This document shows, piece after piece, positions 1-30,808 of a stretch of 30,808 nucleotides of DNA. How positions within the stretch are numbered: the stretch's first letter is position 1; every line of letters begins with the position of its first letter. The DNA lies in IMG/VR virus record IMGVR_UViG_3300027974_000106, positions 1 to 30,808 of that record, one strand, 5' to 3'. The notes under the pieces are model-generated. The model saw only the letters and a list, made by a program, of their open reading frames with translations. It was not told the DNA's origin and did not search any database. A program made the position numbers and the translations under genes. This DNA comes from a virus.

Positions 1-6
1 AGCGCC

Positions 7-126
7 CAAATTTTCCAAGGTTTTCCACTGTGGCGCCATGCGTACCACACTCAAATTTTCCAAGGTTTTCCACTGTGGCGCCATGCGTACCACACTCAAA
101 TTTTCCAAGGTTTTCCACTGTGGCGC
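7..126. repeat. 45-bp tandem direct repeat, about 2.7 copies
   Basis: Copies start at 7, 52 and 97 with a constant period of 45 bp; the third copy breaks off at 126. Each full unit holds a hairpin, TGTGGCGC-CAT-GCG-(TA)-CCACA, and the run CAAATTTTCCAAGG. There are no spacers, so this is not CRISPR. The array may extend beyond the left edge. It could be an origin or a protein-binding array; function is unknown. Confidence 0.9.
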
Positions 127-141
127 GGAGCGCAAATTGAC

Positions 142-161
142 GTAAGTGAGCGCTCACTTAC
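142..161. promoter_or_regulatory. perfect 20-bp palindrome (operator candidate)
   Basis: GTAAGTGAGCGCTCACTTAC is a perfect dyad. Its core GTGAGCGCTCAC equals the core of the idealised lac operator, so a LacI/GalR-like protein is one possibility. A related dyad, AGTGAG-TG-CTCACT, occurs at 1703-1716. The sequence is certain; the operator role is inferred. Confidence 0.6.
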
Positions 162-191
162 CGTTTTGCTGCACTGCAACATGCGAACTTG

Positions 192-247
192 CTTATATTG
201 TCATGTACGAATATAAGTGGTGGCTTATATTAGTACATGCTTATATT
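192..247. repeat. CTTATATT repeats, iteron-like
   Basis: CTTATATT occurs at 192-199, 224-231 and 240-247, and inverted (AATATAAG) at 210-217. CATGTAC (202-208) and GTACATG (233-239) form a second inverted pair. This AT-rich cluster is downstream of the leftward promoter at 263-291. It may bind an initiator or a regulator. Confidence 0.55.
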
Positions 248-262
248 GGGCAAGCCACTCAA

Positions 263-291
263 ATTTTAGCACGCGCGCGGGGGGCTGTCAA
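263..291 (-). promoter_or_regulatory. leftward sigma70-like promoter, TTGACA-17-TAAAAT
   Basis: On the minus strand a consensus -35 (286-291) and a TAAAAT -10 (263-268) are 17 bp apart. It shares TTGACAGCCCCC with the rightward promoter E1. The two copies form a 15-bp perfect inverted repeat (280-294 and 333-347) and diverge from each other. It would serve genes left of the window. Confidence 0.65.
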
Positions 292-335
292 GTTGCGTTT
301 TTACCACACACAGTTCGTAGGGTCTTTCAAAAAAC

Positions 336-374
336 TTGACAGCCCCCAAAATTATGTGATATAATTTTGGCGCC
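336..374 (+). promoter_or_regulatory. E1: rightward palindromic promoter element
   Basis: TTGACA (336-341), an 18-bp spacer and TATAAT (360-365) are followed by GGCGCC (369-374). A dyad CCAAAATTAT (346-355) / ATAATTTTGG (361-370) covers the spacer and -10. It points right, into terminators and the 3' end of a leftward gene. It is one of seven related elements. Confidence 0.75.
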
Positions 375-412
375 AATAACCCCACAACCTGGTCGGCTAT
401 AGGGTTATTGGC
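372..412. repeat. stem-loop following E1
   Basis: GCCAATAACCC (372-382) pairs perfectly with GGGTTATTGGC (402-412) across a 19-nt loop. It lies at the expected 5' end of an E1 transcript and has no U-run on either side. Confidence 0.7.
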
Positions 413-418
413 ACAAAT

Positions 419-449
419 AAAAAAGCCCCGAGTATGTTATACTCGGGGC
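419..449 (-). terminator. intrinsic terminator of the leftward transcript
   Basis: GCCCCGAGTAT (425-435) and ATACTCGGGGC (439-449) form an 11-bp stem with a 3-nt loop. Read leftward it is followed by six T (424-419). It is the second of two terminators behind the 503-712 gene. Confidence 0.9.
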
Positions 450-477
450 CAGCCAGACCCACCATAGGTAGGCAGGT

Positions 478-501
478 AAAAAGGGCAATATGCCCCTTTT
501 T
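478..501 (-). terminator. intrinsic terminator, possibly bidirectional
   Basis: A GGGC/GCCC-type stem around a short ATA-rich loop is flanked by A5 on one side and T5 on the other, so it can work in both directions. It lies directly behind the stop codon of the 503-712 gene. Confidence 0.8.
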
Positions 502-502
502 A

Positions 503-712
503 TTATTCGTCGTCAGTATCTGATACTGGGGACCAAGATACTTTAGTTTCCCTGAAAACCTCAGTTTCCACAAAGAATTTCACAGTATCCACGGCAATAT
601 CTTCTTCTTCGATTGCAAAATCGGTCAACATATTCTCCCACGCCATTTGTGGAGACAAACCCTGAGAGAAAAACTCAGAACCCGAAAAATCCTCAGCAAT
701 AACTGCAAACAT
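503..712 (-). CDS. small acidic hypothetical protein, 69 aa
   Basis: I do not recognise this protein. It is acidic, with an EEEDIAVDTVKFF stretch in the middle and a DTDDE tail, and has no predicted membrane segment. The ATG start at 712 is supported by AAGGGA eight bases upstream on the coding strand. It is the last gene before two intrinsic terminators and has its own candidate promoter region around 834-862. Its C-terminal SPVSDTDDE resembles the SPVTDTD end of the SprT-like protein encoded at 1758-2141, which may be coincidence or a recombination junction. Its job cannot be inferred. The rightward promoter E1 would produce RNA antisense to it if it reads through the terminators. Confidence 0.75.
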   Translation of the reverse strand: MFAVIAEDFSGSEFFSQGLSPQMAWENMLTDFAIEEEDIAVDTVKFFVETEVFRETKVSWSPVSDTDDE

Positions 713-833
713 GGTATTTCCCTTGAAATGAAAAACAAAAATGGGGGTGGATTATCGGAGATTACGTTTCCGGCCGGATTCGTCGAAACTACTGTTGGCC
801 TACAGTTCAACAATCCCCGATAATCCAGATTTC

Positions 834-878
834 ATTATAAGGGGCTTGTTTCTAGACTTAGGCCTGATCCAGGATCAG
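834..878 (-). promoter_or_regulatory. candidate leftward promoter with adjacent palindrome
   Basis: A minus-strand TATAAT (834-839) has only a poor -35 (CCTAAG, 857-862). Just upstream lies the perfect dyad CTGATCC-A-GGATCAG (864-878), which would suit an activator or repressor. The leader also holds a 10-bp inverted repeat (749-758 with 817-826). It would serve the 503-712 gene. Confidence 0.4.
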
Positions 879-900
879 AGCGTGCCAAAACTTTATTTAA

Positions 901-917
901 TGGGGCTGTTAACCCCA
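901..917 (-). terminator. weak terminator-like hairpin behind the HTH gene
   Basis: TGGGG (901-905) pairs with CCCCA (913-917). Read leftward it is followed by TTAAATAAAG. The stem is short and the U-run poor, so partial termination at best. Confidence 0.3.
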
Positions 918-927
918 ACCCACTAAC

Positions 928-1254
928 TCAAACCGGCCGGCTATTCGCCAGTGCCTCGAAAATAGTCTTCAGGGCCGACTTGTTGGCCTTGGTCAGACTA
1001 TCAATCTCACCCTCGCTCAGTTTCAGAATTGCGCCGATTGCATCAGCGTGAGCATCTTTCTTCACCGGCTTTTCGCCAGTTTTGCTCACATATTCCTTCT
1101 TACGGTAAACACCCTCGCGGCTCAGTTTTGCAACCACAGAACGGACAGTTTTGCCCAAGGATTCTGCGATACTCTCGACAGTAACCCCGGCGGAATAATC
1201 CACCAGCATCTGAGTAGTTTGCTCAGGTGTATAGTTCACAATCTTTTCAGCCAT
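928..1254 (-). CDS. HTH-like DNA-binding phage protein, 108 aa
   Basis: The start is the ATG at 1254, giving MAEKIVNYTPEQ; a longer reading from a TTG lacks a good ribosome site. Residues about 9-50 (TPEQTTQMLVDYSAGVTVESIAESLGKTVRSVVAKLSREGVY) look like a helix-turn-helix of the kind found in many phage early proteins, where SVRSVVAKLSREG is a familiar signature. A charged linker follows, then a C-terminal helical segment with LSEGEIDSLTKANKSAL. That last segment recurs in the 48-aa protein at 4990-5136. It is probably a DNA-binding regulator or accessory protein. It is transcribed leftward from the strong promoter at 1416-1445, behind a 26-codon leader ORF. Confidence 0.8.
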   Translation of the reverse strand: MAEKIVNYTPEQTTQMLVDYSAGVTVESIAESLGKTVRSVVAKLSREGVYRKKEYVSKTGEKPVKKDAHADAIGAILKLSEGEIDSLTKANKSALKTIFEALANSRPV

Positions 1255-1265
1255 TTTCAAACCCC

Positions 1266-1346
1266 TCAAAAGTTAAGAAAGAACACATTGACAAAACGCA
1301 CCCGTTGACGATGACGACGGGACAAACGAAAATTCTTTTCAGCCAT
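1266..1346 (-). CDS. 26-aa basic leader peptide
   Basis: ATG at 1346 is preceded by CGGAG at good spacing. The product begins MAEKN and is rich in arginine (FRLSRRHRQRVRF), ending NVFFLNF. The start region (TTGAAATGGCTGAAAAGA) nearly duplicates the start of the next gene (TTGAAAATGGCTGAAAAGA), and the stop lies 11 bases before that gene's ATG. This suggests either a partial duplication or a leader peptide that couples translation. Its small size keeps the call tentative. Confidence 0.45.
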   Translation of the reverse strand: MAEKNFRLSRRHRQRVRFVNVFFLNF

Positions 1347-1415
1347 TTCAATTCTCCGATAATTAAAGCATGGGGAAACTTTGGTCTAGCCCGGCAATCC
1401 CCGATCCGTTCCACT

Positions 1416-1445
1416 ATTATAGGGCAAGTGGAAAAGCCTAGTCAA
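1416..1445 (-). promoter_or_regulatory. leftward promoter, TTGACT-18-TATAAT
   Basis: On the minus strand TTGACT (1440-1445) and TATAAT (1416-1421) are separated by 18 bp. It reads into the leader ORF and the HTH-like gene and is one of the best leftward promoters here. Confidence 0.8.
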
Positions 1446-1553
1446 GTGTAGGGTTTTCTTCCTTTCTGTTTCGCGCTGATCTCTGATCCAATGAATGTAT
1501 TATGGGGCAGACCGACCGGGCCGTCAACACCCACCAGGAAAGACCCTGAGCCC

Positions 1554-1617
1554 AGGTCGGATATTTTGCAGGCCACTTGACAGCCCCCAAAATTTTATGA
1601 TAAAATTTTGGCGCACC
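1554..1617 (+). promoter_or_regulatory. E2: rightward palindromic promoter element
   Basis: TTGACA (1577-1582), an 18-bp spacer and TAAAAT (1601-1606). The dyad is the longest of the family: CCAAAATTTTAT-G-ATAAAATTTTGG, 12-bp arms. Upstream is the shared box AGGTCGGATATT (1554-1565). Nothing on the + strand after it looks like a gene. Confidence 0.75.
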
Positions 1618-1648
1618 AAAGCCCCTACAAATTGTAGGGGCTTTGGTG
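1614..1648. repeat. 17-bp perfect stem-loop behind E2
   Basis: Arms 1614-1630 and 1632-1648 (core CCAAAGCCCCTACA) are perfectly complementary around one base. It separates E2 from E3. There is no U-run on either side, so it may protect RNA ends or form a cruciform rather than act as a simple terminator. Confidence 0.7.
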
Positions 1649-1656
1649 GCCGTGGG

Positions 1657-1686
1657 TTGACACCCCCCAAAATTTCATGGTAAAAT
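1657..1686 (+). promoter_or_regulatory. E3: rightward promoter element, dyad degraded
   Basis: TTGACA (1657-1662), CCCCCCAAAATTT at the start of an 18-bp spacer, and TAAAAT (1681-1686). The right arm of the dyad is lost (TAAAATCGG), so this copy is a diverged or separately controlled member. It points at the 3' end of the SprT-like gene. Confidence 0.65.
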
Positions 1687-1702
1687 CGGCACCCCTTTGG
1701 TA

Positions 1703-1716
1703 AGTGAGTGCTCACT
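1703..1716. promoter_or_regulatory. AGTGAG-TG-CTCACT dyad downstream of E3
   Basis: This 6-bp-arm dyad begins 16 bp after the E3 -10 and matches the core of the 20-bp palindrome at 142-161. A shared operator is plausible; it would sit over the start of an E3 transcript. Confidence 0.5.
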
Positions 1717-1730
1717 AACAACCTGGCCAA

Positions 1731-1759
1731 AATATATGGGGCATATTGCCCCATATATT
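1731..1759 (-). terminator. terminator-like hairpin overlapping the SprT-like stop codon
   Basis: AATATATGGGGCA (1731-1743) pairs with TGCCCCATATATT (1747-1759). Read leftward the stem runs into TTTTGG. The U-run is short, so efficiency is uncertain. Confidence 0.55.
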
Positions 1760-2141
1760 AATCGGTATCAGTTACTGGACTATATAAACAGGTTATTTCA
1801 AAACCTATATTGTTGAGATAGTGGGTTAAGTGGGTTGCCAATTCTTGAAAAGTAGTATCATGGTGGTGGGTGGGATCAAATAGATTCTTTTCCAGCATAC
1901 ACGCATGGATCAATTCGTGGGCAATAGTATCGTAAATACTATATTCTGATTCAAAAAGGGTATCCAGATTTATTACCACCTTATGACCCACAATACGATC
2001 TTTTCGAAAATAACTGTCACAATATCCAGCCAATCCCCGAGTATCTTTTTTGGCCTTAGTCCGGATTTTAATGGTAATTGGTTTTTGAATATCGAGGGAT
2101 TCTTGACAGGCTTTAATCAATAGCAGCAAATCGGGTTTCAT
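1758..2141 (-). CDS. SprT-like zinc metallopeptidase, 127 aa
   Basis: The zinc-binding signature HELIHA places catalytic H75, E76 and H79, with a third ligand candidate in the HHH run at 92-94, as in the SprT-like family. Family members include Spartan-type proteases that cut DNA-protein crosslinks, though the role of phage members is not established. The ATG at 2141 has AAAGGA upstream, which favours it over the longer reading. The gene follows the DnaQ-type exonuclease in one leftward operon, with a 12-bp hairpin between them. A second, divergent SprT-like gene lies at 4235-4612. The protein is short compared with cellular SprT and lacks an obvious zinc-finger tail. Confidence 0.8.
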   Translation of the reverse strand: MKPDLLLLIKACQESLDIQKPITIKIRTKAKKDTRGLAGYCDSYFRKDRIVGHKVVINLDTLFESEYSIYDTIAHELIHACMLEKNLFDPTHHHDTTFQELATHLTHYLNNIGFEITCLYSPVTDTD

Positions 2142-2158
2142 TTGATATTCCTTTGAGT

Positions 2159-2185
2159 TACCCGGCCACAATATGTGGCCGGGTA
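2159..2185. repeat. intergenic stem-loop between exonuclease and SprT-like genes
   Basis: TACCCGGCCACA (2159-2170) and TGTGGCCGGGTA (2174-2185) form a perfect 12-bp stem with a 3-nt loop. There is no U-run leftward, so mRNA processing or stability is likelier than termination. Confidence 0.65.
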
Positions 2186-2195
2186 TACTTACATA

Positions 2196-2891
2196 TTAGA
2201 CCTTGAAATGGTCACGAACCTGAAATCCATTCCACGCATACGGGGTGATTTTGTTTTGCCAATTGCGTTTTTTGAGTATGTGTGTCAAAATAGGCAATTC
2301 AAAATTGATGGCATCTTCAATAGCAGTATGTGGTTCGTCAATAAGAGTACCAGTAACAAACCCACATACTACTTCTGCATTGGTTTTGAATGTCATATTA
2401 CCCTTGGGAGTCGGATTGTTGAAAAGGTGATTATCCAAAACAAAACGCTTAAATGCCACAGTATTGCAGATATTACCAGCAGCAGCGTGCCACAAACAAA
2501 ATCGAGAATTAAACCCATTCAAATCAATACCAGTATTGAGGCACTTACTCACATCGAATGCAAGATTATACGCAGTCAGGGTGGGACTATAAACTGCAAT
2601 TGCTTTCTTAATCCAGTTATTAATTGCAGATACCCCTGCAACCATACGAGTACCGGATTCTAGCATGGCATTATATGAGGCCTTGCGACGATTAAGACCC
2701 TCATAACCCCAGATATCGTTTTTCTTAGGATCATGGAACAATTCATGCGTACCATAATGGCCGGCCACCAGAACAGCCATTTGATTATGTATATTACCCT
2801 TGCGATCTACAATTACAATACCAATATCAGCCACAGTATCTGCAACTGTGGTTTCAGTATCAAGAATTGCAAAGTATTGTTTGCTTGCCAT
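2196..2891 (-). CDS. DnaQ/DEDD-family 3'-5' exonuclease, 231 aa
   Basis: Exo I motif DTET gives D11 and E13; an Exo II-like LAFD gives D113; an Exo III-like HTAIEDA gives H188 and D193. These fit a DEDDh 3'-5' exonuclease of the RNase T/DnaQ superfamily, acting on DNA or RNA ends with two metal ions. The ATG at 2891 has GGAG seven bases upstream, so the N-terminal extension of the longer open frame is not used. The promoter at 2950-2978 drives it leftward, together with the SprT-like gene. Likely roles are host DNA or RNA turnover or proofreading; no polymerase gene is visible in the window to decide. Confidence 0.85.
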   Translation of the reverse strand: MASKQYFAILDTETTVADTVADIGIVIVDRKGNIHNQMAVLVAGHYGTHELFHDPKKNDIWGYEGLNRRKASYNAMLESGTRMVAGVSAINNWIKKAIAVYSPTLTAYNLAFDVSKCLNTGIDLNGFNSRFCLWHAAAGNICNTVAFKRFVLDNHLFNNPTPKGNMTFKTNAEVVCGFVTGTLIDEPHTAIEDAINFELPILTHILKKRNWQNKITPYAWNGFQVRDHFKV

Positions 2892-2949
2892 ATTATCTCC
2901 AGTGATAACCGATTGAGGGAATGTGCGTCGGAATCTCGCGCACCCGTGG

Positions 2950-2978
2950 ATTCTAGTCGATGTTGCCCAGGTTTGCAA
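2950..2978 (-). promoter_or_regulatory. leftward promoter, TTGCAA-17-TAGAAT
   Basis: On the minus strand TTGCAA (2973-2978) and TAGAAT (2950-2955) are 17 bp apart, about 60 bp before the exonuclease start codon. Confidence 0.55.
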
Positions 2979-3041
2979 GTCCCTACACACAGTGGGGTCA
3001 TTATTTTTCTGTGGTGTTTTTGTGACAAAGACCCCAGGCCC

Positions 3042-3094
3042 AGGTCGGGTATTATTTGACAGCCCCCAAAATTATAGAGTATAATTTTGGCGCC
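3042..3094 (+). promoter_or_regulatory. E4: rightward palindromic promoter element
   Basis: TTGACA (3056-3061), 18 bp, TATAAT (3080-3085), then GGCGCC (3089-3094). The dyad is CCAAAATTAT/ATAATTTTGG. The AGGTCGGGTATT box (3042-3053) ends 2 bp before the -35. It faces the 3' end of the PQ-loop gene. Confidence 0.75.
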
Positions 3095-3121
3095 ATATTA
3101 TCCCCATTATGGGGATAATAT
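3095..3121. repeat. stem-loop behind E4
   Basis: ATATTATCCCCA (3095-3106) pairs with TGGGGATAATAT (3110-3121), 12 bp, directly at the end of the PQ-loop gene. It may end the leftward transcript and would be the 5' hairpin of an E4 transcript. Confidence 0.7.
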
Positions 3122-3122
3122 A

Positions 3123-3371
3123 CTATTGTCTTTCCCAAATCTTATATCGGATCATAACCCCCAAGAATACCAGATTTAATAGGTAATTGAATAACAGGGG
3201 ATAATCCTGTTTAGGCCAGATATAGATTATTGTCAGTATCTCACCGCCTAACCATGCGGCCAAGAAAAACCAGTTTAATCCACGGGAATGTCCATACTTT
3301 GCACATTGAATTGCCTGGGGCAATCCACATATTGCAAATAGGATCGCACCAATCCATCCTATAGTTTCCAT
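3123..3371 (-). CDS. PQ-loop / SemiSWEET-like membrane protein, 82 aa
   Basis: Three hydrophobic segments fill almost the whole protein: about residues 3-22, 33-50 and 58-75. The first contains the PQ motif (CGLPQAIQ, P18-Q19), followed by a short basic loop (KYGHSRGLNW). This matches a single PQ-loop unit of the SemiSWEET type, three helices in roughly 85-95 aa, which dimerise to move small sugars or related solutes across the inner membrane. Translation is coupled to the HAD gene: its stop lies three bases before this ATG, and the AAGG ribosome site lies inside that gene. The substrate cannot be told from sequence. A phage-encoded copy is unusual. Confidence 0.7.
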   Translation of the reverse strand: METIGWIGAILFAICGLPQAIQCAKYGHSRGLNWFFLAAWLGGEILTIIYIWPKQDYPLLFNYLLNLVFLGVMIRYKIWERQ

Positions 3372-3374
3372 TTA

Positions 3375-3851
3375 TTAATGACCTTGTTTTGATGGAACAT
3401 ATACCCCACGGATATTAAAACGGTCACAAACCGCTTTCAGATACTCGATATTGTCTTCATAGAATGTGAATTCAGCATCACGGAAATTGACCAGATTAAA
3501 AAACTTGGCCAAACCACTTATTTTGAGGGTTTTGCCAGATACTGAACTACCCTCGGGGCGGGAAATAAGATAATCGGGTTCGCCGAGAATATCACGGACA
3601 AATTGATAATCGGGTTCGTGCATTACACGGGCAGTAGCGATAATGACAAAAGTGTTTTCGTCGGTCAAATCAGCCTTATATTGTTCAGCCAATGGCAGGA
3701 GAGTATCTTCACCAGCACGATACTCATTTTCTCTCCAGTATTGCAGGTCAATACGTTCCCCATTATCGTCCAAAATAGTACGATACCGATGCAGAGAGTT
3801 AACAATGGTACCGTCCATATCGTAGATACTAACCTTTTTGATCTTTGCCAT
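3375..3851 (-). CDS. HAD-superfamily phosphatase, 158 aa
   Basis: Motif I is DMDGT (nucleophile D11, acid/base D13), motif II is in ATAR (T73), a lysine for motif III lies at K108 or K110, and motif IV is YEDN (132-134). This is a complete small HAD hydrolase, like phage enzymes annotated as nucleotide or polynucleotide phosphatases. It would remove phosphate from a nucleotide or a DNA/RNA 3' end in the cytoplasm. The ATG at 3851 has AGGTG upstream; a GTG three codons earlier is less likely. It is first in an operon with the PQ-loop gene, behind the promoter at 3888-3917. Confidence 0.75.
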   Translation of the reverse strand: MAKIKKVSIYDMDGTIVNSLHRYRTILDDNGERIDLQYWRENEYRAGEDTLLPLAEQYKADLTDENTFVIIATARVMHEPDYQFVRDILGEPDYLISRPEGSSVSGKTLKISGLAKFFNLVNFRDAEFTFYEDNIEYLKAVCDRFNIRGVYVPSKQGH

Positions 3852-3887
3852 TTTGAACACCTAGTGGTTGTCTTTTGCGATGGAGTG

Positions 3888-3917
3888 ATTATGCTTCAGA
3901 AGTCAAACCCATGTCCA
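3888..3917 (-). promoter_or_regulatory. leftward promoter, TGGACA-18-CATAAT
   Basis: On the minus strand TGGACA (3912-3917) and CATAAT (3888-3893) are 18 bp apart, upstream of the HAD gene. The segment after the -10 (AATCACTCCATCGCAA) recurs with one change upstream of the 5138-5266 gene, suggesting a shared start region. Confidence 0.55.
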
Positions 3918-3966
3918 GCGAGGGGTCTTTTGTCCCTACAACCTGTAGGGGCTTTGAGCCAGGCCC

Positions 3967-4005
3967 TTGACCAGGCCCAAAATTATGTGTTATAATTTTG
4001 GCGCC
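3967..4005 (+). promoter_or_regulatory. E5: rightward palindromic promoter element
   Basis: TTGACC (3967-3972), 18 bp, TATAAT (3991-3996), GGCGCC (4000-4005). The dyad CCAAAATTAT-GTGTT-ATAATTTTGG is intact although the -35 and the start of the spacer differ (AGGCCC). Confidence 0.7.
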
Positions 4006-4008
4006 TAT

Positions 4009-4026
4009 ATAGGGGTAAACCCCTAT
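4009..4026. repeat. stem-loop behind E5
   Basis: ATAGGGGT (4009-4016) pairs with ACCCCTAT (4019-4026), just past the stop codon of the small membrane protein gene. Confidence 0.6.
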
Positions 4027-4029
4027 TGA

Positions 4030-4233
4030 CTACCATGCTTTCCACAATCCAATGATGTTAGCCATCATGAAAAACCCATTCAAAACCCCTAAACTAACAT
4101 TCCGGGTCTTGACAGCCACCCAAAGCCAGCACACGCAGCCCACCAAAAACAGAATGTAGCCCATTACCAACACCTGGAATGCCACGACAAAACTGCCGAT
4201 CACGCTTGCCACAGTACCAATCCATCCGATCAT
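4030..4233 (-). CDS. small membrane protein, 67 aa
   Basis: Nearly all hydrophobic, with three likely short membrane segments (residues about 4-22, 24-40 and 48-64) broken by KTRN. The end, NVSLGVLNGFFMMANIIGLWKAW, resembles the final helix of PnuC- or PQ-loop-like small transporters, but the match is too short for a firm family call. Its start codon at 4233 overlaps the stop region of the SprT-like gene (TGACATG), so the two are translationally coupled. It lies last in a three-gene operon, ahead of E5. It could be a transporter subunit, an exclusion protein or a holin-like factor. Confidence 0.7.
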   Translation of the reverse strand: MIGWIGTVASVIGSFVVAFQVLVMGYILFLVGCVCWLWVAVKTRNVSLGVLNGFFMMANIIGLWKAW

Positions 4234-4234
4234 G

Positions 4235-4612
4235 TCAACCCTTGTATTTAGCTTGACGATAGTTTACCATGTTGTGAAGCCGGGTTGTCACAATACCCAT
4301 ACGCTCCAGTACACTATACCAACCCTTGCCATGTCCCGGATCACCGTATATGGTATAAGCCACAAGATGCGCCAATTCGTGGGGGATTGTGTCCACAATC
4401 ATATGGTCAGTGTATTGACAAAACAGGTCCGTGGATAGGTCGATCTTTTGAGGGTTCTCCTCAATGAAGGCCCGGCCGGCCGTGGTCTTCAATCTGTTGT
4501 TCAGGGTCACCACCGGAGTAGCCCTCTGAATTGTAGGGTATTGAGCCCTGAACTTGACCCACCATGAACGCACGTGGTATTGGGCCAGGTCTTGAAGTGT
4601 TTGTTTGTCCAT
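4235..4612 (-). CDS. SprT-like zinc metallopeptidase, 125 aa
   Basis: PHELAHLVAY supplies H78, E79 and H82, and GDPGHGKGW supplies a third ligand at H94. HExxH followed by H-G-x-x-W is the normal SprT-family pattern (SprT itself and phage relatives). The likely role is proteolysis of DNA-bound or misfolded proteins in the cytoplasm, inferred from the family. The ATG at 4612 has GGAG very close (two bases), and a longer reading from TTG cannot be excluded. It is downstream of a 43-aa membrane protein gene and coupled to another. It is clearly divergent from the SprT-like protein at 1758-2141, so the two are not a recent duplication. Confidence 0.8.
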   Translation of the reverse strand: MDKQTLQDLAQYHVRSWWVKFRAQYPTIQRATPVVTLNNRLKTTAGRAFIEENPQKIDLSTDLFCQYTDHMIVDTIPHELAHLVAYTIYGDPGHGKGWYSVLERMGIVTTRLHNMVNYRQAKYKG

Positions 4613-4675
4613 GACTCCATTCTCGCCAGGATGCCTTACAGTTCCCTTACAACCCCTCAATCAGTCAGGATTTTC

Positions 4676-4807
4676 CTAAAGCCCCACGATTTCTGTGGTG
4701 TATTCAACCAACTTGCAAATCATGCCAACCCACAAGGGCAACCCAAAGAAAAACAGGCCGGCCAAAACCTCAACGAACCCGAGATACATATAGTTCCAAA
4801 CAAACAT
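4676..4807 (-). CDS. 43-aa single-pass membrane protein
   Basis: ATG at 4807 follows an excellent ribosome site (AAGGAG, eight bases). The product has one long hydrophobic helix (YLGFVEVLAGLFFFGLPLWVGMI) and a short polar tail (CKLVEYTTEIVGL). A membrane micropeptide of this kind could act in superinfection exclusion or lysis timing, but nothing in the sequence decides. It is the first gene of the operon with the SprT-like protease; a CATAAT -10 with a poor -35 lies just upstream. Confidence 0.7.
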   Translation of the reverse strand: MFVWNYMYLGFVEVLAGLFFFGLPLWVGMICKLVEYTTEIVGL

Positions 4808-4876
4808 TTTTTCTCCTTGATTCAATGGTTTTATTATGAGCCCCCAACCTTACGCCAACCTTACAACCCTGAGCCC

Positions 4877-4937
4877 AGGTCGGGTATTAACGTGGGGCTT
4901 GACACCCCCCAAAATTATATGATATAATTTTGGCGCC
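4877..4937 (+). promoter_or_regulatory. E6: rightward palindromic promoter element
   Basis: TTGACA (4899-4904), 18 bp, TATAAT (4923-4928), GGCGCC (4932-4937), with an intact dyad. The AGGTCGGGTATT box (4877-4888) ends 10 bp before the -35, about one helical turn. Confidence 0.75.
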
Positions 4938-4964
4938 AACCCCTTGCCAAAACGGCAAGGGGTT
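4938..4964. repeat. stem-loop behind E6
   Basis: AACCCCTTGCC (4938-4948) pairs with GGCAAGGGGTT (4954-4964) across a 5-nt loop, immediately after GGCGCC and close to the end of the 4990-5136 gene. Confidence 0.7.
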
Positions 4965-4989
4965 GCAATAGGGGTTTCCCTCTATTGAC

Positions 4990-5136
4990 TCAAGCCAGCT
5001 TGGCAAGAATCTTCATCAAGGCAGTCTTGTTGGCCTTGGTGAGCGAGTCGATCTCACCCTCGCTCAGGCCCACCAAAGCCCCGACCTGGTCGGCCATCGT
5101 TTCCGATATCTCTCCTAGCTTGGTCTTCATGTCCAT
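4990..5136 (-). CDS. 48-aa protein sharing a C-terminal domain with the HTH-like protein
   Basis: Starts MDMKTKLGEISETMADQ at 5136, with AAGGGG upstream inside the previous gene; ATG at 5130 is an alternative. Its C-terminal half (LSEGEIDSLTKANKTALMKIL) nearly repeats the end of the protein at 928-1254 (LSEGEIDSLTKANKSALKTIF). So this is a stand-alone copy of that helical segment without the DNA-binding half. It could hetero-dimerise with the larger protein and modulate it. Its start overlaps the stop region of the 42-aa gene (TGACATG), so the two are coupled. Confidence 0.75.
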   Translation of the reverse strand: MDMKTKLGEISETMADQVGALVGLSEGEIDSLTKANKTALMKILAKLA

Positions 5137-5137
5137 G

Positions 5138-5266
5138 TCAAACCCCTTGTGCCAATTCTTGCAGTTCCCAGTTGATGGGGTCTTCATTCCAGATCAGTTC
5201 AGCGGCAACCATGTCCAGCTCAAAAGCCTGGATATCTTCAACAGTCATGTCTTGTGGATAGTACAT
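5138..5266 (-). CDS. 42-aa acidic hypothetical protein
   Basis: ATG at 5266 has AGGAG seven bases upstream. The product (MYYPQDMTVEDIQAFELDM... ending LQELAQGV) is acidic and helical in character, without membrane segments. I recognise no family. It precedes and overlaps the 48-aa gene. Its upstream region repeats the AATCAC-x-CATCGCAA motif seen before the HAD gene, with a weak TTGCTG-18-TAAAAT promoter possibility. Confidence 0.65.
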   Translation of the reverse strand: MYYPQDMTVEDIQAFELDMVAAELIWNEDPINWELQELAQGV

Positions 5267-5351
5267 CTTGATCTCCTGTTTGCCTTGCGATGTAGTGATT
5301 TTAAGCCAAAACACCAAGCAACAGCAACAACAAAATAATGTCCCTCTAACC

Positions 5352-5408
5352 AGGTCGGGTATCAGCAGGCCGTTTGACCCGGCCCGATTATGCGTTGTAT
5401 AATCGGCG
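5352..5408 (+). promoter_or_regulatory. E7: rightward palindromic promoter element with compensatory changes
   Basis: TTGACC (5374-5379), 18 bp, TATAAT (5398-5403). The arms are CCGATTAT (5384-5391) and ATAATCGG (5399-5406): both differ from the other copies yet remain complementary. The AGGTCGGGTAT box (5352-5362) ends 11 bp before the -35. Confidence 0.7.
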
Positions 5409-5431
5409 CACCTAGGGGTTTACCCTAGGTG
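5409..5431. repeat. stem-loop behind E7
   Basis: CACCTAGGG (5409-5417) pairs with CCCTAGGTG (5423-5431), directly beyond the stop of the 51-aa gene. Confidence 0.65.
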
Positions 5432-5437
5432 TTCTCC

Positions 5438-5593
5438 TCAGTCCGTCATTATCCGGTAGAGTTGCACAGTGTCCACGTCATGCTCACTCCCCGCGATTCG
5501 GCACGCATCGTGCAATGCCATACCACAGGTTTTCCTCAGGTAGGTCACCATGGCGATGGCATCCCACAGGTTTACAATTGCTTGGCTAGTCAT
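5438..5593 (-). CDS. 51-aa hypothetical protein
   Basis: ATG at 5593 has GGAGG at ideal spacing inside the preceding gene, and its start overlaps that gene's stop (ATGA). The product (MTSQAIVNLWDAIAMVTYLRKTCGMALHDACRIAG...) is soluble and probably helical, and I know no family for it. It is the last gene of the first leftward operon, ahead of E7, which would transcribe it in antisense. Confidence 0.7.
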   Translation of the reverse strand: MTSQAIVNLWDAIAMVTYLRKTCGMALHDACRIAGSEHDVDTVQLYRIMTD

Positions 5594-5757
5594 GCTTCCT
5601 CCAAAATTTCCTGAGCAACCTCAACACAAACCGAGTTCAACATGTCGTGAAGGTCAACCATGATATTGTAGTTGTCACGGCTACGATCCAGCTGATAGTG
5701 TACCAGTGCGTTAGCGTAACGCTGGGCCAGGTTTTCCATATGTTCGCGTGTTGTCAT
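5590..5757 (-). CDS. 55-aa hypothetical protein
   Basis: ATG at 5757 follows AGGGG 6-7 bases upstream. The protein (MTTREHMENLAQRYANALVHYQLDR... ending CVEVAQEILEEA) looks fully alpha-helical and polar. No family is recognised. It overlaps the next gene by four bases and follows the 54-aa gene by 11 bases, so the three form one operon from the promoter at 5957-5985. Confidence 0.7.
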   Translation of the reverse strand: MTTREHMENLAQRYANALVHYQLDRSRDNYNIMVDLHDMLNSVCVEVAQEILEEA

Positions 5758-5768
5758 CTTGATCCCCT

Positions 5769-5933
5769 TCAGTCTACTTGAACGTCAACGATTGTATCGC
5801 CATTGAAGATGAAATACAAGCAGGTTCTGCCGTATGTCACCATGATGCAACCGTTAGCAGGTTGCATAACAAAATGGGTCACGCCACTTTGTGCCATGTT
5901 CGTCTTGATTGCTTCGATCTGGTTGTTTGTCAT
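5769..5933 (-). CDS. 54-aa hypothetical protein, first leftward gene
   Basis: ATG at 5933 has GAGAG upstream, a modest ribosome site. The sequence alternates polar and hydrophobic residues in its second half (FVMQPANGCIMVTYGRTCLYFIFNGDTIVDVQVD), suggesting a small beta-sheet fold. No family is recognised. As the first gene behind the strong promoter at 5957-5985 it is likely made very early. Confidence 0.7.
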   Translation of the reverse strand: MTNNQIEAIKTNMAQSGVTHFVMQPANGCIMVTYGRTCLYFIFNGDTIVDVQVD

Positions 5934-5956
5934 GTCGTTCTCTCTACAGTGAACAC

Positions 5957-5985
5957 AGTATAGTCCAGGTCTAGAATTTTGTCAT
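5957..5985 (-). promoter_or_regulatory. leftward promoter, ATGACA-17-TATACT
   Basis: On the minus strand ATGACA (5980-5985) and TATACT (5957-5962) are 17 bp apart, some 25 bp before the first leftward start codon. It is back-to-back with the late promoter at 6151-6179. The rest of 5986-6138 holds no credible gene. Confidence 0.75.
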
Positions 5986-6138
5986 TCAAAGTTTTTGTAG
6001 GGTAGATACAAAGAATTTGAATCGCTTACGTGATACAATAGACCAGGGGCGGTTACGAGACCTGTTATTTTCCACACCCGCTGCGCCCACCCAGACGCGG
6101 CCTATTTGGGAAAATTTAGCCAAACCTTTGTACGCAGA

Positions 6139-6201
6139 CCAAATTTTGGCTTGATCTACCGACCCTAAAGTGCTATAATTGTCCCGGATCGCCAAATTTG
6201 G
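6139..6201. promoter_or_regulatory. paired CCAAA-TTTGG operator candidates around the late promoter
   Basis: CCAAATTTTGG (6139-6149) ends one base before the -35; CCAAATTTGG (6192-6201), a perfect palindrome, lies just after the expected start site. Centres are about 52 bp apart, near five helical turns, a layout suited to looping or repression. The motif resembles the outer arms of the E-element dyad. Confidence 0.5.
6151..6179 (+). promoter_or_regulatory. late-module promoter, TTGATC-17-TATAAT
   Basis: TTGATC (6151-6156), 17 bp, TATAAT (6174-6179), about 40 bp before the first rightward gene. It is the only good rightward promoter ahead of the terminase operon. Confidence 0.8.
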
Positions 6202-6221
6202 GATCATCTAAAGGAAATACT

Positions 6222-6359
6222 ATGAACTTTTTAAAATGGCTCCACAGAGCATTTCAACCCCACTACCGTGATGAAATCTACAGCTACCTCAGCCAGAGCG
6301 TAGACTTGTGTGATTTAGAACGCCGTATGAACTATATCCAGAGAAGAGGTTACTTATGA
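6222..6359 (+). CDS. 45-aa DUF3563-like protein
   Basis: ATG at 6222 follows AAAGGAAAT. The central stretch YLSQSVDLCDLERRM matches the core I associate with DUF3563, a family of short, mostly betaproteobacterial proteins of unknown function; the identification rests on motif memory only. It is the first gene behind the late promoter and overlaps the next gene by four bases. Its position in front of a heat-shock protein gene suggests an accessory, host-derived cassette. Confidence 0.65.
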   Translation: MNFLKWLHRAFQPHYRDEIYSYLSQSVDLCDLERRMNYIQRRGYL

Positions 6360-6463
6360 AATACCTACAACGCCTCTGGGATATGCTGATATCCTACAGT
6401 GAGGAATTACACGAATTCCGAACACGTTACTACAAAACCAATCCCTTTGATCGCTATATCTGA
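6356..6463 (+). CDS. 35-aa hypothetical peptide
   Basis: Starts at an ATG overlapping the preceding stop (ATGA), and a GAGAAGAGG ribosome site lies within the previous gene. The product is aromatic and charged (MKYLQRLWDML...HEFRTRYYKTNPFDRYI). Its size and coupling to the 45-aa gene suggest the two work together, but no function can be read. It precedes the Hsp20 gene by 11 bases. Confidence 0.55.
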   Translation: MKYLQRLWDMLISYSEELHEFRTRYYKTNPFDRYI

Positions 6464-6474
6464 AAGGATCAACC

Positions 6475-6858
6475 ATGAAGAATCATATGCTAGACCCAAT
6501 CTACCAGACAATGATTGGCTTTGAAAACATGTTAAAGCACTCAACCTCTACTTACCCCCCGTACAACCTGTACAAGGCCGACGAACACTATGTGATCGAG
6601 ATTGCGGTAAGTGGCTGGAGTCGTAGCGAGTTGGATGTTTCACTAACCGGCACCACCTTGACAATCAAGGGTACCAAGGAACAAGAGTCAGACAACCGCC
6701 AATACCTTGTCCGTGGACTGGCCCACAGATCCTGGACTCGTACCTGGACCCTAGAACCGGACATCACGGTGTCAAGTGTTCACCTCGTCGACGGCGTCCT
6801 CACCATCGAGCTCACCCAGAGCACCAAGAGCACCACAGTCAAAATTGATATAGCTTAA
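6475..6858 (+). CDS. Hsp20 / IbpA-like small heat-shock chaperone, 127 aa
   Basis: An alpha-crystallin domain spans about residues 28-125. Diagnostic pieces are YPPYNLYKADEHYVIEIAVSG, LTIKGTKEQ, YLVRGLAHRSWTRTWTL and the DGVLTIEL strand that stands for the usual GxL motif. The closest bacterial type is IbpA/IbpB. Such proteins hold unfolding proteins in a refoldable state; in a phage the likely clients are capsid or tail proteins, by inference. The I-x-I tail is present as KIDI. AAAGGA precedes the ATG. It lies directly before the small terminase gene, like hsp20 genes of some aquatic phages. Confidence 0.9.
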   Translation: MKNHMLDPIYQTMIGFENMLKHSTSTYPPYNLYKADEHYVIEIAVSGWSRSELDVSLTGTTLTIKGTKEQESDNRQYLVRGLAHRSWTRTWTLEPDITVSSVHLVDGVLTIELTQSTKSTTVKIDIA

Positions 6859-6866
6859 GGAGTACT

Positions 6867-7340
6867 ATGCTACCAGCCACCCACCCAGCCGAAACACTCC
6901 AGATAGACCCTGAGGGGTTAGAGATTGCCAACTGCTACCTGCAAACTCAGAGCCTGACCAAGGTTGCTGAAGAACTAGGCATCTCCACCGAGCTGGTAGC
7001 CTCTCAACTCAACCGCCGCGAGGTAAAGAGCTATATTGATCAGGTCTTCAAGGACGTAGGATTTAACAACCGCTTCAAAATGCGTAAAGCAATGGATATG
7101 CTTATTAGTAAGAAGTTCCAGGAATTAGACGAGGCGGGAGTGGGGTCATCGAAGGATATCGCAGATCTTTTAGCGTTGAGCCACAAAATGACCATGGAAC
7201 AGTTGGACCGAGAAATTCAGTTAGAGAAAGTGCGTGCGTCCAACATTAAGTCACAGGTAAACGTGCAGATCAATGATGGTGGTTCATCTGGCTCAAATTA
7301 TGGCTCCCTACTAGAGAAACTATTGAAGTCCAATGCTTAA
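6867..7340 (+). CDS. terS: terminase small subunit, 157 aa
   Basis: An N-terminal helix-turn-helix (about residues 28-50, SLTKVAEELGISTELVASQL) recognises the packaging site in this family. A helical oligomerisation core (about 60-125) and a flexible glycine/serine-rich linker follow, with a C-terminal LLEKLLKS helix that probably binds TerL. The ribosome site AAGGAG lies six bases before the ATG. The stop overlaps the terL start by eight bases. The function call leans on position and fold pattern more than on residue identity. Confidence 0.8.
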   Translation: MLPATHPAETLQIDPEGLEIANCYLQTQSLTKVAEELGISTELVASQLNRREVKSYIDQVFKDVGFNNRFKMRKAMDMLISKKFQELDEAGVGSSKDIADLLALSHKMTMEQLDREIQLEKVRASNIKSQVNVQINDGGSSGSNYGSLLEKLLKSNA

Positions 7341-8637
7341 AATATCCAGAAGCGACATTGACCAGTTCAATATTACAGACTACTCAAGCGATGTTCGATT
7401 TATCAAACTGCCCATTGCTAACTACTTGAAGTTGGCCACTGTGGGTGGAGCCCCTATCTACGACAGTTTAAACTGTCCACAAATTGCCCTAATCAATGCG
7501 GTCAACTCACCCAGCTACCGGTTCATCTGTGCTGCACTGAGTCGCCGACTGGGCAAGACCTTTATTGCCAACGTGATTGGACAACTGGTGGTATTAATCC
7601 CAGGTTGTAATGTACTCATCATGAGTCCCAACTACAACCTGTCGACCATTAGTTTTGACCTACAGCGTGGGTTCATCAAGCAGTTTGATTTAGAGGTTAC
7701 AAAAGACAATGTAAAAGACAAGGTCATCGAGCTTTCGAACGGCAGTACTATCCGTATGGGTAGCATTACAACTGTTGACAGTTCAGTTGGTAGGTCTTAC
7801 AACTTGATCATCTTTGACGAAGCTGCACTGGGAGATGGTGGTGAAGAGGCCTTTAATGTGTCATTGCGACCTACTCTAGACCGTCCTGGGTCAAAGGCCA
7901 TCTTTATCTCAACCCCTCGCGGCAAACACAACTGGTTCTCTAAGTTTTGGGAGCGTGGCTGGAGTGACCAATACCCACAGTGGATCTCATTGCAAGCCGA
8001 CTACACTGAAAATGTTCGAATGTTGGAGAGTGACGTAGAAGAAGCTCGCCGAAGTATGTCGAAGGCTGAGTTTGAGCAGGAGTACATGGCATCATTCAAT
8101 GTGTTTGAAGGCCAGATCTATTCACTGTCAGAGTCACTCATTGTAGAGTTTGAACATAGTGACGGTGTGGAGTACCTAGCCGGAATTGACCCCGGCTATC
8201 GCGACCCCACAGCCATGGTGGTATTGGCCTACGACCCCAAAGTGGACACCTTTCATGTAATCGATGAGTATTTAGAGAGCGAAGCCACAACAGCCAAACA
8301 CGCAGAAGCCTTTAGTAAGTTGATTGACCGCTGGGGGTTAGACAGTGGTATCTTTATTGACTCAGCCGCAGCACAGTTTGCAGGTGACTTGGCTTACAGT
8401 TACGATATCTCAACCATCAAGGCCAAAAAGCAGGTCTTAGAAGGCATTGCTTACGTACAAACACTTGTAGAACAGGGTCGTATCAAGGTGGCCCCACACT
8501 GCCGTCACACGTTGGAAATGTTTGATCAGTACCAGTGGGACAACCGTGATACTTTGACCCGAGAAAAGCCTGTACACAGCAAGGTATCACACATAGCAGA
8601 TGCACTCCGCTATGCGGTTTATACCTATACCATTTAG
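7333..8637 (+). CDS. terL: terminase large subunit, 434 aa
   Basis: The ATPase half has a Walker A-like SRRLGKT (70-76), Walker B NLIIFDEA (157-164, D162-E163) and a coupling motif IFISTPRG (190-197). The RNase H-like nuclease half has D286 (GIDPGY), D343 (FIDSAAA) and D423 (HIADALRYA). All catalytic positions are present, so this is a complete packaging motor that pumps and cuts the concatemer. The start overlaps terS and no strong ribosome site is seen, implying coupled translation. Length is typical for this terminase group. Confidence 0.95.
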   Translation: MLKISRSDIDQFNITDYSSDVRFIKLPIANYLKLATVGGAPIYDSLNCPQIALINAVNSPSYRFICAALSRRLGKTFIANVIGQLVVLIPGCNVLIMSPNYNLSTISFDLQRGFIKQFDLEVTKDNVKDKVIELSNGSTIRMGSITTVDSSVGRSYNLIIFDEAALGDGGEEAFNVSLRPTLDRPGSKAIFISTPRGKHNWFSKFWERGWSDQYPQWISLQADYTENVRMLESDVEEARRSMSKAEFEQEYMASFNVFEGQIYSLSESLIVEFEHSDGVEYLAGIDPGYRDPTAMVVLAYDPKVDTFHVIDEYLESEATTAKHAEAFSKLIDRWGLDSGIFIDSAAAQFAGDLAYSYDISTIKAKKQVLEGIAYVQTLVEQGRIKVAPHCRHTLEMFDQYQWDNRDTLTREKPVHSKVSHIADALRYAVYTYTI

Positions 8638-8642
8638 TAGCT

Positions 8643-10463
8643 ATGAAAAAACTAATTCACAGAACCTATATCAACAGTGTAAGAACCAAACCAGGGCCAC
8701 TTGGAAAGCTGTTGGTAGACGGCGGAATACATTTGAGGTATCAACCCATCTGTAACATCTACGACAGTTCTGTGTTTGGCTATGAAGCACTATCCCGAGG
8801 GCCCGGAGGTCACACCCTGGAAAACCCACAAAACATGTTGTTGAGTGCTATCCGAGAGGGCTTGTTGTTAGAGTTTGAAATAGAAACCATACTGTTAGCC
8901 CTAGATTCATGGGATTACAGTGACAACAAGTTGTTGAGACTGTTTTTAAACATAAGCGCCAGTACTCTAGTAAAAATCTTTTTAACAGAGTACATGCCTC
9001 AAGCCAGAGAATTGATTTTTGCAGAGAAACAGAAATACAGCCACAACAGAACAATTGTATTTGAAATCACAGAACACGAAAAAATCACAGACATAGAAGA
9101 CCTGGTGTTGGTGTTGAATACGTTAACAAACATGGGCTTTGAGTTTGCCATGGATGATTTTGGAGAGGGTCACAGCAGTTTGAAACTGTGGTCACAAATA
9201 AAGCCACACTACGTAAAAATCGACAAGTACTTTACAAAAAACCTAGCAAACCATCCAGAGAATTTATTGACCATAAAAGCAATGGTTCAAATAGGTCAGG
9301 TATTTGACAGTAAACTGATAGCAGAAGGCATAGAAAACCAAGAAGACTTTAGAGTTATAAGAGACCTAGACATTCCCTATGGTCAGGGATTTTTAATAGG
9401 CCCTCCAGGAACCACACTGGAAGACACTCGTTCAATATCCAAAAAGATAGCTCAAGACGGCAGAATAAGTGTATTTCCAATGTTAAAAAAGAACAGGTTA
9501 AATTTTAATATCAGATCACTAGAGTATGAAGAAACCCCCTGCGCTACCAGAATGACCACATGCCTTGAAGTTTTTGAACTGTTTTCCAAAAACAAGCAAC
9601 TGTACTCTATAGCAGTGGTAGACGAACACAAAAAGCCGATTGGACTGATTGACAAGATTGCTGTAGCAGATAAATTTTCTGTGCCTTATTTTAAAGAAAT
9701 AAATGGTAAAAAGTCGTGTGTTGAATTAATGAACAGTTCAATAAAGGTCTTGGAAGCAGACAGCAATCTACAAGACTTGTTGGATGTTTTGAGTTCTGAA
9801 GACCAAAAGTATCTGTCTAGCGGCTTTGTAGTAGTGCGAAAAGGTCGATATGTGGGGTTGTGTTCTGCAGAACATGTTGTAAGAGTTATAACAGAATTGA
9901 GAATAGAGGCAGCACGTCATGAAAACCCACTAACATCTCTGCCAGGTAACTTGCCTATTACTCAACACATTGACAGACTCCTGGCAAGCAAAAATCCTTT
10001 TGTTGCTTGTTATGTAGACTTGAATAACTTCAAACAGTTTAACGATAAGTACGGCTATCAAAAAGGCGACATGTTGTTGCAACTATTGGCTGCAATTATT
10101 GTACAAAACTGTGATAATAAACTGGACTTTGTGGGGCATGTAGGCGGAGACGACTTTGTAATGTTAATGCAGAGTCAAACCTGGGAAAATCGCTGCATTG
10201 AAATTATAGAACAACTAAACAGAGATGCTGTAAAATTCTATACCAAACAAGACCAGGAAGAGGGCGGGATAACAGCAGAAGATCGGCATGGAGTAACACG
10301 TTTCTTTCCTTTTACCACCCTAGCAATTGGAGTGGTGTTAATAGACGGCTCTACCTCACACACAGGTGAAACTATCTCTGAACTAGCAGCAGTGGCAAAA
10401 AAGCATGCTAAATTAAACAACACAACAGGCATATACGTATTGAACTCTGTTAGTAATGGGTAA
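8643..10463 (+). CDS. EAL-CBS-GGDEF cyclic-di-GMP enzyme, 606 aa
   Basis: The EAL domain (about 25-265) has YEAL (E48), N103 (LNIS), E141 (EITE), DDFG (D171-D172), K192 (VKID), E228 (AEGIE) and Q248 (QGFLIG), the residues needed to hydrolyse cyclic-di-GMP. A CBS pair (about 300-415) follows, then a GGDEF domain (about 428-600) with YVDLNNFKQFND, QKGD and GGDDF at 501-505. The allosteric RxxD site is degenerate (N492 for R, D495 kept). Active phosphodiesterase is likely, and cyclase activity possible. Length and order match chromosomal EAL-CBS-GGDEF regulators. No ribosome site is seen; the ATG lies five bases after the terL stop. It looks richer in AT codons than terL, which suggests recent acquisition. 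Its place inside the packaging operon is very unusual. Confidence 0.93.
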   Translation: MKKLIHRTYINSVRTKPGPLGKLLVDGGIHLRYQPICNIYDSSVFGYEALSRGPGGHTLENPQNMLLSAIREGLLLEFEIETILLALDSWDYSDNKLLRLFLNISASTLVKIFLTEYMPQARELIFAEKQKYSHNRTIVFEITEHEKITDIEDLVLVLNTLTNMGFEFAMDDFGEGHSSLKLWSQIKPHYVKIDKYFTKNLANHPENLLTIKAMVQIGQVFDSKLIAEGIENQEDFRVIRDLDIPYGQGFLIGPPGTTLEDTRSISKKIAQDGRISVFPMLKKNRLNFNIRSLEYEETPCATRMTTCLEVFELFSKNKQLYSIAVVDEHKKPIGLIDKIAVADKFSVPYFKEINGKKSCVELMNSSIKVLEADSNLQDLLDVLSSEDQKYLSSGFVVVRKGRYVGLCSAEHVVRVITELRIEAARHENPLTSLPGNLPITQHIDRLLASKNPFVACYVDLNNFKQFNDKYGYQKGDMLLQLLAAIIVQNCDNKLDFVGHVGGDDFVMLMQSQTWENRCIEIIEQLNRDAVKFYTKQDQEEGGITAEDRHGVTRFFPFTTLAIGVVLIDGSTSHTGETISELAAVAKKHAKLNNTTGIYVLNSVSNG

Positions 10464-10470
10464 TATAAAA

Positions 10471-10519
10471 GGGGGTTGTCAAAAAAGGTTTTGACAACCC
10501 CCTGCCTACATGCTATAAT
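10471..10519 (+). promoter_or_regulatory. perfect consensus promoter with its -35 inside a 14-bp inverted repeat
   Basis: TTGACA (10491-10496), exactly 17 bp, TATAAT (10514-10519). The -35 is in the right arm of GGGGGTTGTCAAAA (10471-10484) / TTTTGACAACCCCC (10489-10502). TTGACA-R-CCCCC also marks E1, E2 and E4. There is no U-run after the hairpin, so it is not a normal terminator. It would drive the GIY-YIG gene and onward. Confidence 0.85.
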
Positions 10520-10531
10520 AAGTCGTAATTT

Positions 10532-10553
10532 AAGTTGTATTATCAACTTTTTT
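10532..10553 (+). terminator. leader hairpin with T-run (attenuator candidate)
   Basis: AAGTTG (10532-10537) pairs with CAACTT (10544-10549) and runs into T6. The stem is only 6 bp and AT-rich, so termination would be partial. It lies within the first 30 bases of the transcript from 10491-10519. Confidence 0.35.
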
Positions 10554-10583
10554 GCGGGTGGGCCTAATTACCCCTTCATCGTG

Positions 10584-10613
10584 CCGACACACGGACCGCC
10601 TCTATCTTGTCGG
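10584..10613 (+). promoter_or_regulatory. inverted repeat masking the GIY-YIG ribosome site
   Basis: CCGACA (10584-10589) can pair with TGTCGG (10608-10613), which contains part of the CGGAG ribosome site for the ATG at 10622. I-TevI of T4 is known to be held back by a hairpin over its ribosome site; this may be similar. The loop is 18 nt. Confidence 0.4.
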
Positions 10614-10621
10614 AGATCATC

Positions 10622-11317
10622 ATGACTATTGGAATTTATCGTCTGTGCTTTAGTGGCACAGACAGTTGTTATATTGGGCAGAGCATCAACATAGAGCAAA
10701 GATATAGAGAACATCTACGGAATTTTATAAATAAAAATCATTATCCAAAAATGATGGATGCATATCTCAAGTATGGTCAACCTGAATTAGATATATTATG
10801 TGAGTGTAACGTAGAAGACCTAAATGCTTTAGAGAATGAAGCAATTCAAATATTTGATAGCGTAAATAATGGATTTAATACAAATAGTAGGGCAGATCAG
10901 ATGCCTGTATTATATGGTGAATCTAATGGATACTCAAAGTATAGCAATAATCAAATAATACAGGTAGCAAAACTATTGACAGAAGTAGGTAAGACTCATT
11001 CCGATATTAGTAATCTTACTGGTGTAAGTATCAGTACTATAAGACATATTTCTTGCTTAGAAGGCCATAATTGGCTAGCCGAGATAGAACCAGAAATATA
11101 TAGTAAATTAATAAAATTAAAAGGTAGCAGAAAAACTGTTGCTAATAATACCTATAAATATCCAGATGTAATATCACCAGATGGGGTTGTTTATAGAGAT
11201 ATTCCAAATATATCTGCATTTTCAAAAGAGCATAGTTTAAATAATGGTAATTTTACTATGCTATTACAAGGTAAACGTAAGATACACAAAGGCTGGAGAC
11301 TGTGCACTAATGGCTAA
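10622..11317 (+). CDS. GIY-YIG homing-type endonuclease, 231 aa
   Basis: The N-terminal nuclease domain (about 1-90) shows GIY (4-6), CYIGQS for YIG, the catalytic arginine region (IEQRYREHL) and the metal-binding glutamate in ALENEAI. The middle has a DNA-binding HTH-like stretch (HSDISNLTGVSISTIRHISC), as in segmented homing endonucleases of the Seg/I-TevI type. The C-terminus (PDGVVYRDIPNISAFSKEHSLNNGNFTMLLQGKRKIHKGWRL) is a NUMOD-like DNA-contact repeat. GGAG lies six bases before the ATG. The gene is AT-rich and sits between packaging and portal genes, as expected of a selfish insertion. No intron is evident. Confidence 0.85.
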   Translation: MTIGIYRLCFSGTDSCYIGQSINIEQRYREHLRNFINKNHYPKMMDAYLKYGQPELDILCECNVEDLNALENEAIQIFDSVNNGFNTNSRADQMPVLYGESNGYSKYSNNQIIQVAKLLTEVGKTHSDISNLTGVSISTIRHISCLEGHNWLAEIEPEIYSKLIKLKGSRKTVANNTYKYPDVISPDGVVYRDIPNISAFSKEHSLNNGNFTMLLQGKRKIHKGWRLCTNG

Positions 11318-11738
11318 GAATACTAGGAACAGAATACCTGTCAAATGGATACGTGATAAAGCCAAGAGTGCGTACGAGAAAAAAGATCATTGTTATATCT
11401 GCGGAACCAATCAAGACTTAGAACTACACCACACCCATTCAGTTACTCTACTTTTAGAGCGTTGGATCGAAAAAACAGGTCGTGATTTTTCTTCTGATGA
11501 GGCAACCATAGCCAATAGAGAAGAATTTATTCAGCATCACCACAAAGAAATATATGATGATGTTTACACTCTTTGTGTAAATCATCATGTGGCTTTGCAC
11601 GGAGTGTATGGAAAAGCACCGCCTCTTTCTACTGCTCAAAAGCAAGGAGTCTGGATAGAAACTCAAAAGGCTAAAGTAACACTGAACCCCGGCGACAGAC
11701 CGAAAGTGGTCAGCGGAAGTTTTGGCGAATTTTATTGA
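11310..11738 (+). CDS. HNH endonuclease, 142 aa
   Basis: CYICG and LCVNHH give a CxxC...CxxH zinc pair that holds the fold, and LELHHTHSV plus the NHH carry the catalytic HNH histidines. Small HNH proteins beside terminase are established partners of DNA packaging in HK97-like phages (HK97 gp74), so a role in genome cutting during packaging is the best reading. The ATG overlaps the stop of the GIY-YIG gene by eight bases, so it could alternatively be a second mobile endonuclease. It precedes the portal gene by nine bases. Confidence 0.85.
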   Translation: MAKNTRNRIPVKWIRDKAKSAYEKKDHCYICGTNQDLELHHTHSVTLLLERWIEKTGRDFSSDEATIANREEFIQHHHKEIYDDVYTLCVNHHVALHGVYGKAPPLSTAQKQGVWIETQKAKVTLNPGDRPKVVSGSFGEFY

Positions 11739-11747
11739 GGACTGCGA

Positions 11748-12935
11748 ATGAGCATTGTCAAAGATTTTAAAAGCTGGCTGATTACTAAATTTAATCCCGC
11801 CCAGTATGTAATCAGTCGTGACGAAGGCATCAATATCGGAACAGATGCCACATTGACGTACCTTCAAGCATACAATAAGTTAGAGACTGTAAACCGCGCT
11901 ACCAACATGATTGTGAGTGCTTGCAGTAGTCTGGACTACGATGTTAAGGATTCAAAAGCAGATGCTGTTGTAGGCGGTATGAGGCAAAAGAGTTTGATCA
12001 AACTCTTAAACTATACTCCCAACCCCTATCAGAGCGCTCAGGACTTCAGAACCAACATCTTTACTGACTTTGTATTAGAAGGCAACATTTTTATATACTG
12101 GGACGGTGCTCACCTTTACCACTTGCCCGCTAGCAACGTAGAGATTGACACAGATCCTAAAATCTATGTAAAGAGCTATACCTATAACAGTGAGGTAAAG
12201 TTCAGGCCAGATGAGATAATCCACATTAAAGAATTGAGCAGTACCTCAATCTATCGTGGTACCAGTCGACTGGCCTCAGCCGATCGCAACATCAAAATCA
12301 TGTACAAGATGCAGACATTTCAGGAACAGTTCTTTGAAAATGGAGCCGTCACTGGTTTAATCTTGACCTCAGAGAATACTCTGTCACAGCAAGCCAAAGA
12401 ACGAACAATCCAAAACTGGAGAACTCAGTATTCACCCAAGAACGGTGCCAAAAAGCCCATGATCTTGGATTCAGGGTTGAAGCCTTGGGGCGAGTTCTCC
12501 GACTCATTCAAAGACATGGATTTTGACAATTCTATCAAAACCCATGACACAAAGATCCTAAAAAGCCTGGGTGTGCCACCCATCCTGCTCGACGGCGGCA
12601 ACAACGCAAACATTGCACCCAATCTGAGACTGTTCTACTTGGAGACTGTGATTCCCATAGTAACACGTTATGTCAGTGCAATGGAAAGATTTTTTGGGTA
12701 CGACGTTGAGGCTGTAACTTCGACCGTATCCGCACTGCAGCCCGAATTGAAAGATGTGGCTGCTTACTATACCACTCTGGTCAACGGCGGAGTAATTTCT
12801 CCAAATGAAGCCAGGTTGGAACTACGCTATGAGACCAAGCCTGGTCATGATGACCTACGAGTACCAGCAAATATTGCTGGCTCAGCCGCAAATCCCAGCG
12901 TAGGAGGAGCGCCTCGTCGCACTCCACAAAATTAA
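11748..12935 (+). CDS. portal protein, HK97 family, 395 aa
   Basis: Family traits include an early LETVNRATNMIVSACSSLDYDV segment, the LLNYTPNPYQSAQDFR segment, FVLEGNIFIYWDG, the clip/stem region IIHIKELS...YRGTSRLASADRNI, and the crown-side KSLGVPPILLDGGNNANIAPNLRLFYLETVIPIV. Twelve copies would form the ring at the capsid vertex through which DNA passes and on which TerL docks. GAGG precedes the ATG by eight bases. Length is typical. It lies directly before the protease-capsid gene, the conserved order. Confidence 0.93.
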   Translation: MSIVKDFKSWLITKFNPAQYVISRDEGINIGTDATLTYLQAYNKLETVNRATNMIVSACSSLDYDVKDSKADAVVGGMRQKSLIKLLNYTPNPYQSAQDFRTNIFTDFVLEGNIFIYWDGAHLYHLPASNVEIDTDPKIYVKSYTYNSEVKFRPDEIIHIKELSSTSIYRGTSRLASADRNIKIMYKMQTFQEQFFENGAVTGLILTSENTLSQQAKERTIQNWRTQYSPKNGAKKPMILDSGLKPWGEFSDSFKDMDFDNSIKTHDTKILKSLGVPPILLDGGNNANIAPNLRLFYLETVIPIVTRYVSAMERFFGYDVEAVTSTVSALQPELKDVAAYYTTLVNGGVISPNEARLELRYETKPGHDDLRVPANIAGSAANPSVGGAPRRTPQN

Positions 12936-12947
12936 GGTAAGGAGCCT

Positions 12948-14924
12948 ATGAAAGATAAAGTACTACACTTAAATAGTGCTTTTTCCATCAAAGCTGCAGA
13001 CAGCGCCGACAGTTCTATCTACATCGAAGGGTACGCCAGTACAATCGATGTAGATCGTCAAGGCGATGTAGTTCCCACAAGTGTGTGGGAAAAAGGAATG
13101 CAGAACTACCTAAAGAATCCAGTTATTCTGGCCTACCACGATCACAATAATCCGATCGGACGTATGACAGAGCACAAGACGGATGGTAGGGGTTTGTGGA
13201 TAAAAGCAAGAATTTCAACGGCTGCAAAGCAATTCCAACTTATTAAAGACGGAGTTCTTACAGCTTTCTCTATCGGCTTCAGGGTGTTGGATGCTGAGTA
13301 CAACTCAGCGGCTGAAGTGTTTTTAATCAAGGACTTGGAATTGGTGGAGATTTCCGTCGTTTCAGTTCCTGCAAATCAAAATACTCTTTTTGATCTATCA
13401 AAAGCATTTGACAATGCTGAAGAATACAAGCGTTATAAAGAGCAATTTGCAACTCAAGGCCAATCAGCTAAAGGGCTAGAGTGTTCTACAGAAGCAGATC
13501 GCGATGTTAAAAAGGAATGGAATATGAATCCAGAAGAAATCAAGCAAATGCTTGCCCAAGCCGCTCGTGAAGCTGCCGAACAAGCTACCAAGGCTCTAGA
13601 AGCCCGTCAACAAGCCGAAGCTCAAGCCAAGGCACAAGAAATCGCCCGTCAGGCTGAGATCGATACACGCGTTAAGGCCGCTGTAGAAGCTCATGTCCAG
13701 GTTGGCCAGACTGGAGCTGAAAAGCTACTAGCCGAAGTTGAGAAGCGCTTTGAAACTGAGCGTGCCGCTCAGAAGAGTGCTCTAGAAGGTCTAGAGTCTG
13801 TTCTAAAGGAAAAGGCCGACGAATTGAAGGCTCTGCAGACTTCAAAGATGGCTTTTGGCGACAAGTCAAAGGGTGATAGCACCTCCTACAAGGAGCGTGA
13901 ACTAGCAGTGTTACTATCAAAGGTAACTGGCAAGTCTCTCGAGTCTACACGTTATGGTAAGACTATCGTTGAGAAGGCCGGTGGTCACCTAGGTGGTGGT
14001 AGCAATACAACTGGTATTATCACTGCTCCTAATTCTCAGTGGGAAACCGAAGTTTCCACAAACATGGAAGAAGAAGTACGTCGTCGTCTAGTAATGGCTC
14101 CTCTAATGAGAAGCGTAGCCATGCAGACCAACGTTATGAGAATGCCTCTAAATCCAGAAGCTGGTGCAGCTACTTGGGTTATCAACAGTGATTTTGGTAA
14201 TAGTAACAACAACAGCTCCGGTAGTACAGCTACTCATGTACTAAAGGAAGTTACTCTAAATTCATTCAAGGTAGCCACACGCGAGTATATGGCCCTTGAA
14301 GAAGAAGAGGATTCAATCCTAGTTCTACTACCTATCGTTCGTGATGCTATGCTACGCCGTGTTGCACGTGCTGTAGATGCAGCTTTCATCAACGGTGCTG
14401 GCAGTGGCAGCGACCCAGTCAAGGGTATTGCTATGTTTGACACAGCTTCAGCTGTTCAGATCGATAGTAGCAACCCTGTAACTATCGCCAAGATGAGAGC
14501 TCTTCGCAAGGATCTCGGAGCTTGGGGCTTAGAGCCTTCAGAGTTGGTTTATGTAGTTAACACAGAAACATACTACAACCTACTAGACGACACCAACTTC
14601 ATGACTGTTGACAAGGTAGGCGATCGCGCTACATTGCTAACTGGTCAAATTGGTACCATTGCCAACACACCAGTAGTTGTAAGCGGCGAAATGCCAGCAA
14701 TCGCTGAAGCAGCTGATGGCGCCGGCACAAACATTGCAGCCTTCTGCTTTGCACCTGCCAACTTCTTAGTAGGCAACCAGCGTGGTCTACGTGTTGATAC
14801 TGACGTATTGACAGAGCGTCAGAGCCGTGTACTAGTAGCTTCACTACGTACTGGTCTAACACAGTTGACAACTAACCTAGGACCTGCAGTAAGCACCCTA
14901 CGTTACGTTAACGGAGCGACCTGA
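12948..14924 (+). CDS. prohead protease-scaffold-major capsid fusion, 658 aa
   Basis: Residues about 23-150 are an HK97-type prohead protease (YIEGYASTIDVDRQGDVV; catalytic H64 in YHDH, S108 in AFSIGF, then ELVEISVVSVPAN). Residues about 193-300 are a scaffold-like, alanine- and glutamate-rich coiled coil. Residues about 345-658 are an HK97-fold capsid protein (GGSNTTGIITAPNSQWETEV onward). The protease presumably frees the parts during maturation. AAGGAG precedes the ATG. A second good ribosome site (AAGGA) precedes an in-frame ATG at 13524, giving MNPEEIK and a 466-aa scaffold-capsid product. Leucine codons in the capsid part are mostly CTA. A terminator follows. Confidence 0.93.
   Translation: MKDKVLHLNSAFSIKAADSADSSIYIEGYASTIDVDRQGDVVPTSVWEKGMQNYLKNPVILAYHDHNNPIGRMTEHKTDGRGLWIKARISTAAKQFQLIKDGVLTAFSIGFRVLDAEYNSAAEVFLIKDLELVEISVVSVPANQNTLFDLSKAFDNAEEYKRYKEQFATQGQSAKGLECSTEADRDVKKEWNMNPEEIKQMLAQAAREAAEQATKALEARQQAEAQAKAQEIARQAEIDTRVKAAVEAHVQVGQTGAEKLLAEVEKRFETERAAQKSALEGLESVLKEKADELKALQTSKMAFGDKSKGDSTSYKERELAVLLSKVTGKSLESTRYGKTIVEKAGGHLGGGSNTTGIITAPNSQWETEVSTNMEEEVRRRLVMAPLMRSVAMQTNVMRMPLNPEAGAATWVINSDFGNSNNNSSGSTATHVLKEVTLNSFKVATREYMALEEEEDSILVLLPIVRDAMLRRVARAVDAAFINGAGSGSDPVKGIAMFDTASAVQIDSSNPVTIAKMRALRKDLGAWGLEPSELVYVVNTETYYNLLDDTNFMTVDKVGDRATLLTGQIGTIANTPVVVSGEMPAIAEAADGAGTNIAAFCFAPANFLVGNQRGLRVDTDVLTERQSRVLVASLRTGLTQLTTNLGPAVSTLRYVNGAT
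13514..13526 (+). promoter_or_regulatory. internal ribosome site and start in the capsid fusion gene
   Basis: AAGGA followed seven bases later by ATG (13524-13526, residue 193) allows independent translation of the scaffold-capsid part. This would give capsid in excess over protease. Confidence 0.5.
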
Positions 14925-14931
14925 TATTAAT

Positions 14932-14960
14932 AAAACTGGGGACTTTGGTCCCCGGTTTTT
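14932..14960 (+). terminator. intrinsic terminator after the capsid gene
   Basis: A stem of AAAACTGGGGAC (14932-14943) with GTCCCCGGTTTT (14948-14959), loop TTTG, ends in T5. It would cut transcription after the capsid gene and lower expression of downstream genes. Confidence 0.85.
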
Positions 14961-14990
14961 CCAAAGGGTTGTGTCAATCCTTTGGAAAAA
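14956..14990 (+). repeat. second hairpin sharing the terminator's T-run
   Basis: TTTTTCCAAAGG (14956-14967) pairs perfectly with CCTTTGGAAAAA (14979-14990). It uses the same T5 as the preceding terminator, so the two structures exclude each other. It ends five bases before the ribosome site of the connector gene. Confidence 0.7.
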
Positions 14991-15006
14991 CTATAAGGAG
15001 TGTGTA

Positions 15007-15576
15007 ATGGGTGCAAACTTAATAACCTTACAAGAATACAAAGCTTATGAAGGTATCACCAGTACCACCCAAGATGTAGAGATCGCAACAATCATCCCCA
15101 AAGTCTCAGAGTTTGTTAAGAACATTTGCCGTCGCACTTTTGTGGACTGGGTTGATGATGCCAAGACTGAGGTACTGAACGGCGGAACTTGTTTGTTATT
15201 AGGCGAAGCGCCTATTATAGCTATCTCAGGGGTTGAAAAATCAGAGAATTATGGTCAGAGCTATACTGACTTGGTAGAGTTCTCAGACTGGGTGTTGGAC
15301 AGTGAAAACCAGCAGATACTACCCATTAACAGAACTGAGTTTCCCTATTTAATCAACGGCTATCGCATCACCTACACAGCTGGTTATGGGATGATCCCAG
15401 AAGACTTGAAGTTAGCAGTATTAGACTTGGTTACCTATTACATGAAAAATCAAGGTGCTGTACAGAGTCAAATTGCGGTTACCACAGGAAATGCTCAGGT
15501 TCAGTATCTCAACCAGAGCAATCTGCCTGGTCATATCAAACGGGTCTTAGACCTCTACGTATTGAATTATAACTGA
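15007..15576 (+). CDS. head-tail connector, HK97 gp6-like, 189 aa
   Basis: The ATG at 15007 has AAGGAG nine bases upstream; a longer frame would start within the preceding hairpin. The N-terminal helical part (LITLQEYKAYEGI...DVEIATIIPKVSEFVKNICRRTF) matches the adaptor family that stacks under the portal ring. The C-terminal helix (EDLKLAVLDLVTYYMKN) is also typical. A beta-rich middle (LLLGEAPIIAISGVEKSE) fits longer members. It follows the capsid gene, the usual place. Confidence 0.8.
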   Translation: MGANLITLQEYKAYEGITSTTQDVEIATIIPKVSEFVKNICRRTFVDWVDDAKTEVLNGGTCLLLGEAPIIAISGVEKSENYGQSYTDLVEFSDWVLDSENQQILPINRTEFPYLINGYRITYTAGYGMIPEDLKLAVLDLVTYYMKNQGAVQSQIAVTTGNAQVQYLNQSNLPGHIKRVLDLYVLNYN

Positions 15577-15577
15577 T

Positions 15578-16948
15578 ATGAGTGCACAAGACCTATTAAG
15601 TAGAATAAAATCAAGGCTACCAGATTTAGCAGCCAAGATAGAAAAAGATTATAGACCAGATTTAGATGCAAAAATATCAATATTAGATCTTAGCTATAAT
15701 GCTCTTTTGGTGAATGTATACAGAGGAAAGAAACTTTCCAACAGAGAGCTTGATGCGTATAATAATATTTATGCCACTCTAGTAGAAGTAATAAGAGCAG
15801 CATGCAGTAAAAAAACTTTTGCTACACTAGAAGATCCCCAATTTTTACCCTTGTTTAATAGAAAACAAAGTGTTGGTCCGATACTTATTGATAATGGCAA
15901 AGATGATATATTTGTAATTGGAAAAAATTTTAGTGCAATTAGAGAATTTGTTACAAAATATATTTCAAGAAACCCAAAGTTAAAAGCCTCTAGATTTGGT
16001 GAAAAAACACTTTTTGATCCTGTTAAAAATCAAAAAGGAATATCTACAGGTGACTACAAACGTACAACAAAAAGTAAGGTAGATATAGGTCACATACCTA
16101 CAGCAGAAAATGAAAATTTGGTAAGCCCGTTAGAGTCCAAAATACAATCAGTATTGGAATATGGAATATCTTCAGGAAGTAGTAAAATACAAAGCATAGC
16201 TAAAAACGCGTTGGATACATTGTATAAAGTACAAGCAGATATTGCATACAACTTTAAAAATACTGCACCAGAAGCAATTGAACGCGCTCAAAAAATATTA
16301 GGTACTGGATATATTGTATTAACTTTACACACAGATAGAAAAAACAATCAATTTGCGGTATTAGAAAAGCGAATATACGATAAACTTTTAGCAGAACTAG
16401 CACTTAGTTTAAAATTAGATACTGTGTCTGGTTCTAATACTATCAGACAAGATATAAAAGAGGGTTTAATAAATATATTGCTTGCTAAAGGAAAAAAGTT
16501 AACAAGACATAAACCGCAACAAGGTAAAATAGGTATAAAAGTAAAGTCTAATACTTCTATACAGACCGTAAAGCCTACACTGCCAGATGTTAGATTTTAC
16601 AGAACACTACAACTGTCTCCGACTAGTTTAGCTAGTTTAATGATGCAAATAAATTCTAATCTGCACGATCAGTTGAAGAAAAACATGGGCACCGGTAATA
16701 GTAAAAACGTATTAAATTATCGTTCAGGCCGATTTGCCAAATCTGTAGAAGTAGAAAAACTTTCAGAAAGCCGTCAGGGGGCCCTCACAGCTTTCTACAG
16801 TTACATGAAGTATCCCTATGCCACATTCTCCCGTGGTGGCCAACAGGACAGACCATATACCCGTGACCCTAAGACCTTGATTTCCAAAAGTATTAGAGAA
16901 TTGGCAGGGCAGCAGGTAGCCAACCGAATGAGGGCTGTAAATGTCTAG
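15578..16948 (+). CDS. minor head-tail protein with an AT-rich N-terminal extension, 456 aa
   Basis: The last ~120 residues (from LPDVRFYRTLQLSP, with LNYRSGRFAKSV and YPYATFSRGGQQDRPYTRDPKTL) look like a phage neck or tail-completion protein. The first ~330 residues are lysine- and isoleucine-rich, coded by AT-rich codons, and I recognise no domain in them. Base composition changes at about 16,660, near this boundary. The protein is much longer than usual for this slot, so a fusion or insertion is likely. There is no clear ribosome site; the ATG follows the connector stop by one base. Its stop overlaps the next start. Confidence 0.65.
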   Translation: MSAQDLLSRIKSRLPDLAAKIEKDYRPDLDAKISILDLSYNALLVNVYRGKKLSNRELDAYNNIYATLVEVIRAACSKKTFATLEDPQFLPLFNRKQSVGPILIDNGKDDIFVIGKNFSAIREFVTKYISRNPKLKASRFGEKTLFDPVKNQKGISTGDYKRTTKSKVDIGHIPTAENENLVSPLESKIQSVLEYGISSGSSKIQSIAKNALDTLYKVQADIAYNFKNTAPEAIERAQKILGTGYIVLTLHTDRKNNQFAVLEKRIYDKLLAELALSLKLDTVSGSNTIRQDIKEGLINILLAKGKKLTRHKPQQGKIGIKVKSNTSIQTVKPTLPDVRFYRTLQLSPTSLASLMMQINSNLHDQLKKNMGTGNSKNVLNYRSGRFAKSVEVEKLSESRQGALTAFYSYMKYPYATFSRGGQQDRPYTRDPKTLISKSIRELAGQQVANRMRAVNV

Positions 16949-17378
16949 AAGAACCAGTATAGTATCTGCTCTTGCAGAAAAATTTAAAAGCATAAATGGA
17001 ACTGGTATATACAAGACAAATCTTAATGACTGTGCATATCCAAAACTGGTATTCTGGACAGAGACCAACAACTTTCCATCTGTGTACGTAACACCAGGTT
17101 CAGAAGTCAGGGAGTACCTACCAGGAGATTTTAAATGGGGCTTTTTAGGGGTATCTATAAAAGTCTACTGCAAGGGTGACGAAGCCCAAGAACAGTTAGA
17201 AGCCCTTTTAGAAGACGTAGAGAACTGTGTAGATAAGAACCGGGTATTGGTCTACGACGCCACCCTTGGGTGGGAAACCACAGAAATTTTGGTAACCAGC
17301 ATAACCACAGACGAGGGTTTGCTAGCTCCGTACGCAGTCGGAGAAATTAATCTACAGATCAGATACGAGATTATGTAG
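16941..17378 (+). CDS. tail terminator / completion protein, 145 aa
   Basis: Features are a short N-terminal helix (SIVSALAEKFKSI), a beta-rich body (PSVYVTPGSEVREYLPGDFKWGFLGVSIKVYCKG), a central helix (EAQEQLEALLEDVENCV) and a final strand pair ending INLQIRYEIM. This alpha-beta layout, and the place between a neck protein and the tail tube gene, match the tail terminator family (lambda gpU type), which caps the tail at its final length. The start overlaps the preceding gene by eight bases. Confidence 0.7.
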   Translation: MSRRTSIVSALAEKFKSINGTGIYKTNLNDCAYPKLVFWTETNNFPSVYVTPGSEVREYLPGDFKWGFLGVSIKVYCKGDEAQEQLEALLEDVENCVDKNRVLVYDATLGWETTEILVTSITTDEGLLAPYAVGEINLQIRYEIM

Positions 17379-17456
17379 AATCAGTGTCTAATCATCAACA
17401 ACAGATAAATGTCTAGTTAAGGTGATAACAACACACAGCCTTAAAGGAAAAAAATT

Positions 17457-18731
17457 ATGGCAGTTAATTTAATTAGAGGTGCTAGAGTATTTTTTACTAC
17501 AGTACTAGATGGAAGCAACAGGATCGCCCCAGCTACAGCCCGTTCTGCAGCTGACACATTTGAACTACAACCCCTAGACGGTATGAGCTTTAGCCAAAAT
17601 ACCACTCTAGACACAGTTACTCTCAACGAGGCGGGCAGCACACCCAGCCGCGGTCAAAGAAGCTTTGCAACTGCTCTAGAAGCAGGTGACTGGAGCATCT
17701 CTACCTATGTACGTCCCAAAATGTTTGAAGGCGGAGCAGTAGCTGCCGGGCTTGACATTGGTGACTTTGTGCGACCAGAAGAAGCCTGCCTGTGGAATGC
17801 TATGTTTGGTTATACCAACGTAGACTTGAGCAGTGCCTCAGCTCTTGCAACTACAACTGGACAAGCCTACACCGAAACAGCCGCAGTCGACTCTACCAGT
17901 GTTCCCTCAGCTCAAGTTCGCCTAACACAGAGTAATAGAAATCAGCTATTACGTTTTGGCTTGATTATTGTGTTTGACGACACAACTGTGTTGCTACACA
18001 ATTGCGTTATTGACCAGGCCTCAGTTGACTTTGGTATCGATCAAATTGGTACTATTGCCTGGACAGGCAAAGTTGCAGAAGTTCAAGTGGTTACATCTTC
18101 AACAACAGCAACAACCACTGGTACCAGCCCCAGCTTGTCCGGTAGTTTTAGTGGTAGCGCTTCAGGGATTAATGGTAGCTACAAGCCAAAAGATGCCACA
18201 TGCAAGTACATCACAAACCGTTTGAGTACTGTACAATTGTCATCTACAGCTAGCAAGTACGGTCAAAGTGCTGTTGATTATACCTTTGCTATTACTGGTG
18301 GCAATATTACTTTTGCCAATAACGTTACTTACCTAACACCAGCAGTAATGGGCACAGTTAACAAGCCCATTGATTACTTCGTAGGTACCAGAGCTATCAC
18401 TGGCAGTTTAACAGCCTACTTGAGAACGGGTAGCACAAACACCGCTCAACTATTGAGTACTCTGCTTACACAGGCCAATACCTATGACCAAAACCAGTTT
18501 AATGTCAAACTGGGCATGGGTGGTAGTGTAAACGCTCCTACTTCTACAACCATGGAAAACAAGGTAATCTTTGAACTACCCTCAGCCATGTTGCAGATTC
18601 CTCAGATCAGTACAGAGCAGGTAATTTCTACTAGCATCAACTTTACAGCTCAAGGTGCCAACGCCGGGACCTACGATATTGAGCAAAATAACGAAGCTAC
18701 TATTACTTACTACTCCTCTCCAGCAGTTTAA
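17457..18731 (+). CDS. major tail tube protein, 424 aa
   Basis: The order of genes (tail terminator before, frameshifted chaperones and tape measure after) and the beta-rich, threonine/serine-rich sequence support a tube protein. Typical pieces are VNLIRGARVFFTT, a THFELQP-like segment (DTFELQPLDGMSFSQNTTLDTVTLNEAG) and the C-terminal TSINFTAQGANAGTYDIEQNNEATITYY. At 424 aa it is long, leaving room for a surface domain in the TATTTGTSPSLSGSFSGSASG-rich middle. AAAGG precedes the ATG by nine bases. It is probably strongly expressed: many leucines are CTA, as in the capsid gene. Confidence 0.8.
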   Translation: MAVNLIRGARVFFTTVLDGSNRIAPATARSAADTFELQPLDGMSFSQNTTLDTVTLNEAGSTPSRGQRSFATALEAGDWSISTYVRPKMFEGGAVAAGLDIGDFVRPEEACLWNAMFGYTNVDLSSASALATTTGQAYTETAAVDSTSVPSAQVRLTQSNRNQLLRFGLIIVFDDTTVLLHNCVIDQASVDFGIDQIGTIAWTGKVAEVQVVTSSTTATTTGTSPSLSGSFSGSASGINGSYKPKDATCKYITNRLSTVQLSSTASKYGQSAVDYTFAITGGNITFANNVTYLTPAVMGTVNKPIDYFVGTRAITGSLTAYLRTGSTNTAQLLSTLLTQANTYDQNQFNVKLGMGGSVNAPTSTTMENKVIFELPSAMLQIPQISTEQVISTSINFTAQGANAGTYDIEQNNEATITYYSSPAV

Positions 18732-18741
18732 TATTTAACCT

Positions 18742-18766
18742 AGGGCTGAGCAAACCGCTCAGCCCT
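18742..18766 (+). repeat. intergenic stem-loop after the tail tube gene
   Basis: AGGGCTGAGC (18742-18751) pairs with GCTCAGCCCT (18757-18766). No U-run follows, so it is likelier to stabilise the 3' end of the tube mRNA than to terminate fully. Confidence 0.6.
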
Positions 18767-18783
18767 TCAACAAGAAGGTAAAG

Positions 18784-19182
18784 ATGTCAATTACTAGTAT
18801 TAAAACTCTTATTGTACCAAACAAGACAGTGGAAACTGAGTTTCCTGGCTTGATGGGCTTTAAAATCAAACTGTGTTTTTTGAGTCGTGAGACACTGACC
18901 AGTATCCGCAAGAAGAGCACCAAAACTGTGTTCAAAAATCGTCAGACAACAGAAGATTTTGACGAAGACGTGTTCCTACAATTGTACGTTCAAAACACAA
19001 TCAAGGGCTGGACTGGCCTAACACTAACACACCTGTCAACGCTTCTTCCCATTGAGTTGGGCGACCAAGATCCCCAAACCTTGGTAGACTTCTCTGACGA
19101 GAACGCACTGAGTTTGATGAAGAACAGCTCAAACTTTGATAGTTTTATTACCGAACAGGTCACAGATCTGGGAAACTTTTAA
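18784..19182 (+). CDS. tail assembly chaperone, short form (gpG-like), 132 aa
   Basis: It lies between the tube gene and the tape measure, the place of the gpG/gpGT chaperones. The protein (SITSIKTLIVPNKTVETEFPGLMGFKIKLCFLSRETL...) starts with a beta-rich segment that contacts tail components and ends in an acidic helical part (EDFDEDVF, QDPQTLVDFSDENALSLM). The frame closes right after a slippery GGGAAAC, so most ribosomes stop here and a minority shift to make a longer product. AAGG precedes the ATG by six bases. The gpG assignment rests on position, frameshift and layout. Confidence 0.8.
   Translation: MSITSIKTLIVPNKTVETEFPGLMGFKIKLCFLSRETLTSIRKKSTKTVFKNRQTTEDFDEDVFLQLYVQNTIKGWTGLTLTHLSTLLPIELGDQDPQTLVDFSDENALSLMKNSSNFDSFITEQVTDLGNF
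19170..19176 (+). promoter_or_regulatory. -1 ribosomal frameshift site GGGAAAC
   Basis: The heptamer is in exact register for a -1 slip: 0-frame codons GGA AAC become GGG AAA. The 0 frame stops two codons later (TTT TAA), while the -1 frame is open for 134 codons. Lambda uses GGGAAAG in the same position of its G/GT genes. Confidence 0.85.
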
Positions 19183-19580
19183 CTGACCAGAACCACATCA
19201 TTTCTAACTCCATAAAGAGTTACTTTCAAAACTCCAGTATTGGCATGACCAAAGATACCTACTTTGAAATGTGTGAGATGATGGGTACTGGTGTTTTTGA
19301 AGAAGAAATCCCTGTTGAGTTGAACGATTTTCCAGAAGAGGTTCAAACTGCTTTTGAGGTCTACCAAGTATTGCAAGATCACTGGGAAGGCATGAGCGGT
19401 ACCTATATGGGAAAGAATCTGACTGGTGTTAAAGATATTTTAGATATTTATGAAGTTGAACACACGGACAGAAAACTAATACTAAAGTTCATCAACCTGA
19501 TAGATCGCGAACGTATGATTCAATACGACACCAAGCGAAAACAGGAAGACAGTTTAAAGTCCTCAAAAAGCCCGCCTTAA
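19176..19580 (+). CDS. T-domain of the frameshifted tail assembly chaperone (gpGT-like)
   Basis: This frame has no good start of its own; its first ATG, at 19245, lacks a convincing ribosome site. After a -1 slip at 19170-19176 it gives 134 extra residues and a 265-aa fusion with the short chaperone. The added part is acidic then basic and helical (MTKDTYFEMCEMMGTG, VQTAFEVYQVLQDHWEG, KLILKFINLIDRERMIQYD). In lambda the T domain recruits the tail tube while the G part coats the tape measure. The stop codon lies within the terminator hairpin at 19569-19600. Confidence 0.8.
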   Translation, partial: LLTDQNHIISNSIKSYFQNSSIGMTKDTYFEMCEMMGTGVFEEEIPVELNDFPEEVQTAFEVYQVLQDHWEGMSGTYMGKNLTGVKDILDIYEVEHTDRKLILKFINLIDRERMIQYDTKRKQEDSLKSSKSPP

Positions 19581-19600
19581 TGGTGGGCTTTTTTATTTTT
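19569..19600 (+). terminator. intrinsic terminator before the tape measure gene
   Basis: AGCCCGCC (19569-19576) pairs with GGTGGGCT (19582-19589) and runs into TTTTTT-A-TTTTT. It overlaps the stop codon of the chaperone gene and separates it from a fresh promoter. Confidence 0.9.
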
Positions 19601-19603
19601 GGT

Positions 19604-19632
19604 TTGACGGAACTATGCTTAAGTGGTATAAT
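19604..19632 (+). promoter_or_regulatory. tape-measure promoter, TTGACG-17-TATAAT
   Basis: TTGACG (19604-19609), 17 bp, TATAAT (19627-19632), right after a terminator. A short leader hairpin (GGCAC 19649-19653, GTGCC 19664-19668) follows before the ribosome site. So the tail-tip half of the late module is a separate transcription unit. Confidence 0.8.
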
Positions 19633-19688
19633 TAGAGCTAATTGAATAGGCACGTAATTTTTTGTGCCCACCCCATAAGGGAGATGTT

Positions 19689-22600
19689 ATGGCAGACGTA
19701 AAAATTGATATGGTATTGGCCGATGGCGGATCCATCAACAAAAAAACAGGCGAGACAAAAGCACTTAACAGTGAGTTAACAAAAACTCAGAAACTTTCAT
19801 CTAGAGCTTTAGCAGGTGAAAGTGGCACCATGTCTGGTCAAAAGGTGGCCGAATATGGTCGTAGTCGTGCAACTGTTGGCACAGGAGCGGAAGCTAGAGA
19901 TTTTGCTAAGCAGTCTGAGGGCTTAAGCGGATTAGTTCGTCTGTACGCGGTATACGCGGCCAATTTATATGCTGCTGGAGCCGCTTTTACCGCACTTAGT
20001 CAAGCGATGGATACCTCTAACATGATTCGGGCTATGAATCAATTAGGTTCAGTTAGTGGCATAGCACTAGGCAGCCTTGCACAGCGGTTTGTTGAAACTG
20101 CAGACGGGGCCATTAGCTTAAGAGAAGCAATGGAAGCCGTAACAAAGAGTACAGCAGCCGGGCTTTCTGGAAAACAGTTATTACAAATTTCTGAAATAGC
20201 CAAAAAAGCATCACAGTCTCTAGGTGTAGCAATGCCGGATGCTATTAGTAGATTGACAAGAGGTATTGTTAAACTAGAGCCAGAACTATTAGACGAACTA
20301 GGCTTATTTACAAAAATAGGGCCTGCAACTGAAGAATACGCTAGAAAGATAGGTAAAACTACTTCGGCTTTAACAGACTTTGAAAGAAGACAGGCTTTTG
20401 CCAATGCGGTAATAACTGAAGGAATAGATAAATTTTCAGCAGTAGATATACCAGCTAACCCCTATACAAAATTATTAGCTACTTTAAAAGATTTAAGCCA
20501 AACAGCCCTATCACTAGTTAATACAGTCCTAACGCCTCTAGTTAATGTATTAAACAGCAATCCAACAGCTTTGGCCTTACTAATAGCGGGTATTGGTGCC
20601 AGTATTATTCGTAGTGCAATACCAGCACTTGGAAGCTATAAAGAAGCTCTCCGTGACATGACTGCAGAAACACAGAAACAGACCAGAAGAAGAGCAGAGA
20701 TAGCACAAAGAGCATTGGAGGCCCAAAGAGGTATAACTTCAAAAGAAATACTAGCAGAAAAAGATAAAGTAGCTGCAATAAGAGACCTGCAATTAGATGC
20801 GGCCGAAGGTGCTTTAAAACAGGTAAGTAAAAAAGGCTTACCAAAAGATGTTCGTCAAATACTACGGAAAGACGTACTGTCTATCGATGACAAGGACTTA
20901 GCCAAACTAACAGCTCTCGGTAGAGGAAATGATCAAGTAGCTCTATCATATCAAAAATTAACTCAAGCAATTATATCTGCAAAACAGGCAAACCAGCAAT
21001 ACTTTGATACAAGTAGCCGATTATCTGCAGCAGAAAAAGCACCGGCCCCTAGAGGCTCTGCCGCGTGGTTCTTGGCCCAAGAGGCAGAGGCAGGCCGTCA
21101 AAAAGGTGCAAGGTTTGGTAGAATAAGTGATACTGTTGAAACCACTCAGACCAAGGGTATGGGAGCAGCTTTTTCCGAACTGTCACAAGGTATAAAAGAA
21201 GACAAGTTAGGAAAATTTAATACTGCTGTAACCGGAGTAGTAGGTGCTATAAGTATATTAGGAACTAAAATAGTTCAAGTAGGTGGATTTTTACTTAGAT
21301 TTCTACTTGGTCCTATCGGTTTAGCTATTGCAGCATACCAAACCTTAGATATGTTGTTTAGTACAAACACTCAACAACTAGATGCTTTTAATGGGGCTAT
21401 AGACAACTCAGCTAAAGTAGTTGACAATGCGACCGAAGTACAGAAAAAATATGGTTCTTCATTAACAGTTGAATCACTACAAGCAAAAACAAGAAGTTTA
21501 ACTGACCTTTCCGACGCGGTAGGGGAATTATCCAAAAAGTTTGCAGAAGTAGAACAAAACTCCAGTTGGTTTGATAAAGCAACTAATTGGGTTAAAGGCT
21601 TATTTGGATATGGCATAGCAGATAAATTTGCAGAAAGTCTCAGTAAGTCGACCATGGCTTCTATAGGTAATATATTTTCTGATGACTTAGCAAAATCCAC
21701 AAAGCAAAAAATCGCAGATGCCATAGGGATAGATGGAGATTTAACCCAGAAAAAACTGGAAGATGGCTTAAAGAAAGTTAAAGACCGCACAGTAGCTGAC
21801 AAAATCAAAAAGATTATTGACGAAGCAAATAAAGAGCAACAAGAAATTGCCAGACCCATATTTAATCTACAAGAAAATTTAACTAACTTGGAAAAATCTT
21901 ATCAAGATCTAAACAATACATTTAATATAACAGACCCATTAGCTAAATTTGCAGTACAATCTATAGGTGCCGCAAATAGTATTCTAGAAAGCTTGCAAGA
22001 TGTTAATACTGCTGCTGCTACACTACAAAAATTGTCTGAAAACAGTAGTAAACTAAAGTTATTTGGACCAGAAGTACAGCAAAATATACAAGAAGCGGCA
22101 GGGTTGGTCGCTAGTATGACTGCAGAAATGCAAAAACAGCAACAAATTCAGCAAACTCTAGCTATTGCTTTAAATAATCCAAACTTGCAGCAGGGCGACA
22201 GACAGAACCTACAAGGTCAGTATAATCAAGTAAGCTCTTTAATTTCTTCCTTTCAGACTAATATTAGATCTACTATTAGTAATATTGGGACTTCTCTTGG
22301 TAGAACAATAGTAGACGGTGCAAAAGTACTAAATAGAGGAATTGACACGGCCCTTAAACAAGGAGCTATAGGCCTTAATAAGTCCATTCTAGATTCTTTA
22401 CCTAAAACACCTGAAATAATCAGAGAATCTATTAAATTAGAATTACAGTCTATTGATTTACGTAAACAGGAATTGTCTGAAACAAAACGACTTATTGATT
22501 CAATAGAGAAGAACACTATTTCGACTAATTTAAGAACTGCTGAAACTGATCTAAAGACTTTAACTTCTATGACAGGGCCCCTGTCCTCAGAACAAGAAAA

Positions 22601-24305
22601 AGAAAAAGATAAACTAACCACTTTAGTAACAAATTTACAACAGCAACTAACAGCCTATACAAATCCCAGGTCTTTAAGAGGTGTTCAAGTAACCCAAGAA
22701 ACAGCTAATATTTTGGGACGACAGGGCACTTATAATAGGCAAATGCAAGAACTGACAAATCAGCAAGGCGGAACAATTATAAAAGGTTTTATTGATGTTT
22801 TTAACTCTACTACAGAACAGTTAAGAAAAGAAGCCGAATCCGCAATACGTCTACAAGAAGAAAGAAATAGACAGTATTTTAATTCCGCAGAATTTGCTCA
22901 GATGAATCTAGAAGAACAGGGATTCGAGAGACTGAAGAGAGAGCAAGAAGTAGAAAGAGGCAGAAGTAGACTAGAAACGCTAGGATTAGAAAGGCAGCAA
23001 AAATTGCCTGATTACTTGAGAGAAGAGATAAGAAAGACTCCTGCAGAAAAGGGAAGACCCACAATTTCTGAATCCGCAATCTCTATAGGCATGGGTGCTG
23101 CCCAATCAGCAGCACAAGCAGCCAAAAGCGAACAAGAGGCTTTAGAAGCTATTCAAAAATTACGATTACAAAATACAGAAACTGAAAGAACAAAACAAAT
23201 ATTATCAGAAGCAGACTTAAGAGTCCTAGAAAACACCAAGCAGGTAGCAGATAGTATTTTTAGAATCAACACAGAAGATCTAGCGTCTAGCAGACAGCAA
23301 ATTGATATAGACACCCAAAATCTAGAAACTAGAAAACAACTAGGGCTACTCACTGAACAAGAGTACAATGCTCAGCAAAGACTACTACAAGCCAGAACTA
23401 GAGATCAAGACTTTGAAGAACAAAAGCTAAACATAAGAAAACAAAGACTAGAAGAATTATTAGAAATAGATAAGAAGTTAGCAGATCCGAAGGCAACAGG
23501 CGAAGAAAAAACAAGATTAGAAGACAGTAGAAGGGCTGCAGAATCATATTATGATCGCTTAATTCAACGAGAAACTGACCTCTACAATTCAAAACAGAAA
23601 AACGATGAGATGTTAAAACAGTTTTCTGACCGTCAGTTAGCCTATAGCAAAATTTTTGAAAACGCATTTGACCAAATGGCCGACGCCATAGTGGAATTTG
23701 CCAGAACCGGCAAATTGAACTTCAAAGACTTGATCAACTCAATGTTGGCCGATCTCTTACGATATGAATTGAAGCTGCAGATGATGGACATGTACAAGGC
23801 AGCTCGTCCTGGTATAATGAACTTTATTGGTAGCCTGTTTGGAGCTAGTAGCGGATCAGGAGCAACAGCCGGCTCAATAGGTTTTGGAATGCCCAGTGGT
23901 GTAGCCTTAGCCAAAGGCGGCGCTTTTACTGATGGGGGCATAAAGAAGTACGCCAAAGGCGGTACTTTCACCAACTCAATAGTTGATAGTCCTACCCTGT
24001 TCAAGTTTGCCAAGGGCACCGGTTTAATGGGTGAAGCCGGCCCTGAAGCGATCATGCCCTTGAAGCGTGATTCACAGGGCAACCTGGGTGTACGCGGTGG
24101 AGCTGGAGGCAACGTAGAGGTAGTTGTCAACAACTATAGTTCAGAGAAGGCCGAAGCTCGTGAAACCACGGATAGTCGTGGAAATCGTCGAATAGAGGTA
24201 GTCGTAGGCGACATGACTGCAGGTGAAGTCACTCGTGGTGGCAGTTCAACAAATCGCGCCATTCGTAACACCTTTGGCATGAGTCCTCAACTAATAAGGA
24301 GATAA
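19689..24305 (+). CDS. tape measure protein, 1538 aa
   Basis: The length and long helical stretches fix the call: it spans the tail lumen and sets tail length. The ATG at 19689 (MADVKIDMVL) has AAGGGAG upstream; a TTG reading 27 bases earlier is weaker. Likely membrane-active segments are TALALLIAGIGASII and IVQVGGFLLRFLLGPIGLAIAAYQ. A glutamine/glutamate-rich coiled coil fills the middle. The C-terminus (AKGGAFTDGGIKKYAKGG...LMGEAGPEAIMPLKRDSQGNLGV) is the hallmark of lambda gpH-like proteins, whose tail is cut off on maturation. The middle is visibly more AT-rich than the last ~700 bases, suggesting mosaic origin. Confidence 0.95.
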   Translation: MADVKIDMVLADGGSINKKTGETKALNSELTKTQKLSSRALAGESGTMSGQKVAEYGRSRATVGTGAEARDFAKQSEGLSGLVRLYAVYAANLYAAGAAFTALSQAMDTSNMIRAMNQLGSVSGIALGSLAQRFVETADGAISLREAMEAVTKSTAAGLSGKQLLQISEIAKKASQSLGVAMPDAISRLTRGIVKLEPELLDELGLFTKIGPATEEYARKIGKTTSALTDFERRQAFANAVITEGIDKFSAVDIPANPYTKLLATLKDLSQTALSLVNTVLTPLVNVLNSNPTALALLIAGIGASIIRSAIPALGSYKEALRDMTAETQKQTRRRAEIAQRALEAQRGITSKEILAEKDKVAAIRDLQLDAAEGALKQVSKKGLPKDVRQILRKDVLSIDDKDLAKLTALGRGNDQVALSYQKLTQAIISAKQANQQYFDTSSRLSAAEKAPAPRGSAAWFLAQEAEAGRQKGARFGRISDTVETTQTKGMGAAFSELSQGIKEDKLGKFNTAVTGVVGAISILGTKIVQVGGFLLRFLLGPIGLAIAAYQTLDMLFSTNTQQLDAFNGAIDNSAKVVDNATEVQKKYGSSLTVESLQAKTRSLTDLSDAVGELSKKFAEVEQNSSWFDKATNWVKGLFGYGIADKFAESLSKSTMASIGNIFSDDLAKSTKQKIADAIGIDGDLTQKKLEDGLKKVKDRTVADKIKKIIDEANKEQQEIARPIFNLQENLTNLEKSYQDLNNTFNITDPLAKFAVQSIGAANSILESLQDVNTAAATLQKLSENSSKLKLFGPEVQQNIQEAAGLVASMTAEMQKQQQIQQTLAIALNNPNLQQGDRQNLQGQYNQVSSLISSFQTNIRSTISNIGTSLGRTIVDGAKVLNRGIDTALKQGAIGLNKSILDSLPKTPEIIRESIKLELQSIDLRKQELSETKRLIDSIEKNTISTNLRTAETDLKTLTSMTGPLSSEQEKEKDKLTTLVTNLQQQLTAYTNPRSLRGVQVTQETANILGRQGTYNRQMQELTNQQGGTIIKGFIDVFNSTTEQLRKEAESAIRLQEERNRQYFNSAEFAQMNLEEQGFERLKREQEVERGRSRLETLGLERQQKLPDYLREEIRKTPAEKGRPTISESAISIGMGAAQSAAQAAKSEQEALEAIQKLRLQNTETERTKQILSEADLRVLENTKQVADSIFRINTEDLASSRQQIDIDTQNLETRKQLGLLTEQEYNAQQRLLQARTRDQDFEEQKLNIRKQRLEELLEIDKKLADPKATGEEKTRLEDSRRAAESYYDRLIQRETDLYNSKQKNDEMLKQFSDRQLAYSKIFENAFDQMADAIVEFARTGKLNFKDLINSMLADLLRYELKLQMMDMYKAARPGIMNFIGSLFGASSGSGATAGSIGFGMPSGVALAKGGAFTDGGIKKYAKGGTFTNSIVDSPTLFKFAKGTGLMGEAGPEAIMPLKRDSQGNLGVRGGAGGNVEVVVNNYSSEKAEARETTDSRGNRRIEVVVGDMTAGEVTRGGSSTNRAIRNTFGMSPQLIRR

Positions 24306-24306
24306 T

Positions 24307-24672
24307 ATGGCGTATAGCATAGTCTGGCCATCAACACTTCCCCAAGTACCCCAAAAGGGCTACACTGAAACAGGCGGAGTATTAGTGGTCAGAACTCCCA
24401 CAGACAGTGGACCAGCTAAAATGAGGAAACGTGGTAATCGTCCACAAACCCTTAATGTGCAATTTTTAATGACCACCGCCCAAGTTTCCCTATTAGAAAC
24501 CTTTGTTAAAACCACCATTCAAGGTACAGTTCGCTTTGGATTTCCACACCCTCGTCTGGGTGTGGTGTCTGAAGTGCGTATAGTTCCACAGGGTGAGGGT
24601 GAGTACTATACACTGAGCTATGTAGCACCTGGCTACTACTCAGTTAACCTAGCACTAGAAGTATTACCATGA
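24307..24672 (+). CDS. minor tail protein (gpM-like position), 121 aa
   Basis: The protein opens with IVWPSTLPQVPQKGYTE, has RTPTDSGPAKMRKRGNRPQTLNVQFLMTTAQVSLLETFV in the middle and ends with a beta pair (YYTLSYVAPGYYSVNLALEVLP). This is a recurrent small tail-tip protein of lambdoid-type siphophages, placed right after the tape measure. It probably belongs to the distal tail ring. Its ribosome site AAGGAG lies in the last codons of the tape measure gene. The next gene overlaps it by four bases. Confidence 0.75.
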   Translation: MAYSIVWPSTLPQVPQKGYTETGGVLVVRTPTDSGPAKMRKRGNRPQTLNVQFLMTTAQVSLLETFVKTTIQGTVRFGFPHPRLGVVSEVRIVPQGEGEYYTLSYVAPGYYSVNLALEVLP

Positions 24673-25505
24673 CCAGAATGACCTCTATGAGTGGGGATGC
24701 CATCAGGACCCTGTTCTCCACAGAAACCATCAGTGATCTTGCCACACTAGTAACTTTTACTGATGAAACAGTTGTACAATCAACCGGTATTGTAGCCGGT
24801 AACAGCTATATAATAACCAGTACTGGAACTACTAACTTTATCAGTATCGGTAGCACTTCTAACACAGTAGGCACAGTGTTTGTGGCTACAGGTCCTGGAA
24901 GTGGAACAGGCACAGCCAACTTGGTGATCTTGTTGAGTGACAGCTATACTGGTATTTACAGTAATGTTCCAGCTGCTGCTAGTACACTAGTGGCGGGTAA
25001 AACCTACAAGATTGCCACTGCTGGCAATACTGTGTGGACCGATCTTGGTAGCAGTTCCAACACTGCTGGCACAGTCTTTATTGCCTCGGGTGTGGGTAGC
25101 GGAACCGGCACGGTGTTTAGTTATAGTGAGAGGTTGAGCGAAACCACCACTGATATAACCTATGGTATTATCAGTGGTGGTAAAAAATACACCTTTTTAC
25201 CACTGGAGATTACGTTACCACAAGAAGACGAAGCACAAGCTCCGCGTTGCAGTATAGTAATCCGTGATGTTACTCGTTATATTGTTCCAGTCATCAGAAA
25301 TCTAACCAGTCCTCCAAAGGTTAAATTGGAGTTGGTGTTGACCACTTCACCAGATGTAGTAGAGGTCAGTTTTGATGGGTTCTACGTAACCAACTTTAGT
25401 TACAATCGCGATCAGGTAACTTGTGACTTGCAAATGGTAAACTACGAACGTGAGCCATTTCCAGTGCACAGTTTTAGTCCCAAATACTTTCCAGGATTAT
25501 TTTAA
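24669..25505 (+). CDS. DUF1833-type tail-tip protein with two inserted repeats, 278 aa
   Basis: The C-terminal half (KYTFLPLEITLPQEDEAQAPRCSIVIRD through EPFPVHSFSPKYFPGLF) matches the DUF1833 tail family, which occupies the gpL-like slot. The N-terminal half holds two related ~42-residue units: VAGNSYIITSTG...GSGTGTA (about 38-77) and VAGKTYKIATAG...GSGTGTV (about 113-152). Such GTVFxAxGxGxGTG units recur in phage fibre and decoration proteins. Here they appear to be inserted into surface loops of the DUF1833 fold. The start overlaps the preceding stop (ATGA), and its stop overlaps the next start. Confidence 0.8.
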   Translation: MTRMTSMSGDAIRTLFSTETISDLATLVTFTDETVVQSTGIVAGNSYIITSTGTTNFISIGSTSNTVGTVFVATGPGSGTGTANLVILLSDSYTGIYSNVPAAASTLVAGKTYKIATAGNTVWTDLGSSSNTAGTVFIASGVGSGTGTVFSYSERLSETTTDITYGIISGGKKYTFLPLEITLPQEDEAQAPRCSIVIRDVTRYIVPVIRNLTSPPKVKLELVLTTSPDVVEVSFDGFYVTNFSYNRDQVTCDLQMVNYEREPFPVHSFSPKYFPGLF

Positions 25506-28500
25506 TGTGGTCAAATAAATACTTAGGCATACCCTACCTTCACCACGGTCGTGATGAAACCGGCATTGATTGCTGGGGATTGGTGCGACTGGTCTATAAG
25601 CAAGAGTACAACATTGATCTTCCTAGCTTTGTTGATAGCTACTTGGAAGACGACAGGATTCGCAGTGAAGAACTGATTGCCCAGTATCGCGAAGGCTGGG
25701 AAGAGCTGGATGCTCCACAAGAGGGTTGTGTGGTTGTACTTCGAGTAATGGGGCACTTGAGCCATGTGGGAGTCTGCATCAACGAGCGCCAGTTCTTGCA
25801 CGCCCAAGAGGGCAGTGGTAGCTCGGTACAAGACTTTGATGGAGTAAAGTGGTCTCGCAGAGTGAGTGGGTTCTACCGCTATCGTGAGGTCGCAGGTGCG
25901 GTACTTAATGCTGTACCACACCCACTCAAGACCGAGCGTGTGGTAATGGCTATTGTGCCGGGTACTAACCTGGAAGAACTTTATACACAAGTAAAACAAA
26001 AAGTAGAAGTATCCCCAACCTTAGAAAAAACCATTCATATTTTTGTTAATGGTGTGTTAATACCCCGAGTGGCTTGGACTAGTACCGTACTCAAAAGTTC
26101 TGATGTTGTAGAGTATCGTTCTGTGCCTGGCAAAGAAACAGTAAGAATTGCACTAGTTTTAGTAGCAGCCTACTATTTAGGACCTTTAGGGGCAGAGCTG
26201 GGTGCTAATATGGCTGTAGCTTTAGAGTTAGGTACAGCTGGTACTAACTTCCTAATAGCGGCCGGCCAAGCAGCTGGATACCTTGCAGCCGCTGCATTGG
26301 TTAATGTTGTACTTCCAATCCGACCACCCACTCAAAATGATCCTGGCAGTACAACAGCTGAATTGATGGTAAACGGTGGGCAAAACCAAGCCACCCCTTA
26401 TGGAGCAGTTCCAGTGGTGTTGGGCAAGGTGCGCATGACGCCTCCACTGTGTATGAACAGTTTTGTTACATTTGACAATGTGGCCGGCAAGAGCACCGCC
26501 TTTTTAAACATGGTGTTGGCTTGGGGTTATGGACCGCTGAGCATAAATGAAACCAGCTTTAGGGTAGGCAAAGCAGACCTGATGGACTACGACAACGTAA
26601 CTCAAGAAACCATCGCCTACTTTCCCAGTGCTCCGTTAGCAGCCGAAATAGCTGCATTCAATACCATTGCTGCAGGCGATGTGGTGCAAAACTACAGTGG
26701 TTTGGAGTTAGTACAGAACTACAAGTCTGTTGCCAAAGACGTTACACAGGCCGAGTGGAATACCACTTACGGTGGTGACAACAACGGCACCTATTTTATG
26801 CGGCAGAAAAACTTTGATGGTAACTATGCCGACACCGTGTACAGGTCTGTGTGGAGCAACTACTCAGAAACAGTTTTAACACGTCCAGATCCAGACACTG
26901 AAGTTTTCAAAACCAACGAAGTATTAACATCAGAGGTCTATACACTAGCTGACTGGGTCGAGAGCACTTTTAACCAACAATTGGATCAAGTTACTGTTGC
27001 TATTGGTTTCCCACAAGGACTTCGTAAAATAAAGGTAAAAAGTGGCAGCACAGAAACCACCTCTGTGTCTTTTGAGGTACAATCTCGATACAGAAACTCA
27101 ACCAACACAGCTTGGTTGAGCTGGCCCTCAACTGGAACAACCATCACAGTTACACGCAATGAAAAAGACGGCTTTACTTATACCCAAAAGTTTGACCTTG
27201 ACAAAACTCAATTAGGCACACAATTCCGAATTCGTCGTACAACTGACACCAACAGTGAACCCAACGCAGATGACCGGTTGAGTCATGTCAGTGTACTTCA
27301 CTCCTTTACTGGTTACTACAGCGATCCTCTATACCCGCCCCACACCTGGGCACCTACACGTCCAACCACTACAACAGTGGCAAAAACAGCGTTTCGTGTA
27401 CAAGCCACAGATCAGCTGAACGGCAACATAGAGGGTATTAGTGCAATTATACAAACCGTAGCAAAAGTGTGGAACGGTAGTAACTGGAATACGCTGGCAC
27501 CTACAAGCAACCCAGCCGCACTGTTTTTATATGTATTAACCCACCCAGCCAATCCTCAGAGGGTAGAAGAAGCGGATATTTCTTCCAAAGTAGACTTGGT
27601 AAAACTGCAGTACTGGTACGACTACTGCGAAAATTACCAAGCCAAAACCTCCAGTGGAAATGTTACACAGAAACTGGAGTACAACAGTGTTTTGGGTAGC
27701 CAAAAGAGTGTTTTGGAGGTACTACGAGACATTTGTGCAGCCGGTCGTGGTAGTCCAGCCCTCAAAGACGGCAAGTGGACAGTCACCATTGATGAGCCAC
27801 AAAGTGTAGTGGTCCAACACTTTACACCCCACAACAGCTGGGGCTTTGAGAGTGTTAAAGCTCTACCCAAGTATCCCAACGCCTTTAAAGTACAGTACTA
27901 CAACGAAGATAAGAACTATCAACAAGATGAAATAATACTACCAGCAGCTGGTTATACAAAAGACACAGCTGAACTGTTTGAAACCATTACACTGCCCGGC
28001 ATAACAAACGAGGTACTAGCAGACGACTTTGGTCGCTGGCACTATGCTCAAATTAAACTTAGACCAGAGGTCTATACACTCAACACAGACATAGAGTACT
28101 TGGTGTGTAACCGCGGCGATCGTGTAAAGGTGTTGCACGACGTACCCATGTGGGGGTTGCAGAGTGGCAGAATTAAAAACCGGCTGAACTCAGATATATT
28201 TGAATTAGACGAAGAACTTCCCATCACAGAAAACCAGAATTATACGATCCGTTTTCGTGGTGTAAGCAACACAGGGACCGGAACAAATCAGGTATTGAAT
28301 ACAGAACGTCAGGTAAAAACAACATTTGACCTAACTGGTTATAGTGCTGGTGGTGGAAACGTTACCTTAACGATTGGGACCCACCCACTACAGGTAGGGG
28401 ACAGGGTTGCAGTGGTAGTAACAGGTGTTGCTACTGCTTCAACAACACTTGCCGTAATCAATCAGGTAACTGCCACTACAATACGCTATGGTCTTATTAA

Positions 28501-30808
28501 CAGTGGTTTTGCAACCACAACAGCCGCAACAGGTACTGTAAAGTTAAAAGATGGTTATTACACAAAAGTACAAACTACCACTAACACAACACAATACGAA
28601 GCTGCAAGCGGTGACTTGTTCATGTTTGGTAAACTTCAACAGGAGTCACAAGACCTTGTTGTAATATCTATTGAACCCACCAACGGTGCTAAAAATGCCA
28701 GGTTAACACTGGTAGACTATGGCGTACAGGCAGCAGTAAGTGGTGTTACAGCCGGATACAACATATTTACAGATTACTACAACTACACTGGTCTAGCCTA
28801 CTACAGTAATATTACTGACACTCCTGTTCTACAAATAGATGACATAGGAGACAAAAAGCCTGAAATACTGAGTGAACGTATTGTAAGTAACGAGTCAGTA
28901 ATGACAAAGGTAGCCGACAATACTTTTATCTTTGCTATTCGTGTACCATTTGTTCAAGACTTGACCCTTCCACCTACAGTTACTCATGTAGAAGGTCAAA
29001 TAGATCAAGACGGTAATAATGTTTCCTACAAGCGTGCTCTTACGGAAATCGATAAAACCAGTATTACCTTTAATGATGTAGAACAGGGCAAAGCCTATAG
29101 GGTCAGGCTGAGGTATGTGGACTCACAAGGTAGAGTGGGTGGATGGACTGAGTGGGTAACGCACACTGTAATAGGCATGTTTTCTCCACCACCAGATGTA
29201 ACCAATTTTAGCTATTTGGCTCAACCTGGTGGTATTAAATTTGACTGGGATAAACCAGACGTAGTAGACTACAAAACCACAATTATTAAAGACATAACTG
29301 GTGAAACCTGGGCAACCGGTACTACTCTATTTGAAGGCAATGTTACCACTTGGACTTGGACCGATGTAGCTACTAATAACTATGTTATTGCAGCACGCCA
29401 CTTAGATCAAGCCGACCTATTGAGCAGCAATAATAGCACACTGAACATTAGCTATATAGCTCTGGACTTGGCAAGTGTAAAAGTTGAATTGGACAACGAC
29501 ACCCACAACATACCAGCAAAAGCAGACGGCACAAGCCCTGTACTGACCCTGAGCGGTACAGAGATAGAAGTATATCAAGGTGGATCTTTATTAAAATATG
29601 ATGCTACAGGTACTGCAGCCGGACGCTGGAGAATAGTGAGTGCAGTGGGTACCAATTGTACTCCTGGAACTATTGGTTCTGTAATCAACGCTGTTAGTGG
29701 CGATGACAAGGCTGTACTAGCGGACTTGGCGAGTTTTTCAACTACACAAGACACTGGCCAGATACTATTCACTATTAGTGGAAAAACAACTACTGGTGTG
29801 GTTTTTACTACAACCAAAACTCAAACTTTTGCAAAAGTAAAAAATGCTCAGGACAGTACTATCTATAGAATTGTACTGAGTACTAAAGCAGTCTACAAAA
29901 ATAGTCCAGATAACACCACAGTCGGTCCTTTTAATGAAATAAAAGGCAGTGCCAAAAAATATGTTGGTAATACTGTTACTAACTTTGGATACTTGGGCGT
30001 TACTCCTTATATAGGAGCTACCCCCGGTACTGAAAGTAGAGTATTTGTTGGTGGTGGAGATGGAGTAGTCTTTAGTCCTAGTGCCAGCGATCAGAGTACA
30101 AAGTTCGTTGTAAGACTGTATGAAACCAATACCAGTACTACAGTGTTGGACACAGATGAAATATCTGTGATCTTTAAGGGTGATGTTGGATTGGGCAATG
30201 CACTTGTATATGCATACAAGCGCAGTGCAACTGCAATAACTGATGACCCAGGTGCTGTCGATTATAGTTTTATTACTAAACAAATAACTACTGCCACACT
30301 TGCCAACAACTGGTCAAAAACAATACCAACCGGCACAGATCCACTATATGTGACTGTTGCTAGTGCTTCTAGTAATACTAGTACTGACAACATTGCTGCT
30401 AATGAGTGGAGTACTCCAGTTATTCAAACACAGAGTGGTATAAATAGCGCTACCATTTATTTATATAGTAGAAATAATAGTACTACTACAGCACCCGAAT
30501 TTAGAACTGGTGGTAGCAGTACATATACTTTTAGTACAGGCGATATTGCAGGATTTCCGTCTAATTGGAGTGATGCAATACCAAGTGTTAGTAGTGGTGA
30601 CGTAATTTGGGTCGTACAAGCTACTGCAGCTTCTACATCCACCACAGATTCTATAGCAGACAGTGAGTGGAGTACACCTCAAGTTTTAGCAAACAAAGGT
30701 AACTCAGCCGCCAGATTTAGTATTGACAATGCAGCCTCAACATTTGCCAAAGACAAAGCAGGAGTGATATCTCCTAGTGTTGGTATAACACTAACCACTA
30801 GTGCAAGT
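25505..30808 (+). CDS. NlpC/P60 - J-like tail-tip fusion protein, partial (at least 1768 aa)
   Basis: One frame stays open from the ATG at 25505 to the window end, without a stop. Residues 1-~135 form an NlpC/P60 (C40) peptidase: C23 in GIDCWGL, H87 in LSHVGV, H99 in FLHAQEG, the full triad. Residues ~140-280 hold a ubiquitin-like strand pair (TIHIFVNGVLIPRVAW) and a hydrophobic hairpin (IALVLVAAYYLGPLGAELGA, AAALVNVVLPIRPP), as in lambda gpI and the gpJ N-terminus. The rest is J-like: GGQNQATPYGAVPVVLGKVRM, RDICAAGRGSPALKDGKWTV, fibronectin-like segments near 1200-1300, then repeats. It would cut peptidoglycan and bind the receptor. K, I and J functions are usually separate genes. Confidence 0.9.
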   Translation, partial: MWSNKYLGIPYLHHGRDETGIDCWGLVRLVYKQEYNIDLPSFVDSYLEDDRIRSEELIAQYREGWEELDAPQEGCVVVLRVMGHLSHVGVCINERQFLHAQEGSGSSVQDFDGVKWSRRVSGFYRYREVAGAVLNAVPHPLKTERVVMAIVPGTNLEELYTQVKQKVEVSPTLEKTIHIFVNGVLIPRVAWTSTVLKSSDVVEYRSVPGKETVRIALVLVAAYYLGPLGAELGANMAVALELGTAGTNFLIAAGQAAGYLAAAALVNVVLPIRPPTQNDPGSTTAELMVNGGQNQATPYGAVPVVLGKVRMTPPLCMNSFVTFDNVAGKSTAFLNMVLAWGYGPLSINETSFRVGKADLMDYDNVTQETIAYFPSAPLAAEIAAFNTIAAGDVVQNYSGLELVQNYKSVAKDVTQAEWNTTYGGDNNGTYFMRQKNFDGNYADTVYRSVWSNYSETVLTRPDPDTEVFKTNEVLTSEVYTLADWVESTFNQQLDQVTVAIGFPQGLRKIKVKSGSTETTSVSFEVQSRYRNSTNTAWLSWPSTGTTITVTRNEKDGFTYTQKFDLDKTQLGTQFRIRRTTDTNSEPNADDRLSHVSVLHSFTGYYSDPLYPPHTWAPTRPTTTTVAKTAFRVQATDQLNGNIEGISAIIQTVAKVWNGSNWNTLAPTSNPAALFLYVLTHPANPQRVEEADISSKVDLVKLQYWYDYCENYQAKTSSGNVTQKLEYNSVLGSQKSVLEVLRDICAAGRGSPALKDGKWTVTIDEPQSVVVQHFTPHNSWGFESVKALPKYPNAFKVQYYNEDKNYQQDEIILPAAGYTKDTAELFETITLPGITNEVLADDFGRWHYAQIKLRPEVYTLNTDIEYLVCNRGDRVKVLHDVPMWGLQSGRIKNRLNSDIFELDEELPITENQNYTIRFRGVSNTGTGTNQVLNTERQVKTTFDLTGYSAGGGNVTLTIGTHPLQVGDRVAVVVTGVATASTTLAVINQVTATTIRYGLINSGFATTTAATGTVKLKDGYYTKVQTTTNTTQYEAASGDLFMFGKLQQESQDLVVISIEPTNGAKNARLTLVDYGVQAAVSGVTAGYNIFTDYYNYTGLAYYSNITDTPVLQIDDIGDKKPEILSERIVSNESVMTKVADNTFIFAIRVPFVQDLTLPPTVTHVEGQIDQDGNNVSYKRALTEIDKTSITFNDVEQGKAYRVRLRYVDSQGRVGGWTEWVTHTVIGMFSPPPDVTNFSYLAQPGGIKFDWDKPDVVDYKTTIIKDITGETWATGTTLFEGNVTTWTWTDVATNNYVIAARHLDQADLLSSNNSTLNISYIALDLASVKVELDNDTHNIPAKADGTSPVLTLSGTEIEVYQGGSLLKYDATGTAAGRWRIVSAVGTNCTPGTIGSVINAVSGDDKAVLADLASFSTTQDTGQILFTISGKTTTGVVFTTTKTQTFAKVKNAQDSTIYRIVLSTKAVYKNSPDNTTVGPFNEIKGSAKKYVGNTVTNFGYLGVTPYIGATPGTESRVFVGGGDGVVFSPSASDQSTKFVVRLYETNTSTTVLDTDEISVIFKGDVGLGNALVYAYKRSATAITDDPGAVDYSFITKQITTATLANNWSKTIPTGTDPLYVTVASASSNTSTDNIAANEWSTPVIQTQSGINSATIYLYSRNNSTTTAPEFRTGGSSTYTFSTGDIAGFPSNWSDAIPSVSSGDVIWVVQATAASTSTTDSIADSEWSTPQVLANKGNSAARFSIDNAASTFAKDKAGVISPSVGITLTTSAS
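30197..30808 (+). repeat. tandem ~83-86-residue repeats in the tail-tip protein
   Basis: Units begin at NALVYAYKRS (30197), NSATIYLYSRN (30443) and NSAARFSIDN (30701). The first two end alike (DNIAANEWSTPVIQ and DSIADSEWSTPQVL) and share F-x(n)-W-S-x-x-IP. They form an exposed stalk region in many J-like proteins. The third unit is cut by the window edge. Confidence 0.7.

Follow-up and report, generated by a model that had tools for sequence, protein, structure and literature searches.

Bacterial gene 3' ends carry convergent or antisense promoters and bidirectional terminators, usually scattered and weak. In phage T5, the early promoters P-D/E20, P-H207 and P-N25 are strong promoters of the host RNA polymerase, and localized single-strand interruptions are present in T5 DNA and also in tf and phiKMV-like phages. 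PeSL cassettes of T4-type phages have reportedly been described by Arbiol et al. 2010 and Comeau et al. 2014. The PeSL (promoter early stem-loop) of these phages joins a strong host-type promoter to a stem-loop (PMC4503421). The role of the programmed nicks in T5-like DNA has been called enigmatic after 50 years (PMC11780129).

The elements considered here (E), seven of which lie in the window (the whole stretch of 30,808 nucleotides of phage DNA that was analysed), resemble the PeSL in having a strong host-type promoter with a stem-loop directly after it and in recurring between the early accessory genes within a variable region. They differ from it in orientation, as the PeSL promoter drives the downstream gene whereas E converges on it (375 of 378 palindromic elements in relatives, one strand only), in having the -10 box within a covarying palindrome and an invariant GGCGC that marks the predicted start, and in belonging to T5-like and not T4-type phages. 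The comparison with PeSL made in the first-pass annotation of this DNA is apt for the anatomy, and the orientation truly differs. Like the T5 early promoters, E is a strong host-type promoter of a T5-like phage, but T5 itself lacks the TTGAC..TAWAAT..GGCGC element. Predicted antisense starts and hairpins shared between convergent units recall the antisense promoters of bacterial 3' ends, from which E differs in being near-consensus, repeated and locked to one strand across a phage group. In the literature searched, we found no description of near-perfect promoter arrays locked against genes, with covarying palindromes, across diverged phages.

Elements E1 to E7 and the leftward gene block

Terminase and gene order show the window to be part of a T5-like phage genome, an identity that the first-pass annotation missed: its terL shows 47% identity to Vibrio Demerecviridae, and homologues of the terS, terL, portal, capsid, tail and replication genes stand in T5 relative order in the gene maps of relatives. 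Relatives (80 uncultured T5-like records) were gathered via terminase, and the small (6867-7340, +) and large (7333-8637, +) terminase subunits of the window served as strand reference for the orientation test. A homologue of T5.153 (11244-11738, +; 39% identity), a protein that depositors have annotated as a nicking (site-specific) endonuclease in several T5-like phages, is encoded by the window and by each of the five related genomes that were mapped. In the same five genomes the dmp homologue sits inside the E block, and tblastn gave no match to the pre-early genes A1 and A2.

A trained gene caller places 11 genes at 503-5933, so that the fifteen genes counted earlier keep their strand (all minus) and not their number. 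These are a D5-like gene (928-1254), two SprT-like genes (1758-2141 and 4235-4612), a phrog_20187 gene (2196-2891), a dmp/PNK-like gene (3375-3851) and six further genes (503-712, 3123-3371, 4990-5136, 5138-5266, 5590-5757 and 5769-5933). All seven E lie on the plus strand. E1 (336-373), E4 (3056-3093) and E6 (4899-4936) read TTGACA-18-TATAAT-TTT-GGCGC, E2 (1577-1614) has TAAAAT and E5 (3967-4004) has TTGACC in the same frame; their palindromes occupy 346-370 (25 bp, E1), 1587-1611 (E2), 3066-3090 (E4), 3977-4001 (E5) and 4909-4933 (E6). Hairpins follow at 371-413 (E1), 1614-1648 (E2, 15-bp stem), 3095-3121 (E4, 12-bp stem, stopping just short of the 3' end of the minus-strand gene 3123-3371), 4009-4026 (E5) and, for E6, at 4937-4965 and then about 4966-4987. 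E7 (5374-5409) reads TTGACC-18-TATAAT-C-GGCGC, with other arms (CCGATTAT...ATAATCGG, 5384-5406) and a hairpin at 5409-5431. E3 (1657-1692) is a degenerate copy, TTGACA-18-TAAAAT-CGGCAC, in which the palindrome is nearly lost; AGTGAGTGCTCACT at 1703-1716 and a hairpin at about 1731-1759 lie downstream of it on the same strand.

A promoter scan recovered all seven sites, with TTGACA/C and TATAAT/TAAAAT boxes, where they had been annotated; it returned 34 hits in the window against 13.1 expected in shuffles, and E1-E7 are seven of the nine best. TG stands before the -10 box in five of the seven. When as many as 3 mismatches are allowed, the palindrome CCAAAATTAT-N3-ATATAATTTTGGCGC is present nine times over both strands of the window (0.00 expected). 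All seven had been called palindromic, which is true of six, E3 having a 5-pair palindrome only and ending in CGGCAC without GGCGC; the 18-bp spacing called invariant is so within the window, but relatives, which mostly share it, have 17 bp in some cases. The GGCGC behind the -10 box and the second hairpin directly after it are parts of E that were absent from the earlier description. As for the four leftward promoters previously rated good, the one at 1445-1416 (minus strand; 11/12; AACCCTACACTTGACT-18-TATAAT) deserves the name and belongs to a conserved, distinct sense class in relatives (AACCCTACGCTTGACAGGGTT...TAAAAT) that had not been noticed, while the other three score 9-10/12, attainable by chance.

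Orientation and anatomy among relatives

Orientation in relatives, which had been named beforehand as the refuting test, is not random: in the 80 relatives palindromic sigma70 promoters lie on the terL strand only, and in 15 records that strand holds 87 of 88 elements. The claim that E points against the genes, at cassette 3' ends, was likewise borne out. With trained gene calls, the 375 convergent elements lie at a median of 63 nt from the stop codon of the gene they face; the upstream gene is divergent from E in 362 of 378, and E falls inside a gene in 6. E occupies the gap that separates the stop codon of a leftward gene from the promoter region of its successor. A crude first caller (greedy longest ORF) had given 14 'sense' palindromic cases, mostly call errors, of which the trained caller leaves 3/378. 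We also considered whether E drives a hidden plus-strand gene and rejected this, because the convergent stop codon follows so closely and the trained calls give no such gene.

In uncultured T5-like relatives, one early-gene block carries an E behind almost every gene; in records of 90-100 kb E is restricted to this single block, adjoining terL, and further leftward blocks in those genomes are without it. A blastn search of 50,697 cultured phage records, for which five variants were concatenated into a single short query, gave no match, exact matches were absent from one genome per bacterial or archaeal species, and comparison with known RNA families gave nothing above threshold.

The palindrome spans the spacer and the -10 box and is maintained by compensatory change: its arms fall into matching classes in 388 of 400 cases (shuffle mean 127, maximum 153), and therefore it is self-complementarity that is under selection, not a single operator sequence. 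One protein operator is unlikely, as many arm classes covary even inside one genome, and a -10 promoter made bidirectional by symmetry is rejected, as the other strand has no -35 at the right distance. When hairpins with a GGCGC foot were collected without requiring promoter boxes (n=117), TAWAAT was found in 109 and TTGAC nearby in 104, so promoter geometry is conserved while the arms vary. Insulation of neighbouring genes, taken by itself, leaves the self-complementary arms unexplained. In a sister group (G017, G019, G021, G025) the palindrome is absent and GGCGC, mostly the hairpin, and the antisense placement are kept, which argues that the palindrome is not essential to the role of E.

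A second hairpin lies at or after the start region in 286 of 348 elements (82%, against 1/348 shuffled), mostly 0-4 nt past GGCGC, and terminator-like sites no more than 120 nt away occur for 50% of elements when read in the E direction and for 34% in the sense direction (<1% shuffled). Simple intrinsic termination accounts for this hairpin (hairpin A) only in part: a U-tract with 5 or more T in 8 stands directly behind it in 46/286, though terminator-like sites do lie within 120 nt for half. Since these structures follow E, many of its RNAs may stop before the gene body; a long antisense RNA is possible as well, since a terminator-like site in E's own direction is found for only two of the seven elements of the window.

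GGCGC avoidance and the T5 nick core

With E masked and gene direction controlled, no other 5-mer in these genomes is as strongly strand-avoided as GGCGC (effect -1.17 ln, z -10.9). Its avoidance elsewhere on the terL strand is seen by direction in 11/11 palindromic-E genomes, and in 10/11 at p<0.05; it is not seen in T5 or in the sister group. The contexts of most E, TGGCGCA and TGGCGCC, are exempt from it. Within the block, 146 of 154 consensus promoters on the terL strand have GGCGC, against 1/44 on the opposite strand. The major nicks of T5 (NPu^GCGCN) are all on the terL strand, and the GGCGC of E matches their Pu^GCGC core on the same strand. GGCGC sites left over on the terL strand recur at orthologous places, such sites not being independent, and GTAA precedes them by 33-36 nt in 19/184 cases (12/526 on the other strand), as annotated T5 nick sites have GTAA about 34-36 nt upstream; E is without GTAA and has TTGAC 31-34 nt upstream instead. 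Evasion of type III restriction through one-strand sites was rejected as the cause of the avoidance, because E itself puts GGCGC on the avoided strand.

Boundary, switch or nick site

We favour, tentatively, the reading of E as a strand-locked convergent promoter-hairpin boundary element whose action at gene ends is local, by way of short antisense RNA, collision or insulation, and which is probably superimposed on a nick motif of the T5 type. Its anatomy, read from the DNA, is that of a near-consensus sigma70 promoter with an invariant GGCGC at the predicted start, a covarying palindrome and a second hairpin; use of sigma70 is predicted from the E. coli consensus. Host RNA polymerase would start at E and head into the 3' end of the gene before it, giving a short or 5'-hairpin-protected antisense RNA; locally, it would collide with or occlude polymerase reading out of that gene, and would thereby shield each small gene from the one next to it. 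GGCGC, kept off the terL strand elsewhere and matching the nick core, would probably also impose the fixed strand of E. E would then be a conserved boundary element of an early accessory block, which is probably pre-early, in a large uncultured group of T5-like phages, and, if it makes antisense RNA, convergent initiation would be standard gene-end architecture in these phages.

The first-pass annotation had proposed an antisense or collision-based switch that shuts the leftward genes as infection proceeds. In such a switch E would fire later and silence the leftward early genes through long antisense RNA and head-on collision, while transcription moves on toward the late genes. The strong consensus boxes and the direction of E, which is that of the late operon in every genome, agree with it, but nothing sets E apart as acting after the sense promoters, the two classes both resembling host sigma70 promoters; most E have a hairpin or terminator-like site directly behind them, and other leftward blocks have no E; we found no support for a timed early-to-late shutdown and consider the switch quite unlikely. 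The same annotation had suggested a mobile cassette in fixed orientation. Spread of this kind is weakly indicated, homology breakpoints between relatives lying within 100 bp of E in 29.6% (20.8% expected), and the fixed orientation is real, but strand-specific GGCGC avoidance with the nick core match offers a rival candidate cause, which that annotation had not noticed. In its PeSL-like form, with repeated promoter-hairpins that allow exchange of accessory genes by homologous recombination and keep one orientation since copies placed in opposite directions would flip the DNA they enclose, this reading fits the position of E at cassette boundaries of a variable block; the breakpoint enrichment is weak, from genome pairs that are not independent, and arm covariation, GGCGC and the choice of antisense over sense are left unexplained, which makes it unlikely. 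Compensatory arms of many types inside single genomes fit a structure better than a protein operator, and the -10 palindrome might be a supercoiling-dependent cruciform that toggles the promoter, or a hairpin in sense read-through RNA, with promoter orientation secondary; as the sister group does without it, we hold this very improbable. Hairpin promoters of the N4 type and single-strand promoters of the Frpo type were further candidate readings.

A doubtful but real possibility is that E is primarily a programmed T5-type interruption site, where a nickase resembling T5.153 would cut the terminase strand at G^GCGC, with the promoter opening the non-template strand exactly there or giving recognition context and the hairpins helping or protecting; the strand bias would exist because only one strand is nicked. 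GGCGC in the -6 to +1 region is single-stranded in the open complex, and the shared core and strand, the T5.153 homologues, the strand-specific avoidance and the recurrent leftover sites with their GTAA all point this way. Against it, E is intergenic, promoter-linked, without GTAA and, at about one per kb, far denser than the T5 major nicks; GGCGC avoidance is missing from T5 and from the sister group, most E contexts are not avoided, the orthologous sites are not independent, and the nickase role of T5.153 comes from depositor annotation. The boundary-element reading could also be extended, speculatively and with considerable doubt, to a composite site in which a consensus promoter directed against the preceding gene is fused at its start to a strand-specific nick core, coupling initiation, antisense RNA and programmed interruption at each boundary of the first-acting block. 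E may in this way tie antisense transcription to T5-type one-strand nicks, and, if GGCGC is the nick core, E and the genome-wide strand avoidance would offer a handle on the programmed nicks of T5-like phages. Three tandem repeats of 45 nt that contain GGTTTTCCACTGTGGCGC (7-141, +), the counterpart of a TTTTGCACTGGCGCAG cluster bordering the E block on its left in relatives, resemble the nick site GGATTTGCACAAAA^GCGCAGG of the T5 injection-stop region.

Anatomy of the antisense promoters

The first-pass annotation described seven + strand sigma70-type promoters, E1-E7 (336, 1577, 1657, 3056, 3967, 4899 and 5374), and these are present as claimed, all within the nine best matches of a promoter scan; their palindrome has a chance expectation of zero matches, and E3 is a degenerate copy. 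The surrounding genes are all on the minus strand, as described, but a trained gene caller gives 11 at 503-5933 rather than fifteen (five backed by Pfam or PHROG matches) and, of four leftward promoters considered good, only that at 1445-1416 stands out in the scan. Relatives have a separate sense promoter class, AACCCTACGCTTGACAGGGTT...TAAAAT.

Elements of this type (E) share the core TTGAC(A/C)-18-TA(T/A)AAT-N0..4-GGCGC. On the strand of the terminase large subunit gene (terL), left of that gene, GGCGC occurs in 146/154 consensus promoters, versus 1/44 on the other strand, although the promoter search did not require it; a search for hairpins with a GGCGC foot alone recovered promoter boxes in nearly all. 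The arms covary (left and right classes agree in 388/400; shuffle mean 127), a second hairpin lies directly 3' of GGCGC in 286/348 (shuffled, 1/348), and both hairpins are structure-selected. Most second hairpins of the window fold far better than shuffles (z down to -6.9), that of E5 being the weakest. Terminator-like sites within 120 nt follow 50% of elements in the E direction and 34% in the sense direction (shuffles <1%), or 58% and 39% by a looser test (gene ends without E, 12-15%); of the seven elements of the window, E1 and E4 alone have one in their own direction. The sister group (G017, G019, G021 and G025) keeps the promoter, GGCGC, the antisense placement and mostly the hairpin, and the -10 palindrome is absent.

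At one related locus (L039:954-2700), two of three post-E hairpins have a Fur-box-like AATGAGAATGATTCTCATT core and the third a variant, while other phages repeat a AAACAAAAGTATT core; hairpin families thus differ from phage to phage. A leftward TTGACA-17-TAAAAT promoter (263-291, minus strand) stands back to back with E1; after it come several repeats of the TTATATT/TATAAGC type, with no gene evident. Perfect palindromes resembling a symmetric lac-type operator, GTGAGCGCTCAC and GTGAGTGCTCAC, lie at 146-161 and 1703-1716; the latter comes directly after E3 and is seen again in relatives L007, L012 and L014.

Placement in relatives and the leftward block

A pattern search for the E motif gave 11 stretches of viral contigs and a terminase search 80 loci (identity down to about 65%), at none of which was a palindromic promoter opposite to the terL strand. 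The fixed orientation suggested in the first pass holds: 87/88 TTGAC..TAWAAT..GGCGC elements in 15 records are on the terL strand, in one block, and the same pattern, with rare exception, is seen in 23 records, many of them 90-104 kb long. Three whole records mapped have no E in other leftward blocks. With a codon-trained caller, the next gene is convergent with the palindromic element in 375/378 (its stop codon lies at a median distance of 63 nt) and the previous gene divergent in 362/378, six elements being inside a gene. E has a conserved promoter geometry, lies antisense at gene ends and carries an invariant GGCGC, on one strand and in one block. The few opposite-strand cases include G006:34118 and one of two sister-group promoters placed face to face over a GGCGCC-containing stretch (L366:10704, +, and 10800, -).

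The 30,808-bp window is a complete virus record, and its first 8 kb matched no cultured phage at the DNA level. T5-like phages are nearest for the terminase large subunit (7333-8637; 47% to Vibrio Demerecviridae) and the portal, one early gene has a D5-like match, and related 90-100 kb records keep the T5 relative order of late and replication genes. The leftward block (500-6000) adjoins terS/terL. A homologue of dmp, in T5 the first pre-early gene, in the terminal repeat, is inside the E block in 5/5 related genomes mapped, in which A1 and A2 were not found; we infer that the leftward block corresponds to the pre-early/terminal-repeat region.

The block repeatedly encodes small D5-like DNA-binding proteins (928-1254 and 4990-5136, tied by a 74% DNA repeat, 961-1037 and 5008-5084; L007:6591-6905 in a relative), which are often preceded by the conserved sense promoter and are candidate regulators of E or sense promoters. 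Between terL and portal, the late operon encodes a 606-aa EAL-CBS-GGDEF protein (8643-10463), a cyclic-di-GMP enzyme architecture, adjoined by a GIY-YIG homing-endonuclease-like gene (10622-11317).

GGCGC avoidance and the role of the elements

With E masked, no other of the 1024 5-mers is avoided as strongly as terL-strand GGCGC across 11 palindromic-E genomes (gene direction controlled; effect -1.17 ln units, z -10.9; runner-up among strongly significant 5-mers, -0.46). Avoidance is about equal in genes of both strands, so its cause lies at the DNA strand level. The pooled window clade gives 29 vs 83; T5 and the sister group show no such avoidance.

Our tentative preference, a little short of probable, is that E are local boundary promoters. 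Polymerase would start at E and head for the 3' end of the gene before it, its transcript would open with a hairpin and be short or stable, and local collision and occlusion would insulate neighbouring cassettes. The strand lock may come from the antisense gene-end placement, or from GGCGC acting in a strand-specific T5-type nicking system. That E are primarily nick sites seems rather unlikely, although the core is of T5 type: annotated major T5 nicks are NPu^GCGCN, on the same strand as the GGCGC avoidance, with a consensus R/GCGCRGG (PMC3517423). GTAA, found about 34-36 nt upstream of every annotated T5 major nick, precedes residual terL-strand GGCGC by 33-36 nt in 19/184 vs 12/526 for the opposite strand (p 2e-5; palindromic-E genomes, orthologues not independent); several residual sites recur at orthologous places, and the window encodes a homologue (39%) of T5.153, a protein that several depositors have called a 'nicking endonuclease'. 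E, however, differ from T5 nick sites in having no GTAA, and their usual contexts, TGGCGCA and TGGCGCC, are not avoided on the terL strand, whereas most others are avoided 4-15 fold (11 genomes, G005-G032). The boundary-promoter and nick-site roles are compatible. The timed global switch proposed in the first pass is possible but found no support.

Relation to known elements and to T5-like sites

In anatomy E are closest to the PeSLs (promoter early stem-loop cassettes) of T4-type phages, but we class them apart because they fail both the sense orientation and the host group that define PeSLs. E were not found in T5, in cultured phages (one short joined query, not exhaustive) or in the bacterial genomes searched. 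We rate them as a known kind, promoter plus stem-loop with PeSL-like anatomy, in a novel form; that they are a categorically new coupling of promoter and nick site is a less likely possibility.

The E block has tandem repeats ending TTTTGCACTGGCGCAG at its left edge (window 7-141; G022:14653, G032:39089 and G028:4528 in relatives); these resemble the T5 injection-stop-region nick GGATTTGCACAAAA^GCGCAGG. A TTTTGGCGCAG site recurs within a short minus-strand gene (G032:6092, G016:90202, G030:70077); the G032 and G016 copies have CACGTAATC, in which GTAAT lies 34 nt upstream of the G^GCGC position, and are, from their sequence, candidates for a very T5-like nick site.

Follow-up and report, generated by a model that had tools for sequence, protein, structure and literature searches.

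Why would a phage carry a complete enzyme of bacterial cyclic-di-GMP (c-di-GMP) signalling next to the genes that package its DNA? The question is posed by a 30,808-base IMG/VR record (the window, by which we mean the whole stretch of DNA analysed), in which Pfam and PHROG family searches identified a siphophage gene set comprising terS, terL, portal, fused protease-capsid, head-tail and tail proteins, tape measure and a J-type protein. We posit, with a probability of about 0.62, that the gene is captured and selectively kept cargo encoding a RapA/PA3258-type phosphodiesterase, which would lower host c-di-GMP during infection. The features of the locus are listed in Table 1.

Table 1. Features in and around the EAL-CBS-GGDEF gene, in positions of the window
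Feature	Position	Strand	Basis
terS, small terminase subunit	6867..7340	+	phrog_3802, 6.9e-38
terL, large terminase subunit, 5' neighbour of the EAL-CBS-GGDEF gene	7333..8637	+	Pfam, PHROG
EAL-CBS-GGDEF gene, RapA/PA3258-type	8643..10463	+	ORF, Pfam, alignment
EAL domain, residues 26-255	8718..9407	+	Pfam; E48, N103, E141, D171, D172, K192, E228, Q248 present
CBS region, about residues 306-417	9558..9893	+	Pfam, predicted secondary structure
GGDEF domain, residues 429-539	9927..10259	+	Pfam; GGDDF motif at 501-505
Hairpin directly 3' of the EAL-CBS-GGDEF gene, overlapping the -35 box	10470..10503		15-bp arms, -25.2 kcal/mol (window)
Predicted sigma-70-type promoter, 12/12, TG before the -10 box	10491..10519	+	consensus match
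GIY-YIG homing endonuclease-like gene, same cargo site	10607..11317	+	Pfam, PHROG
Small conserved gene, right border of the cargo site	11244..11738	+	phrog_3497; weak HNH similarity

Domains, family and predicted activity

The initial annotation had described a complete EAL-CBS-GGDEF gene, and this description holds. The open reading frame encodes 606 amino acids with no internal stop, and Pfam recognizes EAL (4.1e-42), GGDEF (1.8e-16) and CBS (9.3e-9) domains, each above its curated cut-off and far beyond chance. The order of the domains in one chain is that of RapA/PA3258-type proteins, with one CBS by Pfam; this single match is the second CBS (residues 361-417), and predicted secondary structure suggests a first CBS within residues 306-417. 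An AlphaFold model of the protein was of modest quality (pLDDT 75.8, pTM 0.47, 7 sequences in the alignment). According to Foldseek, its EAL part matches solved EAL domains with TM by target of up to 0.82, which adds little to the sequence evidence.

Relatives were sought in plasmid records and in one phylum, the latter through draws of genomes at the levels of order, family, class and phylum. The best named relatives, which come from plasmid records and cover 90-100% of the query, are a 'phosphodiesterase' of the Polaromonas plasmid pE3SP1 (WP_181375562.1, 43% identity) and proteins of Ideonella (42%) and a Comamonadaceae bacterium (40%), followed by those of Caballeronia and Cupriavidus (34-36%), Marinobacter (33%) and P. 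aeruginosa (32%). The closest relative found (45%) belongs to one Burkholderiales family, and the best relatives found, at 43-45%, are Burkholderiales genes. The Burkholderiales 'phosphodiesterases' among the named relatives (Polaromonas, Ideonella, Caballeronia and Cupriavidus, 34-43%) differ from the phage gene in being cellular or plasmid genes.

The P. aeruginosa protein (WP_003091594.1) adjoins a gene for a carboxy-terminal processing peptidase, and we take it to be PA3258, since its neighbours are those of PA3257-PA3258. It is homologous to the phage protein over the full length (32.6%) and shares its GGDDF motif, the comparison being with this protein and not with RapA itself. This copy lies in a plasmid record; the RapA and PA3258 genes are chromosomal. 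RapA of strain Pf0-1 and PA3258 have the same domain order and EAL residues as the phage protein, while the phage copy stands apart from them by its AT-rich composition, its place directly behind terL and its wide divergence. PA3258 has been described as an EAL-CBS-GGDEF protein homologous to the phosphodiesterase RapA, and the accessible text of that source reports that no phenotype was detected for it (PMC12900916). RapA of P. fluorescens is described as lowering c-di-GMP under phosphate starvation, upon which the adhesin LapA is lost and the biofilm detaches; rapA of Pf0-1 is under PhoB control, which is a feature of that gene and not of the family (PMC3032545). By its alignment, the 606-aa protein is a member of the RapA/PA3258 family of c-di-GMP phosphodiesterases. 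The phage protein and its relatives have the signatures NPLTxLPGN and GH(V/I)GGDDF in common, which are derived from our own alignment and have no published definition.

The alignment contained 53 cellular rows (L084, L097-L146, L147 and L148; L085-L088 were dropped, as too little of the query was covered). The eight EAL positions given in Table 1, which we take to be the metal and catalytic positions of the domain, are the same in the phage protein and in all 53 relatives, and H499 and GGDDF are likewise found in 53 of 53, so that the catalytic residues and the motif reported by the initial annotation are both present. Decay peculiar to the phage was rejected as an explanation of GGDDF, since the motif is the state of the family and not a phage lesion. 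The consensus of active diguanylate cyclases is GG(D/E)EF, from which GGDDF departs. Cyclases also commonly, though not obligatorily, have an RxxD inhibitory site; at the position where we place it, the phage protein has N492 and D495 and no I-site arginine. Together with the direction of RapA, the family-wide GGDDF and the missing arginine favour a predicted phosphodiesterase with a regulatory GGDEF domain over a dual enzyme. The dual regulator proposed by the initial annotation, able to lower or raise c-di-GMP, is thus retained in its lowering part, whereas the dual or raising part is less likely, given that RapA lowers c-di-GMP and that GGDDF occurs in all 53 relatives.

Further carriers, selection and the site behind terL

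A protein search of viral contigs yielded four more IMG/VR carriers, L002 (100%), L003 (99%), L004 (98%) and L005 (98%), which bear four different IMG metagenome numbers. The gene is found at the same locus in all of them, as the initial annotation had proposed to look for in related phages. The distance from terL to the gene is the same in all five carriers, and the right-hand border is visible in four (window, L002, L004 and L005), the contig of L003 ending earlier. L002 and the window do not differ in the EAL gene or in terL and show 5 differences in the portal gene, so that L002 may represent nearly the same phage. An assembly chimera, the refutation named by the initial annotation, was rejected because five contigs join terL and the gene alike, with both borders in four of them.

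The reading frame is open in all five carriers, and no broken copy was found among them. In the diverged pairs the gene is under purifying selection, with dN/dS values of 0.069 (L004-L005), 0.077 (L003-L004), 0.056 (L003-L005), 0.129 (window-L004) and 0.084 (window-L005), similar to those of terL (0.073-0.135); these pairs share branches and are hence not independent. The deficit of nonsynonymous changes against the neutral expectation has a P of 6.7e-14 for L004-L005. The GGDEF part is included in this selection, with 13 synonymous changes and 1 nonsynonymous change between the window and L005 (P 2.3e-8). In the close pair of window and L003, no purifying selection was detected (dN/dS 0.447, 4 synonymous and 7 nonsynonymous changes, P 0.195). 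Six of the eleven base differences of this pair fall in codons 129, 130 and 132 (codons 129-132 are window positions 9027-9038), giving three close amino-acid changes in the window where L003, L004 and L005 agree. This cluster may reflect a local conversion event, or selection acting on the lineage of the window.

For the comparison of sites, the best 80 of 181 terL relatives found were used. The resulting 84 sources (the window and L001-L083) included 3 duplicates, and 75 of the other 81 contained terL and the next conserved gene. Among these 75 loci, the gap behind terL is shorter than 200 bases in 31, including all seven sisters with a terL 95-96% identical (L008-L013 and L025). It holds the EAL gene in 4, matches to the GIY-YIG protein of the window in 28 (two of these also with the EAL gene) and other frames in fourteen. 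According to Pfam, nine such cargo frames comprise ferritin-like (L059, L067, L069) and GIY-YIG (L033, L050) proteins, the rest being of no clear family. A search for the EAL gene in 50 of the 83 loci gave 4 matches, each of them a known carrier; fragments make up many of the other records. Overall, the space behind terL is a recurrent cargo site that is mostly occupied by homing endonucleases and occasionally by host-like genes. The ferritin-like cargo (L059:3891-4325, L067:6196-6705 and L069:1442-1951), Dps-like by eye, is another host-like example, and L083 carries at the same site a gene for 465 amino acids (3109-4503, minus strand) that matches a treble-clef zinc finger and, below threshold, the Mom family.

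The terL protein shares 47-48% identity with terminases of Vibrio phages that mostly measure about 113 kb and rank first among the 1274 phage records with a match, and Pfam finds a T5_p143 (tail completion) domain in the window. By these similarities, seen in partial genomes, the carriers may represent an uncultured, T5-like lineage. Three further features of the window are recorded here. An Hsp20 small heat-shock gene (6475-6858) lies directly before terS and recurs in the near sisters with contigs extending to this point; a single ORF of 658 amino acids (12948-14924) is a fusion of a prohead protease domain (Peptidase_S78) with a major capsid domain; and two short genes on the minus strand (1758-2171 and 4235-4660), which both weakly match phrog_6361 and have HExxH-like motifs by eye, are possibly zinc-peptidase-like.

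The initial annotation was right in that 5 bases separate the terL stop from the ATG of the gene and that the gene has no ribosome site of its own, no Shine-Dalgarno-like sequence being visible by eye in the 25 bases upstream. The spacing of stop and start suggests translational coupling to terL. Placement inside the packaging operon, as likewise claimed, stands for the junction with terL and is qualified on the other side, where a 12/12 promoter match follows directly. Given this match, the gene seems to close a terS-terL unit set off from the portal-capsid unit. A counterpart of the promoter is visible in the nine gene-free loci inspected. The left arm of the hairpin pairs with the -35 region in all five carriers, with 15-bp arms; all five share the exact 14-base sequence of this arm, which recurs elsewhere among the 84 sources only in duplicates of carriers. 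Promoter and hairpin are predicted elements, and a consensus match does not in itself prove their function. Lying on the -35 box of the portal-unit promoter, the hairpin may serve as a terminator of the terL-EAL message or modulate the promoter. Judged by the neighbouring genes, expression would be late.

Origin of the gene and phage precedents

The gene is AT-richer than terL, as the initial annotation had stated (GC 0.394-0.395 and GC3 0.392, against 0.469 and 0.520), yet within the range of other genes of this phage (p143 0.342, tape measure 0.399, GIY 0.319). The contrast with cellular relatives from the order and family is larger, their loci (gene plus flank, n=50) having a median GC of 0.637, which points to an old capture and long adaptation to the phage. 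The tree, built from 57 rows, unites the phage copies in a single group that joins 25 cellular rows (100/99); both are nested within a larger group with 27 cellular rows (100/97). Since 50 of the 53 cellular rows come from Burkholderiales, the tree places the gene within this order and does not demonstrate an origin from it; the long phage branch (2.29), the deviating composition, the midpoint root and the sampling of one order make the donor uncertain.

The draws of genomes bear on the same point. At 1e-60 or better, 130 of 399 genomes of Burkholderiales (the order of a Limnohabitans genome) match, and 76 of 399 genomes of one Burkholderiales family do so at 1e-140. When 398 genomes were drawn evenly across the phylum, 10 matched at 1e-110 or better, nine of them genomes already drawn from the order or the family and one new at 37%, which supports Burkholderiales as the order of the relatives. 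None of 369 genomes of the class matched at 1e-120, an empty answer that is uninformative in itself. A scan of genome contigs was insensitive, returning five loci and missing the 45% relatives, and the one tRNA found in one of eight loci was uninformative as a clue to the host. From the relatives of the gene, a Burkholderiales-like donor and host appear likely.

Whether such genes have precedents in phages was assessed in several collections. Among 50,697 phage records, there is none in which 80% of the 606-aa protein is covered in one place, and a DNA-level search of phage records gave no match. The best two of 50 phage-record rows, H1 and H2, match in two pieces with 61-62% covered; they were set aside as GGDEF-EAL proteins, with the domain order reversed, from short faecal records that lack annotation and in which the neighbouring genes look bacterial by eye. 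A profile scan of viral contigs with two short peptide patterns gave 12 loci, comprising the four known carriers, partial matches (L153-L158) and no further convincing phage carrier. L151 (36%), located near an integrase gene where its contig ends, and L152 (27%), which adjoins a carboxyltransferase-like gene and has a MuB-like ATPase farther away (names by eye), were read as bacterial flanks of prophages. In BFVD, 9 matches with E up to 0.001 were found, of which five are named GGDEF or diguanylate cyclase and none EAL.

Within the records searched, the claim that such a gene had not been described in phages holds for the complete type and fails for its domains. No description of an EAL-CBS-GGDEF gene in a phage was found in the open-access literature searched. 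GGDEF proteins are, however, listed for Bacillus phage SP-15 and Bordetella phage CN1 and a GGDEF/EAL protein for Citrobacter phage Chris1, and these phage genomes resemble the window in encoding c-di-GMP enzyme domains. They differ in that none of the three proteins is recorded as EAL-CBS-GGDEF; the gene of Chris1 lies near integrase and DNA invertase genes, as in a temperate phage. The genes yhjH and mucR have been reported from a few viral populations (PMC11295528). Other phage products alter host c-di-GMP signalling, as proposed for the enzyme of the window: YIPs of PB1-like phages bind YfiN and raise c-di-GMP (review, PMC9145820), and Dap1 of Pakpunavirus inhibits the phosphodiesterase DipA, likewise in the raising direction (PMC12846349). 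Both act on host enzymes and, in the accessible parts of these sources, are not described as enzymes themselves. Of the overall reading of the initial annotation, a complete, native c-di-GMP enzyme gene, which is moreover under selection in the diverged pairs, is upheld; the dual action is less likely, and an absence of c-di-GMP enzyme genes from described phages is not supported.

Proposed role and rival explanations

We posit that an ancient capture from a Burkholderiales-like host brought in the gene, which selection has since maintained at the cargo site behind terL, where it would be transcribed with terS and terL and probably translated by coupling to terL. Late in infection, the enzyme would cleave c-di-GMP in the infected cell. 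Loss of c-di-GMP may cause adhesins to be shed, stop matrix polysaccharide and favour motility, so that progeny escape the biofilm; alternatively, c-di-GMP-dependent surface glycans may be removed, limiting re-adsorption and superinfection. In E. coli, the phosphodiesterase PdeL is reported to lower c-di-GMP and thereby to protect the cell from phage N4 (PMC8669472). By analogy, biofilm dispersal as with RapA, or loss of c-di-GMP-dependent receptors as with PdeL and N4, is a plausible benefit. A more specific scenario, which we offer tentatively, is that of a lytic lineage in which a late, terminase-tied phosphodiesterase strips the cell of c-di-GMP before lysis, so that adhesins and surface glycans would vanish before the progeny emerge.

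The GGDEF domain could instead dominate, making the protein a net cyclase or a true dual enzyme that raises c-di-GMP like other phage factors, a reading we consider unlikely. It could draw on D459, N467, D468, D476 and the GGD part of the motif, kept in all 53 relatives, and on the purifying selection on the GGDEF part; this conservation would be explained equally well by a GGDEF domain that binds GTP without cyclising it and regulates the EAL domain, and non-cyclising regulatory GGDEF domains are known in other composite proteins. The motif is GGDDF and not GG(D/E)EF in all 53 rows, the EAL domain is complete, and the characterised RapA lowers c-di-GMP (PMC3032545). The raising direction of YIPs and Dap1, as described, counts for the cyclase and against the phosphodiesterase. 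Somewhat less probable is a degenerate regulator or sensor that lacks significant catalysis, binding nucleotides and working through partners instead. The model for it is DdpB of Bordetella (BB2957), which shares with the phage protein the GGDDF motif and CBS domains between two enzymatic domains, CBS pairs being ligand modules, and which has mutated motifs and no activity reported in the accessible text (PMC12805831). With PA3258, for which no phenotype is reported, DdpB indicates that members of the family can be inactive or conditional; the phage protein differs from DdpB in having EAL instead of ESL and all the catalytic residues checked.

A role in counter-defence, the enzyme removing a cyclic dinucleotide alarm such as the c-di-GMP sensed by bacterial STING in CBASS, is about as improbable as a degenerate regulator. 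Counter-defence genes are usually early, whereas this gene lies among late-type structural genes, and no defence gene is annotated beside the two named relatives inspected. Bacterial STING is described as sensing c-di-GMP made by a CD-NTase during infection (PMC8748872, PMC12421889). An EAL enzyme would degrade this signal; the words 'phosphodiesterase' and 'EAL' do not occur in the one CBASS-STING paper searched for them. Very improbable, finally, is a neutral passenger or an assembly chimera, although the site collects other cargo and the gene differs from terL in composition. The terL junction shared by five contigs, the frame open in all of them, the purifying selection in diverged pairs and the low GC against that of the cellular loci, indicative of long adaptation to the phage, all speak against it.

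Phages are known to depend on and to disturb host c-di-GMP, and the cases we found concern receptor expression and small proteins acting on host enzymes. A complete, selectively kept phosphodiesterase beside the packaging genes would offer a direct way to test whether a phage resets the switch between biofilm and motility enzymatically, and the presence or absence of the gene at one cargo site in close sisters provides a clean marker by which carriers and non-carriers can be compared. If the scenario of a late, terminase-tied phosphodiesterase is true, this lineage would combine enzymatic dispersal with superinfection exclusion via a bacterial second messenger, in the direction opposite to that of the phage interferers that we found described.
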